64,000 bases of DNA from Tautonia marina (GTDB lineage Bacteria > Planctomycetota > Planctomycetia > Isosphaerales > Isosphaeraceae). The translations under genes were made by a program, and so were the position numbers. Location of the stretch: the NCBI RefSeq assembly GCF_009177065.1, contig NZ_WEZF01000005.1, positions 62,001-126,000 of the forward strand, in the 5' to 3' direction. The notes beneath the pieces were generated by a model, which did no database searches, was not told where the DNA came from, and saw only the letters and a list, made by a program, of their open reading frames with translations. Below, piece after piece: positions 1 to 64,000 of this stretch (positions are counted from its first letter, which is position 1; the number at the start of each line of letters is the position of its first letter).

Positions 1-908
1 GGCTCTCGGAAGTTGATGTTGTTGATGTCGCCACTGGTGCCGTTGGACATGATCCCCACGAAGGGAGGGTCGAGCCGGTCGGCGTCGAGCAACTCGGCAA
101 CCCGGTTCGCGAACATGCCGAAGTAGTCGGCCGACACCTCGCCACCGCGGGTCCCGCCGACGTAGTGGAGGGAGTAGTTCGCCAGGAGGGCGATCGGGCG
201 GCCGTCTCGGGATCGCGCGGAGAGGACCCAGACCTCCGGATCAATCGGCCCGGCCGGCTTGACGAGATCGGGACTGGCGGCCCCCGGATTCATCCGGACC
301 TTGTCGGTTCCGCCAAACGGGTTGGTGAGGGTGACTTCGGGCTTCAGGTGCCAGCGACGGTTGTGGACCTGGCGATCGTTCGATCCGGCTCCCCAGGCAA
401 CCTCGGCCGGTTCGAGGTTGTTGACCGCGCGTCGGACACCGTCGCTGATGCGGCGGGCGAGGAACTCGGGATAGCCCGGAACGGTGTCGCTCTGGAAGAC
501 CGGGGCACAGGTCGGGGCCGAGTGCGTATGGGTCGCCGAGATCAGGACGTGATCGGCCGGGATGCCGGTGGCGGCTTCGATCTGCTGCTTGGCGTCGAGG
601 ACCACTTCTCTCGGAATCATACAGAGATCGACCACGACGATGGCCAGGCGGTTGGTTCCGTCGTCAAGGACGAGGCAACGGGCATGCGTCTCGTCGTGAA
701 CGTTCGAGGCGAGCTGGTCCCTCATGTTGCCGTTGAGAGACGACCCCAGGGCGGGGGTGGTGTTGCTCGTCGCCGCCCCGGCGCGAAGGCCGACAGGCTC
801 GGCATCCTGGGCATTGATCGTCGAGGAGCCGACCAGCATCGAGGCCAGCGTAAGGCACGCAGCAAGGAGCCTTCGGGAAACCAACCGATCGGGGGGAATT
901 CTCGTCAT
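1..908 (-). CDS. Neutral/alkaline ceramidase-like secreted hydrolase (C-terminus cut by window edge)
   Basis: About 302 residues of the N-terminal part are visible; the frame runs off the left edge. The start is ATG at 908, preceded by an AGGA about 9 bases upstream. An N-terminal signal peptide is evident (RRLLAACLTLASMLVGSS, then INAQD), so the protein is exported. The zinc-ligand-like motif THTHSAP lies near residues 126-132, a second candidate ligand is in LHYVGG, and the segment NGTSGDINN resembles the active-site loop of neutral ceramidases (PF04734), which hydrolyse the amide bond of ceramide-like lipids. Planctomycetes carry many such paralogues whose real substrate is not known. Family assignment comes from these motifs; substrate is inference. 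Confidence 0.8.
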   Translation of the reverse strand, partial: MTRIPPDRLVSRRLLAACLTLASMLVGSSTINAQDAEPVGLRAGAATSNTTPALGSSLNGNMRDQLASNVHDETHARCLVLDDGTNRLAIVVVDLCMIPREVVLDAKQQIEAATGIPADHVLISATHTHSAPTCAPVFQSDTVPGYPEFLARRISDGVRRAVNNLEPAEVAWGAGSNDRQVHNRRWHLKPEVTLTNPFGGTDKVRMNPGAASPDLVKPAGPIDPEVWVLSARSRDGRPIALLANYSLHYVGGTRGGEVSADYFGMFANRVAELLDADRLDPPFVGIMSNGTSGDINNINFRE

Positions 909-1214
909 GGCATCGAATCCTGTCGACGTGGACAATCGAGGGGCGCGGGCGGTCCCGGACCACGAGGGCCAGTCTCCCGATGCCGGTCAAACGATGCAAG
1001 GCCCCGGACGCGGGATGCTGCGTTGAATCACGGGGGCCTGACGGGACCGCCGCATGGGGGACGGCGGCCGTCATCACCAAAGTCTCAGGGAGAAGGGCCG
1101 AATCGCCTGACCCTGGAGCGGCGGGAGGTTCGGCGGGAAGGATTTGGGAGCATCCCGCCGATCGGACGGAAGGCCGGACAGACGTGGAACTCGTCCGGCG
1201 CTTCGTGAGCGAGA
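909..1214. other. Intergenic stretch without a recognisable gene
   Basis: This 306-base gap holds the 5' region of the ceramidase-like gene and the region downstream of rpsN. Open frames here overlap on several strands, lack a convincing ribosome-binding site and look like shadows. No T-tailed hairpin was seen. Confidence 0.5.
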
Positions 1215-1484
1215 TTACCAGCTGGCCTTCTTCATGCCGGGGATCTTGCCTTCGTGGGCGAGCTGGCGGAGCATGATGCGGGAGATGCCAAACTTGCGGT
1301 AATTGCCGCGGGATCGGCCGGTCAGGGCGCACATCTTGCGGTGGCGGACCTTGCTCGAATTGCGGGGCAGGCGGGCCAGGGCGGCGTAGTCACCGGCTTC
1401 CTTGAGCTGCTTGCGCCGTTCGGCGTACTTGGCGATCAGCTCCTCGATCTTCTTCATCTTCTCGACGCTTGACTTCGAGGCCAT
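1215..1484 (-). CDS. rpsN: 30S ribosomal protein S14
   Basis: The 89-residue protein matches the short, zinc-independent (Cys-less) S14 type. It starts [20 protein letters not shown], has a basic core with [19 protein letters not shown] and [12 protein letters not shown], and ends [15 protein letters not shown], which is the standard S14 C-terminus. It binds 16S rRNA in the head of the small subunit. The ATG at 1484 is preceded by GGAGGG with 5-base spacing. It stands alone rather than inside the spc ribosomal operon, as is common for extra or relocated S14 genes. Whether another S14 gene exists in the genome cannot be seen here. Confidence 0.97.
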
Positions 1485-1852
1485 CTCGGCCCTCCAACTC
1501 AGGACTCAGCGATACCCGGACCGGACCCGGAATTCCTCCCTCACGTTGGTCCGTGCAGGGGACCATCGACCGCGAGGCTTCGAATCAGACGATCATACCC
1601 GCCCGCAACGCCTTCCGGGAAGATGGTTCTTCTGCTTCCGTTCGATTTCGAATTGCCAAGGAGCGAGGGACGTGGGGCTCGTGGTGGATCGGAGCGACGT
1701 CAAGGGCGGTTCACGTTGGGGCGGCCGTCGTCTCAAGGATGCTCGCAAGGTCCAATCCGAAGGGAGCAGGGGGAATCCTCGGAGGGGACGTTGGACGCGG
1801 CTCTTCAGATCCGAGGGGCTTCGGGGGTGGCTGGGATGAGGGAATGGGTCGG
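1485..1852. other. Intergenic stretch upstream of rpsN
   Basis: This 368-base gap lies between the HGLTA-motif gene and rpsN, both on the minus strand. It should contain the rpsN promoter, but no clear -10/-35 pair could be assigned. Overlapping plus-strand frames have no ribosome-binding site and compositionally look like shadows. Confidence 0.45.
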
Positions 1853-3040
1853 TCAGGGTGAATTCGGGGTGTCTCGGGGGGTTCGGGGGGTGGTCTGCGG
1901 GGGGACGATCGCAGCGGACGGGGGGTTCGGATCGGTCCGCTCGGTGTCGGTGCGCCCCTCGGTGCGCGGTTCGGTGCGCTGAGAGACGGGGGAGGAAGGG
2001 TCGGAAGTGGTATTGCGGATCACCTGATCTGATTGGGGGTTATGACGATCGGCCGCCTCGGAATCGGGCCGCTGCGGGGGTTCGTTTCGAGATTCGAGGG
2101 GAGCCGGTTCGGGACGGGCTGGGGGCGGGGGAGGAACGAAGGCGGGGGCCTCGGAGCGTCGGGAAGTGGAGGCGTTCATAAGCTTCGCCTCGCGGGCGTC
2201 GTTCTTCGAACGTTCGGAGCGGAGGCGGGTCAAGGCATTGAGGGATTTGTGGAAGTCGCGGAAGGCGTCGCGTCGGTAGCGGTGGCGGAGCTGGCCGTCT
2301 TTCGACGTATCGACCAGGGCGGCGGTTTCGATGGCCTCGGCCTGGGGGGCGTCGACCTCGGCCCAGACGATCGGGCGGAGGGTTTCGAGCCGGGCGATCT
2401 GATCGTCGAGAAAGGGAATCAGACGGTCGGCGGCGGCGCGATCGCCGGGAACTTCGGAAAGGGGTTGGAAGGCCTTGGGGAAGGCGGCGGCCGCCTGATT
2501 CCAGACGAAGGCCGGCTCGCCCTCTGGGTCGTCCGGTGGGGTCGTACCGTGGCCGAGCAGGTTCATGGCGGCGATCAGGTCTCGGCCGCTCCAGCCTCGC
2601 CCCGAGATGATCGTCGCCCGCAACTGTCGCCACTGGCGGAGCATCCAGTCGATGCCGAAGGCGGATTCATAATACTCGTCGATCACGGTGTCGGGGTTGT
2701 TTTTGAGATCCTGTGCCTTGCGGCGCACGGCATGACGACGCTGCTCCTGCCAGTCCTTGAGTGCCTGCCGCGTGCCCGACTTCAGGCGAGCTTCCTCCGC
2801 ATCGACGCAGCGCAGATAACGCACATATTCGATGGCCGCCGACGCGATCAACGCCTCTTCCGGCGGCGTTTCCGGGAACGCCTTGGTCGTCCATTGCGCG
2901 ACGATGACTTCCATCCGCTCCCGCTCTTGCTCACTCAGCGGCCGTTTCGCGGTGAGGCCGTGCGTGATCGCGTTGGCGCTGGGTGGTTGCTGAGTTTCTT
3001 CAAAGTTCGGACCGCTCGTTTGCGAAAGGTGCGCGTTCAT
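1853..3040 (-). CDS. HGLTA-motif protein of unknown function
   Basis: This 395-residue protein starts at the ATG at 3040 (MNAHLSQTSG); the frame is open 44 codons further upstream, but that extension is low-complexity and arginine-rich. Near residue 24 it has NAITHGLTAKRPLS, which fits an NAxxHGLTAxx N-terminal motif that I recall from families of uncharacterised proteins numerous in planctomycetes. The middle (about 30-290) is charged and predicted helical, rich in Trp, Arg and Glu. The last 100 residues are proline-rich and disordered and include a four-residue period (RTEP, RTEG, RTDT) encoded by the 12-base GTGCGC repeat at 1950-1979. No catalytic motif was recognised and the function is unknown. 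Confidence 0.75.
   Translation of the reverse strand: MNAHLSQTSGPNFEETQQPPSANAITHGLTAKRPLSEQERERMEVIVAQWTTKAFPETPPEEALIASAAIEYVRYLRCVDAEEARLKSGTRQALKDWQEQRRHAVRRKAQDLKNNPDTVIDEYYESAFGIDWMLRQWRQLRATIISGRGWSGRDLIAAMNLLGHGTTPPDDPEGEPAFVWNQAAAAFPKAFQPLSEVPGDRAAADRLIPFLDDQIARLETLRPIVWAEVDAPQAEAIETAALVDTSKDGQLRHRYRRDAFRDFHKSLNALTRLRSERSKNDAREAKLMNASTSRRSEAPAFVPPPPPARPEPAPLESRNEPPQRPDSEAADRHNPQSDQVIRNTTSDPSSPVSQRTEPRTEGRTDTERTDPNPPSAAIVPPQTTPRTPRDTPNSP
1950..1979. repeat. Triple GTGCGC box, 12-base period (cluster 1)
   Basis: GTGCGC occurs at 1950, 1962 and 1974, exactly 12 bases apart, inside the 3' part of the HGLTA-motif gene, where it encodes an RTxx tetrapeptide period on the minus strand. The same arrangement occurs three times in the gap at 27.9-28.2 kb. 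Confidence 0.7.
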
Positions 3041-3404
3041 GGTGCTGCCGCCTCGATTCGAAGGGTGCGAGGGTGACTCTCGGTGCGTCTGAATTCGTGC
3101 TCGACCCGCGTTTCGTTCCGCTGTGCATGACGAGGGACGGACAGTCGGAGCGGACCAGGATCGAGCGGACACTTGATATCATCGTGAAAATCGAGGGGCG
3201 TAGTCACTTTTTCCTGGTTGTGAGGCGGGTGTCGAGCAGTTCGGACATGGTTGCCTCAAGTGCCCGCGTTTCTCCCGGATTTCGCTTGCCCGATCCCAAG
3301 AAACCCGAGAAAATCAAACGAGTGGATGGGGTTATACGGACGAACAGAAGTGTTTCAACACGGAATTTCGTCCGCCTCCTTTTGGTGAGGCCGGGGCTCG
3401 ACAT
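3041..3404. other. Divergent intergenic region
   Basis: This 364-base gap separates the minus-strand HGLTA-motif gene from the plus-strand hypothetical gene at 3405. It is less GC-rich near 3290-3370 and probably contains both promoters. No gene, tRNA or structured RNA could be supported. Confidence 0.4.
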
Positions 3405-3803
3405 GTGGTTCGGACGTTCGCGAGTTTCGTATGGGATGTCCCTATCCCGGCCGACGACCACGCGCCGTTTGCACGGCCTGCGGTCGAAGAGTTCGTCGCG
3501 GCGCTCTGTGCGGCAGGGCTGGACGTGACACCGCCGGAGGATGAGCAGTACGCCTGGGGCTTCGCCTGCCGGCTGCCCCACCTGCGGATCGACTGCCAGA
3601 TCGGCTTGGTCGGGGGTGAGCAGGAGCGTTGGCTGCTGGCCTGCTACCCCTGGCGCGGATGGGCGGACTGGTGGCGGGGCCGGTGGCGGGAAGACGAACA
3701 GGGACAGTTCGTGGAGGTGGCCGACGCCGTCTTACGAACGGACGGGCGGGTAGCCGACCTGCAATGGTATACCCCGCAGGAGTGGGACCGAGTCGACCCA
3801 TGA
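3405..3803 (+). CDS. Hypothetical protein, Trp-rich, 132 residues
   Basis: The frame opens with GTG at 3405, with a GGGG tract about 8 bases upstream, and runs to a TGA at 3801. The product is acidic and tryptophan-rich (YPWRGWADWWRGRWRED near 81-97), without signal peptide or membrane segment. It has a regular alpha/beta look: ASFVWDVPIPADD at the N-terminus, a conserved-looking LRIDCQIGL strand, and QWYTPQEWD near the end. I do not recognise the family. Codon-position GC bias fits real coding sequence, and hairpins follow it. A function is not assigned. Confidence 0.6.
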   Translation: MVRTFASFVWDVPIPADDHAPFARPAVEEFVAALCAAGLDVTPPEDEQYAWGFACRLPHLRIDCQIGLVGGEQERWLLACYPWRGWADWWRGRWREDEQGQFVEVADAVLRTDGRVADLQWYTPQEWDRVDP

Positions 3804-3810
3804 GTGAATG

Positions 3811-3835
3811 CAGTTCATGGCCTCCCCATGAACTG
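3811..3835. repeat. Short palindrome downstream of the 3405-3803 gene
   Basis: Perfect 10-base arms CAGTTCATGG (3811-3820) and CCATGAACTG (3826-3835) are separated by 5 bases, starting 8 bases after the stop codon. It lacks a T-run, so it is either a weak terminator or one of the local palindromes of this island. Confidence 0.5.
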
Positions 3836-3943
3836 AATGGGGAAAGATACGGCTGGGTGGTACTCTTGACTTCACCAGGGCTCGGAAGGCTCTGCCGAGA
3901 CGACCCGCGACCGAATCGTTCGTCGATGGAACCACGCGGGTGG

Positions 3944-3969
3944 CCCGGACAACTTCCGAGTTGTCCGGG
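3944..3969. repeat. REP-like palindrome, CCCGGACAAC type, copy A
   Basis: Arms CCCGGACAACT (3944-3954) and AGTTGTCCGGG (3959-3969) form an 11-base perfect stem with a TCCG loop. The same arm sequence recurs at 4053-4079, so this is a repeated palindromic element rather than a unique terminator. Confidence 0.7.
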
Positions 3970-4010
3970 TCGCGCAGCGACGAGAGGCGTTCAGAAGAAG
4001 CCGAGCATCA

Positions 4011-4176
4011 TTGACAGGCGACGCGGTGTCTTCGGCCTCCTGCGGCTGCGCCGCCCGGACAACGTGCCGTTGTCCGGGCCACCCGGCGAAATGACACAAG
4101 GTTTTCAGGGGACGCAGAGATTGACTGATCGGCGAGTCATGATCGTCGGCCTCCTATGGCTGCGCAGCCTCGACAA
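4011..4176. repeat. Degenerate direct repeat, offset about 110 bases
   Basis: The segment 4011-4063 (starting TTGACAGGCG, ending CGCCCGGACAAC) is repeated in degenerate form at 4121-4176 (starting TTGACTGATC, ending GCCTCGACAAC). Both copies carry the shared core TCGGCCTCCT followed by GGCTGCGC. The stretch 3804-4237 carries no convincing gene and is essentially made of these repeats and palindromes. Confidence 0.55.
4053..4079. repeat. REP-like palindrome, CCCGGACAAC type, copy B
   Basis: Arms GCCCGGACAAC (4053-4063) and GTTGTCCGGGC (4069-4079) form an 11-base perfect stem with loop GTGCC. It shares its arm sequence with the copy at 3944-3969 but has a different loop. Confidence 0.7.
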
Positions 4177-4237
4177 CGACGGGTGACCGGGGCAAAGCGC
4201 ACGTCACCCGACCACACCGCAGTCTGGAGGACGGTTC

Positions 4238-4642
4238 ATGCGTCTTCGAAGAGGGGTTCTTGGGGCCTTACTCGGGGTAATACTGATCGCCCTCGGCCTT
4301 GCGGCTGAGCGAGAACGCCGCATGCATACCCAGCGTGATCGGAGCGTTCTCCGTGAAGTCGCGCACTGGCGAATGGCCGCCAAGTTGCTCCGAGAACGCG
4401 AGCACTGCCTGGAGCAGGTTCGCCTCCGGACTCCTTACGATCGGGTCGAAAGGGGGCGGGTTTGCAGTTCACTAGGCTACACCTTCACACGTTGGGATCT
4501 TGACAACGATGACGTGTACTTGTTCGAGGATTGGCAGGAGGAAGCGGCGGGGCACGTGAGTACCGCTGACTTCCTCATTCGCAAAGCCGAGGCACTTGCT
4601 GGAGGGCGGCTTGCCATCGAACGTCGCATGATCTGGCCGTGA
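4238..4642 (+). CDS. Small single-pass membrane or exported hypothetical protein
   Basis: The 134-residue product starts at ATG 4238 with a GGAGG box 7 bases upstream (GGAGGACGGTTC then ATG). Residues 5-22 form a hydrophobic segment (GVLGALLGVILIALGLAA) preceded by arginines and followed by a charged region, giving a signal anchor with the bulk outside the cytoplasm. The soluble part contains two cysteines (EHCLEQV and GRVCSSLGY) and the pattern HWRMAAKLLRE, seen in small planctomycete proteins of unknown role. It lies between palindromic repeats and faces argS convergently. No function is proposed. Confidence 0.65.
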   Translation: MRLRRGVLGALLGVILIALGLAAERERRMHTQRDRSVLREVAHWRMAAKLLREREHCLEQVRLRTPYDRVERGRVCSSLGYTFTRWDLDNDDVYLFEDWQEEAAGHVSTADFLIRKAEALAGGRLAIERRMIWP

Positions 4643-4706
4643 ATGGCGGCGGCCGGGTGGCACTCTACCGGCGGGTTGGCACTGGCGGATGAAAGGTGCT
4701 AATATC

Positions 4707-4770
4707 TGGGTGTTACTGGCTCTGCCAGTGCTCCGGTCCGGCCCGGCACTGGCAGAGCCAGTGGCACCCA
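4707..4770. repeat. Long inverted repeat between convergent genes
   Basis: Twenty-four-base arms (4707-4730 and 4747-4770) match except at two positions, with the shared core ACTGGCTCTGCCAGTG and a 16-base loop. The core is itself partly palindromic. It lies between the stop of the 4238 gene and the stop of argS and may act as a bidirectional terminator, although no T-run is present. It resembles a dispersed REP-type element. Confidence 0.75.
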
Positions 4771-4835
4771 GCATTCGATTGAGACATGAGCACGCGCACA
4801 CAATAACATAAAGGCGGCTCCGATGCTTGATAGCC

Positions 4836-6692
4836 TTACATGCGATCGACAACGTCGATGCCAAGGACGTTGAGGCCGAAGGCGAGGGTGCGGCCGGTGA
4901 GGTCGCAGAGGGCGAGGCGGCTGGAGCGGCGCTCGGGGGATTCGGCCTTGAGGACGGGGCATTGCTCGAAGAAGGAGCTGAAGTCGTTGGCGAGGCCGAA
5001 GAGGTAGTCGGTCAGGATGTTCGGCTTCAGTTCCGAGGCGGCGGTGTCGAGGGTCTCGGGAAGGCGGACGAGGGTCAGGGCGAGGGATCGCTCGGCGGGA
5101 TGGGTGAGGAGGATGGGGGGAACGGCGGAGCGGATTGCCTCGGGGGTGGTTTCGCCTTTGCGGAAGATGGAGCGGGTGCGGGCGTAGGCGTATTGAAGAT
5201 AGGTGGCGGTGTTGCCGGTCATGGCGACCATCTTGTCGAGGTCGAAGACGTAGTCGCTGAGCCGGTTCTGCGACAGGTCGGCATATTTGACGGCGCCGAT
5301 GCCGACGACCTCTGCGACGCGGGAGCGTTCGTCGTCGGAGAGGTCGGGGCTGTTGGCGTTGACGACCTCGCGGGCCTTGGCGACGGCCTCGTCGAGCAGG
5401 GATTCAAGGCCGACAACGTCGCCGGATCGGGTCTTGAAGGGGCGGCGATCGGCGCCGAGGATGGTGCCGAAGGCGACGTGGTCGAAGCGGACGTCGGCGA
5501 ATCCCCAGCGTTTGGCCACGTCGAAGACCTGCTTGAAGTGGTCTCCCTGGCGGCTGTCGACGACGTAGAGCAGGCGATCGGCGTGGAACTCGTCCTCGCA
5601 GTATTTGACCTTGGCCAGGTCGCTGGTGGCATAGGTGAAAGCGCCGTCACGTTTCTGGACGATCATCGGGGCCTTGGTGGCCTTGGTGAAGACGACGGTC
5701 GCCCCTTCGCTGGGTTCGGCGAGCCCCTTGGCCTTCAGGTCGTCGACCACGGCGGGGAGCATGGTGTCGTAGAAGCTCTCGCCGAGCTGAACATCAAAAC
5801 GAACGCCGAGGCGCTCGTAAATGCCTTCGAGAGCGCCGAGGCAATGGGGCATGAACTGCTCCCAGAGCTGGCGGTTCTCGGGGTCGCCGGCATGGAGCTT
5901 CGCGGTTTCATCGCGGGATTGCTCGACGACGGATTTCCCTTCAGCAACGGTTGACTCGATCTCGGAGCGGGAGAGGCCGGAATCGCCGAGGAGCTTGGCG
6001 AACAGGGCGTCGGCCTCGTCGGCCTTGCCTTCGGCTTCGAGGGCGCGGACCTTGTCGAGCTTCGGGCCGAGATCCTCAGCGAGCTTCATCTTCGAGGCGG
6101 CCAGGCGATAGAGGCGGGCGAGTTCGCCAACGGGGTCGCGGTCGTAGGCATCGGGGTCGCGGTGGTGCTTCCATCCCCAGAGGATCTGGCCGAACTGGAG
6201 GCCCCAATCGCCCAGGTGGTTGTCGCGGATGACCTTGTGACCGAGGCAGCTAAGGAGCCGGGCCAGGCTTTCGCCGATGACGGTGGAGCGGATGTGGCCG
6301 ACGTGCATCGGCTTGGCAACGTTCGGCGAGGAGTAGTCGATGATGATCGACTCAGGAGCTTCGACGGGTTCGACGCCGAGCCGGTCATCGTTCAGAAGGG
6401 TTACGAGAACCTCCGACAGCCATTCCGAGCGCAGGCGGACGTTGAGGAAGCCGGGGCCGGCGATCTCGGGGGGATCGGCGATGGGATCAAGCTGGACCCG
6501 ATCGGCGACCTGGGCGGCGAGTTCGCGGGGGTTTTGCTTTGCGCGCTTGGCCGCGGCCATGCAGCCGTTGGCCTGGTAGTCGCCGAATTTGGGGTCGGTG
6601 CTCGGGCGAACGGCCTGGGCGAATTCGTCGGGGGAGACTCCCTCGGGAGCGGCGTCGGCAAACGCTCGGCGGAGGCGCATCAAGACGTTCAT
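4836..6692 (-). CDS. argS: Arginyl-tRNA synthetase
   Basis: This class I aminoacyl-tRNA synthetase charges tRNA-Arg. From the ATG at 6692 it is 618 residues, within the family's usual range of about 550-640. The HIGH signature is in SSPNVAKPMHVGHIRSTVIG, the upstream N-terminal Arg-S additional domain is present, and a KMSKS-like position is in PFKTRSGDVV. The C-terminal anticodon-binding (DALR) domain includes YLQYAYARTRSIFRK and ends LGIDVVDRM. The frame is open 59 codons further upstream, but that part overlaps rsfS and is proline/arginine-rich noise. It lies 43 bases behind rsfS on the same strand, so the two are probably co-transcribed. Confidence 0.97.
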   Translation of the reverse strand: MNVLMRLRRAFADAAPEGVSPDEFAQAVRPSTDPKFGDYQANGCMAAAKRAKQNPRELAAQVADRVQLDPIADPPEIAGPGFLNVRLRSEWLSEVLVTLLNDDRLGVEPVEAPESIIIDYSSPNVAKPMHVGHIRSTVIGESLARLLSCLGHKVIRDNHLGDWGLQFGQILWGWKHHRDPDAYDRDPVGELARLYRLAASKMKLAEDLGPKLDKVRALEAEGKADEADALFAKLLGDSGLSRSEIESTVAEGKSVVEQSRDETAKLHAGDPENRQLWEQFMPHCLGALEGIYERLGVRFDVQLGESFYDTMLPAVVDDLKAKGLAEPSEGATVVFTKATKAPMIVQKRDGAFTYATSDLAKVKYCEDEFHADRLLYVVDSRQGDHFKQVFDVAKRWGFADVRFDHVAFGTILGADRRPFKTRSGDVVGLESLLDEAVAKAREVVNANSPDLSDDERSRVAEVVGIGAVKYADLSQNRLSDYVFDLDKMVAMTGNTATYLQYAYARTRSIFRKGETTPEAIRSAVPPILLTHPAERSLALTLVRLPETLDTAASELKPNILTDYLFGLANDFSSFFEQCPVLKAESPERRSSRLALCDLTGRTLAFGLNVLGIDVVDRM

Positions 6693-6735
6693 GGGTGGCA
6701 ATCGCGTCCGGGAGAGGCGGGAGGGTCGCAGCGGG

Positions 6736-7284
6736 TCAGGCCGAGGGCTGGTCGGGAGCGGTCGAAGCCGAGGAGGAGTCGTCCGGTTGCTCATTCCACT
6801 CGATCCGGGGGGCATCGCCCCAGATGTCCTCGATGGAATAGAACTCTCGGGCGTCTTCGGAGAAGACATGGACGACGAAATCGCCGTAGTCGATCAGGGT
6901 CCAGCGGCCTTCCTCGGACCCTTCGATGCCGAGTTTGAACTCCTTGCGCTGCTTCATCTCGTGATCGATTTCCGAGATGATCGCGTTGAGTTGTCGGCGA
7001 GACGGCGCGGTGATCACCACGAAGTAATCGAACAACGGGGTGGACTGGCGCAGGTCGAGCAAGACGACATCGCGGGCGCGATTTTCGTGGGCAATCCGGG
7101 CGCAGACCTTGGCCAGCGCGAGGGCCGCTTCCTGGCGTTCGGGACTTGATCGAGAGACCGTGGCGGGGTCGATCTCGTCCTGAACGTCGTGGTATCGAGC
7201 CCGGCGCGGGAGGACCGGAAATTCCTCTCGGAGCGATTCCTCGTCGGGCGAGCCTTCAGGATGGGGAGAGTTGGTGTCGGGCAT
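6736..7284 (-). CDS. rsfS: Ribosome silencing factor RsfS
   Basis: The core spans about residues 55-160 of 182 and carries the RsfS/Iojap pattern: RARDVVLLDLRQSTPLFDYF, then VITAPSRRQLNAIISEI and WTLIDYGDFVVHVFSEDARE, ending YSIEDIWGDAPRI. RsfS binds ribosomal protein L14 and blocks subunit joining when nutrients are short. The protein has acidic extensions at both ends compared with the roughly 110-residue minimal family. ATG 7284 (MPDTNSPHPEG) is chosen; the frame is open upstream, but that sequence is not conserved in character. It precedes argS by 43 bases. Confidence 0.95.
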   Translation of the reverse strand: MPDTNSPHPEGSPDEESLREEFPVLPRRARYHDVQDEIDPATVSRSSPERQEAALALAKVCARIAHENRARDVVLLDLRQSTPLFDYFVVITAPSRRQLNAIISEIDHEMKQRKEFKLGIEGSEEGRWTLIDYGDFVVHVFSEDAREFYSIEDIWGDAPRIEWNEQPDDSSSASTAPDQPSA

Positions 7285-7688
7285 GGGTGCTCGGGAATGG
7301 GCTCGGATCAGCCGAGCGATGGAGGAGACCGATCGGGTCGCCGGGATCCGCTCTCTATCGACCCGGAACTCCCTGTTCCGGTTCGTGCAATACATTGATT
7401 CTACCAGGCGAGGCGGCTCTCGACCACGGCCGGACCCCCTGAGCATGGGTCTCGGTTCGGAAAAAGTTTGGGTGTTTTGTGACTAAGGGTCGGTTGAATC
7501 TCGATAGTGAAGTTAAGGGCCGAGGAACGATGACCACGATTCGTCGGTTCCAGACGCCTTTGATCCTTGGTCTAGCACCGTTGCAACGCGAGCACGTGCG
7601 CTCTCGGAACGATTTCGAATCGTCGCCGGGAGACTTGTCCCGCGAACTTGAACCACCTGTTGTGTCACACACCCTGGAGAGAAGTCGA
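7285..7688. other. Divergent intergenic region, partly AT-richer
   Basis: This 404-base gap separates rsfS from the plus-strand gene at 7689. The stretch 7460-7530 is noticeably poorer in GC and is a likely promoter area. An in-frame ATG at 7530 with GAGG 4 bases upstream could be an alternative start of the downstream gene. No separate gene is supported. Confidence 0.4.
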
Positions 7689-8804
7689 ATGGCGCTCAAT
7701 CCCCTTCGAATAACGCTTGGGCCGCTCGGTGTTCGAAGCGCCGAGACCGGCTCGGCCTTCACGAGCGAAGCCGAGGCGGAACTGGCCCGCTTCCGAGCCC
7801 GTCGTGACGAGCTGCAACGCAACGTCCGGCGAGGCGAACTGACCCCAAAGGTCGCCCGTCGCCTGGCGGCGGAAACCGCGAGCGAGATTCGCCAGTCGCT
7901 TTCGCAACAGGCGGTTGGCTTCAGCGCGGTTCCGCGATCGTTCCTCGATCGCCTGGCGGAAGTGGCCTCGACCCGAGAACGGTCGCGCAATGCCGCCTCG
8001 CTCGAAGCCCTGCAACGGGAGACAAACCGGCTGCTCCGCGAATCGTTGATCGAGCAACAACTGCGCAATCGGGAGGAGGAATTCCGAGGCCAGGCGTATC
8101 TTCGCCCGGTGGCGGGGGGCGTTCCGGCCCCTTCGCTGGACAGCCTGCTCCGATTCCACGAAACCGCCACCCTCTCCCGAGACGATGCCGCTCGGGAATG
8201 GGCCCGGAGACAACTGGAAGCCTATCGGCCGATGGCTCCCGACCCTGACGATCAGCGGCAGATCGATCTGGCCTGCGATCGGCCGGATCGGGTCAATCCT
8301 CGACTCGTCGGCCGCTACCTTGAACAGCTCGACGGCGAATCGACCGACGATCTGGAATCGTTCGCCGAGCACGCGCTCGACGCCCAGGACGCAAACGCCT
8401 GTGTCGCAGCCTTCATGCTGGCGAGGAATGCTCCCGAAGGCCCCTCGCTCGGCTGGGTCCGGCGGGTGCTCAACGGGCTCGATCACTTTCCCGACGCCGC
8501 GCTGGTGACCCTTCGGGCCTGGGAAGCTGAAGCCCGAGCCGAGGAATCAGAGGTCGCGCGGGCCGAGGCCGATCGCATCGCCATGATCATTGAGGCCGAA
8601 GCCGCGATGCCTGCGCTTCAGGTGCCGTCCGACGCCGACCTGGAACGAGCCTCCCGCGTGGAAGGGATGCCCCTGGCGTCGCCCGACGAACCGATCGGCC
8701 TGGCCTTTGGCCGCCGAGGGTTCACCCCCGAGGAGTTTTCCGCCCTCAAAGCGATGCCTTCGGAGGATGCCGAGGCATCGATGGATCTCGACTCGAACTC
8801 CTGA
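7689..8804 (+). CDS. Conserved-looking hypothetical protein, helical, 371 residues
   Basis: The start at ATG 7689 (MALNPLRITLG) follows GGAGAGA with 6-base spacing; an in-frame ATG at 7530 is the main alternative. The N-terminal half (about 30-170) is charged and predicted coiled-coil, with RFRARRDELQRNVRRGELTP and a run of Arg/Glu heptad-like segments. The second half is helical with SLDSLLRFHETATLSRDDAAREWARRQLEAYRP-type segments, then a glutamate-rich tail ending SMDLDSNS. No signal peptide, membrane segment or catalytic motif is visible. It could be a scaffold or regulatory protein; nothing in the sequence fixes this. Confidence 0.7.
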   Translation: MALNPLRITLGPLGVRSAETGSAFTSEAEAELARFRARRDELQRNVRRGELTPKVARRLAAETASEIRQSLSQQAVGFSAVPRSFLDRLAEVASTRERSRNAASLEALQRETNRLLRESLIEQQLRNREEEFRGQAYLRPVAGGVPAPSLDSLLRFHETATLSRDDAAREWARRQLEAYRPMAPDPDDQRQIDLACDRPDRVNPRLVGRYLEQLDGESTDDLESFAEHALDAQDANACVAAFMLARNAPEGPSLGWVRRVLNGLDHFPDAALVTLRAWEAEARAEESEVARAEADRIAMIIEAEAAMPALQVPSDADLERASRVEGMPLASPDEPIGLAFGRRGFTPEEFSALKAMPSEDAEASMDLDSNS

Positions 8805-8900
8805 GCGTTGGCTCGTCTCGCCCCGCGTCCCAAGTGCGGGGCCATCGCCTGAATTGAGAACCAACCACTGAACCCGATGAATTCTCGACCCCCTCGCCAA

Positions 8901-8922
8901 CGCGCCCCGACCTCGGGGCGCG
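8901..8922. repeat. Perfect GC palindrome upstream of the 8949 gene
   Basis: Arms CGCGCCCCGA (8901-8910) and TCGGGGCGCG (8913-8922) flank only two bases. It lies 97 bases after the stop of the preceding gene and 27 bases before the GTG start of the next. It could end the upstream transcript or, as a cruciform or dyad, be an operator. Confidence 0.55.
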
Positions 8923-8948
8923 AGCGATCTTCGACCGGAGTGTGAGCG

Positions 8949-9785
8949 GTGAGTACAATCCCCTCCTTCTCAACCACCGACATCCCCGACCATTGGAGTC
9001 GGATTGTCAACGCCATCGTCGACGCTCAAGTCGCCTGGAGCACGCCTGACGACCTGGTTTCGGCGACGGGAATCGACGAGGAATCCGTGATTGACGCCCT
9101 CGCGGACATGGATGTGGACGGCTTGATTGATGTCTGGGAGCGTCCCGACGAGCTGGTCGTGACGCTTTCGGTGCTCGCGGCCGAGCGATTCGGCTACCAC
9201 CTGATCGAAACCGGACCTCCGCTCATGCTCCGATGGGCCAGGGCAGGGGAGCCGGAGCCGGAACCTCCGAAGTCGACCCAGGTGTTGCGGTCGGCCTCGA
9301 TGGCTCCGTTCCTGGCGTTGATCGACCCTCATCCCGGACCTGAGGTGGAGGTCGAGACCAACGAGCAAGCGGAGCGATATCAGGCCAACGGACATTTCGG
9401 CACCTTTCGGCGAGGGGCAGGGCGGGGGGAACCTCCCCATCCGACACTGCTGCTCGGCACCAACGTCAACGGCTGGTCCGGAGACTCGGTCGAAGGCCCA
9501 GAAACGTGCCCGGCCTGCCACTCGCGACCGCTCCCCGCGTACGCCTACTGCCTCTGCTGCGATCGGTGGGGGCTCGACGCCCCGAATCCGGTCCCCTCAT
9601 CGGCCCGGGGAAGAACCTGGGAGGCCGCCTCTCGAAATCCCGGAGGCGCTCGGATCAACCCGACCGATCGTCGGGATCGTGCCAGGAAGGCGCATCAACC
9701 GCCGTTGGTCCGACTCCGGAAGGAACACGAGCGTCGGGAACGGTTGATCCATCGCGAGCAGAGACGGAATCAACGCCCGGCCTGA
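8949..9785 (+). CDS. Winged-helix-like protein with C-terminal zinc ribbon
   Basis: The 278-residue product starts at GTG 8949, with a GGAG box 10 bases upstream. Residues about 12-85 look like a winged helix: VNAIVDAQVAWSTPDDLVSA, then IDEESVIDALADMDVDGLID and a beta wing LVVTLSVLAAERFGYHL. A low-complexity middle follows. Near 180-205 there is a four-cysteine ribbon, CPAC, then YCLCC, consistent with a structural zinc site. The tail is strongly basic (RDRARKAHQ, RLRKEHERRERLIHREQ). The combination suggests nucleic-acid binding or transcriptional control, which is inference. Its 3' end overlaps the convergent GT4 gene by 16 bases. Confidence 0.72.
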   Translation: MSTIPSFSTTDIPDHWSRIVNAIVDAQVAWSTPDDLVSATGIDEESVIDALADMDVDGLIDVWERPDELVVTLSVLAAERFGYHLIETGPPLMLRWARAGEPEPEPPKSTQVLRSASMAPFLALIDPHPGPEVEVETNEQAERYQANGHFGTFRRGAGRGEPPHPTLLLGTNVNGWSGDSVEGPETCPACHSRPLPAYAYCLCCDRWGLDAPNPVPSSARGRTWEAASRNPGGARINPTDRRDRARKAHQPPLVRLRKEHERRERLIHREQRRNQRPA

Positions 9786-11098
9786 TGCCGAGCGAAGCTC
9801 ACCGAGTTCGCCCGGCCTGCTCGATCTGCAAAGGAGGTCGCGTGCGAGTCGACACGGAGGTCGCGCCGGAACAGGCAATCGAGTTGCGCAGCGATGGTCG
9901 TGTAACAATCGTCCCACGAACAGCCCTGCGCAACCCGAAGACGTCCGGCATCACCGAGACGGCGAGCCGTTTCCGGCTGATCGATGAGCCATTCCAGCGC
10001 TGAGGAGAGTTTCTCGACGTGTCCGAACGGCACGAGGACGCCGGTTCGGTCGTGTTCGACCACCTCGGCCACGCCGCCGGCGGCAGCGGCCACGACCGGC
10101 TTGCCGTTGGCCCAGGCTTCCAGAAAGACAATGCCGAACGAGTCGGTCCGAGACGGCATGGCAAAGATGTCGATCGCGTCGAAGAAGTCGGCCTTATCGG
10201 TGATTGAGAGGGGGCCGGTTCGGATCAGCCAGCGACGGGTCTCCGAGGGCAATTCGTCCGCGAATCGCTCGAAATGGGGAGAGCTGACCCCGGCCAGAAC
10301 CAGGGCGACCGGATCATCGGCCGGCCTCGTGGCGTTCAGGGCCATGACCGCCCGGACCAGGTCGTTCGTCCCTTTGTTCGGGTCCAAGGTGGCGAGATGA
10401 CCAATTATCGGCTGCCCCGGCCGAATCCGTCGCGAGGCCCGAAACCGATCCCCCTGACCGCCGCAAACCTCGGACGGTTCAAATCCCATCGAGACCTTCA
10501 CGATCCGGGATCGGGGGATTCCCCAACTTGCCACGGCGTCGGCTTCCAGATCGGTGACGACCACGACGGCATCGGCTTCGCGGAGCAATCGCACCTGATG
10601 CGGTTTCGTGTAATGGCGGTGGACCGGATCGCCGGGCGTTGCCAGGTGGAGGAAGGGGGTGAGGATTAAGGGCGCTCCGCTCGACCGGGCCTTCTTCCAG
10701 GCGGCGAAGGAAAAATTCGTGAACGGAAAACCGACCGCAAAGACAGCGTCGTAGGTCTCGCTCGCCCGTTGCAGGTCGGGGATGAGGGGCATGTACGAGG
10801 CATATCGGCATTGGGTGGGCCAGTGGGGGACATAGCTCAGGAGCTTGCCGACATAGCGCTGCATCGGAATGTGTCGAACCGGGAAGCGCCGCACCCGAGC
10901 GCCGTCGATGGTCGAGACGGCCGGCTCATCGAGGCGGGCACGTCGGGGATCGTTGAAATACCAGAGATCGCGAGCATCGCTTGTCAGCACATCGACGTCA
11001 TTACCCTCAGCCACCAGGCGGCGGACCATCGCCCGACCGTAGGTTTCCGCACCGCCGAGACACGGGGCATAGCGGTGGGTGTACCAGGCAATCCGCAT
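9770..11098 (-). CDS. GT4-family glycosyltransferase
   Basis: The 442-residue protein is a GT-B fold retaining glycosyltransferase. The N-terminal Rossmann half opens RIAWYTHRYAPCLGGAETYG, with the glycine-rich acceptor loop. The C-terminal half carries GHLATLDPNKGTNDLVRAV and the nucleotide-sugar site SRTDSFGIVFLEAWANGKPV followed by AAGGVAEVV, with the E-x7-E pattern. ATG 11098 is chosen over the upstream open stretch. It is the distal gene of a minus-strand block with two GT-C-like membrane proteins and a GT2 enzyme, so it probably adds a sugar during surface-polysaccharide or lipid-linked glycan assembly. Donor and acceptor are not predictable from the sequence. Confidence 0.9.
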   Translation of the reverse strand: MRIAWYTHRYAPCLGGAETYGRAMVRRLVAEGNDVDVLTSDARDLWYFNDPRRARLDEPAVSTIDGARVRRFPVRHIPMQRYVGKLLSYVPHWPTQCRYASYMPLIPDLQRASETYDAVFAVGFPFTNFSFAAWKKARSSGAPLILTPFLHLATPGDPVHRHYTKPHQVRLLREADAVVVVTDLEADAVASWGIPRSRIVKVSMGFEPSEVCGGQGDRFRASRRIRPGQPIIGHLATLDPNKGTNDLVRAVMALNATRPADDPVALVLAGVSSPHFERFADELPSETRRWLIRTGPLSITDKADFFDAIDIFAMPSRTDSFGIVFLEAWANGKPVVAAAAGGVAEVVEHDRTGVLVPFGHVEKLSSALEWLIDQPETARRLGDAGRLRVAQGCSWDDCYTTIAAQLDCLFRRDLRVDSHATSFADRAGRANSVSFARHQAGR

Positions 11099-11239
11099 CG
11101 GTCGATGTCTCCTCGCGCCTCGGGCCCTTTCGACGGTGCAGGCCCTTCGTTTCCGCAGTCGGCGTTGACGATCGTTTGAAGGTGACGCCTTCAGATCACG
11201 AATCAACTTGCATGAGCATGGTGACGCGCGCCGAACCTG

Positions 11240-13579
11240 TTACCGATTCCGATGGGGCGTTTCTGCCTTCGGTCCGAATGCCAGGACATGCTGGGAACCT
11301 CGCTCCGCGTCATTCGCCCATCGAAGGCAGACGCCCCGCACGATCATTGAGACCGGCTCGCGTTCTCCTTCAAAGCGTTTCCGGACGCGAGAGAGGGCGA
11401 GCGCTCCGTCACTTTCAAGGTGGAACTGCCCCTGCGATTCGGGCAGCAGGAAGGGAGGGCTGACGTGCAGGCCAAACTCGCCGGGAGCGACCGTCCAGGT
11501 CCAGACGGCCCGATCACCGTCCTTCAGGGTCACTGTGCGCGGGCCACCGAGCGCCCGGGCCTCGAAGGCGAAGACCAGCGGTTCCTCAGGGTCTGGATTG
11601 ACGAACTCGATCGCTGGAGACGCGGTCGCCAGGCGAACGAATCCATCCTTCGGCAAGAGATAATAGCCTCCCCAGTCTTCCGATCCGAGGGCGATCGGAG
11701 CGCGGGGCTTCGGCATCAACTCGCGGTCAAAGATGGCCAATGCGCCATCGTCGTAGCAGCGGGCGTGATCGAGCGCCGCGTCCATCCGACTGATCTGTTC
11801 CGCGGGCATCTCACTGGCACGATGCAGGACGACGAACCGCAGGTCGTGATGCGTGAGATAAAGCCAGGCATAATCATGAAAGTCGGCATTACGGATCAGG
11901 TCGAAATGTTCCGTGCCGGAGGGGCCGGGGAAGCTGGCTTCCATCATCCGGGTGTCGGCAAACGGGGAATTCCAGCTCATCAGGTCATCGTGCGGCCGGT
12001 TCTGATGGCCGGAGTAACCGGCCGTGGTGCGTCCGCCGTGCAAGGCTTGCCAGTAGGTGAGCCGAGCGTTGAAGGAGTGAGCATTCCCAGAATTCATGTG
12101 CGGAATGTCAATCCAGGCAGCGTCGGGATGATGTTCGCGAAGCCAGGTGTACCCTTGTGGAAGCGCAGGAAGTGCCTCGGCACCGTAAGGAACCTGGGCC
12201 AGATCCACCACCGCGACCACCAGAACGATCGCCAGCGCGAGTCCCCGCGTCATCGGCCGCGACCATCGCGCACGAAGCTGCATCCAGGCCGCTCCGGCAA
12301 GGATTCCCGTACAGACCGGCACAAAGAGCTTGAACCGCGCCGGGACCCGGATCAGCCGGAAGGGGACGAACCACTCCCAGTCGCGGAGCCAACCGGCCGG
12401 CATGGCAATCCGGTGAGGTCCGTACTGAAGATGCGAGCCCAGGGAGAGGACGACCAGAATGGCCGCCGACCACCACCAGAACCCTGCATCCCGGAACCGG
12501 ACGTTCCCCCACCACGCCCGAGCGACGAGGGCCAGGGAAACGATGCCGAGATACGCCATCCCCTCGCCCGATGTTCGCGTCGCGCCGTGGAGATCGATCG
12601 GGAAGAACCCCTGAAGCACCTGGCCCGGCATCGGGACGACGTAGGCCCACCAGGGGGCGCCGTAACGCTCAAATTCCGCCTTGGGACGGATTCCCGCCTG
12701 ACCGTTCACGACGTTCCAAAGTTGACCGGCGAAGAGGACCATCAAGACCGGAAGGCAGATCGCGATGAACGCGGTCATCCAGGCTCCTCGAACCCGGAGC
12801 CACCCGAGCCTCGTTCGCTTCGGCTGTCTCGTCACCTTCCAGACCAGATACAGGGCGGCCGGAAAGATCGCAAAGACCATGAAATACGCCGCGCACATCG
12901 CGAGGAGGATGAACCCGGCCACGGCGGCGATCAATCGCCCCCAGCCCGGCCGCTCGATCAATCGCATCCAACCGAGGAAGAAGATCGGAAATCCACCGAC
13001 ATAGATCAGTTCCAGGTGAGCATGCGAGTGGATCAGCACCGGACCGCTCAGCATGGCCAGCAGCCCGGCCAGCGTTGCCGCGGCATCATCCCGAAGGACA
13101 AATCGCGCCAGGAAGAACGTACCCAGGCCCGTCAGCAAGAAGCCGAACAGCCAGATCAGGTTGAAGCAAAGCACATCATTGTCACTGATCGTTGAAATCA
13201 CGAGATAGATCAGCGATTGCACGTGAAGCGGCGAGAAGTTCCCGATCGGGGCACCGACGGGATATTGCAAGTCGGGGCAGACCAGGGGGGATCGTCCTTC
13301 GATCAAACACTGCTTGTACCAGCGCATGACCCAAAGGTGTTGAAGCGGATCACCCGTCGAGGGAAGTCTCGTGGTGAACGTCTTCACAAAGGGCCAGGTT
13401 GCCCCTGCGATGGCCACCAGATAGAGAGGGACCACCGCGATCGGTGTCCACCAGCGTCGAACGGGATCGAGGTGCTCGGGGTCGTGATCGGTCGCTTCGG
13501 TGTCCACGTGCCGGTTCCCATTGGCAGAAGGGATGACGGGGGTTCGCGTCGTCGTTTCTGGTCCGAACGTGATACTCAA
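11240..13579 (-). CDS. Multi-pass GT-C-like membrane protein
   Basis: This 779-residue protein has about ten hydrophobic helices, from residue 47 (WTPIAVVPLYLVAIAGATWP) to about 460, then a large soluble C-terminal part with mostly beta character. Between the first helices lies STGDPLQHLWVMRWYKQ, an acidic extracytoplasmic loop typical of GT-C enzymes that use polyprenyl-phosphate sugars. The start is TTG at 13579, overlapping nothing but directly abutting the TGA of the upstream gene, so translation is probably coupled. The C-terminal region (about 490-779) could bind glycan or protein. Family membership in GT-C is likely; the sugar and acceptor are unknown. Confidence 0.8.
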   Translation of the reverse strand: MSITFGPETTTRTPVIPSANGNRHVDTEATDHDPEHLDPVRRWWTPIAVVPLYLVAIAGATWPFVKTFTTRLPSTGDPLQHLWVMRWYKQCLIEGRSPLVCPDLQYPVGAPIGNFSPLHVQSLIYLVISTISDNDVLCFNLIWLFGFLLTGLGTFFLARFVLRDDAAATLAGLLAMLSGPVLIHSHAHLELIYVGGFPIFFLGWMRLIERPGWGRLIAAVAGFILLAMCAAYFMVFAIFPAALYLVWKVTRQPKRTRLGWLRVRGAWMTAFIAICLPVLMVLFAGQLWNVVNGQAGIRPKAEFERYGAPWWAYVVPMPGQVLQGFFPIDLHGATRTSGEGMAYLGIVSLALVARAWWGNVRFRDAGFWWWSAAILVVLSLGSHLQYGPHRIAMPAGWLRDWEWFVPFRLIRVPARFKLFVPVCTGILAGAAWMQLRARWSRPMTRGLALAIVLVVAVVDLAQVPYGAEALPALPQGYTWLREHHPDAAWIDIPHMNSGNAHSFNARLTYWQALHGGRTTAGYSGHQNRPHDDLMSWNSPFADTRMMEASFPGPSGTEHFDLIRNADFHDYAWLYLTHHDLRFVVLHRASEMPAEQISRMDAALDHARCYDDGALAIFDRELMPKPRAPIALGSEDWGGYYLLPKDGFVRLATASPAIEFVNPDPEEPLVFAFEARALGGPRTVTLKDGDRAVWTWTVAPGEFGLHVSPPFLLPESQGQFHLESDGALALSRVRKRFEGEREPVSMIVRGVCLRWANDAERGSQHVLAFGPKAETPHRNR

Positions 13580-15145
13580 TCAGCGCCGGACCACATCCGA
13601 GGGGGTTCCCATCAGCACCAGGTCGCCCGGCACCTTGCGGTCGAAGATGTAGACACGAGCCTGATCAGGGTCAGCCCCTTTCGGCACGATGGTTTCGGGT
13701 TGCAAGGGGCCGATCAGGGATCGGAGAATTTCGCAGTAGTCCCACTTGCCGTAGACGTGGGCCTCGCGTGCCACAACCCAGCGGGCGTCCTGATCGGCTC
13801 CGGCATAGATCACGTCGGCGAAGGTGTAGCCGGGATAATCGCCGTAAAACTGGCTCCACCCGGTCAGGTCAACCACCTTTTCGCCAGGCTGCACATGGTC
13901 GGTGAGCCACTCGGCCGCGTCTCGGTAGGCGGCAAAGGGCCCATTCAACGGGGCCTGATGTCGGGGAACCGACGGCAGGATGAGTGCGGCAATGGCCAGC
14001 AACCAGAAAATCGGACCGGGTCGAATGGCCTCTCCCGGGGCTCCGATCAGGCGTCCCGGAATTGTGACCCACCGCAGGAGATGATCAACCGCGAGCGCGG
14101 CGAAGGGAATGAGCATCATCGCCGGAATCATGGCATGCCGAGGGCTGCAGTAGCCTCCGGTGGCGTGCAACCTCATCAAGCCGAGGAACGAGATCACCAG
14201 CAGCAGCGTTAGAAACAACGCCTGACGCGCGGACCTCGCATTGCGTTTGGCCCGATACAGGCCAATGGGGACCAGCACGAGAATGGGAATCGTCACCGCG
14301 TCGCGGATCGACTCGAACACGACCTTGGCGGCGACCAGATAGGTTTTGACGACCGACTGATTCGGGTCGAAGGGTCGGTTTCGCTCGACGGCCTCGGCTC
14401 CGGAAGGGGCAGCGGTGCCAATCAACCGAGCGATGGCGGGCTTCGTTCCCACGCCTCCCTTGCTGATCATGAAGGGGGCGATAACGAGGGCCGGAACGAT
14501 TACGAGCAAGCCCACTGCCGCCCACCAGCGCGACCATTCCAGTCGCGTGCTTTTCAGGGCCGGCATCAGGGCGAGGGTCGCGGTCATCGTCAGCGGAAGG
14601 AGCAAGCCTTCCGGCCGAGTGAAATAGGCCAGAATGGTGGCGGCGATCATGGGAGCGAGCCAGGCGAATCGACCGTCTTTCAGGAACCGCAGGCCGGCCC
14701 AGACTCCCCATGTCCAGAACAGGAGGAACGTTCCTTCGCTCAGGACATCGGCCAGGACGTTAGACATGACCGGCGCCCCGAAGCAAAGGACGCAAGCCAT
14801 CCAGGCCACGCGGCCCCCCACCAGTTCCAGGGCCACCAGATAGAGCGGGAGGACCAGGAGAATGCCAGCCATGACCGACGCCATTTGCGCCGCGCGTTGC
14901 CAGTCGAGCGGAGCCTCTCCCCCCTCCAGCCCGTGAGCCAGGGCGATGGCAACCGGATAGGCCGGATGGTCGATCGACTTGAGCAAGCCGCCGACGATCT
15001 CACCGGCTTCAATCACCTTGGCCTGGCGAATGTAGCGGAGCCCATCGGCGTAGATGATCGACGTCCGGGAGGTTTTCCAGATGAGGAGGTTTCCCGCCGC
15101 GACCATCAACAAGACGACGACGAATCCATGTTGCAATCGGCTCAT
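13580..15145 (-). CDS. GT39/ArnT-like membrane glycosyltransferase
   Basis: The 521-residue protein has an N-terminal signal-anchor helix and about ten further membrane helices. The first periplasmic loop contains SIIYADGLRYIRQAKVIEAG with the acidic residue expected for the GT-C catalytic site, and SIDHPAYPVAIALAH resembles the DHPPL-type motif of the ArnT/PMT family. A soluble C-terminal segment (from about 410, AYRDAAEWLTDHVQPGEKVV) follows. Such enzymes transfer sugars from polyprenyl-phosphate carriers on the outer face of the cytoplasmic membrane. It abuts the next gene without gap and forms an operon with it and probably with the GT4 gene. Confidence 0.85.
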   Translation of the reverse strand: MSRLQHGFVVVLLMVAAGNLLIWKTSRTSIIYADGLRYIRQAKVIEAGEIVGGLLKSIDHPAYPVAIALAHGLEGGEAPLDWQRAAQMASVMAGILLVLPLYLVALELVGGRVAWMACVLCFGAPVMSNVLADVLSEGTFLLFWTWGVWAGLRFLKDGRFAWLAPMIAATILAYFTRPEGLLLPLTMTATLALMPALKSTRLEWSRWWAAVGLLVIVPALVIAPFMISKGGVGTKPAIARLIGTAAPSGAEAVERNRPFDPNQSVVKTYLVAAKVVFESIRDAVTIPILVLVPIGLYRAKRNARSARQALFLTLLLVISFLGLMRLHATGGYCSPRHAMIPAMMLIPFAALAVDHLLRWVTIPGRLIGAPGEAIRPGPIFWLLAIAALILPSVPRHQAPLNGPFAAYRDAAEWLTDHVQPGEKVVDLTGWSQFYGDYPGYTFADVIYAGADQDARWVVAREAHVYGKWDYCEILRSLIGPLQPETIVPKGADPDQARVYIFDRKVPGDLVLMGTPSDVVRR

Positions 15146-15223
15146 GCGACCCCTCCCTGGGACGCGAGATTCCGCGGCCTCCCGTCACGATTCGTGGCAG
15201 GATGGTTCTTTGGAAGTCGGGTT

Positions 15224-16312
15224 TTACCGCGATCGGTTGCGATCGTCGAGACGAATCGGCCGTCTCCTGTAGGAATCGCGGGGCCTTCGGCGCGGAACTG
15301 TTCGGACGGCGGGGGACGCGCCCAGGATGCTCCGTTCGGCAAACCGTCGCACCTCGACTCCCCGGAGCCCTCGATCGGAGTCGAGCGTTCGGGCAACCCA
15401 TTCGACGGCGTTCCAGGCGTTTGCGTCATCGGTGCGGCCGGCCATCCGGCACACGAGCCGTCGAAACCTTGCCTCGCAGGCGATCACCCAGCCCAGGATT
15501 CTCGCCTCCCAGCGGGGACGGAACTTCAAGAAGTAGAGCAGTTTGCTGTGGCGGGTCACGATGCGAAGGACCGGGCTAATCGCCCTCGACTGCAACGGGC
15601 GAAGGTGTCCGAGGGTAATCGAGTCGTCGAACTCGACCGACCAGCCCCGATCGCGAGCCGATCGACAGAGCGCAACTTCCTCATGATAGAGGAAAAAGTC
15701 CTCGTCCATCCCTCCGAACTGGTCCAGGACCACCGTTTGAACAAGCAAGCAGGCACCCGTGACCCAGGGAACCGGGCCGGGCCGTGTGCGGGACAGGGAC
15801 CAGTACTTGCGACGCGACCGAGGGGTGCAGACTTCCAGGAGACAGCCCGCCAGGGTCGGGAACGACCCGACCGAGTGCTGCCGCGATCCGTCCTCGTTGC
15901 TCAGGGCGAAGCCGACGATCCCCGGAGGCCCTTCGGCCCTGGCCTCGTAGGAGGCGATTCGGTCGAGGATTTTCGAAGGAAGATCCGAGTCGGCGAAGGT
16001 GTCCGGGTTCAGCAGAAGGAGCCAGCGAGCGGCAGTCTGTCGCCAAGCCGTATTGACTCCTGCCGCAAAACCGGCATTGTCAGGGCTCAGAAGCACGCGA
16101 ATCCCGGATCGGCCCGTCACACCGGACGGCGGTGGGGCATCCGAGGCATTGTCGACGAGAATCAGCTCGCACCCTCCGTCGATCCGCGTCAGCGCCGCCG
16201 CCATCGCCTCCACCAGCCGCTCGCAATCGGGCCAGGAGTTGAAGTTGACGATCACAATCGCCAAAGTCGGGGGCGTTGGGCATTGCGGCCCTTCGAGCGG
16301 TGCGATGGTCAT
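15224..16312 (-). CDS. GT2-family glycosyltransferase
   Basis: The 362-residue protein has a GT-A fold. It begins TLAIVIVNFNSWPDCERLVE and continues with ELILVDNASDAPP, the nucleotide-binding aspartate, then LSPDNAGFAAGVNTAWRQ and the DXD-like LLLLNPDTF. GGMDEDFFLYHEEVALCRSA is the ED-type catalytic base region typical of rhamnosyl/WcaE-like GT2 enzymes. A basic C-terminal tail (RRRPRDSYRRRPIRLDDRNR) is unusual and may be peripheral-membrane. It is the first gene of the minus-strand glycan block, divergent from the sugar transferase at 16498. Acceptor and sugar are unknown. Confidence 0.92.
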   Translation of the reverse strand: MTIAPLEGPQCPTPPTLAIVIVNFNSWPDCERLVEAMAAALTRIDGGCELILVDNASDAPPPSGVTGRSGIRVLLSPDNAGFAAGVNTAWRQTAARWLLLLNPDTFADSDLPSKILDRIASYEARAEGPPGIVGFALSNEDGSRQHSVGSFPTLAGCLLEVCTPRSRRKYWSLSRTRPGPVPWVTGACLLVQTVVLDQFGGMDEDFFLYHEEVALCRSARDRGWSVEFDDSITLGHLRPLQSRAISPVLRIVTRHSKLLYFLKFRPRWEARILGWVIACEARFRRLVCRMAGRTDDANAWNAVEWVARTLDSDRGLRGVEVRRFAERSILGASPAVRTVPRRRPRDSYRRRPIRLDDRNRSR

Positions 16313-16497
16313 CCGAGCTCGGCCCTCGTTCGAGAAATGGCTCCGGGGGAGAGATCGTGAGAATCACTGGAATCCCCTGGAAGACCAGACCGATGGTAAC
16401 GCTTGAGCCGATTCGCTAAAGGCCGATTTCGCGGCGATCGCGTGGCCGGCTCGAATCCGGCCGCTTCCCACGACACCGAGGGAACGGTGCAGACCCG

Positions 16498-17613
16498 ATG
16501 AAGGAATCATCCTCCCCTGATCAGCCCTCCGTTTCGGCTCGGTCGAGCGGTTCTTCGGAATCGGGCCGGGTTTTGATTGTCGGGGCTCGTCGCCGGCTTC
16601 GGCGCCTCGGAACCATGCTCGACCAGCGGCCCTGGTCTGGATTGCGGATTGTCGGATTCGTGGATCGTTCGGGCAGAGGTCGGCAACTGGCCCTCCATCC
16701 CGGTTCCGAACCGATTCCGGTCCTCGGTCGCCTGGAGCGGCTCTCCGACGTAATTCGAAGCTCGCGAGCGACGCATATCATTGTGGCCCTCTCCGATCAT
16801 CCGAGCCGGAATTCCGATCCGGAACTCCATGCGCTCCAGAACCCCAAGCTTCGAGTGCACTGGATGGCAGACGAGACGGGATCGACCGCCCAGGAGCGAG
16901 GTTCCCGGGCCGATCTTCCCCACCACCGCTACCAGCCCGCTCACACGATCGGCGAGTCGATCCATTCTGGTCGGATCGCCAAGCGATTGCTCGATCTGAT
17001 ATGCGCGGCGTTAGGGCTGCTGGTGATGTCGCCGATTTTCGCGGCCATCGCACTCTTGATCTACACGACCTCGGGTCGGCCGATCTTTTACACACAGGAT
17101 CGAATTGGGCAGGGGGGCCGGCTGTTCAAGATCATCAAGTTCCGCAGCATGAAACCGAACGCCGAGAGTGATACCGGCCCCATCTGGGCGGCCAACCACG
17201 ACGACCGCTGCACCCCGATCGGCGACTGGCTCCGGCATTCCTGTCTCGACGAACTGCCCCAACTGATCAATATTCTTCGGGGCGACATGAGCCTGGTCGG
17301 CCCTCGTCCCGAGCGTCCCATTTTCGTCGAGCGCTTTCAGGAGGAGGTGCCCGATTACCCCCTGCGACACGTTGTGCCGGTGGGTCTGACCGGTTGGGCA
17401 CAGGTCCACGGCTGGCGGGGCCGAACGTCGATCCGCAAGCGGCTGCAGTACGACCTCGACTACGTGCGCCGCTGGTCCTTCTGGCTCGACGTGAAAATTC
17501 TGTGGATGACCGCCCTGCACGTGGCCTTCGGCAAGGTCGATTGGGGCATGCCTCGCAACCGGAGGGTAGACCGTGAACCGACCGACGCTCTCGGTCGTGA
17601 TACCCACGCATAA
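16498..17613 (+). CDS. Undecaprenyl-phosphate sugar phosphotransferase (short form)
   Basis: The C-terminal half (about 160-371) is a bacterial sugar transferase (PF02397). It has a membrane segment LDLICAALGLLVMSPIFAAI, then FYTQDRIGQGGRLFKIIKFR, LDELPQLINILRGDMSLVGP and GLTGWAQVHGWRGRTS. This enzyme type moves a sugar-1-phosphate from a nucleotide sugar to undecaprenyl phosphate, starting a repeat unit. Residues about 24-125 form a Rossmann-like CoA_binding_3 domain (VLIVGARRRL, HIIVALSDHP). The four N-terminal membrane helices usual in WbaP/WcaJ proteins are absent, making 371 residues rather than about 470. The last 41 bases overlap the following GT2 gene, so the two are translationally coupled. 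Confidence 0.93.
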   Translation: MKESSSPDQPSVSARSSGSSESGRVLIVGARRRLRRLGTMLDQRPWSGLRIVGFVDRSGRGRQLALHPGSEPIPVLGRLERLSDVIRSSRATHIIVALSDHPSRNSDPELHALQNPKLRVHWMADETGSTAQERGSRADLPHHRYQPAHTIGESIHSGRIAKRLLDLICAALGLLVMSPIFAAIALLIYTTSGRPIFYTQDRIGQGGRLFKIIKFRSMKPNAESDTGPIWAANHDDRCTPIGDWLRHSCLDELPQLINILRGDMSLVGPRPERPIFVERFQEEVPDYPLRHVVPVGLTGWAQVHGWRGRTSIRKRLQYDLDYVRRWSFWLDVKILWMTALHVAFGKVDWGMPRNRRVDREPTDALGRDTHA

Positions 17614-18589
17614 CGGCCGGCACCTGCTGCCCGCTTGCCTGGAGAGCCTCCGCAGGCACCGTCCCGAAGGGCTTCACCTAGAAGTGATCGTCGTGGACGA
17701 TGCCTCGCTCGACGGTTCGGCCGAATGGCTCCATGCGCACGCTCCAGACGTTCGGCTGATCCGCCTGGAACGCAACGCCGGGTTCTGTGTGGCCGCCAAC
17801 GCCGGAATTGCCGCGGCCCGGGGCTCGATCATCCAGCTCTTGAACAATGATGCCGAGGTCTGCGAAGGGTGGACCGAGGCCGGTCTGGCTCCCTTTCAGG
17901 ACTCGAGCGTCGGCTCGGTCGCTCCCCTGGTGCTGATCCGATCGCGGCCCGAACTCGTCGATTCGGCCGGCGATTGCTACGCGTTCTTCGGCTGGCCGTC
18001 GAAACGAGGGCATCGTCAGTCGGCCGATCGCTGGAGGCTCGAACCCGCCGGGGAAGTCTTCGGCGCGAGTGCCTCAAGCGCCTTCTATCGGGCCGAGGCC
18101 CTGCGGAAGGTGGGGCCGTTTGACCCTTCGTACGGGTCGTACTACGAGGATGTTGACCTGGCGTTTCGGCTCCGATGGGCCGGGTATCGTTGCGTCTTCG
18201 AGCCGGAGTGCCGGATCTTGCACGACGTCTCGGCCACCTACGACCACGGCAGCCCAAGCCTGCACCGCCGCATGGCGAAGAACGCTGAGGCCCTGTTCTG
18301 GTCGAACCTGCCCGCGGGATGGCTCGTCGCGGCCCTGATTCCCCACCTGGGATTTCTGGTGGTTCAGTTCGCCTGGAAAGTGGTGAAGGGCAGGGGACGG
18401 CCGTTTCTGCTGGGGAAGCGAGACGCGATTATCGAGCTTCCTCGGTTGCTCAAACTTCGAGCGCATCGCAAGCAACTGGCCCGATCGGCCGTGGCTCCCC
18501 TGAGCTTTCGGCTCGGACTGGTGCCGGTCGGGGCGGCGGTCGATCACATCGCGCAACCGATCCAGGCCGGGGCTTACGTCAATCCGTAA
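17573..18589 (+). CDS. GT2-family glycosyltransferase
   Basis: The 338-residue GT-A enzyme starts at GTG 17573 with GGAGGG 9 bases upstream, inside the end of the sugar-transferase gene. The N-terminus LSVVIPTHNGRHLLPACLES is followed by LEVIVVDDASLDGSAEWL, then LIRLERNAGFCVAANAGIA and the DXD-like LLNNDAEVCEGW. The acidic catalytic region is SYYEDVDLAFRLRWAGYRC. A C-terminal hydrophobic stretch (WLVAALIPHLGFLVVQFAW) suggests membrane association. It most likely adds the second sugar to the lipid-linked unit primed by its neighbour. The exact specificity is not predictable. Confidence 0.93.
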   Translation: MNRPTLSVVIPTHNGRHLLPACLESLRRHRPEGLHLEVIVVDDASLDGSAEWLHAHAPDVRLIRLERNAGFCVAANAGIAAARGSIIQLLNNDAEVCEGWTEAGLAPFQDSSVGSVAPLVLIRSRPELVDSAGDCYAFFGWPSKRGHRQSADRWRLEPAGEVFGASASSAFYRAEALRKVGPFDPSYGSYYEDVDLAFRLRWAGYRCVFEPECRILHDVSATYDHGSPSLHRRMAKNAEALFWSNLPAGWLVAALIPHLGFLVVQFAWKVVKGRGRPFLLGKRDAIIELPRLLKLRAHRKQLARSAVAPLSFRLGLVPVGAAVDHIAQPIQAGAYVNP

Positions 18590-18634
18590 GGCTCCGGCCT
18601 GGCTCGCTTGCACGGTTCGTTCGGTCCGCTTCGC

Positions 18635-19627
18635 TCAGGCGTTCTTGGCGGAGACAGCTGCCTCGGCGGCCTCGACGACCTTGGAGGCGGTCAGGCCGTA
18701 CTTCTCGAGCAGGGCCTCGGGCGATCCGCTTTCGCCGAACGAGTCACCGAGATTGACGTAGCGGATCGGCACCGGTTGAGCTTCCGCGAGGGTCATGGCC
18801 ACGACGCTGCCGAGTCCGCCGTGGGCCAGGTGCTCCTCGGCCACGACAATCGCCCCCGTTTCCCGAGCGGCGGCCAGCACGGCCTCTCGGTCGAGCGGCT
18901 TGATCGTGTGCATGTCGAGCACGCGAGCGTTGATCCCCTTGCCGGCCAGTTCGTCGGCGGCATCGAGGGCCGAGGCAACCATCAGGCCATAGGCAATGAT
19001 GGTGACGTCCTTCCCATCGCGGAGCTGGTTCGCCTTGCCGATCGTAAACGGGGCCGAGTCCTCGGTGTAGACCTTCGGCACGTCGGGACGGCCGGTCCGG
19101 AGATAGACCGGTCCCTTGTAGTCAAGAATGGCCTTGGTGGCCGCGTTGGTGGAAGCTTCGTCAGCCGTGACGATGACGACGAAGCCCGGCAGGGAGCAGG
19201 CCAGGCTGACATCCTCGATCCCCATTTGCGAGGCACCATCCTCGCCGATCGAGATGCCGGCATGGCTGCCGACCACCTTGACGTTCAGCTTCGGATAGGC
19301 AACCGCCATCCGCAACTGGTCGTAGGCATTGCACAAGATGAAGGCCGCGAAGCTGGCAATCACCGGAGTCTTGCCACACGAGGCCAGGCCGCCGGCGATG
19401 CCGACGAGGTTGCTCTCGGCAATGCCGATGTTGAAGAAGCGGTCCGGGAACTTCTTGCCGAACCATTCGGTCCGGGTCGAGTTGGAAACGTCGGCATCAA
19501 CCACGACCACATCCGGATAGTCGCCGCCGAGCGCCTCCAGGGCGCGGCCAAACGCGTCCCGGGTGGCCTTGCCGATCGCTCGCTTGGACTGCAACGCAGA
19601 GGAAGCGCCCGCCATGAGTGTCGTCAC
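18635..19627 (-). CDS. Transketolase, C-terminal subunit
   Basis: The 330-residue protein carries the pyrimidine-binding and C-terminal domains of a split transketolase. TRDAFGRALEALGGDYPDVV leads to FFNIGIAESNLVGIAGGLAS, where the glutamate activates thiamine diphosphate. ASFAAFILCNAYDQLRMAVA and the histidine of VVGSHAGISIGEDGASQM follow, and the C-terminal domain has ARVLDMHTIKPLDREAVL. Transketolase moves two-carbon units between sugar phosphates. The partner subunit lies 71 bases upstream on the same strand, so both subunits come from one transcript. A DXS-like role is less likely because the ispE gene is elsewhere and the signature matches split transketolases. Confidence 0.94.
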   Translation of the reverse strand: MTTLMAGASSALQSKRAIGKATRDAFGRALEALGGDYPDVVVVDADVSNSTRTEWFGKKFPDRFFNIGIAESNLVGIAGGLASCGKTPVIASFAAFILCNAYDQLRMAVAYPKLNVKVVGSHAGISIGEDGASQMGIEDVSLACSLPGFVVIVTADEASTNAATKAILDYKGPVYLRTGRPDVPKVYTEDSAPFTIGKANQLRDGKDVTIIAYGLMVASALDAADELAGKGINARVLDMHTIKPLDREAVLAAARETGAIVVAEEHLAHGGLGSVVAMTLAEAQPVPIRYVNLGDSFGESGSPEALLEKYGLTASKVVEAAEAAVSAKNA

Positions 19628-19698
19628 CTATGTCTTGTGTTGAATGATCTTGCTTGAATGTTCGATCGTTGAGCTGCGGAGGGAAGACTCAGGGCAGG

Positions 19699-20535
19699 TC
19701 AAGCGGTTGCCTCGACCTCGGCAATGGCCTCGTCCAGGTCCTGGGGCTTCACCGGCTTGCCATGGAAATTCTCGTCCGAGAGCTTCGCCAGGAGCTTGAG
19801 CATTCCTTGACCCTTGCGCGTCAGGGCGACAATGCAGGTCGGCTGTCCCTTGACGGCTCGGGCACGCTCCAGTGCGGTGACCACCTCTTCCATGTCGTTG
19901 CCGTTGATGACCTGGGTCTGCCAGCCGAAGGCGGCGAACTTACCGTCAATCGGGTCCATGTTCAGGACGTCTTCGGCGGCTCCGGTCTGCTGGTAGTGGT
20001 TGCGATCGACAATGCAGGTCAGGTTATCCAGCTTGTACTTCGCGGCCGAAGCGGCGGCTTCCCAGATCTGCCCCTGGCCCAGCTCGCCATCGCCCGTCAT
20101 GACATAGGTGTGGTACGACTTGCCATCGACACGGGCGGCCAGTGCGTGGCCGACACCAATCGAGAGCCCTTGACCGAGTGATCCGGTGGACGCCTCGATC
20201 CCTGGCAAGCGGTTCATGTTCGGATGCCCTTCGAGCGGGCTGCCGAGCTTGCGGAGGGTCATCAACTGATCTTTCGGGAAGTAACCCGCCTCGGCCATGG
20301 CCGCGTAAAGCACCGGCGCGGCGTGACCTTTCGAAAGGATGAAGCGGTCACGATCAGGCCAGCGGGGCTGCTTCGGGTCGTAGTTCATGAACCCGCCGAA
20401 GTAGAGCGCCGTCACCACCTCGGCGGCCGACATGGAACTGCTCGGGTGGCCCGAGCCGGCCTCGGTCGTGCTCTTGAGAATCTCGATGCGGATGGCCTTG
20501 GCGCGCTGTTTGAGCTCGTCGAGGTTGGCGGGCAC
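19699..20535 (-). CDS. Transketolase, N-terminal subunit
   Basis: The 278-residue protein binds the diphosphate part of thiamine diphosphate. It carries STTEAGSGHPSSSMSAAEVV, then DRFILSKGHAAPVLYAAMAE and the TPP motif GDGELGQGQIWEAAASAAKY ending in VDRNHYQQTG. GTG at 20535 is chosen because GGAGGA stands 7 bases upstream; the frame stays open to 20715, but that extension is non-conserved in character. The C-terminal subunit follows 71 bases downstream. Splitting of transketolase into two polypeptides is known from archaea and several bacterial groups. Confidence 0.94.
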   Translation of the reverse strand: MPANLDELKQRAKAIRIEILKSTTEAGSGHPSSSMSAAEVVTALYFGGFMNYDPKQPRWPDRDRFILSKGHAAPVLYAAMAEAGYFPKDQLMTLRKLGSPLEGHPNMNRLPGIEASTGSLGQGLSIGVGHALAARVDGKSYHTYVMTGDGELGQGQIWEAAASAAKYKLDNLTCIVDRNHYQQTGAAEDVLNMDPIDGKFAAFGWQTQVINGNDMEEVVTALERARAVKGQPTCIVALTRKGQGMLKLLAKLSDENFHGKPVKPQDLDEAIAEVEATA

Positions 20536-20745
20536 GGTCAATTCCTCCAGGATGCGGCGTCGAAACGGCCCTTGAACATAAGGATCCCGCATGGGTTTGG
20601 GCAAGAGCGCTTCCCGTGAAGCCCGAGGCGAATGGTTGAGAGCCGACGCTCGTGTTAGGATCGTGAGACGAACCTCCGCTCTCGCGACCGATGGTCCTGT
20701 CGCCGCGCAACCCATGTCTTTCCGATCGAGCGACGGAAACTGATT

Positions 20746-21600
20746 GTGCCCCGATTCGTTCCCGAAAGCCCTGAATTTCTCCAGCTTCTCAACGGGAATC
20801 CCAACGCGGATCTCGTGCGGATTGCCCTGGAAATTGCCCGAGACGCCTGTCCAGGGCTAGAGTTCGGTCCCTACCTTCAGCAACTCGACCAGCTGGCCGA
20901 GCGGGTTCGGTTTCGGATTCCTGAGGACGCCCCGACCCGGCTGTTGCTCCAGCAGATTAACTGGGTGTTGTACGTGGAAGAGGGATTCACGGGGAACGAC
21001 TCGAACTACTTCGATCCGAACAACAGCTATCTCAACGAAGTCCTCGACCGCCGTACCGGGATTCCGATTTCGCTGGGCGTGCTTTACCGGGGGGTGGCCG
21101 AGCGACTCGGCCTGCCCCTGCATGGCGTCAATCTGCCCGCTCATTTCGTTCTCAGGGCCGATCAGGAGTCGGTGGAGCCGGTGTTCATCGATCCCTTCCA
21201 CGGGGGCAGGCTCCTCGATCGAGACGCCTGCCAGAATCTGGTCGCCTCCCGAAGCGGAGCCGCCGTCGAGCTGACCGAGGAGCAGTTCCGTCCCATGTCC
21301 ACGGCCGAGGTCGTGGCCCGGATGCTCCGGAACCTCCGCGCCCTTCACCTGCAAAGCGGCGATGCCGTGCTAGCCTTCGCGGTGTTGAAGCGGCTGGTAG
21401 CGCTCGAACCGATGGAAGGGGCGTATCGTCGAGACCTCGGGATCGTCGCGCTGGGGCTTGACCGGCTGGACGAGGGGATCGAACAGCTTTCGGCCTACCT
21501 GGAACAGGAACAACAGGCGACCGATGCCGGACGCATCCGGTCCCTGATCCTCGACGCCCGGCAACGGCGGGCCGAAGGGGATGGGCCGGCGGCGGGATGA
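20746..21600 (+). CDS. SirB1-family transglutaminase-like/TPR protein
   Basis: The 284-residue protein starts at GTG 20746. Residues about 70-190 are the SirB1 N-terminal domain: SNYFDPNNSYLNEVLDRRTG, then IPISLGVLYRGVAERLGLPL, GVNLPAHFVLR and VFIDPFHGGRLLDRD, a transglutaminase-like fold in which the Cys is often lost. A C-terminal TPR pair covers about 195-270 (LQSGDAVLAFAVLKRLVAL and RRDLGIVALGLDRLDEGIEQ). The biochemical role of SirB1 proteins is unresolved. It is divergent from the split transketolase genes, with 210 bases between the start codons. Confidence 0.9.
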   Translation: MPRFVPESPEFLQLLNGNPNADLVRIALEIARDACPGLEFGPYLQQLDQLAERVRFRIPEDAPTRLLLQQINWVLYVEEGFTGNDSNYFDPNNSYLNEVLDRRTGIPISLGVLYRGVAERLGLPLHGVNLPAHFVLRADQESVEPVFIDPFHGGRLLDRDACQNLVASRSGAAVELTEEQFRPMSTAEVVARMLRNLRALHLQSGDAVLAFAVLKRLVALEPMEGAYRRDLGIVALGLDRLDEGIEQLSAYLEQEQQATDAGRIRSLILDARQRRAEGDGPAAG

Positions 21601-21773
21601 TCGAAACGATGGGCACAATCGGCTCAAGTTGCTCCCGGCTCTTGCCGATCCTCAGATGAAGGAGCAAGAGGCGAACGGCCCGGCCTCGGGTCGGATGCGT
21701 TACGCCTCGATCGCAGGAGTGCCTTCTGGGTCGCCAACTCGTGGGGCGAATCGAGGGGGACGGAGGAGTGTCC

Positions 21774-23963
21774 TTGCAGACGCGAAAGGTCGGATGGATC
21801 ATCACGACCGCGCTGCTGGTGGTCGGATTGGCCGGTTGCCGAAACCTTCCCAGGGGCGGCCTTGGTCGCGGCCCGGATGTCAGGACCATAGCGGGCGTCG
21901 GGATCGGTCCCGAACGCCTGGCGATCCGGGAAGGGGCACCCTCGACGATTTCGAGTCGGGTGGATCCCCCGGCCAGCGACGAGGAGCCGGATGAGATCGT
22001 CGGCCAGGTGGTCGATGATCGCGGGGTTCCGGTCGCCAATGCTCGGGTTCGCCTGGCCGTCGACGGCACTCCTGGAGGTCGGGAGGTTGTCGGGACAACG
22101 AACCGATCGGGCCAGTTCCTGCTTCGAGGGCTTCGTCCCGGCGAAGAATACACGCTGATTGCCGAGTGGGATGACGGCCAGGAGTTCCTACTCGGTCGCT
22201 CGCAGGTTGCGGCCCCCTCGGAAAAGGTCCGGATCGAAGTGGCCTCGGTCGAGGGTTCGGATCGGCCGACGATGGCGTCGAACGCCGGCCTGGAATCGTC
22301 TCGAGTGGCCTCGTTCAACCGGGAGGATCGAGCCCCGGAACGCATCTCCCTGCTCGGGAATCAGCGAGAGGATGCGCCCGCCTCGCCTCGGCCCGACGAT
22401 CGAGCCCCGTCCCGGAACCGAGCAGGGTGGATCCCCTTCGACTCGGTCAATCGAACGTCGCTCGATCCCTCGCAAGCGGGCGAGGACCGGGACGAGGGGC
22501 TTCGGTTTCCCGAGGCTGATCCCGTCGTCGAACAACCCAGGCCCGAGGGGAACGGTAATCCGAATTCCCCGCCTCCCCGAGCCGAACCCGACCCGCTTCG
22601 GGAACGCCTCGAATCGATTCAAGAGTCCTCGGACCTCGATCCAAACGACTTCCCCCTGCCGATGGCGGCGGTGGGTGAGCCGAGGCCGATTGAACAGGGT
22701 CAACCCGCGAGACGAATTCAGCCCGTGCCGCCGGCTTCGACTCCGGCACCGAGACCGATGACGGCCGGTTCTCCGCGGACCACGGCAGAAACCGTCCCTC
22801 TGGTCAGGCGGTTCGAACCGGCATCGGAGCACGATCGGGAGGAACCCGATCCGCCGCTTCTCATGACCGATGTTCCCCCCGAGATCGACCCGGCCGCACT
22901 CGAATCGGCGACCGACGCTCGGGGCTCAGGCTCGGCGGCCTCGGAACCGGGCTCCATGCGGCTGCCGGACCCCGAGCCCGAGATCTCGACCCCCTCGATG
23001 CCGGACGCTCGATCAGCGGTCGCCCCCTTCTCGGCAAGTGCGGAGGACGCCTTGGCCGCCCCGTCGCCAGAGCCGGAGAGCGAGCTTGCCTTTCCCGAGT
23101 CTCTGGAACCCGCCGAGCTGCCCTCGAGTGGGGATGCGACCGTCGAGGCTCGAACAGGGGCTTCGGCCCCGTTCTCCGAGCCGCCCGCTCCAGCCGAGAT
23201 GGTCGAGACCGATCAAGGGGGATCGCCGTCGTCGATCGACTCGGGGCCAGCCCCGGAGCGTTCAGAGCCGATGACCGCCGAGAACGCTCGGACGTTCCGA
23301 TGGTCCGACCTCCCGCCACCGGCCCCGTTGACCGCGGGATCGGCGGAGGAGAAGGAGAGCGACGGGGATGCCTCCGCCTCCGATGAGAACGGACCGGCAG
23401 GGTGGACGCGAGGACTCCTGAAATGGGTGTCGAGAGAGCGGGACGACACGGATCAGGAGGTTGCCTCGGTCGAACCTGCGGCTCAGTTTGACCCGCAGCG
23501 GAATCGTCTGGATGACTTCGTGCTGCCCGACCTCAACGGTCAGACCTTCCGGCTCAAGGAGACGGATGCGGACTACGTCTTGCTCTGTTTCTGGGGCACC
23601 TGGTGCGACCCTTGCGTGGCCGCGATGCCGCATCTGGCGGACCTGCAGCGCCAGTTCGGTCCCAGTCGGTTGCGTGTGGTCTCGATCGCCTACCAGCGGA
23701 ACGGAGAGGGCGGGCCGAGGTCGTTGGCTCGTGTGTCGCGTCGCCTGGGCTTGAACTATCCGATCTTGCTGGCCCCGACCGATCAGCCGTGCCCGGTCGC
23801 CGGAGCGATGGCGGTGCAATACTACCCGACGCTCGTCCTGCTCGATCGCCAGGGGAACGTCGTCCACCGCGAGACGGGAGCAACCGGCGACAAGCTGATG
23901 AGGCTCGACCGGGCGATCGCCGCCGCGATGGACGAGTCGGTCATGACCGTCACGAAACGCTGA
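21774..23963 (+). CDS. TlpA-like thioredoxin lipoprotein with long disordered linker
   Basis: A lipobox (ALLVVGLAGC) follows a short basic n-region, so the protein is lipid-anchored outside the cytoplasm. TTG 21774 is preferred because GGAGGA lies 6 bases upstream; GTG 21768 or 21741 are alternatives. Residues about 74-150 are a carboxypeptidase-regulatory-like beta domain (GQVVDDRGVPVANARVRLAV). About 400 residues of proline/glutamate-rich disordered sequence follow. The C-terminal 160 residues are an AhpC/TSA-type thioredoxin with CFWGTWCDPCVAAMPHL, redox cysteines at about 611 and 614 of 729. It probably reduces or oxidises exported proteins. The linker could span the cell envelope. Confidence 0.88.
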   Translation: MQTRKVGWIITTALLVVGLAGCRNLPRGGLGRGPDVRTIAGVGIGPERLAIREGAPSTISSRVDPPASDEEPDEIVGQVVDDRGVPVANARVRLAVDGTPGGREVVGTTNRSGQFLLRGLRPGEEYTLIAEWDDGQEFLLGRSQVAAPSEKVRIEVASVEGSDRPTMASNAGLESSRVASFNREDRAPERISLLGNQREDAPASPRPDDRAPSRNRAGWIPFDSVNRTSLDPSQAGEDRDEGLRFPEADPVVEQPRPEGNGNPNSPPPRAEPDPLRERLESIQESSDLDPNDFPLPMAAVGEPRPIEQGQPARRIQPVPPASTPAPRPMTAGSPRTTAETVPLVRRFEPASEHDREEPDPPLLMTDVPPEIDPAALESATDARGSGSAASEPGSMRLPDPEPEISTPSMPDARSAVAPFSASAEDALAAPSPEPESELAFPESLEPAELPSSGDATVEARTGASAPFSEPPAPAEMVETDQGGSPSSIDSGPAPERSEPMTAENARTFRWSDLPPPAPLTAGSAEEKESDGDASASDENGPAGWTRGLLKWVSRERDDTDQEVASVEPAAQFDPQRNRLDDFVLPDLNGQTFRLKETDADYVLLCFWGTWCDPCVAAMPHLADLQRQFGPSRLRVVSIAYQRNGEGGPRSLARVSRRLGLNYPILLAPTDQPCPVAGAMAVQYYPTLVLLDRQGNVVHRETGATGDKLMRLDRAIAAAMDESVMTVTKR

Positions 23964-23981
23964 GAATCTCCCTGATTTTTG

Positions 23982-25637
23982 TTAGGAAAGACCAGTGATA
24001 TTCCCATTCGAATCGACATCGATCCGAAGCGCGGCCGGTTGACGAGGAAGTCCGGGCATCCGGACGATTTCGCCGGTCAAGGCCACAAGGAATCCGGCCC
24101 CGGCGGCGATCTCGATGTCGCGGACGGTGATGGTGAAGCCCCGGGGGCGACCGCGGAGCTTCGGGTTGTCGGAAAGGGAGTCCTGGGTCTTGGCCATGCA
24201 GATCGGCAAGGACCCGAAGCCCAGCCGCTCGGCCTTGCGGAGCTTGGCCTGCGCTTCGGCGGTGATGGAAATGCCGTCGGCTCCGTAGACCGATCGGGCG
24301 ATGGTTTCGATCTTCGCCTCGGGGGATTGATCGAGGTCGTAGAGCGGTCGGTAGGGGGTTTGCGGGCGGTCGGCTGCGGCCACGACCAGCTCGGCCAGGT
24401 GGGTGGCACCCGCTCCCCCTTGACCGAAGACGTCGGCGGTCGCGCAGGGGATGCCAAGCCCCTCACAGAAGGCGTGAATGACGCCCAGCTCGCCGTCGGT
24501 GTCTTCTCGACGGCGGTTGATGGCCACGACCACCGGCTTGCCGAAGTGCCGGGCGGCGTCGAGGTGAGCGGCCAGATTTTCCAGGCCGCGCTCGACGGCC
24601 GAGGGGTCGGGGTGGGTCAGGTCGTCGAGGCTCACGCCACCGTGCATCTTCAAGGCCCGAACGGTGGCGACGATGACCACGGCTGAGGGGTTCAGGCCGG
24701 CGGATCGGCACTTGATATCGAAGAACTTCTCGGCCCCGAGGTCGAAGGCGAACCCGGCCTCGGTGACGGCGTAATCGGCATGAGCCAGGGCCATCCGGGT
24801 GGCCAGCACCGAGTTGCAGCCGTGGGCGATGTTGGCGAACGGCCCGCCGTGGACGAAGGCAGGGGCCCCCTCAGCCGACTGCACAAGGTTCGGCATCAGG
24901 GCTTCGTTGAGGATCGCCACCATCGAGCCGGTGACGCCGGTCGAGGAGGCAAGCACCGGCTCTCCCTGGCGATTGTAGCCGAGGAGAATGCGGTCGAGCC
25001 GGGAGCGCAGGTCCTCATACGATTCGGCCAGGCAGAGGATGGCCATGACCTCGCTGGCCGCCGTAATGTCGAAGCCCGACTCACGAGGGACGCCTTGACC
25101 GGGTCCGCCGAGGCCCAGAACGATCCGCCTTAAGGAGCGGTCGTTCATGTCCATCGCGCGCTTCCAGAGGACGCGGCGCGGGTCGAGGTCGGTCTGGCCG
25201 AAGTGGAGCTGGTTATCCATCGCCGCCGCGAGCAGGTTGTGCGCGGCGGTGATGGCGTGGAAGTCGCCGGTGAACTGGAGGTTGATGACGTTCGAGGGCT
25301 CGACCGTGCTGGCCCCTCCGCCGGTCGCTCCCCCTTTGCGGCCGAAGACCGGCCCCATCGAGGGCTGCCGGAGTGCCAGGCAGGCATCCTTGCCGATGCG
25401 GCGGAGCCCCTGCGCCATGCCGATCGAGGTGGTTGTTTTCCCCTCGCCGGCCGGAGTGGGGGTGATGGCCGAGACGAGGATCAACTTCCCTTCGGCTCGG
25501 CGTTCTCTGGCCGCCGCCAGGGCCTCAAGGCGGACCTTGGCCTTGTCTCGACCGTACGGTTCGAGCGATGAGTCCTCCAGCCCGAGCGCGTGGGCCACTT
25601 CGGTGATCGGTCGGCGAAGGTTGGTGGCATCTGCCAT
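23982..25637 (-). CDS. fhs: Formate-tetrahydrofolate ligase
   Basis: The 551-residue enzyme makes 10-formyl-tetrahydrofolate from formate, ATP and tetrahydrofolate. Length equals the family norm (about 555). The ATP-binding signature TPTPAGEGKTTTSIGMAQGL lies near residues 60-80, and LRQPSMGPVFGRKGGATGGG and VEPSNVINLQFTGDFHAITA are also diagnostic. It starts at ATG 25637 (MADATNLRRPITEVA); the 18 upstream open codons are not conserved in character. It converges with the TlpA-like lipoprotein with only 18 bases between the stop codons. It provides one-carbon units for purines and formyl-Met-tRNA. Confidence 0.97.
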   Translation of the reverse strand: MADATNLRRPITEVAHALGLEDSSLEPYGRDKAKVRLEALAAARERRAEGKLILVSAITPTPAGEGKTTTSIGMAQGLRRIGKDACLALRQPSMGPVFGRKGGATGGGASTVEPSNVINLQFTGDFHAITAAHNLLAAAMDNQLHFGQTDLDPRRVLWKRAMDMNDRSLRRIVLGLGGPGQGVPRESGFDITAASEVMAILCLAESYEDLRSRLDRILLGYNRQGEPVLASSTGVTGSMVAILNEALMPNLVQSAEGAPAFVHGGPFANIAHGCNSVLATRMALAHADYAVTEAGFAFDLGAEKFFDIKCRSAGLNPSAVVIVATVRALKMHGGVSLDDLTHPDPSAVERGLENLAAHLDAARHFGKPVVVAINRRREDTDGELGVIHAFCEGLGIPCATADVFGQGGAGATHLAELVVAAADRPQTPYRPLYDLDQSPEAKIETIARSVYGADGISITAEAQAKLRKAERLGFGSLPICMAKTQDSLSDNPKLRGRPRGFTITVRDIEIAAGAGFLVALTGEIVRMPGLPRQPAALRIDVDSNGNITGLS

Positions 25638-25829
25638 GCGAATTCCAGGCTCCCCAGAATGGCGTCGGGCGACCCTCGCGGGGAGGCCCATCAGTCAGCG
25701 AGTTTCGGTGTTGATGATTCAGGCGGCCCGGAACGCGTGGGCCGGGCCATCACACGGCGTCTTGATTGATGTCGAGCGGAGACGGAAACGCCGGTCACCC
25801 AGGCCATCCGTCTCGGATTCAAACGGAGT

Positions 25830-27890
<2,061 letters not shown>

Positions 27891-27909
27891 GGGGGCAATC
27901 CTCATCAAG

Positions 27910-27939
27910 GTGCGCGGGTCGGTGCGCCGTCGGGTGCGC
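27910..27939. repeat. Triple GTGCGC box, 12-base period (cluster 2)
   Basis: GTGCGC lies at 27910, 27922 and 27934, exactly 12 bases apart, 20-50 bases upstream of the S9 peptidase start codon. The spacing puts the boxes close to one helical turn apart, compatible with a cooperative binding site or a minisatellite. Confidence 0.7.
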
Positions 27940-28036
27940 CAGGCGGTCATGACGGAAGCGGAAGAGCTATTGGAGGTTGTATCACGTGGAGACGTTCGTT
28001 TCGGGAATCCGCCGCTCGGGGGGCTCGTCAGGTCTA

Positions 28037-28065
28037 GTGCGCCCTGGGTGCGCTCGTCGGTGCGC
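28037..28065. repeat. Triple GTGCGC box (cluster 3)
   Basis: GTGCGC occurs at 28037, 28048 and 28060, so spacings are 11 and 12 bases. The third box is followed by CAGGGAGTGATGACGGAA, matching the tail after cluster 2. Confidence 0.65.
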
Positions 28066-28187
28066 CAGGGAGTGATGACGGAACCGCTTGTTCCGAGGGA
28101 CGTTCCGGCATTTCAGGTCGTTCGTTTCGGGACTCGGCGGTGCGTGACAGTCTGGTGCGGGCCCATGGGAGTCATCGATTCCGGCCG

Positions 28188-28216
28188 GTGCGCCGGGTGG
28201 TGCGCTTCAGGTGCGC
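28188..28216. repeat. Triple GTGCGC box (cluster 4)
   Basis: GTGCGC occurs at 28188, 28200 and 28211 (spacings 12 and 11). The tail (GTTCAGGCGGAAC, then GCTCGTTTCGGG near 28271) is a diverged form of the tail in clusters 2 and 3. Confidence 0.6.
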
Positions 28217-28757
28217 CAAAACGTTCAGGCGGAACTTTTGGAATCAATGGGGGTTATGTCGAACAGGGTTGCTCGTTTCGGGTTTTTCGATCTTTACGAG
28301 CAACGGTTTAGGAGAACGGACCGCCGAGAGACGAGCTGAGGCGGAGGATCGGGGAGTGAGCGTGGATGCGGTTTGTCAGCGACCGAACCGGATCGCATCC
28401 TTTGAGCATCCCCAAGCATTGAGTATCGGGAATTCAGGCTCGGGCAGTCACTCGACGCACGAGAATCGCGGAGCGGCTCGGGAGCATGGGCGCGTGGTCA
28501 GGGCGAATTGACAGGTAGGTTACACGATTTGAGGCTTCGGCGCAAGCCCTCGGACGGGGCGTGGCCTGGCAATCGGAGGGACGATCTGGCAGGATGTCCG
28601 CGTCGATCGACCTTGAGCCCACCGCTGGCGGCTGGCTCGTTCCTCTCCCCGAGACCCGTTGTCAATCCTCGATCGCGTGCAAGCCAGGTGAGGCGGGCAC
28701 GCGGCTCGATCCGTCGGCGCGGTCGGGTCTGAACCGATCTCACGGAGCAAGAACGCG

Positions 28758-30668
28758 ATGAGCAGTGCGGCAGACGCGGGCGGAGCCACGCGCCGGGGAC
28801 TCCTCGGCTACCTGGCTCACCATCCGAAGGGGTTCTGGTTCATCTTCTGGGGAGAGCTGGCCGAGCGGAGCAGCTACTACGGCATGAGGGCAATCTTGTT
28901 GCTCTACATGTCGACGCAGCTCGGTCTGGGAGACCAGATGGCCAGTTTCGCGATGAGCCAGTTCATCGCCGCGGCCTACTTCCTGCCTTTGGTCGGGGGG
29001 TACATCGCCGACAACTACTTCGGCAAGTACTGGACGATCGTCGGATTCTCGATTCCGTATATTCTAGGACACGTGATCCTTGGGGTTGAGAGTGTGCCGT
29101 TTCTCATCATCGCCCTGGCGTTGCTGGCGATGGGAAGCGGCGTGATCAAACCCAACATCTCGACCTTGATGGGCTTGACGTACGACCAGAAACGGCCGGG
29201 AGAGGAACAATTGCGAAGCGATGCCTTCGCAATGTACTACGCGGCGATCAACATCGGGTCGGCGATCTCGACCTTCATGCTGCCGTTCCTGCGCGATCGG
29301 TACGGCTATGCGATCGCCTTTCTGTTCCCGGCGGCGTTGATGGCCGTGGCGTTCGTCTTCTTCGCGGCGGGGAAGAAGCATTACGCGGTGGAGGTGATCG
29401 ACCGCACGCCGCCCAGTCCGGAAGAGAAGCAGCAGCGTCGGCTGGTGATCCGACGGATCTTCGGCCTGTTTTTCGTCATCTGCTTCTTCTGGAGCATCTT
29501 CGATCAACAGGCGAGCACCTGGACCTTCTTCGCCCGCGACCTGCTCGACCTGAGCCTTTTCGGCGTGACGCTTGCTCCCGACGCCGTGCAGGCGTTCAAC
29601 CCGGTCTTCGTGCTGACCCTTTTGCCGATCGTCACGCTGGCCTGGCGCGGGTTCGCGGCGTGGGGCTACCCGTTGCGGGCCACCGACAAGATGATCGTCG
29701 GCTTTGTCTTCACGGCTCTGAGCATGGCGATGATGGCCGTTCCGGCCTGGATGGCGCATCAGACGGTCGATCGGCTGTCGAAGGAAGGGGCGCACTTCGT
29801 TCTGTTTGACGACGAGGCAACTCCCGAGGTGGCCGAGATCGCCGAACGAGGGGCGGGCTACTCGATTGTGCATACGGTCGCCGATGTCCAGGCACTGGAG
29901 TTGGATGACCCCGAACAGGTCGTCTATGTGCCTCAGCTTCCGCTGTCTCCCGAAGGGATTTACGCCAATTACATTGCCGACAGGTACGACTTCATCACGC
30001 TGAGCGAGAAGGCGGATCTGGCCCTGAAGCTCCAGCTCAATCGAACCGAATCGCCGACGAACCGGGTCGCCCGGGTGCGGTCGGTCGAGGAGGTGGGGAG
30101 CGTCGAGATCGAGCCCGAGGCCGAGCGGGTGGCGTTGATCGGCGCCGAAGATCTGGCAACGGGAGAATCCGCAGCGCTCGTGGAGGCGCTTCAGGAACGT
30201 TACCCGGGGATCGTGAGTCCTCGGGTCGGCGGCTCGGAGCTGGTCAAGGCGGTGACGCAGCGGTATCAAGGGGCGATCGAGTTGCCCAAGCCGTCGGTGA
30301 TCTGGCAGATTCTGGCGTATGTGATTGTGACGGTTGCCGAGCTGTGCATCTCGGTCGTCGGCCTGGAGCTGGCCTTCACGGCGGCGCCGAAGTCTATGAA
30401 GGGGTTCATCACGGGATGCTTTTTGCTGACCGTCTTCTTCGCCAATCAGCTTAATGCGGTGATCACCCCGCAGTATCCGAAGATGCCGGCGTACGTCTTC
30501 TTCATCCTGATGGCGGCGATGATGATTCCCGTGTCGTTGGCCTTCCTGTTCATCGCCCGGCGGTTCAACCGATCGGTCGAGCGGTTGAAGGAAGAGGAGG
30601 CGCATCACGACTCGGAAGGCAATCCCCCTAAAGGACCGATCGAGGGACACGTTCAACCGGGGGATTGA
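28758..30668 (+). CDS. POT/PTR2-family proton-coupled peptide transporter with large insert
   Basis: The 636-residue major-facilitator protein imports di- and tripeptides. The signature ExxERxxYYG appears as ELAERSSYYG at residues 33-42, and SGVIKPNISTLMG and DAFAMYYAAINIGSAIS match the family. About 12-14 membrane helices are visible: roughly residues 20-335 and 515-600. Between them lies a hydrophilic segment (about 336-512) with repeated acidic stretches, which is far longer than the usual loop. The C-terminal tail is charged. It faces the S9 peptidase gene across the repeat-rich gap, fitting a peptide-scavenging pair: peptidase outside, transporter in the membrane. That link is inference. 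Confidence 0.92.
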   Translation: MSSAADAGGATRRGLLGYLAHHPKGFWFIFWGELAERSSYYGMRAILLLYMSTQLGLGDQMASFAMSQFIAAAYFLPLVGGYIADNYFGKYWTIVGFSIPYILGHVILGVESVPFLIIALALLAMGSGVIKPNISTLMGLTYDQKRPGEEQLRSDAFAMYYAAINIGSAISTFMLPFLRDRYGYAIAFLFPAALMAVAFVFFAAGKKHYAVEVIDRTPPSPEEKQQRRLVIRRIFGLFFVICFFWSIFDQQASTWTFFARDLLDLSLFGVTLAPDAVQAFNPVFVLTLLPIVTLAWRGFAAWGYPLRATDKMIVGFVFTALSMAMMAVPAWMAHQTVDRLSKEGAHFVLFDDEATPEVAEIAERGAGYSIVHTVADVQALELDDPEQVVYVPQLPLSPEGIYANYIADRYDFITLSEKADLALKLQLNRTESPTNRVARVRSVEEVGSVEIEPEAERVALIGAEDLATGESAALVEALQERYPGIVSPRVGGSELVKAVTQRYQGAIELPKPSVIWQILAYVIVTVAELCISVVGLELAFTAAPKSMKGFITGCFLLTVFFANQLNAVITPQYPKMPAYVFFILMAAMMIPVSLAFLFIARRFNRSVERLKEEEAHHDSEGNPPKGPIEGHVQPGD

Positions 30669-30720
30669 TCGGTCGGCGGGGATGAAACTCCCCCCTCGGC
30701 ATTTCCGAGGGCATTTCGAG

Positions 30721-30751
30721 GAGCCTCGGCCGGATCGACCGGCCGAGGCTC
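30721..30751. terminator. Bidirectional hairpin between convergent genes
   Basis: Arms GAGCCTCGGCCGG (30721-30733) and CCGGCCGAGGCTC (30739-30751) form a perfect 13-base stem with loop ATCGA. It lies between the stop of the POT transporter and the stop of the alpha/beta hydrolase. There is no T-run, so efficiency is uncertain. Confidence 0.6.
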
Positions 30752-30783
30752 TCGATCGGAACGGTCAGACGAGGAGCCTTCGA

Positions 30784-31884
30784 TTACGAGCCATTGCCGC
30801 CGACTTCGACAACGGCTTCAACCTCGGCTTCGGTCTCGGCCTTGACCTCGGTGAGCGTCGTGATCGGCAGGGACTCGGCCAGCCATCGAGACACAAAGGG
30901 GTGGCAGGCGACCGGGCCGGGATTGGGATAAAAGATAGGACCTCGGATCAGTTCGACGTGATTGACCGGGATGACGACATGCTCGGTCGCCCCCTCAAGC
31001 CGGGTCGAGGCGACCGCAACGGCGCCGTCTCCAGTCCCTTCGGTGAGCACGTCGAGGACCTCGGGCAAATTGCGGAGGGCGAGGCCCGCCAGCTCGCCCA
31101 GGAATCCGGCTCGGCGCTGGACCTGGCGGTATTGGGCCTCAATTGTCTTGCGAACCTCCTTCGTAAGGAAGCCCACGTCCCCGGCGAGAATGTAGTAGGG
31201 GACTCCATCTCGCGGACGATTCCGAGCGAGCCTTGAGAGAAAGGTGCTGCCCGGCGCGAGGTCCTTGGCGGCCGCGCCGATTCGCTCGCCGAGGACCATG
31301 AGCGTGCGGCCTTCGGGATCGATCGAGGCGCGGAAGGCCTCCAGAACCTGGATCATGTCCTGCGCGGGAGCCAGGGCGGACCCGGCGTTGGGCGGACCGA
31401 TCAGGATGAGGGCGGCCACGTCGTCGGCGTATTCCGGGCCTTCGACGTAACTTCGGGCGAGTAAGGCCCCCATCGAGTGGCAAAGCATTCCCCACGGTCG
31501 CTCGTCACGATGCTGATTGCGAAACGAGCGGAGGGACTCGACGAAGGCGGGGATCGTCCGAGAAAGTTCCTGATTGTACGGGTAGTCGTAGAGGACGACG
31601 CCGTAGCCTTCCCGTTCGAGCAAGGGAGCGAGGTGGACGAACGAGCCGGAGGTGGAGTTGATGCCGTGGATCAGGCAGACCGTCGGGCGGTTCGGGTCGT
31701 TGGGTCGGTAGGAGGGGCGAGGATGGAGCCCGATCCGTCTGAAGCCGACGCGAGGGGGAGGCGCTTCGCCCCGGGAAGCCTCGGCGCGAGCGGGTTCGTC
31801 GGAAGGGAAGGGAGCGGGGGGAAGAGGCTCGGTCGCGGTCAGGGCAGGCCATCCAGCGAGCAGCAGGAGAAGCGTCGGCAGCAT
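30784..31884 (-). CDS. Secreted alpha/beta hydrolase (lipase-like)
   Basis: The 366-residue protein has a signal peptide (LPTLLLLLAGWPALTATEP). The oxyanion region is PTVCLIHGINSTSGSFVHLA, and the nucleophile elbow appears as LCHSMGALLARSY, a CxSxG variant of GxSxG. VALILIGPPNAGSAL follows it. The acid and histidine are probably in TEGTGDGAVAVAST and PVNHVELI, an arrangement seen in PGAP1- and lipase-type enzymes. The C-terminus ends in a Glu/Val-rich tail. It probably hydrolyses an ester outside the cytoplasm. It follows the DUF486 gene by 51 bases, so they may share a transcript. Confidence 0.85.
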   Translation of the reverse strand: MLPTLLLLLAGWPALTATEPLPPAPFPSDEPARAEASRGEAPPPRVGFRRIGLHPRPSYRPNDPNRPTVCLIHGINSTSGSFVHLAPLLEREGYGVVLYDYPYNQELSRTIPAFVESLRSFRNQHRDERPWGMLCHSMGALLARSYVEGPEYADDVAALILIGPPNAGSALAPAQDMIQVLEAFRASIDPEGRTLMVLGERIGAAAKDLAPGSTFLSRLARNRPRDGVPYYILAGDVGFLTKEVRKTIEAQYRQVQRRAGFLGELAGLALRNLPEVLDVLTEGTGDGAVAVASTRLEGATEHVVIPVNHVELIRGPIFYPNPGPVACHPFVSRWLAESLPITTLTEVKAETEAEVEAVVEVGGNGS

Positions 31885-31935
31885 GGGATCTCCTCGATGC
31901 GGGAGTCCGTGGTGATTGGGAGAGGAGCCAATCCA

Positions 31936-32277
31936 TCAGCCCCTGAAAATAAAATACACCGCACCGAGCAGGCAGCACCCCGCCCAGAGGTAATTCCACC
32001 GAAGCGGTTCCCCGAGATAGAGGAACGCGAACGGAACGAAGACACTGAGCGTGATGACCTCCTGGAGAATTTTGAGCTGTCCGACGTTGAGAACCTGATG
32101 CCCGATCCGGTTCGCAGGGACGTGGATCAGGTATTCGAAGAACGCAATCAACCAGCTGACCAGGGCGACCAGCAGCCACGGCCTTTCCTTAAAGCCCTTC
32201 AGGTGAGCATACCAGGCGATCGTCATGAAGACGTTGCTTGCCATCAATCCCACGACCAGCAATACGACCCGAGACAT
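31936..32277 (-). CDS. DUF486 (DMT-superfamily) small membrane protein
   Basis: The 113-residue protein has four membrane helices and the DUF486 pattern: MASNVFMTIAWYAHLKGF, then WLIAFFEYLIHVPANRIGHQ and LKILQEVITLSVFVPFAFLY. The start is ATG 32277 (MSRVVLLVVGLM); the upstream open stretch is not similar to any family. Members belong to the drug/metabolite transporter superfamily, but a substrate is not known. It lies between htpG and a secreted hydrolase on the same strand, with 51 bases to the latter. Confidence 0.92.
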   Translation of the reverse strand: MSRVVLLVVGLMASNVFMTIAWYAHLKGFKERPWLLVALVSWLIAFFEYLIHVPANRIGHQVLNVGQLKILQEVITLSVFVPFAFLYLGEPLRWNYLWAGCCLLGAVYFIFRG

Positions 32278-32478
32278 CTCCCGGAATCCTGTTGAAGACG
32301 GTGCGAGCGAGTTGCCCCGGCGGAGTCGGCCCCGGTGGCCAGGACCCGCGGGTCGGTCGTCAGGCACGTTCCTTTATCATAGGAGCGAAGGGAACGGGAA
32401 GGGGAGGAGAAGCGGTGCAAAAGAAAATCCCGGAAGGGACACGCCGGGCCAACCAAGGTCGGCCCGGCGAGTTCGCAG

Positions 32479-34359
32479 TCACTGGATGATGGAGGACTTG
32501 CCGGCCGCGGCCTGTTCCATCAGGTCCTGAACGCGGGCGACCATGTCTTCGGGATCGACGAGGGTTCCCTCGATCGCCAGGGCGTTGGACCAGAGTTGCA
32601 AGGCGCAGAGGGTGAGAAACGGCTCGTTGGCCGGGTTGCCGGAAAGCTCGGCCAGTCTCCTGACGAGGGGAGCATTCGGGTTCACTTCCAGCACGCGGCC
32701 GATGGCGGGGACGTCTCGGTTGGCCTGCTGAAGAATGCGTTGCATCTGGGTGCTGAGGCCGCCCGAGGCGTTGACAAGGCAGCAAGGGCTGTCGGTCAAT
32801 CGCTTCGACTCGCGGACATCAACCACGCGGTCGCCGAGGGCCGATCGGAACACTTCCAGGACCTTTGAGAACCCGGTGCCGGAGGTTTCCGTCGGGGGCG
32901 TCTCGATCTCGGGACCGGGCAGGTTGAGATCCGCCGCGTCGATCGACGTCAACTCCTTCCCCTCGAACCGGCCGAGGGTGGCCATGACGAACTCGTCGAT
33001 GGGGTCGGTCAGGAAGAGGACCTCGATCCCTCGGCGGCGGAAGATTTCGAGATTTGGGCTCTTACGGATCGAGGAAAGGTCGGGACCGCCAAGGTAGTAG
33101 ATGGCCGTCTGGTCGTTCGGGGCTCTGGAGACGTACTCGCTCAGGGAGGTCAGGTCCTTGCCTTGCTCGTCCCGGGACGAGGGGTAACGCAGAAGCGAGG
33201 CGAAGCGGTCGCGGTGCTCGAACTCGGAGATGATCCCTTCCTTGAGGATCGAGGCGAACTGGTCGTGGAAGGCGAGGAAGGTTTCGGGGTCGTCCTCGGC
33301 GAGTTTGGTCAGGCGATCGAGGACCGACTTGACCAGGACCCCTCGGATGCGACGGATGACCGAGTTGTCCTGGAGCGTTTCTCGGGAGACGTTCAGCGGC
33401 AGATCCTCGCTGTCGACCAGGCCGTAGAGGAAGCGGAAGGAGTCGGGCAGGAGGTCTCGGCAATCGTTCTGAACCAGGACGCGACGGGCGAGGAGGTTCA
33501 TCCCGTGCTCGGTCCGGCCGAGCCCGAGGCGTTCGAGGTTCGACCGGGGGCAGTAAAGCAAGGCGCGGAACTGGATGGGGGAATCAACGGCGATGTGCAG
33601 GTGCCAGAGGGGGGATTCGTCGCTTCGGTGGGCGAGGTGCTGGTAGAACTGGGCGTGCTGCTCGTCGCTGACTTGCCCCTTCGGCTCGACCCAGATGGGG
33701 CGAACGTCGTTGACCACCTCGCCTCCGACCCGGATCGGGTGAGGAATGAAGCGGGAATAGGTGCGGACAATCTGCTTGATGCGATCGTCTCGGGTCAGGT
33801 CGCGGACATCGTCCTTGAGATGGAGGATGATCTCAGTGCCGCGGTCAGACTTGTCGATGGGGCGGATCTCGAACTGTCCGGAGCCGTCGGAGCGCCACTC
33901 CCAACCCTGTTCATCGCGGTAACTTCGGGAGCGAACGGTTACGTGCTCGGCCAGCATGAAGGCGGAGTAGAAGCCGACACCAAACTGGCCGATGAGCGAG
34001 ACATCGGCCTTGGCCTCTCCGAGCTTGCGGAGGAATTCGAGCGATCCGCTGCGGGCGATCGTGCCGAGGTTTTCGACCAGCTCGTCGCGGGTCATGCCGA
34101 TGCCGTTGTCTCGGACAATCAGATCGCGCGAGTCGGGCAAGCCTTCCAGGGTGATCGCAAGGTTCTCGGCGGCCTCGCGCTGCGTCTCGTCGGTCAGGGC
34201 GACGTAGCGCATCTTGTCGAGGGCGTCCGAGGCGTTTGAGATCAGCTCGCGGAGCGCGATCTCGCGGCTCTGGTAAAGGGAGTGGGCCAGCAGGTGAAGG
34301 AGCTGGGTGATCTCGGCCCGAAACGTGAATTGCTCGGGTTCTCGGGTGGCCGTCGACAT
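32479..34359 (-). CDS. htpG: Molecular chaperone HtpG (Hsp90)
   Basis: The 626-residue protein has the complete Hsp90 layout. The N-terminal ATPase of the GHKL type contains LRELISNASDALDKMRYVAL, DNGIGMTRDELVENLGTIAR and GQFGVGFYSAFML. The middle domain includes RVLVQNDCRDLLPDSFRFLY and SEDLPLNVSRETLQ, with the catalytic Arg. A dimerisation domain closes the sequence. HtpG folds client proteins with DnaK/DnaJ help. ATG 34359 is chosen; the frame stays open to 34497, but without a better ribosome-binding site. No CIRCE element was found in the upstream 354 bases. Confidence 0.97.
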   Translation of the reverse strand: MSTATREPEQFTFRAEITQLLHLLAHSLYQSREIALRELISNASDALDKMRYVALTDETQREAAENLAITLEGLPDSRDLIVRDNGIGMTRDELVENLGTIARSGSLEFLRKLGEAKADVSLIGQFGVGFYSAFMLAEHVTVRSRSYRDEQGWEWRSDGSGQFEIRPIDKSDRGTEIILHLKDDVRDLTRDDRIKQIVRTYSRFIPHPIRVGGEVVNDVRPIWVEPKGQVSDEQHAQFYQHLAHRSDESPLWHLHIAVDSPIQFRALLYCPRSNLERLGLGRTEHGMNLLARRVLVQNDCRDLLPDSFRFLYGLVDSEDLPLNVSRETLQDNSVIRRIRGVLVKSVLDRLTKLAEDDPETFLAFHDQFASILKEGIISEFEHRDRFASLLRYPSSRDEQGKDLTSLSEYVSRAPNDQTAIYYLGGPDLSSIRKSPNLEIFRRRGIEVLFLTDPIDEFVMATLGRFEGKELTSIDAADLNLPGPEIETPPTETSGTGFSKVLEVFRSALGDRVVDVRESKRLTDSPCCLVNASGGLSTQMQRILQQANRDVPAIGRVLEVNPNAPLVRRLAELSGNPANEPFLTLCALQLWSNALAIEGTLVDPEDMVARVQDLMEQAAAGKSSIIQ

Positions 34360-34713
34360 GGATCGAGACACTCCACAGGTCACACGACTTGGTTTCGTAA
34401 GGCTCGCGAACCGGTCGGGAGCGAGCCTGATGCGGTCGTCTCGGACGCAGCCGGCGTGCCATCGAGGGATCGATTCGCGCAACTCGCTGAGATACAATAC
34501 GTTAATAACACGAACTTCACGGTTGAGCCTTGTTGGCCGAATCGAGTAACGCTGCCAAAATGGCAGGTTTGCTGGGATCGAGCGAGCGGGGCATCACCGG
34601 ATCGCGACGCCTCCACCATTGAGGGACCAGCGTCCTCGGATAAGATCCGTTGAGGAAGTCGAATTCTGTCTGCCGGGTCTTGTCGGTCGATCGCCGAGGA
34701 AGGGACACGAGCC
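34360..34713. other. Divergent intergenic region upstream of htpG
   Basis: This 354-base gap separates htpG from the plus-strand gene at 34714. The segment 34490-34530 (ATACAATACGTTAATAAC) is AT-rich and is the best promoter candidate for htpG. No CIRCE inverted repeat or other known heat-shock operator was seen. Confidence 0.4.
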
Positions 34714-35223
34714 ATGTCAGATCAGCACGGGCGGGGAGAACGCAAACAAGGCCCTGGATCGCCTCAAGGGGGGCGGCGGGGGATGATTGGGATCAGCCGG
34801 ATCCATGACTCGGAGGATTTCGAGCTGGTTCATCCGCGGTGCGTCCTGCAACGACGCTCGGATTACGAGGAAGGACTGACCCTCTGGAAGGAAGGGGACC
34901 CGGAAGGGGCCCGCGATGCGCTGCGCTTCGCCTTGGAAGGGTGCGGCGACAATCTGTGGGTTCATGTGGCCCTGGGACGGATCGCGCTGGAGTGGGACGA
35001 AGATTTTGTGCTGGCCCGTGGGCATTTCGGCTACGCCTTCGAACTGGTCGAGCGGGCCTTGCCCCGGTCGTTCACCGGAAGGCTGCCGAGGAAGCTTCCG
35101 GGGAACAAGCCGTTTTACGAAGCGGCGGAAGGACTTGCGTCTTGCTACGAAGGGCTGAGGCAGCGAGCCGAGGCGCTCCGCGTGCGGCATCAGGCCGAGC
35201 GATTGGCCGGCTCGGAACGGTGA
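34714..35223 (+). CDS. TPR-like protein of unknown function
   Basis: The 169-residue product starts at ATG 34714. After a 25-residue Gly/Arg-rich head it is helical and resembles tetratricopeptide or DUF309-type repeats: SDYEEGLTLWKEGDPEGARD, then LWVHVALGRIALEWDEDFVL and FYEAAEGLASCYEGLRQRAE. No signal peptide or catalytic residues are visible, so a protein-binding role is most plausible. It lies 354 bases from divergent htpG. The family was not recognised by name. Confidence 0.75.
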   Translation: MSDQHGRGERKQGPGSPQGGRRGMIGISRIHDSEDFELVHPRCVLQRRSDYEEGLTLWKEGDPEGARDALRFALEGCGDNLWVHVALGRIALEWDEDFVLARGHFGYAFELVERALPRSFTGRLPRKLPGNKPFYEAAEGLASCYEGLRQRAEALRVRHQAERLAGSER

Positions 35224-35577
35224 CGCATCAGAATCGACCTTCGGCAGAATCGTCGAAATTGAAAAAATGACCGTCGCCTCGCGGTTCCGTTTTCCGAGAT
35301 TGTATTTTTTCTATATTGCGAGGTTTCTGGGATCGTTATAGAACGACCGCCGAACGAGACGGGACCGCGAGGCGAGACGAAACGCCCGGCCCGGTGATCG
35401 GGACAGATTGGCTGGCGTGTTGGCGAACGTCGCGACGCATCCGGCGATCATCTCGAACCACCAGGGTCGGATCGACCGGAACCCTCTGGTCGGTCTTCGG
35501 CGCGACGCTCCCGAACCTTTGACGCTTGCGGTGGTCCTCATTGGGTCGATCGCGACGACATCCGGGGTATTGCCTCA
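35224..35577. other. Intergenic region upstream of ispE
   Basis: This 354-base gap is AT-rich at 35260-35340 (several T- and A-runs such as TGTATTTTTTCTAT), the strongest promoter-like composition in this part of the window. Short frames on either strand lack ribosome-binding sites. It is probably the promoter and leader of the ispE-spoVG pair. Confidence 0.45.
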
Positions 35578-36483
35578 ATGGTCATCCGTCCCCTTGCCGA
35601 GGGCGTGGAAGTGCTCGCTCCGGCAAAGCTGAATCTCTTCCTTGAGGTGTTGGGCAAACGGCCCGACGGCTTCCACGAACTCGAGACGTTGATGGTCGCC
35701 ATTGATCTTCATGACCGCCTGACCCTCGCCGCCGACGACTCGGGGCAAATCGTGCTGACGTGCGATGACCCGAGCTTGCCGACCGGCGCGGAGAACCTGG
35801 TGGTGAAGGCGGCCGAAACGCTTCGAGCGGAGGCCGGCCCAGATGCGTCAAAGACGCTCGGCGCCCGGATCTCCCTGGAGAAAGCCATTCCGGCCCAGGC
35901 CGGTCTGGGAGGGGGATCGAGCGACGCCGCGGCGACCCTGGTTGCCCTGGATCGCCTCTGGAACCTGCACACCCCGGCCGGTCGGCTCCGCGAGCTGGCC
36001 GGTCAGATTGGCAGCGATGTTCCGTTCTTTCTGGACGCCCCCGTGGCCGTCTGCCGCGGCCGGGGCGAGCGCGTGGAGCCCCTGAACCTCAACCCGGACA
36101 CGATTGCTGGGTTCCACGCCATCCTGGTCTGCCCTCCCGTGGGAGTTCGCACCGCGGACGCCTTCGCCGGGCTGACCCCGCCGGATCGGCCCGAGCCGAT
36201 CGAGCCGGTGATCGACGCTCTGCGGAGCAGCGACTCGGAGCGATTGGGCAGGCGCCTGTTTAACCGGCTGCAACCCGTGGCCGAACGGATTCAACCGGCC
36301 TTGGGCCGGGTCCGAGCGGCCCTGAACGACCTCGGCTCGTCCGTTTTGGACGGGCATTTGATGAGCGGCAGCGGCTCGGCCTACTTCGGCCTCGCTCGCA
36401 ACCGCGAGGCGGCAGAGCTCGCCGCCAGCCGGCTCGGCGACCTCGGGATCGGGATGGTCCGGGTTGTCCGATGCGGTCCCTGA
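35578..36483 (+). CDS. ispE: 4-diphosphocytidyl-2-C-methyl-D-erythritol kinase
   Basis: IspE phosphorylates CDP-methylerythritol in the non-mevalonate isoprenoid pathway. The 301-residue protein has the expected length. The substrate region APAKLNLFLEVLGKRPDGFH is near the N-terminus, the GHMP-kinase ATP loop PAQAGLGGGSSDAAATLVAL lies near residues 102-121, and the C-terminal GHMP motif is LMSGSGSAYFGLARN. The start at 35578 is ATG. The next gene is spoVG, 34 bases downstream. The same two genes are near neighbours in Firmicutes such as Bacillus, where purR and yabJ lie between them. Confidence 0.97.
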   Translation: MVIRPLAEGVEVLAPAKLNLFLEVLGKRPDGFHELETLMVAIDLHDRLTLAADDSGQIVLTCDDPSLPTGAENLVVKAAETLRAEAGPDASKTLGARISLEKAIPAQAGLGGGSSDAAATLVALDRLWNLHTPAGRLRELAGQIGSDVPFFLDAPVAVCRGRGERVEPLNLNPDTIAGFHAILVCPPVGVRTADAFAGLTPPDRPEPIEPVIDALRSSDSERLGRRLFNRLQPVAERIQPALGRVRAALNDLGSSVLDGHLMSGSGSAYFGLARNREAAELAASRLGDLGIGMVRVVRCGP

Positions 36484-36517
36484 GCCAGACATTCACCCCG
36501 CGTAAAGGAGTACGGCC

Positions 36518-37159
36518 GTGGAAATCACCGAAGTGCGCATCAAGCTCATGGAGGACAACTCCGGCAGCAACGAGCGCCTGCAGGCCTTCTGCAGCATTAC
36601 GTTTGATGACATGTTCGTCATTCGTGATCTGAAGATCATCGAGGGGGCCAAGGGCTTCTTCGTGGCCATGCCATCGCGCAAGCTGACCGACCGATGCCAC
36701 CACTGCGGCACGAAGAACCACCTGCGCTCTCGGTTCTGCAACCAGTGCGGCGCCCGCCTGGATGAGAATCGCGCCCTTCGCGACGCCGACGGCCGTGCCA
36801 AGCTGCACGCCGACATCGCGCACCCGATCAACTCCGGCTGCCGAGAAAAGATTCAGGCCGCGGTCCTGGCCAACTACGCCGAGGAGCTGGAACGCTCGAA
36901 GATGCCCGGTTATGTCTGCCGGTACGACGATTTCGACGACGATTTCGACCCGATGCCGGCCGCCAACCCCTACGAAACCTCCGTGCCGGCCGCGCAGTCG
37001 GCTCCTCCGCTGCGTCGAGGGCCCTTGCGAAGCCACACCCAGCACGCCCGAGGGGGCCAGTCGGTCCTGCGTGGGCCGCACGTCGCCCCGCGCTCCGACG
37101 CCCGGCACCATCAGAGCGCCCCGGTCGATCGCGACGCCGAGTTTGGCTCGGGCCTTTGA
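36518..37159 (+). CDS. spoVG: SpoVG-family RNA/DNA-binding protein with inserted zinc ribbon
   Basis: GTG 36518 follows AAAGGAG with 8-base spacing. The SpoVG fold is in [20 protein letters not shown], then [20 protein letters not shown] and [20 protein letters not shown], followed after an insertion by [20 protein letters not shown]. The insertion holds four cysteines, C60, C63, C74 and C77 (CHHC and CNQC), a zinc ribbon not present in the roughly 95-residue Bacillus protein. A disordered, arginine-rich tail of about 80 residues follows. SpoVG in Firmicutes binds nucleic acids and affects septation and gene expression; the role here is not known. A strong terminator follows. Confidence 0.93.
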
Positions 37160-37202
37160 GATGACGGTGCGGTCGATTCGACCGTAACGAATCGGTGCTC
37201 AA

Positions 37203-37252
37203 CAACCGCCGATCTCCTCGCCACGCGCGAGGAGATCGGCATTTTTTGTTGT
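37203..37252 (+). terminator. Intrinsic terminator after spoVG
   Basis: Arms GCCGATCTCCTCG (37208-37220) and CGAGGAGATCGGC (37228-37240) form a perfect 13-base stem with loop CCACGCG, followed by ATTTTTTGTT. Outer AACAAC and GTTGTT extend the pairing. It begins 44 bases after the spoVG stop and is the clearest intrinsic terminator in the window. Confidence 0.9.
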
Positions 37253-37393
37253 TCAGCCGGGCTGGCACGTTGTCCGGTGTGGATCTTCGATCCGGGGGGA
37301 CATCGCGATCAAGGCATCGGAGGGTTGGGGAATCCCGATCGACGCTACCCCTCGACCTGCCCCTGTGTGGGGATGCCCTGGCGCATGAACCTG

Positions 37394-37963
37394 TTACTCA
37401 ATCGAAACCTTTCCGGTATCGGATGCAAGCAGATTTCTCCGGGCAACCGTGTCGTCGCTCAACGCGTCTACCCCAAGAAAAGGGACCTCAAGAATCGAGA
37501 CCGTCACACAATAATCACCGGGTAACATCGGGATCCGTTCGGTGAAGGTAGGACGAATGTGCGTCCCTTTCCTGCTCGATCCAATCTGGTTCCCATAAGT
37601 GTGAGAGAAGACCGGCAGTCTTTCTCCCTGAGTGGTCACATCCAACTTCCAGATGAAGTTTCTTCTTCTCGCGGAGTTTCGAAGGTCGAAAACCGCGGAG
37701 ACATCGATCTGACCAGGTGTCGATTCAAGGTGTTTGATCCTGACCGAGCTCGTGGCCGATGGGTATTGGTCCGAAGTCAAGGTGATGATGTTGCCAGGGT
37801 CGTTCGCCGGGGCACCAGTCGGGGCGGCTGACTCAATGATGGTGACCTGAGTGGGCTCTGACGGAGGGACGACCTTCGCATCGACCACGTAACTGGCGGT
37901 CAGGAAGGAGGTAACGCCGAGCGCTGCAAGAACGCAGGACCCGAGCAGGGTATTGTGACGCAT
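37394..37963 (-). CDS. Exported hypothetical protein, 189 residues
   Basis: ATG 37963 is chosen because GAGGAGAGG lies 5 bases upstream and the first 25 residues form an export signal (LLGSCVLAALGVTSFLTASY). The frame is open to 38248, but that extension lacks a good site. The mature part is beta-rich, with TSSVRIKHLESTPGQIDVSA, then RRRNFIWKLDVTTQGERLPV and FTERIPMLPGDYCVTVSILE, which suggests a small immunoglobulin-like or C2-like beta-sandwich. No catalytic motif is visible. The base composition is less GC-rich than that of the neighbours. Confidence 0.7.
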   Translation of the reverse strand: MRHNTLLGSCVLAALGVTSFLTASYVVDAKVVPPSEPTQVTIIESAAPTGAPANDPGNIITLTSDQYPSATSSVRIKHLESTPGQIDVSAVFDLRNSARRRNFIWKLDVTTQGERLPVFSHTYGNQIGSSRKGTHIRPTFTERIPMLPGDYCVTVSILEVPFLGVDALSDDTVARRNLLASDTGKVSIE

Positions 37964-38308
37964 CGAGACCTCTCCTCGTGGTGGCGGGATGTCGGAGCTG
38001 GTGATTTCGCGAGACATCTCCGATCGCTTTCGCCAGCGCCTCAATACCTCGATCATGACGTGTTGGAAGATTGGTTCGTCACTCGTTTGTTGTCGATCAC
38101 GCAACAGCGTGTCAACAATAATTCCGGAAAGAATTCCACCGGCAACGATTCTCAGCGAAGGAGAGAAATTGGCCACCGCGAGCCCCCTGACGGGAGGCAC
38201 TCGGGCGGTCGGCATCGGTTCGGAGGTGGCCTCCCGTCCCGGGAACACTACAATCGTCAGAGAGGACTCGACGATCGGAGGCCACGCTTCGGAACGGAAT
38301 CTCGCCCG
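37964..38308. other. Divergent intergenic region
   Basis: This 345-base gap lies between the exported hypothetical protein (minus) and the alpha/beta hydrolase (plus). It has mixed composition with AT-rich patches near 38100-38140 (CAACAATAATTCC). Open frames on both strands continue into it from the neighbours, but no independent gene is supported. Confidence 0.4.
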
Positions 38309-39211
38309 ATGACGATTGATCGTGCCGACCCACCGAAGATCCGACGCTCCGGAAGGATGACCGCCATCCTAGTGCGCGCGATCCGGATGGTGCTCCTGGT
38401 CTACCTGGGGTTGATGCTCGTGCTTTCAGGATTTCAGGCCAAATTGATTTTTCCGGGCCAGGCGTCGCAAGGGTTGGCCGCATACGCCGTCGTTCCCCGC
38501 GATGGGGTGGAGCGCGTGGAGATGACGGCCGAGGGGGGAGAGCCGGTGGTCGGGCTGTTCGGCGCGGCCCTTGAGGCAGACGGATCGCCTCGGGAAGATG
38601 CCCCGCATCGGCCGACGATTCTGTTCTTCTACGGCAATGGCGACAGCCTGTCGGGGAATCTGCAACAGCTCGAATCGTTCCGTAGGCTGGGCGCGAACGT
38701 GATGATCGCCGAATACCTCGGCTATGGCCTGAGCGGCGGTCAGGCCAGCGAACGCGGGTGCTACGCCACGGCCGACGCGGCGCTGGCTCATTTGAGGAGT
38801 CGAGCGGATCTTGATCCGAGTCGGATCATCGCCGCGGGATGGTCGCTGGGGGGAGCGGTGGCGGTGGACCTGGCCAGCCGGGAAGAGGTGGCGGGGCTGG
38901 CGGTTTTCAGCTCGTTCACAAGCATGCAGGACATGGTGCGCCGGTTCTACCCGATCCCGGGCCTCGGCCTGTTCCTGAAGCACCGCTTCGAGAATCTGAA
39001 GAAGATCGAGGGCATTCGCTGCCCGACCCTGATCGGCCACGGCTCGGACGATCAGATGATTCCCGCCAGCATGTCGGACCGGTTGGCTCGGGCAGCCGGC
39101 GGGCCGGTGACGAGCTTTCGAGTGCCGGGGGACCACAACGACTTCTTCTTCCTGGGATCGGCTCGGATCGAGGAGGAGATGAAACGGCTCATCGAACAGG
39201 TTGCCGAGTGA
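38309..39211 (+). CDS. Membrane-anchored alpha/beta hydrolase (ABHD-like)
   Basis: The start is ATG 38309; the long upstream open stretch is rejected because it has no conserved features. An N-terminal membrane segment (MVLLVYLGLMLVLSGFQAKL) anchors the protein. The hydrolase domain has ILFFYGNGDSLSGNLQQLES, then NVMIAEYLGYGLSGGQASER, the nucleophile GWSLGGAVAVDLAS, an acidic residue in GHGSDDQMIP and the histidine in VPGDHNDFF, so the triad is complete. The architecture resembles bacterial ABHD13/17-type hydrolases of unknown substrate. Whether it acts on lipids or acylated proteins is not clear. Confidence 0.88.
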   Translation: MTIDRADPPKIRRSGRMTAILVRAIRMVLLVYLGLMLVLSGFQAKLIFPGQASQGLAAYAVVPRDGVERVEMTAEGGEPVVGLFGAALEADGSPREDAPHRPTILFFYGNGDSLSGNLQQLESFRRLGANVMIAEYLGYGLSGGQASERGCYATADAALAHLRSRADLDPSRIIAAGWSLGGAVAVDLASREEVAGLAVFSSFTSMQDMVRRFYPIPGLGLFLKHRFENLKKIEGIRCPTLIGHGSDDQMIPASMSDRLARAAGGPVTSFRVPGDHNDFFFLGSARIEEEMKRLIEQVAE

Positions 39212-39478
39212 TTACGAGCTGCAGCCGTCATCGGTTGGGGATTTCTCGTTGCTGGACGGATGGAGTGCGTCCGGGCGGCGAGGGCGACGGGTCGCATCAC
39301 GGTCGATGCCGTTGAGGTGGGCGGTGGTGTAGCGGCCGAAAGAGTCGCGGGCGAGGTGGGCGTCCTCGGGAGAAGATTCGAGGAGGTGTTTGGAGCGGGC
39401 GCGGACCTTCTTGTGGCCGGCGCGTTTCAGCTCGCGCTTGGTTTCTCGGAGTTGCCGCTTCTCGTCGTGGCGAGGCAT
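39212..39478 (-). CDS. Small basic protein, 88 residues
   Basis: The product begins MPRHDEKRQLRETKRELKRA, is strongly basic in the first half and ends in a Ser/Asp-rich tail. SFGRYTTAHLNGID near residues 47-60 looks like a short conserved motif. Its stop codon abuts that of the convergent hydrolase. Composition suggests RNA or protein binding, but nothing more can be stated. The frame, its position and codon bias support a real gene at moderate confidence. Confidence 0.6.
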   Translation of the reverse strand: MPRHDEKRQLRETKRELKRAGHKKVRARSKHLLESSPEDAHLARDSFGRYTTAHLNGIDRDATRRPRRPDALHPSSNEKSPTDDGCSS

Positions 39479-39537
39479 GGGTCAGGCTCCGTGAGGGTTG
39501 GAGAGGGTCGGGATGCGGTGTTCCGAAACGTTCCGGC

Positions 39538-40587
39538 TCAGGTCAGAGGCCGAGCGGGGAGCGGAGGTTCGGGGACGGTTGTGGCCCGCTGAAGACGATC
39601 GCGGACGGCAGCCCACGAGGGGTGATCGGGAGGCATCCGGACGATGATCAAAGAGGCTCCCGAAGCATCACAGCAGTGCAAGGAATCATAGAGGGTGCGG
39701 GAAGCCCGTGCGGGATCGGGCAGGTCGATCCGGAGGGAGGGGCGGAGTGAGCCAAGCTCCGGAGCGAGGGGGCCGAAGACGATCAGGGCAACCGAGGTCT
39801 CGGCCGGGATCGCGGGAGGAGGAGAGCCGGGTTCGAGGCGAATGGCCGGGGTCCGGGGGGCGTAATGGATCGCCATGAGGCCAGGGCTAGCGGCGGCGCG
39901 GTCGGCAAGAGGGAGCGATTCGGAGGAGACGGAGGAGAGGACTGGAACGCCGAGGACGGCGGCGAGTTGATCCGCGTCGATCGGGCCGGGGCGGAGGATG
40001 CGGGGGGGTTTGCTCGTCAGATCAAGCACGGTCGATTCGAGGCCGACGGCGGTCGGGCCGGCGTCGAGGATCAGGTCAATCCGGCCGTCGAGATCCCGCG
40101 AAACGTGTTCGGCCCGAGTGGGGGAGATGCGGTTCGATCGGTTGGCACTGGGCGCGGCAAGGGGACGGCCGACCCGTTCGATGAGCGCGCGAGCGACGCC
40201 GACATCGGGCACGCGAACGCCGACGGTGTCGCGACCGCCGGTCACGATGTCGGGGATGAGGGGCGATCGAGGCAGGACGAGCGTGAGCGGGCCGGGCCAG
40301 AAGTGGCGGGCCAGAGTTTCGGCGGCCTCGGGCCAGACGGAAACGCAACGGCGGGCGAGGTCGGGGCCGTCAGCGTGGACGATCAGGGGGTTAGTGGACG
40401 GTCGCCCCTTGGCGAGAAAAATGCGGGCGACGGCCTCGGGGTTGGTGGCATCGGCACCGAGGCCGTAGACCGTCTCGGTCGGGAAGGCAACGAGGCCGCC
40501 GGCGCGGAGCATCGCGGCGGCCTCGATCAGGGCAGGGGCGTCCGGATCATCGGGCGCGATCGATCGTATCGGGGTGGCTGGGGTCAC
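39538..40587 (-). CDS. tsaC: Threonylcarbamoyl-AMP synthase, Sua5 type
   Basis: The enzyme makes threonylcarbamoyl-AMP from threonine, bicarbonate and ATP, the precursor of the t6A37 modification of tRNAs that read ANN codons. From GTG 40587 it is 349 residues and so belongs to the long Sua5 form with an extra C-terminal domain. Signatures are [17 protein letters not shown], the KxR / SxN element in [15 protein letters not shown], and [17 protein letters not shown]. The C-terminal part has [18 protein letters not shown], the linker typical of Sua5. The upstream gene overlaps the first 41 bases, so they are translated from one message. ATG 40680 is a possible longer start. Confidence 0.93.
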
Positions 40588-41755
40588 GGGAAGGCTCGTC
40601 GGGCCCTTGGCTTTTCTGCTTCTGACGGGCGGCGATACCGGTGGGCAGGCCGCTGGAAACGCGCTCGTCGTAGGAGGCACGGAGCGTCTCGTACAGCTCG
40701 TTGCGGCGGTCGTAGAGCCGCTTGAGCGGCCGGGGTTCGCGTCGAGCGAGGGCGTGGGCGGTCAGTAACGGGAGGGCGATGGTGCTGTCGGTGTAGCAGA
40801 CGACGGCGTCGGGCAGGCGTTCGGGATCGACCTTACCCCAGGTCATGGCCTCATGAGGCGTCGCGCCGGAGAGGCCGCCGGTGTCGGCGCGGGCGTCGGT
40901 GATCTGGAGGAAGTAATCGTGGCCGGATTCTTCGAGGCCGAGAACTTCCTGAATTTGAGGCTCGGTCTGGAGGATGAAGTTCTTCGGGCTGCCGCCGCCG
41001 AGGATGAGGACGCCGGAGGTGCCGCCGCTGCGCTTAGCGGCGTACACGATAGCGGCGGTCTCGTTCACGTCGCGAAGGGTGTCGAGCTGCAAGGCTCCGC
41101 CGGCGAGAGAACGCTCGGCGGCGTTCATGCCGATCGAGCTGTCGCCGGGGCTGGAGGTGTAGATGGGGACCCCGGCCTCGTACGCAGCGGCGAGGAAGCT
41201 ATTGCCGGGCGTGCCGCCGAGGGCACTGGAACGGGCATGGAGATACTTGCCAACCTCGAAGTGGAACTCGGCGGTGCTCATGGATCGGGAGAAGGCGTCG
41301 CTGGCAAGCAACTCTCGGTAGAAGGCGTCCGTATCGAGCAGGGTCTTGTAGTCGAAGACGATGTCGTAGATGCGGATGATGTCGTGTTCGCGGAGACGGA
41401 AGTCGTCGAGTCCGGGGAGGCTCTGGTGGAGCGGAAGGTCGAGGGCGTAGTGGGTGTCGTGGTAGAGGTTCGCTCCGGTGGAGACGATCCAGTCGACAAA
41501 CCCGGCCTTGATGAGGGGGATCAGGCAGCTCATGCCGAGCCCGGCGGGGGTCAAGGCGCCGGAGATCGTCAGGCCGACCGTGCAATCCGGTTCGAGCATC
41601 TTGCGGGTGAAGACCTGGCAAAGCTCGCGGAGCCGTCCGCCGTTGTAGCTGAGCATCGCCTGGTCGATCAGGTCGGCCGCCGAGACGGAACCGGTAACCG
41701 CGGGAGGGGCGATCCGGTGACGACTGATTTGATGGAGATACGCGTTCTCTGCCAT
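40547..41755 (-). CDS. Deoxyhypusine synthase-family protein
   Basis: The 402-residue protein matches the deoxyhypusine synthase family. The N-terminus has [20 protein letters not shown] and [20 protein letters not shown]; the C-terminal NAD/active-site region has [20 protein letters not shown] and [18 protein letters not shown], whose lysine aligns with the catalytic one. Bacteria lack hypusinated eIF5A, and bacterial members are thought to act on polyamines, for example making homospermidine. The next gene upstream on the same strand encodes an arginine decarboxylase, which would supply agmatine, so a polyamine role is likely. The precise reaction is inference. It overlaps the Sua5 gene. 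Confidence 0.9.
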
Positions 41756-41916
41756 GAACCAACCCTCAAGTGCTTGCTCGAACGATCTCGAACGAACGGC
41801 AAGCAACAGGTCGAAACCGCCACAAGACAAGGGGAAGGGAGTCGGCCATCGGGGAGGCGAGTTGAGGCTCCCTCCCCCAGCCAGGCGTCGATTGACAGCC
41901 GATGGAACCGCGTCAC

Positions 41917-42492
41917 TCAGGGCAACAGGATGGCCGCGGCGACGACCGTGGTCCAGTGCCCTCGGGCGTGGCCGACGGCCGTGGCGGTCACTTCCTTGGT
42001 CTGGTAGATGACGTCGGCGATCTTCCAGATCTCGCGCTTCTCGTCCCAGGAGCTATCGGGATCGAACTCGACGCCGAGGACGGTGGCGAGCATCTCGGCG
42101 GCGAGGTCCTCGGCATAGTCGGCGGCGAACTTCTCGCTCTGGCCGTAGGCGTGGTGCTCGGAGAGGTAGCCGAAGCGATTGCGATCGCGGGGGATCGCCA
42201 CGCCGACACTGGCGGCGCAAAGGCGGTTCGGCTCGGCCGTGGCGCACTCGCTCATCACGCAGTGCACAATCTGGCCGGGTTGAAGCTGCGGTAACCCTTC
42301 GTCGATCGAGACCTCCTCGCAATTCGGCGGGAAGATGCTCGAAACCCGGACGAGGTTATAGTAGGCGATCCGAGCATCGCGCAGCGCCAGCTCGAAGCTG
42401 GAGAGCTTCTCACGATGCACGCCAACGCCCTTGGTGAAGAACAGCTTCTTGGGGACATACATTTCGGAGTTCTTGCTCCCGTGAGTGGTCAT
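41917..42492 (-). CDS. pdaD: Pyruvoyl-dependent arginine decarboxylase
   Basis: The 191-residue protein matches PvlArg[22 protein letters not shown], then [16 protein letters not shown], where self-cleavage between two serines (about S51/S52) makes the pyruvoyl cofactor. [20 protein letters not shown] and [20 protein letters not shown] follow. The enzyme turns arginine into agmatine, the first step of one polyamine route. ATG 42492 is chosen; MYVPKK at about residue 11 is an alternative. It lies 161 bases upstream of the deoxyhypusine synthase homologue, probably in one transcript. Confidence 0.92.
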
Positions 42493-42767
42493 CCCAGGGT
42501 CTTGCGCGACCGGGATGCGGCGAATCGAAGCGTCCGGAGGGTCCGGGAAAGTCGAATGGATCACTGTATCCGTTCGGGGTCCTTCTCGACAAGAGATGCA
42601 CCCGCGCTTCCTCGAAAGCTCGGGAACGGAAGATTCCATCGGTCCGGTTCGGGTAAGATCCCTCACGAGGGATGAGGGCAAGTCGTTACAGGACCGGAGC
42701 CGAGGCTTCGACATCGATGGTTCAGGTGGTTGGGCAAGGGATCTCCGGGTCGATGGGAGCAGGGCGG

Positions 42768-43928
42768 ATGCCTGGATCGGTCGTTTGCCTCGCGTTCCTC
42801 TGGGCTGGGGAAGACGCGATCGTCTGGGTGCTGATCGGGCTGGCCGTGCTGGCGAGCGGGGGAATGGTCCTGGCGGTAACAGCCGCGAGGCGGCGTCGGA
42901 ACGGGAGCCAGAATGATCGGGACGCGATACCCGTCGATCGGGACATGGTCCCGTTCCCCACGCCTCACGACACTCGTGCCGCGGACGGGGAGGTCGGCAC
43001 CTTGCCGATTGGGGGGGCCATCGCGAGCCAGCCGATCGAAGGATGGGAGTTTCGACGGTTCGAAGGGCTGGAGGCTCGACCGGGTGAGGGAGACTTCCAC
43101 GGATTCCGGATCTGGGGGCGACGCTATCCTCCATTACTGGGAAAGGTGGCGATTGTCTCGTTGTTTGTCGGTCGGGACGGCAAGGGCTGGTCGATCGACG
43201 AGCTGATCAAGGCCCATCGCGCCCTGCGAAGGGCCGGAGCCTGGATCGAGCGAGAGGCGATCCGATGGCAGGTCCCCGTCAATCTCGATCTGGTCGAGTG
43301 CTACTTTGAAACCGTCGAGGACGACACGAACCGCGAGGTTGCGATCTTCAGGCCCGACGAGTGGGGAGACGTCGGCCTGCCCGATCCGGACGCCGAAAAC
43401 CGGATTCTCGGAATCCTCGGCCGAGCGGCCGGCCGGCTTGGGTTCAAGGACCCAGTGGACCTGCTCGGCCGGATCGGTCGCCGGATCGAGGCCGATCAAA
43501 TCGTCTGGCTCCTGCACGTTCGACGCGCGGGCAAGTCCATCGCCCTGCCAAGCGACGCGACCGGCATTCCCGGCGTGGCCGTGGCCGTTTGCTACGCTCG
43601 GGAGGACGACTTCGAGGCTCCGATGGCGGGGCCGCCCTTCGCGGATCCCATCACCTTCGTTCACGAACTGATGCACCTGTTCGGCGCCAGCGACAAGTAC
43701 GACGTTTCGCTCTCCAGCTTCCCCAGGGGGACGGTCAGCGAGCGCGATATCATGGTTCTGGGGATCGAGGCCCTTTCCCGGCTGCACGTCGATCCGCTGA
43801 CGGCGGTTGAGATCGGCTGGGCGGCGTCCCCTTCCGATCGTCCAATCGGTCCGAACCGCCCGTTGAGGAGTCCGACCGAACGGGGTCAAGGCCCCTCGGC
43901 GCAGAAAAAACGCCCGAGACGATCGTGA
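42768..43928 (+). CDS. Membrane-anchored putative metalloprotease (HExxH)
   Basis: The 386-residue product starts at ATG 42768, with GGAG 8 bases upstream; ATG 42672 is an upstream alternative. A single membrane segment (DAIVWVLIGLAVLASGGMVL) is near the N-terminus. The middle includes GWSIDELIKAHRALRRAGAW, and near residue 300 lies FVHELMHLFGASDKYD, an HExxH zinc site with a downstream aspartate as possible third ligand. RDIMVLGIEALSRLHVDPLT follows. I do not recognise a named family; the fold may be a snapalysin- or archaemetzincin-like zincin. Activity is inferred from the motif only. Its stop codon lies within the terminator stem of the convergent gene. Confidence 0.75.
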   Translation: MPGSVVCLAFLWAGEDAIVWVLIGLAVLASGGMVLAVTAARRRRNGSQNDRDAIPVDRDMVPFPTPHDTRAADGEVGTLPIGGAIASQPIEGWEFRRFEGLEARPGEGDFHGFRIWGRRYPPLLGKVAIVSLFVGRDGKGWSIDELIKAHRALRRAGAWIEREAIRWQVPVNLDLVECYFETVEDDTNREVAIFRPDEWGDVGLPDPDAENRILGILGRAAGRLGFKDPVDLLGRIGRRIEADQIVWLLHVRRAGKSIALPSDATGIPGVAVAVCYAREDDFEAPMAGPPFADPITFVHELMHLFGASDKYDVSLSSFPRGTVSERDIMVLGIEALSRLHVDPLTAVEIGWAASPSDRPIGPNRPLRSPTERGQGPSAQKKRPRRS

Positions 43929-43950
43929 GTGATCCACGATCGTCCGGGCG
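43905..43950 (-). terminator. Intrinsic terminator for the 44020-44268 gene
   Basis: On the minus strand, arms at 43935-43950 and 43911-43927 pair as CGCCCGGACGATCGTG with one bulged base in the other arm, and the stem is followed by six T residues (43910-43905). The stem also contains the TGA of the convergent zincin-like gene at 43926-43928. Confidence 0.85.
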
Positions 43951-44019
43951 ATTGGGCGATTGCCAGGAATTGTCAGTGAACGTTCCGACCGGTCGATGAT
44001 ATCAAAAGGAAAGCGTCGA

Positions 44020-44268
44020 TCAGTTGACCTCGGCTGCCTGACCCGATTCGACGAGACGATTGATGATCTCCAGGGCGTCTTCGGCCCTTCGGAGGTCAGC
44101 ATATTTCGCCATCGGAGCCGAGGACGAGCCGTCGCCGTAAATTCCGACGATGGTACGAAGCCCATTCGACTCGCCGAGGTCCGCCCGGAGGAACAACCCC
44201 GACCGGATCAACGAGGCGAGGTTGCGCTGCCAGAGCTGGACATCGGACAGTTTCTTCGTCGAGAGCAT
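44020..44268 (-). CDS. Small hypothetical protein, 82 residues
   Basis: ATG 44268 (MLSTKKLSDVQLWQRNLASL) is chosen because a GGGGG tract lies upstream at suitable distance; longer frames upstream lack a site. The product is soluble and amphipathic, with IRSGLFLRADLGESNGLRTI and YADLRRAEDALEIINRLVES. An alpha/beta layout without cysteines suggests a small stand-alone domain, but I cannot name a family. A strong terminator follows on its strand. Confidence 0.65.
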   Translation of the reverse strand: MLSTKKLSDVQLWQRNLASLIRSGLFLRADLGESNGLRTIVGIYGDGSSSAPMAKYADLRRAEDALEIINRLVESGQAAEVN

Positions 44269-44944
44269 CGGCGAGTCCCCCCGCGGTATGAGGACCATCC
44301 CTGGCCGGTCTCGGCGTCGTGAGACGCCCCAATGACAATGTAGACGATAGAAAACCGGAGTGTCGCTGGACGGCTCGATTTTCGACCTTCGAATTTCGGG
44401 ACGAGCCAATGACGCTTCGGATCGAATCGTCGGGAGAAATGAGAACTGATCCGCCCCTGAGCCCCGACGAGTCTCAGCGGGCCTGATCCTTCCGGAAGCT
44501 TCCGGAATCGGAAGCTCACTACCACTGACATCGGTCATGAAACTGTAGGAGCAAACCAGGGACCGGGTCCAGAAAAAGGGGCACAATTTCATCCAACCAA
44601 TCCCTCTGATTCCACCAGAATGTTTCGTTCAGAAAACATGACACACCGGGCACGGGCAGAGTTCACCCGAAGGCCAACCGGATCTGGGTTCTCCGCTACC
44701 TGTTTTCTGAAAAATGGTTACGCCTCGGAAGCTCGGACGCATTGGTCTGTTTTGAACGGTCTGACGCCCAATCCGAACCGGACACGAACGGCACACAAGT
44801 TCCCCCACGAGAACCGGACCGGACGAAGGAAACCGTACCGAGGAGCAAGAGACATTTTGGCAGTCGATTGTCGAAACGGCATCTTGCCCAAGGAACGGGC
44901 AATCGTGCCAAGAAGGTGGACGAGGTACGGCAAAGGTCTGGGGA
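44269..44944. other. 676-base gap without a recognisable gene
   Basis: The gap lies between the small gene at 44020 and the end of the enolase-superfamily gene, both on the minus strand. It is less GC-rich than its surroundings and contains a separated 10-base inverted pair, TCAGAAAACA at 44629-44638 and TGTTTTCTGA at 44701-44710. Frames of 70-120 codons on both strands have no ribosome-binding site and no conserved-looking segment. A small RNA or decayed gene cannot be excluded. Confidence 0.45.
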
Positions 44945-46126
44945 TCACCTCAGAGCTTGCCGCTTGTGCCAGTCGGGGGCGAAGATGTTGAAGTGCCCGG
45001 GTCGGAAGGGCAGGGCTCGAATGACCTCCTCATTGAGTGAGACGCCCCAGCCGGGGCCTTTGGGAAGAGGAAAGGCCCCGTCCGACACTGCGGGGCATCC
45101 GGAGGCCGCGGCCAGGGCCGGATTGCCGGCCTGGCCGGAGGGCAGGGGAGCATCGGCCTCGAAGTCGTTGAAGGTCTCCATGATTCGGAGATTCGGCAAC
45201 GTCGCCGCGATGTGCAGGTTGGCGGCCATGGCAATCGGTCCGGCAACGTTGTGCGGAGCGACCAGCATCCCGAAGCGATCGGCGAGGCTGGCCAGGGTTT
45301 TCAACTCGGAGACACCACAACAGTGGGTCAGGTCGGGCTGCAGGATCGCACAGGATCGCTGTTCGAGGAAGGGGAGAAATTCTCCCGACTGGTAGAGCCG
45401 TTCCCCGGTGGCGATGGGGACGGAGACGGCATCGGCCACACGGCGATGACCGACGGCGTCGAGCGGATCGACCGGCTCCTCGGCCCAGCCGAGGTCGAGC
45501 GGTTCGAGCGCTCGGATCATCCGAATCGCGTCGGTCACGCCGAACCGGCTGTGCATGTCGAGGAAGAGCTCCACGTCAGGCCCGATCGCCTCTCGAACAG
45601 CTTCGCAGAGGCGGACCACCTCCCTCAGGTCGGATCGGGAGAGAGAGCCGTGCAGCGTGCCGAACGGGTCGAACTTCAAGGCACGGTAGCCTCGGGAGAC
45701 GACCGTTCGCGCAGCCTCGGCGAAGGAATCGGGGGTCCGATCGACGCGATACCAGCCATTCGCATAGGCGGGGATCGTGTCGCGGACAGCGCCTCCCAGG
45801 AGCTTGTAGACGGGAACGCCAAGGGCCTTCCCCTTGAGGTCCCAGCAGGCCATCTCGATCAGGGAGATGGCGGTGGTGACGATCTCGCCGGGCCGGCCCT
45901 GATCGCCGTGGATCATCCTGTGGACGAGCCGTTCGGTGTCGAACGGGTCGATGCCGAGGACATAGCGATCCTTGATGGCGTCGAGGTAAGCCAGCAGGGC
46001 CTCGGTCCGGTTCGTGAGACGGGCTTCGCCGAGACCGATAAGGCCGTCGTCGGTGATCAGCTTGACGAACGTGAGGTTCCGCCAGGAGGTGCCGAGGACC
46101 AGGACTTCCAGATCGTCGATTCGCAT
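44945..46126 (-). CDS. Enolase-superfamily dehydratase (mandelate racemase/muconate-lactonising type)
   Basis: The 393-residue protein has the N-terminal capping domain and a C-terminal barrel. Metal and catalytic positions can be placed in ALKFDPFG, LFLDMHSRFG, WAEEPVDPLD and PIATGERLYQ, and the base histidine lies in VAPHNVAGPIA. The pattern is closest to galactonate/gluconate-type acid-sugar dehydratases. It is the last gene of a SIS-ROK-dehydratase run, 24 bases behind the ROK gene, so it probably acts in the same carbohydrate pathway. The exact sugar acid is unknown. Confidence 0.92.
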   Translation of the reverse strand: MRIDDLEVLVLGTSWRNLTFVKLITDDGLIGLGEARLTNRTEALLAYLDAIKDRYVLGIDPFDTERLVHRMIHGDQGRPGEIVTTAISLIEMACWDLKGKALGVPVYKLLGGAVRDTIPAYANGWYRVDRTPDSFAEAARTVVSRGYRALKFDPFGTLHGSLSRSDLREVVRLCEAVREAIGPDVELFLDMHSRFGVTDAIRMIRALEPLDLGWAEEPVDPLDAVGHRRVADAVSVPIATGERLYQSGEFLPFLEQRSCAILQPDLTHCCGVSELKTLASLADRFGMLVAPHNVAGPIAMAANLHIAATLPNLRIMETFNDFEADAPLPSGQAGNPALAAASGCPAVSDGAFPLPKGPGWGVSLNEEVIRALPFRPGHFNIFAPDWHKRQALR

Positions 46127-46150
46127 ACGGGCGATCCCCCTTGATCCCTC

Positions 46151-47149
46151 TTAATGGGAACCCTGTCGGCTCGCGATCAAGGCATCGCGGGCCAGGGCCA
46201 GGGCGCCGTGGATCACGACCGACTCGCCGAGGGCGGACGGGACGAGATCGAACGAGCCTCGGAATCCTGGAAAAACCAGTTGGTCGAGGCGGCGACGGAT
46301 GGGAGCGAACCAGAGATCATCGCCAATCAGGGAAACGCCCCCGCCCAGGACGATTCGCTTCAGACCGATCAGGGTGACGGCATGAGCCAGTCCCACCGCA
46401 AGGGCCTGCGTCGCTCGGTCGAGAATGGCAAGGGCACTGGCGTCTCCCAGGCCGGCGGCCATGGCCACGACCTCGGCGTTGAGCTGTTCGGCGTCGCCAT
46501 CCACGAGATCGGAAAGGGTTTCCGCCCCCGAGCTTCCGGAGGCAATCGCCTCTCGGGCGAACCGGGTGATCGACCAGCCGGAGGCGGATTGCTCGACGGT
46601 GCGGCCCCCGCGGCCGTCGGGATCGGGAGGAGTGACCCAGAGGTGGCCGATCTCAGCCGCGCCGAGGCCGGAGCCCCGGTGGATTCGGCCGTCGAGGATC
46701 AGGCCGCCACCGACCCCGCTGCCGATCGTCACGTAGAGTAAGGGGGAGGCCCCCCCTTTGCCGGCTCCGAAGCGTGCCTCGGCCAGGCCGGCGGTATCGG
46801 CGTCGTTTTCAATCGCCACGGCCTCGGTGTGGAACTGCGATCGACACCAGTCACGCAAGGGGAAGCGATCCCAGCCTGAAACGTGGTGCGAGGTGGTCGT
46901 GATCCCCTGCTCGGCATCGAGCGGCCCGCCGAAGCCGACGCCGACAGCTTCGATCGCGTCTCGGGTCAGGCTCTGAGCCCAGCAGGCGCGATCGGCTTCG
47001 TCGAGAATTTGCTCGCGGATGGCTGAGGCCCCGGCGGCGGGATCGATCCGGGCGCGTCGCAGTTGGACGATCGAGCCATCGCCGTGGCCGAGGCCGACCT
47101 GGAGCTTTGTGCCGCCGATCTCGACGCCAAGCAGCAGCGGTTTGGCCAT
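46151..47149 (-). CDS. ROK-family sugar kinase lacking the zinc cysteines
   Basis: The 332-residue protein starts MAKPLLLGVEIGGTKLQVGL with the phosphate-1 loop and has GVGFGGPLDAEQG, then ENDADTAGLAEARFGAG and VTIGSGVGGGLILDGRI. The family's CxCGxxGCxE zinc motif, which should follow GAAEIGHLWV, is absent: the segment reads PPDPDGRGGRTVEQSASG with no cysteine. The second substrate histidine is kept. It likely phosphorylates a hexose or N-acetylhexosamine. It overlaps nothing and lies 31 bases behind the SIS gene in an operon. Confidence 0.9.
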   Translation of the reverse strand: MAKPLLLGVEIGGTKLQVGLGHGDGSIVQLRRARIDPAAGASAIREQILDEADRACWAQSLTRDAIEAVGVGFGGPLDAEQGITTTSHHVSGWDRFPLRDWCRSQFHTEAVAIENDADTAGLAEARFGAGKGGASPLLYVTIGSGVGGGLILDGRIHRGSGLGAAEIGHLWVTPPDPDGRGGRTVEQSASGWSITRFAREAIASGSSGAETLSDLVDGDAEQLNAEVVAMAAGLGDASALAILDRATQALAVGLAHAVTLIGLKRIVLGGGVSLIGDDLWFAPIRRRLDQLVFPGFRGSFDLVPSALGESVVIHGALALARDALIASRQGSH

Positions 47150-47180
47150 GATGAGCCTCCTCTCAGGCTCACAAGGGAGA

Positions 47181-47783
47181 TCAGGCCGGGCGTTCCGCGG
47201 TTTCAGACCCGGACATGCGGCGGTAGAGGTCGCCGATCAGCCAGTGGAAGGCGACCAGGTGCAACGACTCGGCCGTGCCCATGTCATCGACCGGGCAGTG
47301 AAGGCTGTGGTGAGCGATCTCTCGGAGCTTGCCGCCAGAATAACCGGTGATGCCGACGGTGGTCAGGCCGTGAGCATTGCCCCATTCGACCCCTTTCAGG
47401 ATGTTCGGGCTGTTCCCCGATCCGGAGATCGCCAGGAGGAGATCCCCCGGGGAGGCATACGTTTTCAATTGCTCGAGGAAAACGCGGTCATAGCCTTCGT
47501 CGTTGGCCCAGGCCATGATGCCGGCGGTGTTGTCGGTCAGGCTGAGGACCTTGAGACGCTTCTGGGATTCGAAGTCGCGTAGGGTGCACTTGTTGAGGTC
47601 TTCGCAGAGGTGCGAGGCACTCGACGCCGAGCCGCCGTTGCCGATGACGAAGACGAACCGATCGGCGTGGAAAGCCCGCTCGATCAGATCGGCCACCGTC
47701 TCAAGCTGCGCGGCGTCGATCCGCTGAATCTCGCGGCAGACGCGATCGAGATACTCCCTAGCGCCGAGGTTCGCGGCGAGCAT
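47181..47783 (-). CDS. SIS-domain phosphosugar isomerase, GmhA-like
   Basis: The 200-residue protein resembles sedoheptulose-7-phosphate isomerase. It has RFVFVIGNGGSASSASHLCE, the first SIS loop, then LAISGSGNSPNILKGVEWGN and TVGITGYSGGKLREIAHHSL. The length fits GmhA (about 190). The start at ATG 47783 follows from the conserved YLDRVCREIQRIDAAQL helix. It heads a three-gene minus-strand operon with a ROK kinase and an enolase-superfamily dehydratase. No heptose-biosynthesis genes such as hldE lie nearby, so another ketose-aldose phosphate isomerisation is possible. Confidence 0.9.
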   Translation of the reverse strand: MLAANLGAREYLDRVCREIQRIDAAQLETVADLIERAFHADRFVFVIGNGGSASSASHLCEDLNKCTLRDFESQKRLKVLSLTDNTAGIMAWANDEGYDRVFLEQLKTYASPGDLLLAISGSGNSPNILKGVEWGNAHGLTTVGITGYSGGKLREIAHHSLHCPVDDMGTAESLHLVAFHWLIGDLYRRMSGSETAERPA

Positions 47784-48173
47784 GTGGGGTTCCGTCCTTG
47801 CTGAGGTCGCTCGGAGCCCATCAATGAGTTGGGCGATCGGGACTGAGCATAGCCGGGATGGGGGATCGCGCCAATTCCAGGACAAGCGAGTTCAAAGGAG
47901 GCCGTGTCTCGCACCGGGCGGTTCGGGTCGGTCGGATGACGCGGTCGGAGGAGCAAAGCGGGCTTGAGGAAGGCCAAGGCCCCCTTGCCTCGGAAGGGCT
48001 GGGCGGAAATGATCGAAAGACCACATCATCGCGGAATTGAGGACAGGCAGAGAGGGGATCTCGGCACCCTCGATCTCGATGCCGTTCGGGATCGAGTCGG
48101 TGACGAGCTCGGACGCAGGGACGGGCCATCCCATGCCGAAGTCGAGCCAAGCGCAAGCGGAGGGCACGTCCCG
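47784..48173. other. Divergent intergenic region
   Basis: This 390-base gap separates the SIS operon from the FtsK-like gene and should contain both promoters. Open frames run through it from both flanks without good starts; nothing else was recognised. Confidence 0.4.
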
Positions 48174-51100
48174 ATGTCGGATCAGGTGAGGAACGCTCAG
48201 GACCCCGTCGACCGTCAGGTGGCCGCGCTTCAGGCACTGGCGCAGCGGGTCACCGAACGCACCACGGCCGAAACCAAGCTGGAACAGGACCACGCCCAGC
48301 GGACCGACGCCGCTCGTCGGGCGTTTGAACAGGCAAGCAAGGCGAACGACGCTCAATATCAACAGCAACGCACCGCCCTGGATCGCCGCGCGAAGGAAGT
48401 CCCCACCGCGGCCACCGCCTCGTTCGAAGCCTCGAAGGCCGAGGCCGATACCACCTTGCAGGCGGCAAAGACCCGGGCCGAGCAGCAGTATCGGGAGCGG
48501 ATCGAAACGATCAAGCAGGCCCAGGCCGACCAGCGTTGGGAGGTCGGCACGATTTGCGAGGCCGGTCTCAACGACGCGAAGGGGGAACTCGAACGGACCC
48601 AGAATCAACTGACCGAGGTCAACGGCCGCCTCAAAGCCATTCGCGTCGAGATTGACCAGCACCTGAAATCGTGTCGGCTCCAATCGGCCGCAAGAGGCGT
48701 GGAGGTCGAGCCCCAGGCGACCGCGAATTCGGTCGAACATCCCACGGCCGACGCCGCCAACCAGGCCCTCGACGAGGCGGAGCAGCGGTTCGACGACCTG
48801 CGTAATCTGACCCTTCCCGGCCTGTTTCGCGGCATTCGCCCGGCGGCCCTGGTGCTTGTCCCGTCAGTCCTGGGAGCAGGGGGGGGGTTCTTTCTCCAGC
48901 AGAGCTGGGTTGGCCCCGCAGCCGGTGGCGGAATTGGAGCCATCGTGGGGGTGATCCTGGCGACCTGGCTCTACGCAACGGCTCGGGTTCAGGTGCAACG
49001 GGCCCTGGGACCCTTACAGGAGGCGATCGGACGGGCTGCCGATCAGGTGGTTCGCTCTCGGAAGGAGGCGGTTGCCGCTCATGGGAGGCGGGAACAGGAT
49101 CTCCTGAGTACCCGAGATCGTGAGCAAGCCGCCGCCGACGCCCGCGCCAAGGCCGCCGCGGCCGAGGCGAAATCGCAGGCACAGACTGCGATCGCCCGGG
49201 CAGACGAGGCTCATCGGGCCGCGATCGCCAAGGCAACCGCAACGCGAGACGAGCTTCTCCGAAAGATCCAGGAGGAGGTCGAGCGGTTGACCCCCGAGAT
49301 CCAGAAGCATTTCGAGACCGAGCGCGACCGGCTTCGAGTCGAGTACGATCAAGCCACGGCCGCCGCTCGGCAGCGGACCGGAGCCGAGGCCACGACTCTG
49401 GCCGATCGCTGGCGGAAGGGCCTCGCCCAGGTGCAAGAGACTCTGGCTCTGGTCGATGCCGAGATCGCCACCCGATTCCCCTCGTTCGAAGCCGCGGCGA
49501 GGGAGGATGCCCCTGTCCCGAAAGAGGTTCCCCCGGCGCTCCGGTTTGGTCGGCTTCGCGTCGATCTGGACATGTTCCCGCAGGGGAGGCCCGCCGACCC
49601 GGCCTTGATGGAAGGGCTGCCGGACCATTTCGAGCCGCCGGCGATCGTCCGGAGCCCTGACGGATGCTCGTTTCTCCTGAAGGCCGATGCCGAGGGGCGA
49701 TCTGCGGCACTCGGGGCGATGCAGGCGGTGATGCTTCGGATCTTGACCGGCTTTCCGCCCGGCAAGGCACGGTTCACGATGATCGACCCGGTCGGGCTCG
49801 GTCAGACGTTTGCCGCGTTCATGCACCTGGCGGATGTGGACGAGCAACTCGTCACAAACCGCGTTTGGACCGAAACGCAGCACATCGAGCAACGCCTGCA
49901 AGACCTGACCGAACACATGGAGAACGTGATCCAGAAATATCTGCGCAACGAATATCACTCGATCACCGAATACAACGCCCGAGCCGGCGAGGTGGCCGAG
50001 CCGTTCCGGTTTCTGGTCGTGGCCGATTTCCCGGTTCGGTTCAACGAGGCGGCAGCACGACGGCTCCTGAGCATTGCACAAAGCGGCCCGAGATGTGGTG
50101 TTCATGTGATTGTTCTGGTGGATGTTCGTCAGGAGCTTCCCCAGGGGATTGATTTGAAAGACCTCGAACGGCACTGCGCGGTCTTGCATTGGCGGGAAGG
50201 ACGGGTGAGGTGGTCGGATCCGCTTCGGGGCGGGTTTCCCTTGAAGCTCGATGAACCGCCGCCACCCGACGTGTTCTCGGGGGTGGTTCGAGCCGTGGGG
50301 AAGCGGGCCGAAGGGGCAAGCCGGGTCGAGGTGCCGTTCGACTTTCTCGCACCGCCGCCGGAGGACTACTGGCGAGGCGATAGCGGGAAAGGGGTGGCGA
50401 TCCCGCTTGGTCGGGCCGGAGCAACGAAGATTCAGCAGCTCAAGCTGGGGTCGGGCACGGCGCAGCATGTGTTGATCGCTGGCAAGACGGGATCGGGAAA
50501 ATCAACGCTTCTCCATGCGATGATTACGAGCGCCGCGCTGACGTATGCCCCCGATCAGCTTGAACTGTACCTGATCGACTTCAAGAAAGGGGTGGAATTC
50601 AAGGCCTATGCAACGCACCACCTGCCCCATGCTCGGGTCATCGCGGTCGAAAGTGAGCGGGAGTTTGGGCTTTCGGTTTTGCTACGGCTCGACGCTGAAC
50701 TCGGATCGCGGGGGGATCTGTTCCGGGAGGCGGGCACGCAGGATGTCGCCGCCTTCCGGGTGGCTCGTCCTGACGTGCCGATGCCGCGCATCCTGCTGAT
50801 CGTCGATGAGTTTCAGGAGTTCTTTGTCGAGGACGACAAGATTGCCCAGGAGGCGGCGTTGCTGCTCGACCGGCTCGTCCGGCAGGGGCGAGCGTTCGGG
50901 ATCCATGTGCATCTCGGCTCGCAGACCCTCGCGGGGGCGTACACGCTGGCTCGGGCGACCATTGGGCAGATGGCGGTACGGATCGCGCTTCAGTGTAGTG
51001 AAGCGGACGCGAGCCTGATCCTCAGCGACGATAATACCGCGGCGCGGTTGCTTTCTCGCCCTGGAGAAGCCATTTACAATGACGCAAACGGCAGACTTGA

Positions 51101-52100
51101 AGGAAACAACATCTTTCAGGTGGTCTGGTTGCCTGACGAGCGGCGAGAGGAGTATCTTCGCCGGATCGCAAGCCTCGCTGATGAGCGCAACGTGCGGGTC
51201 CGAAAACCGATCGTCTTCGAAGGGAACATCGCCCCCGACCCGGCCAACAACGAACCGCTGGCCACCTTGCTTGAGGCAGAGGCATACCCCGACCCGCTTC
51301 CGAAAGCCTCGCTTGCCTGGCTCGGCGAGCCGGTGGCGATCAAGGCCCCCACGGCGATGCACTTCCGAAGGCTGGCCGGGGCGCACCTGCTGATCGTTGG
51401 CCAAAACGAGGAGGCAGCCCGAGGCCTGATGGCGATGACGATGATTAGCCTCGCCGCTCATCGGCCCGACGCTCGATTCGTCTTGCTCGACGGCACACCC
51501 GCGGACGATCCGAGGGCGGGTGATCTTCCCCGAATCGCACTAGCTTTGCCGAATGAAGCCCTCGCGAGTACCTGGGGTCAGGTGGAATCGAGCATTGCGG
51601 ATGTCGCCGCCGAGGTTGAGCGGAGGAGGGACGAGGGAATTACCGATGCCGCGCCCCTCTACCTGCTCATTCACGACTTGCAACGCTTCCGCCAGCTTCG
51701 TAAGAGTGAAGATGATTTCAGCTTTTCGACTCCCGACCCGAACGAGCCGGCCAAGCCCTCGGAGTTGCTCGGAACGATTCTTCGGGATGGTCCGATCCAC
51801 GGCGTTCATGTGATTATGTGGGTCGACACGCTCAATAACCTGAATCGAACATTCGACCGCGCGACACTCCGCGAGCTGGAACACCGGGTGTTGTTCCAGA
51901 TGTCCTCTGCCGATTCCTCCACGTTAATTGATTCACCGCTGGCCAATCGCCTTGGAATGCAACGGGCCTTGCTGGTGAGCGAGGAGGCAGGGCAGTTGGA
52001 AAAGTTCCGCCCCTATGGCCCGCCGTCGGAAGATTGGGTCAGAGAAGCGGTCGATCGCCTCGGCCGTCGATCGTCACGTCCGAGCGAAGGATCGGTTTGA
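48174..52100 (+). CDS. Large coiled-coil, membrane-anchored FtsK/SpoIIIE-type ATPase
   Basis: From ATG 48174 (GGAGGG 9 bases upstream) the product has 1308 residues. An Ala/Glu/Gln-rich coiled coil covers about 1-215, two membrane helices about 224-275, and a second coiled coil to about 440. A FtsK-type ATPase follows, with Walker A GKTGSGKS at 770-777, Walker B ILLIVDEFQEFF near 873-884 and a preceding YLIDFKKGVEFKAYATHHLP. A second ATPase-like domain (about 1060-1290) starts HLLIVGQNEEAARGLMAMTM and lacks the Walker lysine. This recalls T7SS EccC-like or HerA/FtsK pumps. DNA or protein may be the cargo; it is not classical FtsK because the gamma DNA-reading domain is missing. Confidence 0.88.
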   Translation: MSDQVRNAQDPVDRQVAALQALAQRVTERTTAETKLEQDHAQRTDAARRAFEQASKANDAQYQQQRTALDRRAKEVPTAATASFEASKAEADTTLQAAKTRAEQQYRERIETIKQAQADQRWEVGTICEAGLNDAKGELERTQNQLTEVNGRLKAIRVEIDQHLKSCRLQSAARGVEVEPQATANSVEHPTADAANQALDEAEQRFDDLRNLTLPGLFRGIRPAALVLVPSVLGAGGGFFLQQSWVGPAAGGGIGAIVGVILATWLYATARVQVQRALGPLQEAIGRAADQVVRSRKEAVAAHGRREQDLLSTRDREQAAADARAKAAAAEAKSQAQTAIARADEAHRAAIAKATATRDELLRKIQEEVERLTPEIQKHFETERDRLRVEYDQATAAARQRTGAEATTLADRWRKGLAQVQETLALVDAEIATRFPSFEAAAREDAPVPKEVPPALRFGRLRVDLDMFPQGRPADPALMEGLPDHFEPPAIVRSPDGCSFLLKADAEGRSAALGAMQAVMLRILTGFPPGKARFTMIDPVGLGQTFAAFMHLADVDEQLVTNRVWTETQHIEQRLQDLTEHMENVIQKYLRNEYHSITEYNARAGEVAEPFRFLVVADFPVRFNEAAARRLLSIAQSGPRCGVHVIVLVDVRQELPQGIDLKDLERHCAVLHWREGRVRWSDPLRGGFPLKLDEPPPPDVFSGVVRAVGKRAEGASRVEVPFDFLAPPPEDYWRGDSGKGVAIPLGRAGATKIQQLKLGSGTAQHVLIAGKTGSGKSTLLHAMITSAALTYAPDQLELYLIDFKKGVEFKAYATHHLPHARVIAVESEREFGLSVLLRLDAELGSRGDLFREAGTQDVAAFRVARPDVPMPRILLIVDEFQEFFVEDDKIAQEAALLLDRLVRQGRAFGIHVHLGSQTLAGAYTLARATIGQMAVRIALQCSEADASLILSDDNTAARLLSRPGEAIYNDANGRLEGNNIFQVVWLPDERREEYLRRIASLADERNVRVRKPIVFEGNIAPDPANNEPLATLLEAEAYPDPLPKASLAWLGEPVAIKAPTAMHFRRLAGAHLLIVGQNEEAARGLMAMTMISLAAHRPDARFVLLDGTPADDPRAGDLPRIALALPNEALASTWGQVESSIADVAAEVERRRDEGITDAAPLYLLIHDLQRFRQLRKSEDDFSFSTPDPNEPAKPSELLGTILRDGPIHGVHVIMWVDTLNNLNRTFDRATLRELEHRVLFQMSSADSSTLIDSPLANRLGMQRALLVSEEAGQLEKFRPYGPPSEDWVREAVDRLGRRSSRPSEGSV

Positions 52101-52107
52101 ACCAATC

Positions 52108-52833
52108 ATGATCGAGGAGTCTGATCGAGCCCGGCGACGCGCGGTGATGGCCCTGATATTGATCGTCCCGGCCCAGAGTCTGGGCGTGGCCGCGATGTTG
52201 CTCGCCTTGCCAGGCTCGATCGGTCTTGGAATCAACCTGATGAGCCGGGTCTGGATGGTCGCATTTCCAGTGGTGTGGACCTTGCGGGTCGAGCGACGCG
52301 CGATTCAGTTGAAGCGGCCGAGTCGGGCCGGAATGATCGCCGGGCTTGTGACGGGTGTGATGATGTTGGGAGTGATGCTCGGGGTCTACGGGCTCGTCTC
52401 CGATCAGATCGACCTGTCCCGCCTTCGAAGTCGGGCCAGGCTGACAGGATTTGACGATCCCGTCCAGTTTGCGGCCATGTTCGGCTTCATCATCCTGCTG
52501 AACTCGTTGTTGGAGGAATTCGTCTGGCGATGGTTCGTCTACCGGCAGGTGGAGCTCTTCCTTCCTGCTCGCATGGCACGGATGGCCCGGCAAGGGGGGG
52601 CGGTGGTGATCGCAGCAGTCGCGTTCACGATCCATCATGTGATCGCCCTGTCGGCCTGGGTTGACGGTGGGTTGGTTTTGCTCGGGAGTCTCGGGGTGTT
52701 TCTGGGAGCGGTGGTGTGGTCGGCCCTGTATGCCTACGACCGCACCCTCTGGCCGTGTTACGTCAGTCATCTTTTTGCAGATGTGGCGATTGTGATCATT
52801 GGCTACGACGTTCTGTTTCGCATGGCGATTTGA
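52108..52833 (+). CDS. CPBP-family intramembrane glutamic protease
   Basis: ATG 52108 starts a 241-residue multi-pass protein 7 bases after the stop of the FtsK-like gene. The CPBP (Abi) signature is complete: NSLLEEFVWRWFVYRQVELF carries EExxxR, AAVAFTIHHVIAL supplies the first histidine, and YVSHLFADVAIVIIG the second. Family members cleave or remodel membrane-anchored proteins, for example CAAX substrates. The short distance suggests co-transcription with the FtsK-like ATPase. A functional connection between the two is inference. The upstream in-frame extension to 52015 overlaps that gene and is not used. Confidence 0.88.
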   Translation: MIEESDRARRRAVMALILIVPAQSLGVAAMLLALPGSIGLGINLMSRVWMVAFPVVWTLRVERRAIQLKRPSRAGMIAGLVTGVMMLGVMLGVYGLVSDQIDLSRLRSRARLTGFDDPVQFAAMFGFIILLNSLLEEFVWRWFVYRQVELFLPARMARMARQGGAVVIAAVAFTIHHVIALSAWVDGGLVLLGSLGVFLGAVVWSALYAYDRTLWPCYVSHLFADVAIVIIGYDVLFRMAI

Positions 52834-53057
52834 GCCGAACACAGCGGCGGTCGACGAGCGAGACGGCCGCGACGGGGATGTGAAGCGGATCTTTCAAGTC
52901 GGATTCTGCCCCTGGCCGAAATCACTCGATGACTCCCCGGGTGATCGCACCTGCGATGACCCCGAGCGCAGAGGATTTCAAACTCGGTTTCGGGCCAGGT
53001 TGACTCAATCTGTAACATTGAGACCGACCGCAACGACGCCAGTCGTGGGAGAGAGCC

Positions 53058-53318
53058 GTGACGGACCCGGAACTATTCCAATCGGTGACCGAAGCGATTC
53101 GCGCTTGCAGCCCAGCCGCCAGGGAAATCGTGATCGAGTCGAACTCACGATTGTTTGAGGATCTGTCGCTCGACTCGCTCGATCTGGTGGCTGTCTTGAT
53201 GCAACTTCAGGATGCCCATGAAATTGAGCTTGATCTCGACGCAGTCCCCGATTTCCGACATGTTTCTGACTTGATGGCCGAACTGGGGCGTCAGCTTCGC
53301 TCGAAGGCCGCTGCCTGA
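53058..53318 (+). CDS. Acyl carrier protein
   Basis: The 86-residue protein starts at GTG 53058, with GGGAGAGAG upstream. It has the ACP layout: RLFEDLSLDSLDLVAVLMQL includes the phosphopantetheine serine S40 in DSLD, followed by the helix II-III region EIELDLDAVPDFRHVSDLMA. It lacks the strongly acidic helix II of the housekeeping AcpP (normally EELDEFDTEI), so it is a specialised ACP. It lies 133 bases upstream of the E1/lipoyl/KAS III fusion, and the pair reads as one operon. Its probable task is to carry the extender or the product of the fusion's ketosynthase. Confidence 0.92.
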   Translation: MTDPELFQSVTEAIRACSPAAREIVIESNSRLFEDLSLDSLDLVAVLMQLQDAHEIELDLDAVPDFRHVSDLMAELGRQLRSKAAA

Positions 53319-53346
53319 TCGTGTCATCTCCGCAGCACCCGTTCGA

Positions 53347-53369
53347 GGGGGCCGATCTTTCGGCTCCCC
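53347..53369 (+). other. Stem-loop between the ACP and fusion genes
   Basis: Bases 53347-53355 pair with 53360-53368, nine pairs including one G-T pair, across a TCTT loop. There is no T-run, so it is probably an RNA-stability or translational element or a partial attenuator that sets the ratio of ACP to the following enzyme. Confidence 0.4.
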
Positions 53370-53451
53370 TCCTCAAGGGCCGTGCAAGAGTCCGCGACGG
53401 CCCCGGAGACTTGAACGGCCTGCCTTGACAGATTCGACCCAGGGACGGGAT

Positions 53452-56400
53452 ATGAATCAGCAGGATCAGAGCCGGGGGGTTCCCCCCGTCGTCCATCGTC
53501 GTTTCACTCAACGCATTCCCGCGATTTCCGGAACCAACTGGGTTTCCGTCTACCGGGCGATGGTCACGGCCCGTCGAGTCGATGAGGCCGAGACCGACCT
53601 GACGGCTCGGGGTCTGGCCTTCTTTTCCTGCCCGTGTACTGGCCATGAAAGTCTGGCGGTTCTGGCACCTCTGCTGACCTCTGATGATTATTTGCATCTG
53701 CACTATCGCGATAAAGCACTGATTCTCGGTCGAGGGGTTCCTGCCTCGACCTTGCTGCATAACGTCATCGCCAGCGGGGCATCCCCTTCAGCGGGCCGGC
53801 AGATGACACCGTTTCTGGGTGATCCGGGCCTGCATTTGCTCTGCCAGAATGTCCCGGTCGGAAACCATGCCCTGCAATCCGTTGGCGTCGCCGCAGCGGT
53901 CAAGGACCGCGCCGGCCGGCCGATTGTCGTATGTTCGATGGGGGACGGCGCCTCTCAGCAAGGAGAGGTTCTGGAGGCGATCGCCGAGGCTGTTCGTCGA
54001 TCGTTACCGGTGATGTTCCTGATTGAAGACAACGGGCTTTCCATCTCGACCCGAACCGAGGGCCGGACCTTTTTCTCTCTGCCAGATTGCTATGCCGATC
54101 CCGAGGTCTTCTACGGTTTGCCAATCCATCGGATCAACGGACGAGATCCGGTGGAACTGTCCATGAAACTCGATCCGATCGTCGAGACGATGAGGTCCGA
54201 TGGCCTTCCTACCCTCGCGGTCATCTCGCTCGATCGGCTCTCCAGTCATACGAACGCGGACGATGACCGCGTCTACCGCACTGAGGACGAGAGAGACCGA
54301 GCAAAACGACTTGGCGATCCCCTGGCAATCCTGCGTCAACGGATGATTGAGTCGGACGTGCCGCCTGACGTTCTCGATCGGATCGACGCGGAGGTGGATC
54401 GTGAGATCCGAGACGCCGTTGACGAGGCCCTGCAAGCCGCAGACCCAACGCCGTCGTTTGTCGCCAAGGCCGAGTTGCCTCCGAGGTTGACTGATCCCGC
54501 CTCCGAGTACCGGGGTGGGGCGGATGGACCGCGTCTGACGATGATCGAGGCGATGCGGGAGGTCCTCCGTCACCGCCTTGAAACCGATCCACGCGTCACG
54601 CTCTGCGGCCAGGACATCGAAGATCCCAAGGGAGACGTGTTCGGGGTCACGCGAGGCTTGAGCACGGCCTTCCCGGGTCGGGTGATCAATGCGGCGCTGG
54701 CCGAATCGACCATTGTTGGGAACGCGATTGGTCGGGCGATGGTGGGCGAACGCCCGGTGGCCTTTCTGCAATTCGCAGACTTCTTGCCGGTGGCCTTCAA
54801 CCAGATTCACTCGGAACTCGGTAGCCTTTGGTGGCGAAGCGCGGGCACCTTTTCATGCCCTGTGATTCTGATGGTTGCCTGCGGTGGGTATCGGCCTGGC
54901 CTCGGGCCGTTTCATGCTCAGACAATGGAGGCGTTGGCCGCACACGTGCCGGGTGTGGACGTGGTCATGCCTTCGAGCGCAGGGGATGCCGCGGGTCTAC
55001 TGAATGCAGCCTTTGAATCCGATCGACCGACCATCGTGTTCTATCCGAAGATCGGTCTGAACGACCGCGATCGGACCACTTCGGCCGATGTCACGGCGCA
55101 ACGGGTTCCGCTGGGTCGAGCTCGGTTCTGTCGAACCGGGGATGCCTTGACGTTGGTGACCTGGGGAGCAACCGTCCCACTTGCAGAAAAAGTTGCTGAT
55201 ACATTTCTGGATCAAACCGGGTTCAGCAGTGATGTGATCGACCTTCGGTCTCTCTCTCCCTGGGACCGCGACGCCGTGCGAGCATCGGCCCGACGTACGA
55301 GGCGCGTGATCGTGATCCACGAGGATAATCAGACCTGCGGGTTTGGTGCCGAAGTGGTCGCCGATGTGGCCGAGCATGCCGGGACAGCAGTTCAATTCAA
55401 ACGAGTCACACGACCAGACACCTACATTCCTTGCAATTTCTCGGCCCAGCTTGACGTTCTTCCCTCGTATCGTCGCACTCTGGAAGCAGCGGCCGAGGTA
55501 CTCGGCTTGGAACTCTGTTGGGAATCGGGTGAGACGCGTAGCAATACGACGGTGATCGAAGCTCGGGGGCCGAGCCCGGCGGATGAGGCGATCACCGTCC
55601 TGTCATGGAAGGTGAAGAACGGCGACGTTGTTTCCAGTGGGACGGTGATCGCGGAACTGGTTGCGGACAAGGCGGTGTTCGACTTCGTCGCTCCGAGTCG
55701 TGGCCGGATTCTCAAGCTGCATGCCTCGGAAGGTGAGCGCCTGCGGGTTGGGGCACCATTGCTCGAACTGGAACCCCTGGATCGGCAGACTCAGGCAGCC
55801 ACCCGCCGATTGACTCGTGAAGAACACGGGCGCCCGATTCTTCGACAGTCGCGACAACCATCTCCAAAGCGAACCCGCGAAAAGCATTCTGACACATCTC
55901 TTCGTGTTGTTCTTCCCACGGTCGAGGTTGGCTCTCGGATCGTAACGAATGAGGAATTGCTGGAGCGGTTTCCTGGTCGATCGACCGACGACATTCAGAA
56001 ACGGACGGGGATCTCCTCGCGGCATCGGCTCGCGGAGGGGGAAACGGTTCTCACGCTCGCGGTCTCAGCCGCGCAACGCGCACTTGACTCGGCGGGAATC
56101 TCGGCAAGCAATCTTGACCTGCTGATTTGTTGTACGGGCACACCCGGCGTGATGACTCCGTCTCTGGCGTGCCGGGTGCTTCACGGCCTCGGAGCATCTT
56201 CGGGAACGAGTCCCGAGCTGCCCGCCTTTGACCTGTCCGCGGCCTGCTCAGGGTATCTCTATGGGTTAGCCACCGCGTACGATTTCACGCGATCGCATCC
56301 TGATGGCCGCGTGCTACTGGTTACTGCCGAAGCACTTTCTCCCCTGGCTGACGAGAATGATTTTGACACGTCGATTCTTTTTGGAGACGCTGCAACCGCG

Positions 56401-56871
56401 ACCCTGATCGGTGGTCCGGAGGCTAAGTTGCCGGAAGGCTCGATCCTCGGCAGACTGCATCGGCCAGTGCTTTCCGCTCGGGGAGAACCGGGAACCATTC
56501 TTCGGGTACCCTCTTTGGGAAATGGTCATATCGCGATGGATGGGCTCAAGGTGTATGCGGAAGCGGTGCGCAGGATGATCACGCTCCTTGAAGCCTGTTG
56601 TGCGCGAGAGGGATTGACCGTGGGAGACCTCGACCTGCTGGTCCCCCATCAGGCGAATGCCAGAATCATCCAGGACATTCGCATGCGATTGAAGCTCCCG
56701 ACGGATCGAGTGCTCATCGAATTGGGAACCTTCGGAAATACGTCGTCTTCAAGCATTCCGCTGGCCATCGCAACCGCACAGGACCGAGCGAGAGCCGCCC
56801 GGACCATCGGTCTGACGGCGTTCGGAGGGGGATTTACCTTCGGCGCGGCCCTGATCCGATCAGGTGAATAA
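53452..56871 (+). CDS. 2-oxoacid dehydrogenase E1alpha-E1beta-lipoyl-KAS III fusion
   Basis: The 1139-residue protein starts at ATG 53452 with GGGACGGGA upstream. Residues about 22-331 are an E1 alpha subunit (HLHYRDKALILGRG; TPP motif GDGASQQGEV at 164-173, ending at N194). Residues about 362-681 are E1 beta (AESTIVGNAIGRAM with E418, GPFHAQTMEALAAHVPG with H488). Residues about 706-776 form a lipoyl domain (SWKVKNGDVVSSGTVIAELV) with lysine K740 in VADKAVFDF. After a basic 40-residue linker, residues about 818-1139 are KAS III with C932 (AACSGY), H1066 (VPHQANAR) and N1096 (GTFGNTSSSS). No E2 core and no E3-binding domain are seen. The E1 part resembles the branched-chain type. A dedicated ACP precedes it. 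Confidence 0.92.
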   Translation: MNQQDQSRGVPPVVHRRFTQRIPAISGTNWVSVYRAMVTARRVDEAETDLTARGLAFFSCPCTGHESLAVLAPLLTSDDYLHLHYRDKALILGRGVPASTLLHNVIASGASPSAGRQMTPFLGDPGLHLLCQNVPVGNHALQSVGVAAAVKDRAGRPIVVCSMGDGASQQGEVLEAIAEAVRRSLPVMFLIEDNGLSISTRTEGRTFFSLPDCYADPEVFYGLPIHRINGRDPVELSMKLDPIVETMRSDGLPTLAVISLDRLSSHTNADDDRVYRTEDERDRAKRLGDPLAILRQRMIESDVPPDVLDRIDAEVDREIRDAVDEALQAADPTPSFVAKAELPPRLTDPASEYRGGADGPRLTMIEAMREVLRHRLETDPRVTLCGQDIEDPKGDVFGVTRGLSTAFPGRVINAALAESTIVGNAIGRAMVGERPVAFLQFADFLPVAFNQIHSELGSLWWRSAGTFSCPVILMVACGGYRPGLGPFHAQTMEALAAHVPGVDVVMPSSAGDAAGLLNAAFESDRPTIVFYPKIGLNDRDRTTSADVTAQRVPLGRARFCRTGDALTLVTWGATVPLAEKVADTFLDQTGFSSDVIDLRSLSPWDRDAVRASARRTRRVIVIHEDNQTCGFGAEVVADVAEHAGTAVQFKRVTRPDTYIPCNFSAQLDVLPSYRRTLEAAAEVLGLELCWESGETRSNTTVIEARGPSPADEAITVLSWKVKNGDVVSSGTVIAELVADKAVFDFVAPSRGRILKLHASEGERLRVGAPLLELEPLDRQTQAATRRLTREEHGRPILRQSRQPSPKRTREKHSDTSLRVVLPTVEVGSRIVTNEELLERFPGRSTDDIQKRTGISSRHRLAEGETVLTLAVSAAQRALDSAGISASNLDLLICCTGTPGVMTPSLACRVLHGLGASSGTSPELPAFDLSAACSGYLYGLATAYDFTRSHPDGRVLLVTAEALSPLADENDFDTSILFGDAATATLIGGPEAKLPEGSILGRLHRPVLSARGEPGTILRVPSLGNGHIAMDGLKVYAEAVRRMITLLEACCAREGLTVGDLDLLVPHQANARIIQDIRMRLKLPTDRVLIELGTFGNTSSSSIPLAIATAQDRARAARTIGLTAFGGGFTFGAALIRSGE

Positions 56872-56910
56872 CTCCCGGCCGAGTCGGGAGAGAGAGCCGG
56901 GAATGAATCG

Positions 56911-56941
56911 TCCCGCTTTGTGGACTCAGCCACGAGCGGGA
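56911..56941. terminator. Imperfect hairpin between convergent genes
   Basis: Arms TCCCGCTTTGTGG (56911-56923) and CCACGAGCGGGA (56930-56941) pair with one bulge and one G-T. It stands between the ends of the fusion gene and the glycosyltransferase and may terminate both transcripts, although a T-run is lacking. Confidence 0.5.
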
Positions 56942-56968
56942 CAGTCGCTCAGACGAAGGGCATCCTGA

Positions 56969-58201
56969 TTACGCTTGAACTAGATCCCAGTAGAAATCCA
57001 TCGTCCAGCGAGCGACACTTTCCCAGCTAAAGAAGTGTTCAACACGTTCCCGGCTACGTATCCCCATGTGCTGAAGCTGTTCGGGATCGCTCAGTAATTG
57101 ATCGATGGCCGAGGCGAGGTCCCTCGCAAACTGAGCGGGATCGTTGGGTTCGTGCGCCTGGTGGTCGTCAGCGCCTCCGCGCGGTTCGAAGGGAACCAGG
57201 AGCCCGGTCTTTTCCGGAACCACAACTTCCTTGATCCCGCCAACGGCCGAGGCAACGACCGGCGTTCCACAGGCCATTGCTTCAAGGTTGATGATTCCAA
57301 ACGGCTCATAAACGGACGGACAAACAAATAACGCCGCCTGAGAATAGAGGGCGATAATGTCCTCTTTGGGCAAGACCTTGGGAATCCAGAGGATCGGGTT
57401 GCGTGCTTCCCGACGGGCACACTCCACATGCTCGGTCATTTCCCGACCGATTTCTTCGGTGTCAGGAGCCCCTGCGCAGAGTACGACCTGAACGTCGGAC
57501 TGGATATGTTTGATTGCGTCGACGAGGTGGATGATTCCTTTTTGTCTCGTGATCCGACCCACAAAGAGGACGAACGGCCGGGAACGATCGATCTCGTAAC
57601 GATCCAGGACCTCAGGATCATGAGTCGGCGTGTATTGATGCAGATCAATCCCGTTGTGGATCACTCGGATCTTGTCGCTGGAGACCCCGTAGAGTTCCTG
57701 AACGTCGTCTCGCATGGAATCGGAAACGGCGATCACGCCATCGGCATTCTGGTAGGCGGTGCGCTCGACCCAGGTGCTTGCATCGTAGGCCGTGCCAAGC
57801 TGTTCGCGTTTCCAGGGGCGATGGGGTTCGAGCGAGTGGGTCGTGAGGACGAGTTTCGCCCCGGCAAGTTGCTTGACCAGGCAGCCGGCCAGATGCGTGT
57901 ACCAGGTATGGCAATGAACCACATCAACATCTTCCAAGAGACCAGCCATCATCAGGTTGCGGAGCATCGTCTCCTTGAATTTCTTGTGCCGGGGGTCATG
58001 GTAGGGAAGCTGATAGGTCGGCTCGATTCCTCGGACCGAGAAATTCGGCTCCTGAATCGACTGATCCCCGAAGCAGAGCACCTGGATGGAATGATGGCCG
58101 GGTTCGACCCGGTTCAGCGCACCGGTCAGATACTCGACATGCACTCCGGCTCCGCCGTAGATGTGGGGAGGATATTCGTTGGTCAGGATCGCGATACGCA
58201 T
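56969..58201 (-). CDS. glgA: Glycogen synthase-type GT4 glycosyltransferase (actinobacterial GlgA/GlgM type)
   Basis: The 410-residue enzyme starts at ATG 58201 with RIAILTNEYPPHIYGGAGVH, the ADP-glucose synthase signature, and continues with HCHTWYTHLAGCLVKQLAGA, LFVGRITRQKGIIHLVDAIK and the donor-site YEPFGIINLEAMACGTPVVA. It is close to the actinobacterial glycogen synthase/maltose-1-phosphate synthase family and shorter than the E. coli GlgA (about 477). It likely extends an alpha-glucan or makes maltose-1-phosphate from ADP-glucose. The region upstream on the same frame to 58726 is shadow. It stands alone, without glgB or glgC. Confidence 0.92.
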   Translation of the reverse strand: MRIAILTNEYPPHIYGGAGVHVEYLTGALNRVEPGHHSIQVLCFGDQSIQEPNFSVRGIEPTYQLPYHDPRHKKFKETMLRNLMMAGLLEDVDVVHCHTWYTHLAGCLVKQLAGAKLVLTTHSLEPHRPWKREQLGTAYDASTWVERTAYQNADGVIAVSDSMRDDVQELYGVSSDKIRVIHNGIDLHQYTPTHDPEVLDRYEIDRSRPFVLFVGRITRQKGIIHLVDAIKHIQSDVQVVLCAGAPDTEEIGREMTEHVECARREARNPILWIPKVLPKEDIIALYSQAALFVCPSVYEPFGIINLEAMACGTPVVASAVGGIKEVVVPEKTGLLVPFEPRGGADDHQAHEPNDPAQFARDLASAIDQLLSDPEQLQHMGIRSRERVEHFFSWESVARWTMDFYWDLVQA

Positions 58202-58347
58202 GGAACACCCCTCGAACTCGGAACGCGACGATTCCGCCGCATCCCCTTGACGATACGCGGACCATGCGCAGGATGCCACGCCCCAGAAGGGTCGCGGGGG
58301 CATGGTCGCGCGGATCGGGGAATCGGAAGTTCTGCGGCAGGGCGTGT

Positions 58348-61300
58348 TCAGGGACGCGGAACCTGGCTCGGAGACTGGAGATAGCGGAGCAAGTCGGCAA
58401 CTTCCTGCTCCTGGAGCGAGTCCAACAAACCCTCGGGCATGAGCGAGAGTTCGGAGGTCCGTTCCTCCTCGATCTCGTCTTTGGGGACGATGATCCGATC
58501 GGTCGGGGTCTGGATGGTGACGGTGCGGTCGGTCTGTTCGGCGATCAGACCGTTGATGATGCGACCGTCGGCGAGGGCGAAGATGGTCATCCGGTAGTCG
58601 GCGTCGAGCGTGGCGTTGGGGTCGACCAGGTTCTCCAGCAGGTAAGCCAGTTCGCCGCGCTGGGCTCCGGTGAGTTCGGGCCCCACCTTGCTTCCTTCGT
58701 CGAAGAGGATGTGGCATTGAGCACACGACTTCGAAAACAGGAGGCGTCCGCTGGCCGGATCGGCCGCGGCAAGGCGCTCGGGTGTCATGGTTGCTTGCAG
58801 GGCCTGAATGCGTCCCTGGGCCGCCTCGGAAATCGGGCGATACTCGGGCCAGAGGGCGGAGAGTCGATCGGTGATCTTCTGGTCATCGAGTGTCCGGAGT
58901 TGCCGAACGAGAAACACCGAGACGTCGCCACGATCAATCCGCCCAGCCTCCACCGCATCAAGCAGAAGCGTCGCCGACTGGGGGCGGGAGGCGAGGGAAC
59001 TGATCGCCTCTTGTCTGGCTTCTCCCGGGAGTCGAGCGTACCGATCGAGCACCAGCTGGACGGCAGCGGGATCGTTCAGGGTGGAGAGCCCTCGTACCGC
59101 ATCGCGGGCCAGGTCGCGATGGGAGAGGAATCCCCCGAGAAGCTCAAGCAAATTCTCGGCTCGGCTGCGGACCAGATTTTCGATGGCGTCTCGACGTGCC
59201 GAGAGGTCCGCCTCGGAATTCAAGGCGATCTCGCGGAGTTCTTCGAGAGCGCGACCATCACCGAAGACGACCGATAACGTGAGCACCAGGCGGCGAAGCT
59301 CGGGATCCTCGCTTCGTCCAGCTCCCTCGACGACGGCAATCCAGCCGGGAGGGGGCTCCACTCGACGAAGCCCCTGGAGCGCGTCGCTCACTCCTGAGAG
59401 GATTGCGAGCTGGACTGCTCGATCGTTCGATTCGGCCGCTCTCTGAAGGATAGGACCGACCAGACCTGGCTGATCACCGGCAGCAACCATCAGTCGTCTC
59501 GCAATGAAGCGAGAGAGCGATCCGAAGGGGTGATCCGCGGCCAGCTCGGCGGAACGATCCGGGTCTGAGGGAACCGCCGGCTCGATCCCGTACCAAAGCA
59601 TCTGGGGAAGGACCGGATCGTCGGCGTATTCGGAACGATCGGCAATTGCCAGGGCAATGGGCCAGCGTCGATCGTTCGGCATCTTCTGCAAACTGGAGGC
59701 AAGGAAGGTGAGAACAAGGCCCGACTTCTCCCGATCGGCGAGTTGGGTGAGGGCCTCGATCGCGGCCTCGGACGGAGGGCCTGCATCGACCAGAAATCGA
59801 ACGGCCCAGGTTCGAACGTGTTCGCTCGGGTCGTGAAGCAAGTCGATCAGCCAGCTTTCATCCGTGGCTCCGATGCCGAACAGCGTCCAGAGCGCTCGGA
59901 GGCGAAGAACCTCATCCTCTTGGTTCTGGAACAGGGAATGAAGCGCGTCACGGGCCTCGGACAGATCGGCACCCAGGACGGCCCGCTCCTGCAACAGTCG
60001 GCGAGCCTGCCGGGAGTACCAGACGTTCGGATGCCGAAGCAGCTCGACCAGGCCAAGGGCATCGAGGGAAGCCAGATCGGAGACCGAGGGAGGCGAGGGA
60101 TCGCCGAAGGTGATCTTGTAAATCCGTCCCGAGGACCGATGAACCCCGTCGTTATCGTGGCACTCGCCGATATCGGACCAGTCTGCGACGAAGACGCCAC
60201 CATCGGGCCCCGAAAGAAGCTCGATCCCCCGGAACCAGGGGTCAGGCCAGGCGATCGGGTCGGGGAGGTGTTTGGCGGTGTAGGTGGCTCCGGATCGTTC
60301 GGGTCGGTCACGGTTGATGCGTCGGCCGTGGAAGTTCAGGGCATACACGTCTCCTCGGTAGGCTTCGGGCCAGTTGTCTCCTTGATAGATCATCAAACCG
60401 ACGTGGGCGTGGCCTCCACCGGCCTGATCGGTCGTCGCGGAAACCCCCTCGCGGATGTCGCTCCAGGCTTCCCGCGTGTCCCAGTGAACATGGTCGGCGG
60501 TCTGGCCGAGCAGGCCGTACAGGTGAGGGCGATCATGTTCGCCGTACATCCGTTGATAAAAGGCCCCCGGAATCACATGCCAGAGGTGGGGGATAACCGT
60601 GTTGATCAGAAAAAGCTGCCCATGTTCATCCCAGTCCATTCCCCAGGGGTTGGTTGTTCCCCGAGCGACCACTTCGAAGACATGTCGAGTCGGATGAAAA
60701 CGCCAGACGGCGCAATTGAGCCGCACTCGATCCGCTTCAGGCGTGCCAGGTCGCCCGACCAGCGAGGTCGCCTGGATACCGTGCCTCCCATACAGCCAGC
60801 CATCGGGCCCCCAGCGCAAACCATTGACGAGGTTATGGCGAATCGCATCGGCCTCCCATCCATCGAGCATCACCACGGGGGGACCATCGGGGCGATCGTC
60901 GCCATCACGATCAGGGAGAAATAGAAGGTAGGGAGCGCACAGCACCCAGACACCACCAAACCCGACCTCGACACTCGAAACCCGAACCCCCTCGTCCCAG
61001 AAGACCGACCGACGATCGAAGCGACCGTCGGAGTCGGTATCTTCCAGAATCAGAATGCGATCCCGCAGATTGGTGTCAAAGTTGAGTTGATGTTCGGCGT
61101 AGGTGTAATTCTCCGCGACCCAAAGTCGCCCTTTGGAATCGGTTGCCAGGGCGATCGGCTGCCGTACGTCGGGTTCCGAGGCAAACAGGGTGGCCTGAAA
61201 GCCTTCCGGGAGCGAGAGCGACTTGAGGGCCTCTGACGCGAGGGTCAAGCCACCCTGAGGATCCTGGCTGTCGTACGGCCGGGGGAATTCTTGCCCGCGG

Positions 61301-61359
61301 GCAATCGTCGCAAGCCCCAGGATCGCAAGAGCGATCGCGTGCTGACGCAAGTGGCACAT
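58348..61359 (-). CDS. PVC-type heme-binding dehydrogenase with HEAT repeats and c-type cytochrome
   Basis: About 1003 residues from ATG 61359, with signal peptide HAIALAILGLATIARG; GTG 61383 is an alternative start. The N-terminal part (about 30-430) is a membrane-bound-dehydrogenase beta-propeller: LPEGFQATLFASEPDVRQPI, then DSKGRLWVAENYTYAEHQ, ILEDTDSDGRFDRRSVFWDE and GNFHG-like LNFHGRRINRDRPERSG. HEAT-like repeats follow (about 440-850), then a cytochrome c domain with heme site CAQCH and VGPELTG. This is a planctomycete hallmark family, thought to oxidise sugars or alcohols outside the cytoplasm. The electron acceptor is unknown. Confidence 0.95.
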   Translation of the reverse strand: MCHLRQHAIALAILGLATIARGQEFPRPYDSQDPQGGLTLASEALKSLSLPEGFQATLFASEPDVRQPIALATDSKGRLWVAENYTYAEHQLNFDTNLRDRILILEDTDSDGRFDRRSVFWDEGVRVSSVEVGFGGVWVLCAPYLLFLPDRDGDDRPDGPPVVMLDGWEADAIRHNLVNGLRWGPDGWLYGRHGIQATSLVGRPGTPEADRVRLNCAVWRFHPTRHVFEVVARGTTNPWGMDWDEHGQLFLINTVIPHLWHVIPGAFYQRMYGEHDRPHLYGLLGQTADHVHWDTREAWSDIREGVSATTDQAGGGHAHVGLMIYQGDNWPEAYRGDVYALNFHGRRINRDRPERSGATYTAKHLPDPIAWPDPWFRGIELLSGPDGGVFVADWSDIGECHDNDGVHRSSGRIYKITFGDPSPPSVSDLASLDALGLVELLRHPNVWYSRQARRLLQERAVLGADLSEARDALHSLFQNQEDEVLRLRALWTLFGIGATDESWLIDLLHDPSEHVRTWAVRFLVDAGPPSEAAIEALTQLADREKSGLVLTFLASSLQKMPNDRRWPIALAIADRSEYADDPVLPQMLWYGIEPAVPSDPDRSAELAADHPFGSLSRFIARRLMVAAGDQPGLVGPILQRAAESNDRAVQLAILSGVSDALQGLRRVEPPPGWIAVVEGAGRSEDPELRRLVLTLSVVFGDGRALEELREIALNSEADLSARRDAIENLVRSRAENLLELLGGFLSHRDLARDAVRGLSTLNDPAAVQLVLDRYARLPGEARQEAISSLASRPQSATLLLDAVEAGRIDRGDVSVFLVRQLRTLDDQKITDRLSALWPEYRPISEAAQGRIQALQATMTPERLAAADPASGRLLFSKSCAQCHILFDEGSKVGPELTGAQRGELAYLLENLVDPNATLDADYRMTIFALADGRIINGLIAEQTDRTVTIQTPTDRIIVPKDEIEEERTSELSLMPEGLLDSLQEQEVADLLRYLQSPSQVPRP

Positions 61360-61587
61360 GATCCGCAATGCCTCGGCAACCACCGAGGATCACGAATGAC
61401 ATGGTCGAGGAACGATCCGAACAGGACCGCAGATCGACCGAAAGCCAATCGAGGACCTCGGCTGGAGAGAGTTTGGAAGGAATTCGAGCCGCGAGGTTCG
61501 CGGCATCTCTCCGGTGTAACCGAAGCTCAGGGGGTGCTTCAAGTCGCAGCCCCTCGACTCGCCCATTCCTCCGAAGTGGGCCGGCCA

Positions 61588-61794
61588 TCAACGATCGGGA
61601 CGGCACGACCGTGCGTGACCAGCCCCCTCGCGGACACGATCACCGGCGGCAGGGTCGGCTTCGAGCATGGTCGAAAGATTCGGGACCAGTTGCTTCGCCT
61701 CGGACAGGGTCAGATCGGGAGCGCAGAGGCGATCCAGCATGGAACGCAAGGCCTCGATCCGATCCGCTGACTTTCCGGGACTTCCCATGACCAT
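61588..61794 (-). CDS. Small protein with CAPDLTLSEAK motif
   Basis: A 68-residue frame starts at ATG 61794 (ATG 61788 is equally possible) with AAGG 4 bases upstream. The core IEALRSMLDRLCAPDLTLSE, followed by AKQLVPNLSTML, reads like a short conserved helical domain rather than random GC-rich sequence; the C-terminal third is nondescript. It has no membrane segment. I cannot assign a function. Moderate to low confidence. Confidence 0.4.
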   Translation of the reverse strand: MVMGSPGKSADRIEALRSMLDRLCAPDLTLSEAKQLVPNLSTMLEADPAAGDRVREGAGHARSCRPDR

Positions 61795-62118
61795 GCGACC
61801 TTGCGATCGACCTCCAAAACGAGCTTATCCATACAAAACGGGTGTGAGACCCGTGTGCGATTTCCAGAAGCATCGAAAACCAGATGCCAAATGACCTCAC
61901 AGGGTTCAGAGTTTGACAGAACATGACAAGAAATTCAACCCCTTCTCGTTGTGATTTCTTGCCTTAGGTCGTATCACAGATTTTCCAACCATTGAGTTCC
62001 ACGGTCGCGAAACAGACGATGCACCACCAGAGGACGAGTGAATTTCACCCGAATGCCTGTCAATCGTGCAATCCCTGGTGCGCATTCAGGCATGGTTTAC
62101 ACGCCGATTCAGGCAAAC
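61795..62118. other. Intergenic region with weak hairpins
   Basis: The gap lies downstream of the membrane protein at 62119 (minus strand). It contains CAAGAAATT near 61928 and GATTTCTTG near 61954 as a weak inverted pair, plus a short palindrome at about 61838-61854 (ACGGGT and ACCCGT around GTGAG). It is AT-rich for this genome; no gene is seen. Confidence 0.4.
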
Positions 62119-62604
62119 TTAAGACCAGTCGTCGAATCCGTTTCCCTTGACTGGCTTCAGATCGAAGGCTCCCCGAGCGAAGTAGGCTCGGACATCGTCG
62201 CGATTCAAGATGAAGATGACGAACATCGCGTAGATCAGGCGAACCCAGGCCCCGCCGTCGATGCCGGCCGTGAAGGCGAGATCCAGCAGGTCGATCACGA
62301 CGGTCATCCAGGCCCAGGCCAGGTGGAGCGATCGACCCGAGCGTCGTCCTCTCCAGGTTTTCCAGGCAGCGAGAAAGAGCAGGATGCTGAGCAACGACTG
62401 CACCAGCAACATCAGGACGAACAGCACGACGACGAGCGATCCGAGAACCCCCACGACCGGACCCAGCAACCAACCGACCGCTCCGGCCAGAATCGCGATC
62501 ACAGCGATCACGAGAATCCAGACGACGTTCAGAAACGAGAGAAGGAAGCTGAAGAAGGAAAGGGGACCGAGAATTCCCGGCCGGTGTGTGTGGGAGGAGG
62601 ACAT
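62119..62604 (-). CDS. Small multi-pass membrane protein
   Basis: The 161-residue product starts at ATG 62604 (MSSSHTHRPGILGPLSFF) with CGGAGG 9 bases upstream. Three or four membrane helices cover about 12-75 and 95-135 (LLSFLNVVWILVIAVIAILA, GAVGWLLGPVVGVLGSLVVV, VLMLLVQSLLSILLFLAAW). A charged loop RGRRSGRSLHL separates two halves, and the C-terminal part includes YAMFVIFILNRDDVRAYF. No catalytic motif is present. Its stop lies 33 bases before convincing hairpins. It follows the SDR gene by 47 bases. Confidence 0.78.
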   Translation of the reverse strand: MSSSHTHRPGILGPLSFFSFLLSFLNVVWILVIAVIAILAGAVGWLLGPVVGVLGSLVVVLFVLMLLVQSLLSILLFLAAWKTWRGRRSGRSLHLAWAWMTVVIDLLDLAFTAGIDGGAWVRLIYAMFVIFILNRDDVRAYFARGAFDLKPVKGNGFDDWS

Positions 62605-62651
62605 GACGGGGCGCCTCCGGGCTTTGCGGAAGATCGAATGGGGCGGATCAA

Positions 62652-63533
62652 TCAAGGGCTCTCGGCCGTCGGCGATTCCTCGGTCAGACTGGCGGGAATT
62701 CCGGTGGTGATGTCGGGGTACTGAAGGGTCCAGTTCAATTCGGATTTGATCCGGCGGTTGGAGACGCGTTTGCTGGCATTGCCACGAATCGGGCCGTCGT
62801 CCGAGGGCTCAGTGAAGGTCGGAGGGGGCCCGCCGAGCGCCTCGGCCAGACATTCGTAAAACTCGCGACGGAGAATTGGACGATCGTCACTGACCAGATA
62901 CCGCGGACCAGGCCTGGGATTTCGAAGTGCAAGAACGGCGGCCGAAGCGGCGTCGTCAATGTGAACCAGGTTCAGGTACGATTCGGGATCGGCGGCAATC
63001 GGCTGTCCCAATCGAAGGGCCTCGCGGCGCATCAGGCGCCCGGGACCATAAAGGCCGGAGTAGCGGAGGATCGTGACCGGGTACATCGAAACCTTGGCAA
63101 AGTCAGCGAGCAGGTGCTCGGCGTGCAGGCAGGCTCGCCCCGATTCGGTTTGCGGGTCGGCAGGGGTGTCCTCATCGACCCAGTCGCCACCAAGATCCCC
63201 GTAGACTCCGGTCGAGCTGGCATAAATCAAGCGTTTGGCCCGCGACGCAAGCCGACCGATCGTGTGTCGCAGCCCATCCACGTAGACTCGTTGGATGGGA
63301 ACCTGGGAGGAACGATCATAGCCGACACAGTAGAAAGCACGTTCGACCGCCGGCAGATCATCGAGCGACTCGGGATTGAGCACATCGGCGAGGATCGGTT
63401 CCATCCCTTCCCTGGCCAGCAATTCCGCTCGGTTTCGGGAACGGGTGGTCGCAAACACGCGATGACCCGCCGCCATCATTCGACGAGCAACACGCATCCC
63501 CAGATAGCCACAACCGATGATCAGGGTACTCAC
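62652..63533 (-). CDS. Atypical extended SDR / YeeZ-like NAD-binding protein
   Basis: The 293-residue protein starts at GTG 63533. It has the NAD-binding motif LIIGCGYLGMRVARRMMAAG and SSTGVYGDLGG with the usual serine/threonine, and LRYSGLYGPGRL matches the UDP-sugar-epimerase-like fold. The YxxxK catalytic pair is replaced (ACLHAEHLL), so ordinary epimerase or dehydratase chemistry is unlikely. Such YeeZ-like members have unknown roles. The start overlaps the ruvX stop by 4 bases (GTGA), so the two are translationally coupled. Confidence 0.85.
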   Translation of the reverse strand: MSTLIIGCGYLGMRVARRMMAAGHRVFATTRSRNRAELLAREGMEPILADVLNPESLDDLPAVERAFYCVGYDRSSQVPIQRVYVDGLRHTIGRLASRAKRLIYASSTGVYGDLGGDWVDEDTPADPQTESGRACLHAEHLLADFAKVSMYPVTILRYSGLYGPGRLMRREALRLGQPIAADPESYLNLVHIDDAASAAVLALRNPRPGPRYLVSDDRPILRREFYECLAEALGGPPPTFTEPSDDGPIRGNASKRVSNRRIKSELNWTLQYPDITTGIPASLTEESPTAESP

Positions 63534-64000
63534 GAATCATTGTCCTCATCGGGGTCGAACGCGGGATCGTCGAGCGGAGCAGGGGGAGATTCCGTTTCCG
63601 GACAGCCGGCGTCGAGAAACGCCTGGAGCAACACCTGAGCCGCGATCATATCACGCAGCGATCGCCGACGGCTTGCCTTCACCCCGGCGGATCGCAATAA
63701 CTCCTCGGCCTCGACGGTGGAATAGCGTTCGTCCACGAACACAACAGGGGTTTGGGTCTGCTCCGAGAGCCAGTGTCCCCAACGTCTCGCCTGCTCGGCC
63801 GAGTCTCCCTCGGCTCCATGCCCCAGGAGTGGCAGGCCGACCACGAGCCGATCAATGTTGAATTCTTCGACCAGGGATCGAAAATAGGTCGCATCGAGTC
63901 GATCATTGCGTCGCTGATACACGTCGACCGGCGAGGCCACGCGCCGATCCGGGTCGCAGACAGCAATCCCGACGCGACGAAGTCCGTAATCAAGACCAAG
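63530..64000 (-). CDS. ruvX: RuvX/YqgF-type Holliday-junction resolvase or rRNA nuclease (N-terminus cut)
   Basis: The gene continues beyond the right edge; only 157 codons including the stop are visible. LGLDYGLRRVGIAVCDPDRR near the edge is the N-terminal motif of the RNase H-like YqgF fold, and LVVGLPLLGHGAEGDS, then VVFVDERYSTVEAEELL, carry the other acidic residues. The protein has been implicated in 16S rRNA 5'-end maturation and resolution of junctions. The C-terminal tail is acidic and about 20 residues longer than usual. The 4-base overlap with the following SDR gene couples their translation. Confidence 0.9.
   Translation of the reverse strand, partial: LGLDYGLRRVGIAVCDPDRRVASPVDVYQRRNDRLDATYFRSLVEEFNIDRLVVGLPLLGHGAEGDSAEQARRWGHWLSEQTQTPVVFVDERYSTVEAEELLRSAGVKASRRRSLRDMIAAQVLLQAFLDAGCPETESPPAPLDDPAFDPDEDNDS

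Follow-up and report, generated by a model that had tools for sequence, protein, structure and literature searches.

A single gene in the window that we analysed (64,000 nucleotides from Tautonia marina) joins both parts of a 2-oxoacid dehydrogenase E1, a lipoyl domain and a KAS III ketosynthase in one polypeptide. Fatty-acid and polyketide chains are generally taken to start from acyl-CoA or acyl-ACP. From the sequence comparisons described below, we lean with some confidence towards the fused protein being a CoA-free chain starter, in which the acyl group of a 2-oxoacid would pass through the lipoyl group to C932 of the KAS III part and would then be condensed with malonyl-ACP. If so, the fusion would represent a starter route that bypasses CoA, with lipoic acid serving as acyl donor and carrier in lipid or polyketide synthesis. 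A single purified protein together with an ACP would then suffice to test direct transfer from lipoyl to ketosynthase, and engineers would gain a compact module for supplying branched starter units.

The features of the locus are collected in Table 1. ORF and Pfam analyses agreed with the coordinates, the length and the residues that a first-pass annotation of this DNA had given for a single-frame chain of four parts. The frame contains no internal stop, and an in-frame TTG at 53425 is a possible earlier start that would add nine residues. Within E1-beta the Pfam bounds were residues 362–534 for Transket_pyr and 555–666 for Transketolase_C, and within the KAS III part 926–988 for ACP_syn_III and 1050–1136 for ACP_syn_III_C. 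Pfam listed nine families for the 1139-residue chain at an E-value of 0.001, with neither an E2 core (2-oxoacid_dh) nor an E3-binding domain among them, as the annotation had also claimed. In the predicted model of the fusion, the linker had pLDDT values below 50 at residues 779–788 and 801–814, and the KAS III part matched FabH (E 8.1e-28). The Foldseek and VIA match lists for the model consisted of E1-beta and KAS III entries and were silent on domain docking.

Table 1. Features of the fusion locus of T. marina (positions in the window)
Feature	Residues	Position	Strand	Details
Acyl carrier protein gene		53058..53318	+	86 aa; GTG start; LDSLDL phosphopantetheine site; PP-binding 27.2 bits, cut-off 20.8
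Fused gene E1alpha–E1beta–lipoyl–KAS III		53452..56871	+	1139 aa
E1-alpha	34–334	53551..54453	+	Pfam E1_dh PF00676, 114 bits; GDG164–N194, H266
E1-beta	362–666	54535..55449	+	PF02779 and PF02780; E418, H488
Lipoyl domain	715–773	55594..55770	+	Biotin_lipoyl PF00364, 46.1 bits
Predicted lipoyl acceptor	K740	55669–55671	+	K740–A741 invariant in 21/21 aligned fusions
Flexible linker	779–822	55786..55917	+	Low pLDDT; E790 invariant, P795 nearly so
KAS III	826–1136	55927..56859	+	NCBIfam NF006829, 259.7 bits, cut-off 249; C932, H1066, N1096

We found 24 single-frame E1–lipoyl–KAS III fusions; the titles of their records name Planctomycetota, Actinomycetota, Kiritimatiellota, or proteobacterial or myxococcal bins. 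Among the first 21 loci, 15 were intact from E1 to KAS III in a single frame, six were truncated by a contig end and none was split. One copy lay inside an 8.67-Mb contig of a six-contig genome (G040), and another (L028) in the isolate Tautonia sociabilis GM2012. An assembly error, a doubt raised in the first-pass annotation itself, and a chance frame were thus ruled out by the intact single-frame copies in other genomes. In an alignment of 21 fusions, the T. marina copy included, GDG164–166, N194, H266, E418, H488, K740, C932, H1066 and N1096 were invariant (21/21), and every catalytic residue that the annotation had named was among them. Comparison of T. marina with the fusion at L008 gave dN/dS values of approximately 0.15 (E1-alpha), 0.04 (E1-beta), 0.17 (lipoyl), 0.29 (linker) and 0.06 (KAS III) at dS values of 0.8–1.6, which are near saturation, and all domains of the fusion look to be under constraint between the two.

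The E1 parts of the 24 fusions formed one clade (SH-aLRT 100) in an E1 tree built by a quick method with a midpoint root and long-branch warnings, and sister to this clade (support 98) stood seven E1–lipoyl proteins of the same phylum. These seven (L053–L059, Planctomycetota family f50) are single chains in the order E1alpha–E1beta–lipoyl–E2: a C-terminal E2 core was found by Pfam in all three that were scanned, and the E2 DHR motif was visible in five of the seven. They match the fusion in the identity and order of domains one to three, but end in an E2 core where the fusion ends in KAS III. Since the E1 clade of the fusions adjoins these one-chain proteins, the KAS III part appears to occupy the place of the E2 core.

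According to the mechanism that we propose, two chains would form the usual alpha2-beta2 E1 plus a KAS III dimer. The E1 half would decarboxylate a 2-oxoacid on TPP and reductively acylate the lipoyl group on K740; the lipoyl arm would then swing to the KAS III part, and the acyl group would go to C932, not to CoA. Condensation of the acyl-enzyme with malonyl-ACP would yield 3-oxoacyl-ACP and start a fatty-acid or polyketide chain, the malonyl carrier in Tautonia probably being the ACP encoded just upstream, and the dihydrolipoyl group would be re-oxidized by the ordinary cellular E3. A point against this mechanism is that lipoyl-lysine reaches less far than phosphopantetheine, so the lipoyl domain would have to dock close to the KAS III part. 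The direct hand-over from lipoyl to cysteine had been suggested in the first-pass annotation, and it fits the domain set, the conserved residues, the common ancestry with KAS III in the place of E2, the loss of the CoA clamp and the neighbouring ACP gene, all established by comparison; lipoylation, substrate, acyl transfer and product are what we infer from them. Among the 21 fusion-bearing genomes examined, E3 was above the cut-off in 19, and lipA was matched in 19 and above the cut-off in 16. A separate KAS III is also present in all 21, so the fusion would be an extra starter.

The ACP gene lies 133 bp upstream of the fusion gene in T. marina, and an ACP gene precedes the fusion in four of four Tautonia loci, homologous genes occupying the equivalent position in L028, L080 and L081. 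This neighbour is new here relative to the first-pass annotation, from which it was absent; in T. marina it is overlaid by an antisense ORF. A survey of the longest non-overlapping ORFs had made the fusion appear to be an orphan gene, a picture overturned when an ACP profile and tblastn searches revealed the ACP gene. In three of the four genomes of family f67, a FabF-type ketosynthase that has its cysteine was located near the fusion, and in G436 an AMP-binding/PP-binding gene came after a second fusion. In loci other than those of Tautonia, f67 and one G436 copy, neighbouring ACP or ketosynthase genes were not found, though the loci were short; the ACP profile overlooked the PP-binding domain of L138, so distant carriers elsewhere may escape it. 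At L134, seven frames were scanned with no Pfam match, at least one of them antisense to the ketosynthase.

An ACP gene adjoining the fusion in Tautonia would also suit a pure acyltransferase, in which the KAS III part, in the manner of KAS III-type loading enzymes, would carry the acyl group via C932 from the lipoyl group to the neighbouring ACP, an amine or an alcohol and no condensation takes place. There is a parallel for this in the dnacin cluster, where the DinT ACP is proposed to have a glyceryl group attached by DinQ, a KAS III-like protein, and to receive the unit of the two-component transketolase DinS/DinU (PMC7570522, in which NapB/NapD are named together with DinS/DinU). However, the condensing triad Cys–His–Asn (C112, H244 and N274 in FabH numbering) is intact in all 26 fused KAS III parts, and the elongating ketosynthase near the fusion in three genomes suits a 3-oxoacyl product, so that a transferase without condensation seems rather unlikely to us.

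R249, which we take to be the ACP-docking residue of FabH, is likewise present in 26/26, and Lys214, presumably part of the ACP/CoA surface, is retained in 2/26, which speaks against our reading. In FabH, Trp32 and Arg151 sandwich the adenine of CoA (PMC4606726). Neither residue occurs in any of the 26 fused KAS III parts, whereas Trp32 is found in 29/29 and Arg151 in 24/29 of a comparison set of other KAS III proteins, 19 of them drawn from 17 of the fusion-bearing genomes. Thus the fused part belongs with KAS III by its thiolase fold with Cys–His–Asn and departs from it in the CoA-binding pair. R36 is retained in 22 of the 26, and five carry a Trp that precedes the Trp32 column by four positions and might stand in for Trp32. 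The housekeeping KAS III of Tautonia has Gln instead of Arg at position 151 (three of three rows). This Gln and the nearby Trp slightly lower our confidence in the CoA-free reading.

The same residues bear on a second alternative, namely that a separate E2 makes acyl-CoA, which the KAS III part then uses, so that the fusion would merely co-locate the steps of the established Bkd–FabH route (PMC6461809). That route resembles our proposal in leading from a 2-oxoacid to an acyl starter and its condensation with malonyl-ACP, and differs in that free acyl-CoA is made by E2 and the proteins are separate (PMC6461809). Consistent with channelling through CoA are the retained R36, the nearby Trp and a separate E2 core elsewhere in 20 of the 21 genomes, where acyl-CoA can therefore be made, which counts against the CoA-free reading. 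We nevertheless regard it as quite improbable, as both clamp positions are altered in every fused KAS III and an E2 core was found by Pfam neither in the chain nor among the scanned neighbours.

Splitting of the locus in related genomes, which the first-pass annotation had named as evidence against a functional fusion, was indeed observed in G009 and G010, each of which encodes, beside an ACP gene, a KAS III without E1 or lipoyl arm (L078 and L079); no close E1 was found in either genome (best match 29–37% identity). The pair was nested within the fused clade of the best KAS III tree (branches 91/87 and 93/88) and the split state therefore looks derived from the fused one, in a tree with long-branch warnings where no single starred branch forces the pair inside the fused set. 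None of 200 bootstrap trees placed all fused KAS III alone on one side. Because L078 and L079 are also without the CoA clamp, clamp loss alone is no proof of a lipoyl donor.

Regarding the substrate, the gate at position 87 (FabH numbering) is T or S in all 26 fused KAS III parts and never Phe; Phe goes with acetyl and Thr with long chains (PMC3734052). The best PDB matches of E1-beta were 2bp7_B, 1qs0_B and 1um9_B, placing it nearest to the branched-chain E1 of Pseudomonas and Thermus, and E1-alpha was nearest to that of Thermus. The branched or aromatic 2-oxoacid suggested earlier is only hinted at by this gate residue, given its association with long chains in FabH, and by the E1-beta matches; the acyl group would probably be larger than acetyl and most likely branched-chain. 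The same mechanism running on pyruvate, with an acetyl starter, straight chains and a saving of acetyl-CoA, appears very unlikely: the best NCBIfam models for E1-alpha are PDH E1 alpha (152 bits, far under the cut-off of 411), human branched-chain E1 alpha scores below PDH E1 alpha and the fatty acids of Tautonia are probably mainly straight-chain, a point that also weighs against a branched starter, but the PDB matches, the gate residue and the ordinary KAS III already present in 21/21 genomes argue against it. A literature search returned no fatty-acid data for Tautonia, and a passage search of PMC7716859 turned up no mention of them.

The literature search also found no description of the E1–lipoyl–KAS III domain order or mechanism, in keeping with the impression of the first annotator. 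The fusion resembles the branched-chain 2-oxoacid dehydrogenase complex in its E1 folds, catalytic residues and lipoyl domain with an acceptor lysine, but that complex consists of an alpha2-beta2 E1, E2 and E3, whereas in the fusion alpha and beta are joined and the E2 core and E3-binding domain are missing. With FabH it shares the fold, Cys–His–Asn and Arg249, and it differs in the absence of the W32/R151 clamp (26/26), in the small residue at position 87 and in having its own acyl supply attached. The TPP pairs NapB/NapD and QncN/QncL, described by Peng in 2012, reportedly load a unit on lipoyl and pass it to ACP, not CoA; this platform, alike by description only, differs in its ketose substrate, the lack of a KAS III in the chain and its place in a peptide assembly line. 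We consider it just about probable that the fusions, whose records span four phyla or more, make up an enzyme class in which a ketosynthase has replaced E2 and the acyl group would travel from TPP to lipoyl, cysteine and ACP, never as free acyl-CoA.

Neighbours scanned in L030, L032, L034 and L037 gave no functional link to the fusion; they comprised DUF1501, Sel1 repeats, an ABC transporter with a peptidase, penicillin-binding and cell-shape proteins, RNase E/G and an aminotransferase. Luciferase-like monooxygenases, RecX-like proteins, phosphodiester glycosidase and polysaccharide deacetylase recur at the Actinomycetota-type loci, and look unrelated to the fusion.

First-pass annotation had read the fused gene as a single frame joining E1 and lipoyl domains to KAS III and lacking both an E2 core and an E3-binding domain. 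The open frame was indeed uninterrupted over its 1139 codons, and neither domain was among the Pfam matches of the chain (see the table). Alignment of 21 fusions, the window protein included, showed that the residues picked out on that reading (GDG164-166, N194, E418, H488, the lipoyl acceptor K740, C932, H1066 and N1096) were all invariant, as was H266, which we take to be an additional E1 catalytic histidine. The linker, otherwise loose, contained an invariant E790 and a nearly invariant P795, in many members within a REExGxPxL-like motif, possibly serving to dock E1, KAS III or E3.

Positions of the fused gene, its domains and neighbouring genes, with those of related loci
Feature	Position	Basis or remark
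Fused gene (+ strand)	window 53452-56871	
E1_dh (E1-alpha)	residues 34-334	Pfam
E1-beta, two transketolase domains	residues 362-534 and 555-666	Pfam
Lipoyl domain	residues 715-773	Pfam
Linker	residues 779-822 (window 55786-55917)	
Beta-ketoacyl-ACP synthase 3	residues 826-1136	NCBIfam, 259.7 bits (cut-off 249)
KAS III segments	residues 926-988 and 1050-1136	Pfam
ACP ORF, 86 aa, GTG start	window 53058-53318	PP-binding by Pfam at 27.2 bits (cut-off 20.8); 133 bases separate its end from the ATG of the fused gene
1378-aa ORF	window 47964-52100	FtsK/HerA-type ATPase-like, by eye
Following ORF	window 52015-52833	CAAX-type membrane protease-like, by eye
Split KAS III locus	L079:1925-4469	ACP, KAS III, lipid A-type acyltransferase
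Split KAS III locus	L078:8287-10750	same order
1190-aa frame	L135:4051-7623	DUF6537 and weak POR match

The fusion is real and old. A search for related loci gave 21, of which 15 span E1 to KAS III (one, L041, with ~15 residues missing at a contig start) and the remaining six end at contig ends. The spanning loci, the window, L008, L010, L049-L051, L102, L104 and L113 make 24 distinct fusions. Going by their titles, the records belong to Tautonia, Phycisphaerae, Kiritimatiellales, Actinomycetota, Thermoleophilia, and Hyphomicrobiales, Deltaproteobacteria and Acidobacteria bins, the last with a truncated fusion; bin labels do not prove taxonomy. A complete fusion was found in 4 of the 45 genomes of the window's family, namely all four of its genus. 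In the phylum sample it was present in at least 5 of 392 genomes (G000, G155, G286, G386 and G400, with L052 read whole), a lower bound with two candidates scored per genome, and in the phylum of genome G441 in 4 of 296. Genome G436 carries two different fused genes, L030 and L113/L138 (1176- and 1166-aa open frames). Among the four Tautonia sequences, dN was well below dS in the E1, lipoyl and KAS III parts and the linker was loosest, with dS often close to or at saturation. A fusion from a record titled Bifidobacterium breve (L044) lay very close to actinobacterial-bin fusions (L033, L041 and L042) in the KAS III tree; the record is probably a mislabelled bin.

The 24 fused E1s grouped as one clade (100) in a 58-row E1 tree built with the quick method and rooted at the midpoint; adjacent to them (98) were seven proteins of the Planctomycetota family f50. 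Three of these seven were scanned with Pfam (L053, L055 and L058), and all were E1alpha-E1beta-lipoyl-E2core on a single chain, the E2 core sitting where the fusion has KAS III. KAS III thus stands in the place of the acyltransferase, which normally removes the acyl group from the lipoyl arm. For E2o, an excerpt of PMC5986005 describes stabilization of the oxyanion by Asp and His rather than acid-base catalysis; by analogy, a ketosynthase could perform E2-type acyl transfer through its cysteine and oxyanion hole. In L053 and L055-L058 of f50 the E2 motif is DHRPFNG, the usual form being DHRxxDG, and the lipoyl lysine lies in ANKG.

In the KAS III tree (58 rows), 26 fused and two unfused KAS III made up a single clade (100/100), whose stem is long (1.37), separate from E. 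coli FabH and 29 other KAS III (19 from 17 fusion-bearing genomes and 10 from other Planctomycetota). The unfused proteins, the split KAS III L078 (G010) and L079 (G009) of the window's family, were nested in this clade beside Tautonia (branches 91/87 and 93/88), and the fused KAS III stood alone on one side in 0 of 200 bootstrap trees. Because of this nesting, secondary loss of the E1 part in L078 and L079 looks derived, in agreement with the ACP neighbour common to them and Tautonia.

In FabH, Trp32 and Arg151 stack around the CoA adenine, according to an excerpt of PMC4606726. With positions numbered by alignment with E. coli FabH and the split KAS III left out of the fused set, Trp32 was present in 0/26 fused KAS III versus 29/29 others, and Arg151 in 0/26 versus 24/29. 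The argument from this loss is blunted, since the Tautonia housekeeping KAS III have Gln at 151 (3/3 rows) and a Trp lies four positions ahead of the Trp32 column in 5/26 fused proteins. Cys112, His244, Asn274 and Arg249 were retained in all 26, position 257 was K or R in 24 and Lys214 was kept in two; positions 249, 257 and 214 are presumably on the ACP side. Position 87, which part of PMC3734052 gives as Phe where FabH prefers acetyl and as Thr in an enzyme for long chains, was Thr or Ser in 26/26 fused KAS III and Phe in 17/29 others. On the clamp loss, the kept ACP-side residues and position 87, the fused KAS III looks like an enzyme that meets ACP and accepts a larger-than-acetyl group from a non-CoA donor.

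We propose that a 2-oxoacid would be converted into acyl-lipoyl on K740, a step well supported by the residues, and that the acyl group would then pass directly to C932, as supported by the domain replacement and clamp loss. The acyl-enzyme would condense with malonyl-ACP, a step supported by the triad together with the neighbouring ACP and ketosynthase genes, and the arm would be re-oxidized by E3. A branched-chain 2-oxoacid is weakly favoured as substrate: the top E1-beta matches were Pseudomonas and Thermus branched-chain E1, and for E1-alpha the Thermus branched-chain E1 ranked first, yet PDH ranked above the human branched-chain E1. The main point against this mechanism is that the split KAS III carry the same signature (Ala and Phe at the two clamp positions) without arm or E1, so the clade can use another donor, perhaps the ACP or the lipoyl arm of a different protein. 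The individual parts of the fusion are already known; for their order we found no description in the open-licence literature. We regard lipoyl-to-ACP transfer in the naphthyridinomycin and quinocarcin pathways as the closest published mechanism. That work is cited in a section of PMC7570522.

The AlphaFold2 model of the fusion had a mean pLDDT of 82.5 and a pTM of 0.67, and pLDDT fell below 50 at residues 779-788 and 801-814, which suggests that the linker behind the lipoyl domain is mobile. Matches to parts of the model included FabH, at E 8.1e-28, and the branched-chain E1 beta of Thermus, at 6.9e-26; Z was ~42 for both folds. As E1 is active as alpha2-beta2 and KAS III as a dimer, two fused chains would meet both assembly needs. 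All 21 genomes examined had a separate KAS III (a 255-residue frame in G435), 20 an E2 core and 19 an E3 above cut-off, and lipA was matched in 19 (above cut-off in 16); several are bins and absences carry little weight.

A tblastn search with the ACP from beside a split KAS III found a match in the window itself, directly upstream of the fused gene, which is therefore not an orphan. The ACP gene was present in 4/4 Tautonia and 2/2 split loci; none was found in the other loci searched with a profile from these six ACPs and E. coli AcpP, although that profile also fails to detect the PP-binding domain of L138. Three of the four f67 genomes have a FabF-type ketosynthase, its cysteine retained, near the fusion: in G286 and G400 it adjoins the fused gene on the opposite strand, and in G386 it lies 3.7 kb upstream. 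The gene after the second G436 fusion (L113/L138) encodes AMP-binding and PP-binding domains. These contexts tie the fused KAS III to ACP-borne chain building. The three-gene cluster of the split loci possibly serves an acylated lipid, and the closest Tautonia relatives of its acyltransferase (44-45%) are located elsewhere in the genome. The L135 frame, which we take for indolepyruvate oxidoreductase-like, has a FabF-type ketosynthase on one side and the fused gene on the other. Two further window ORFs, ATPase-like and protease-like, are listed in the table.
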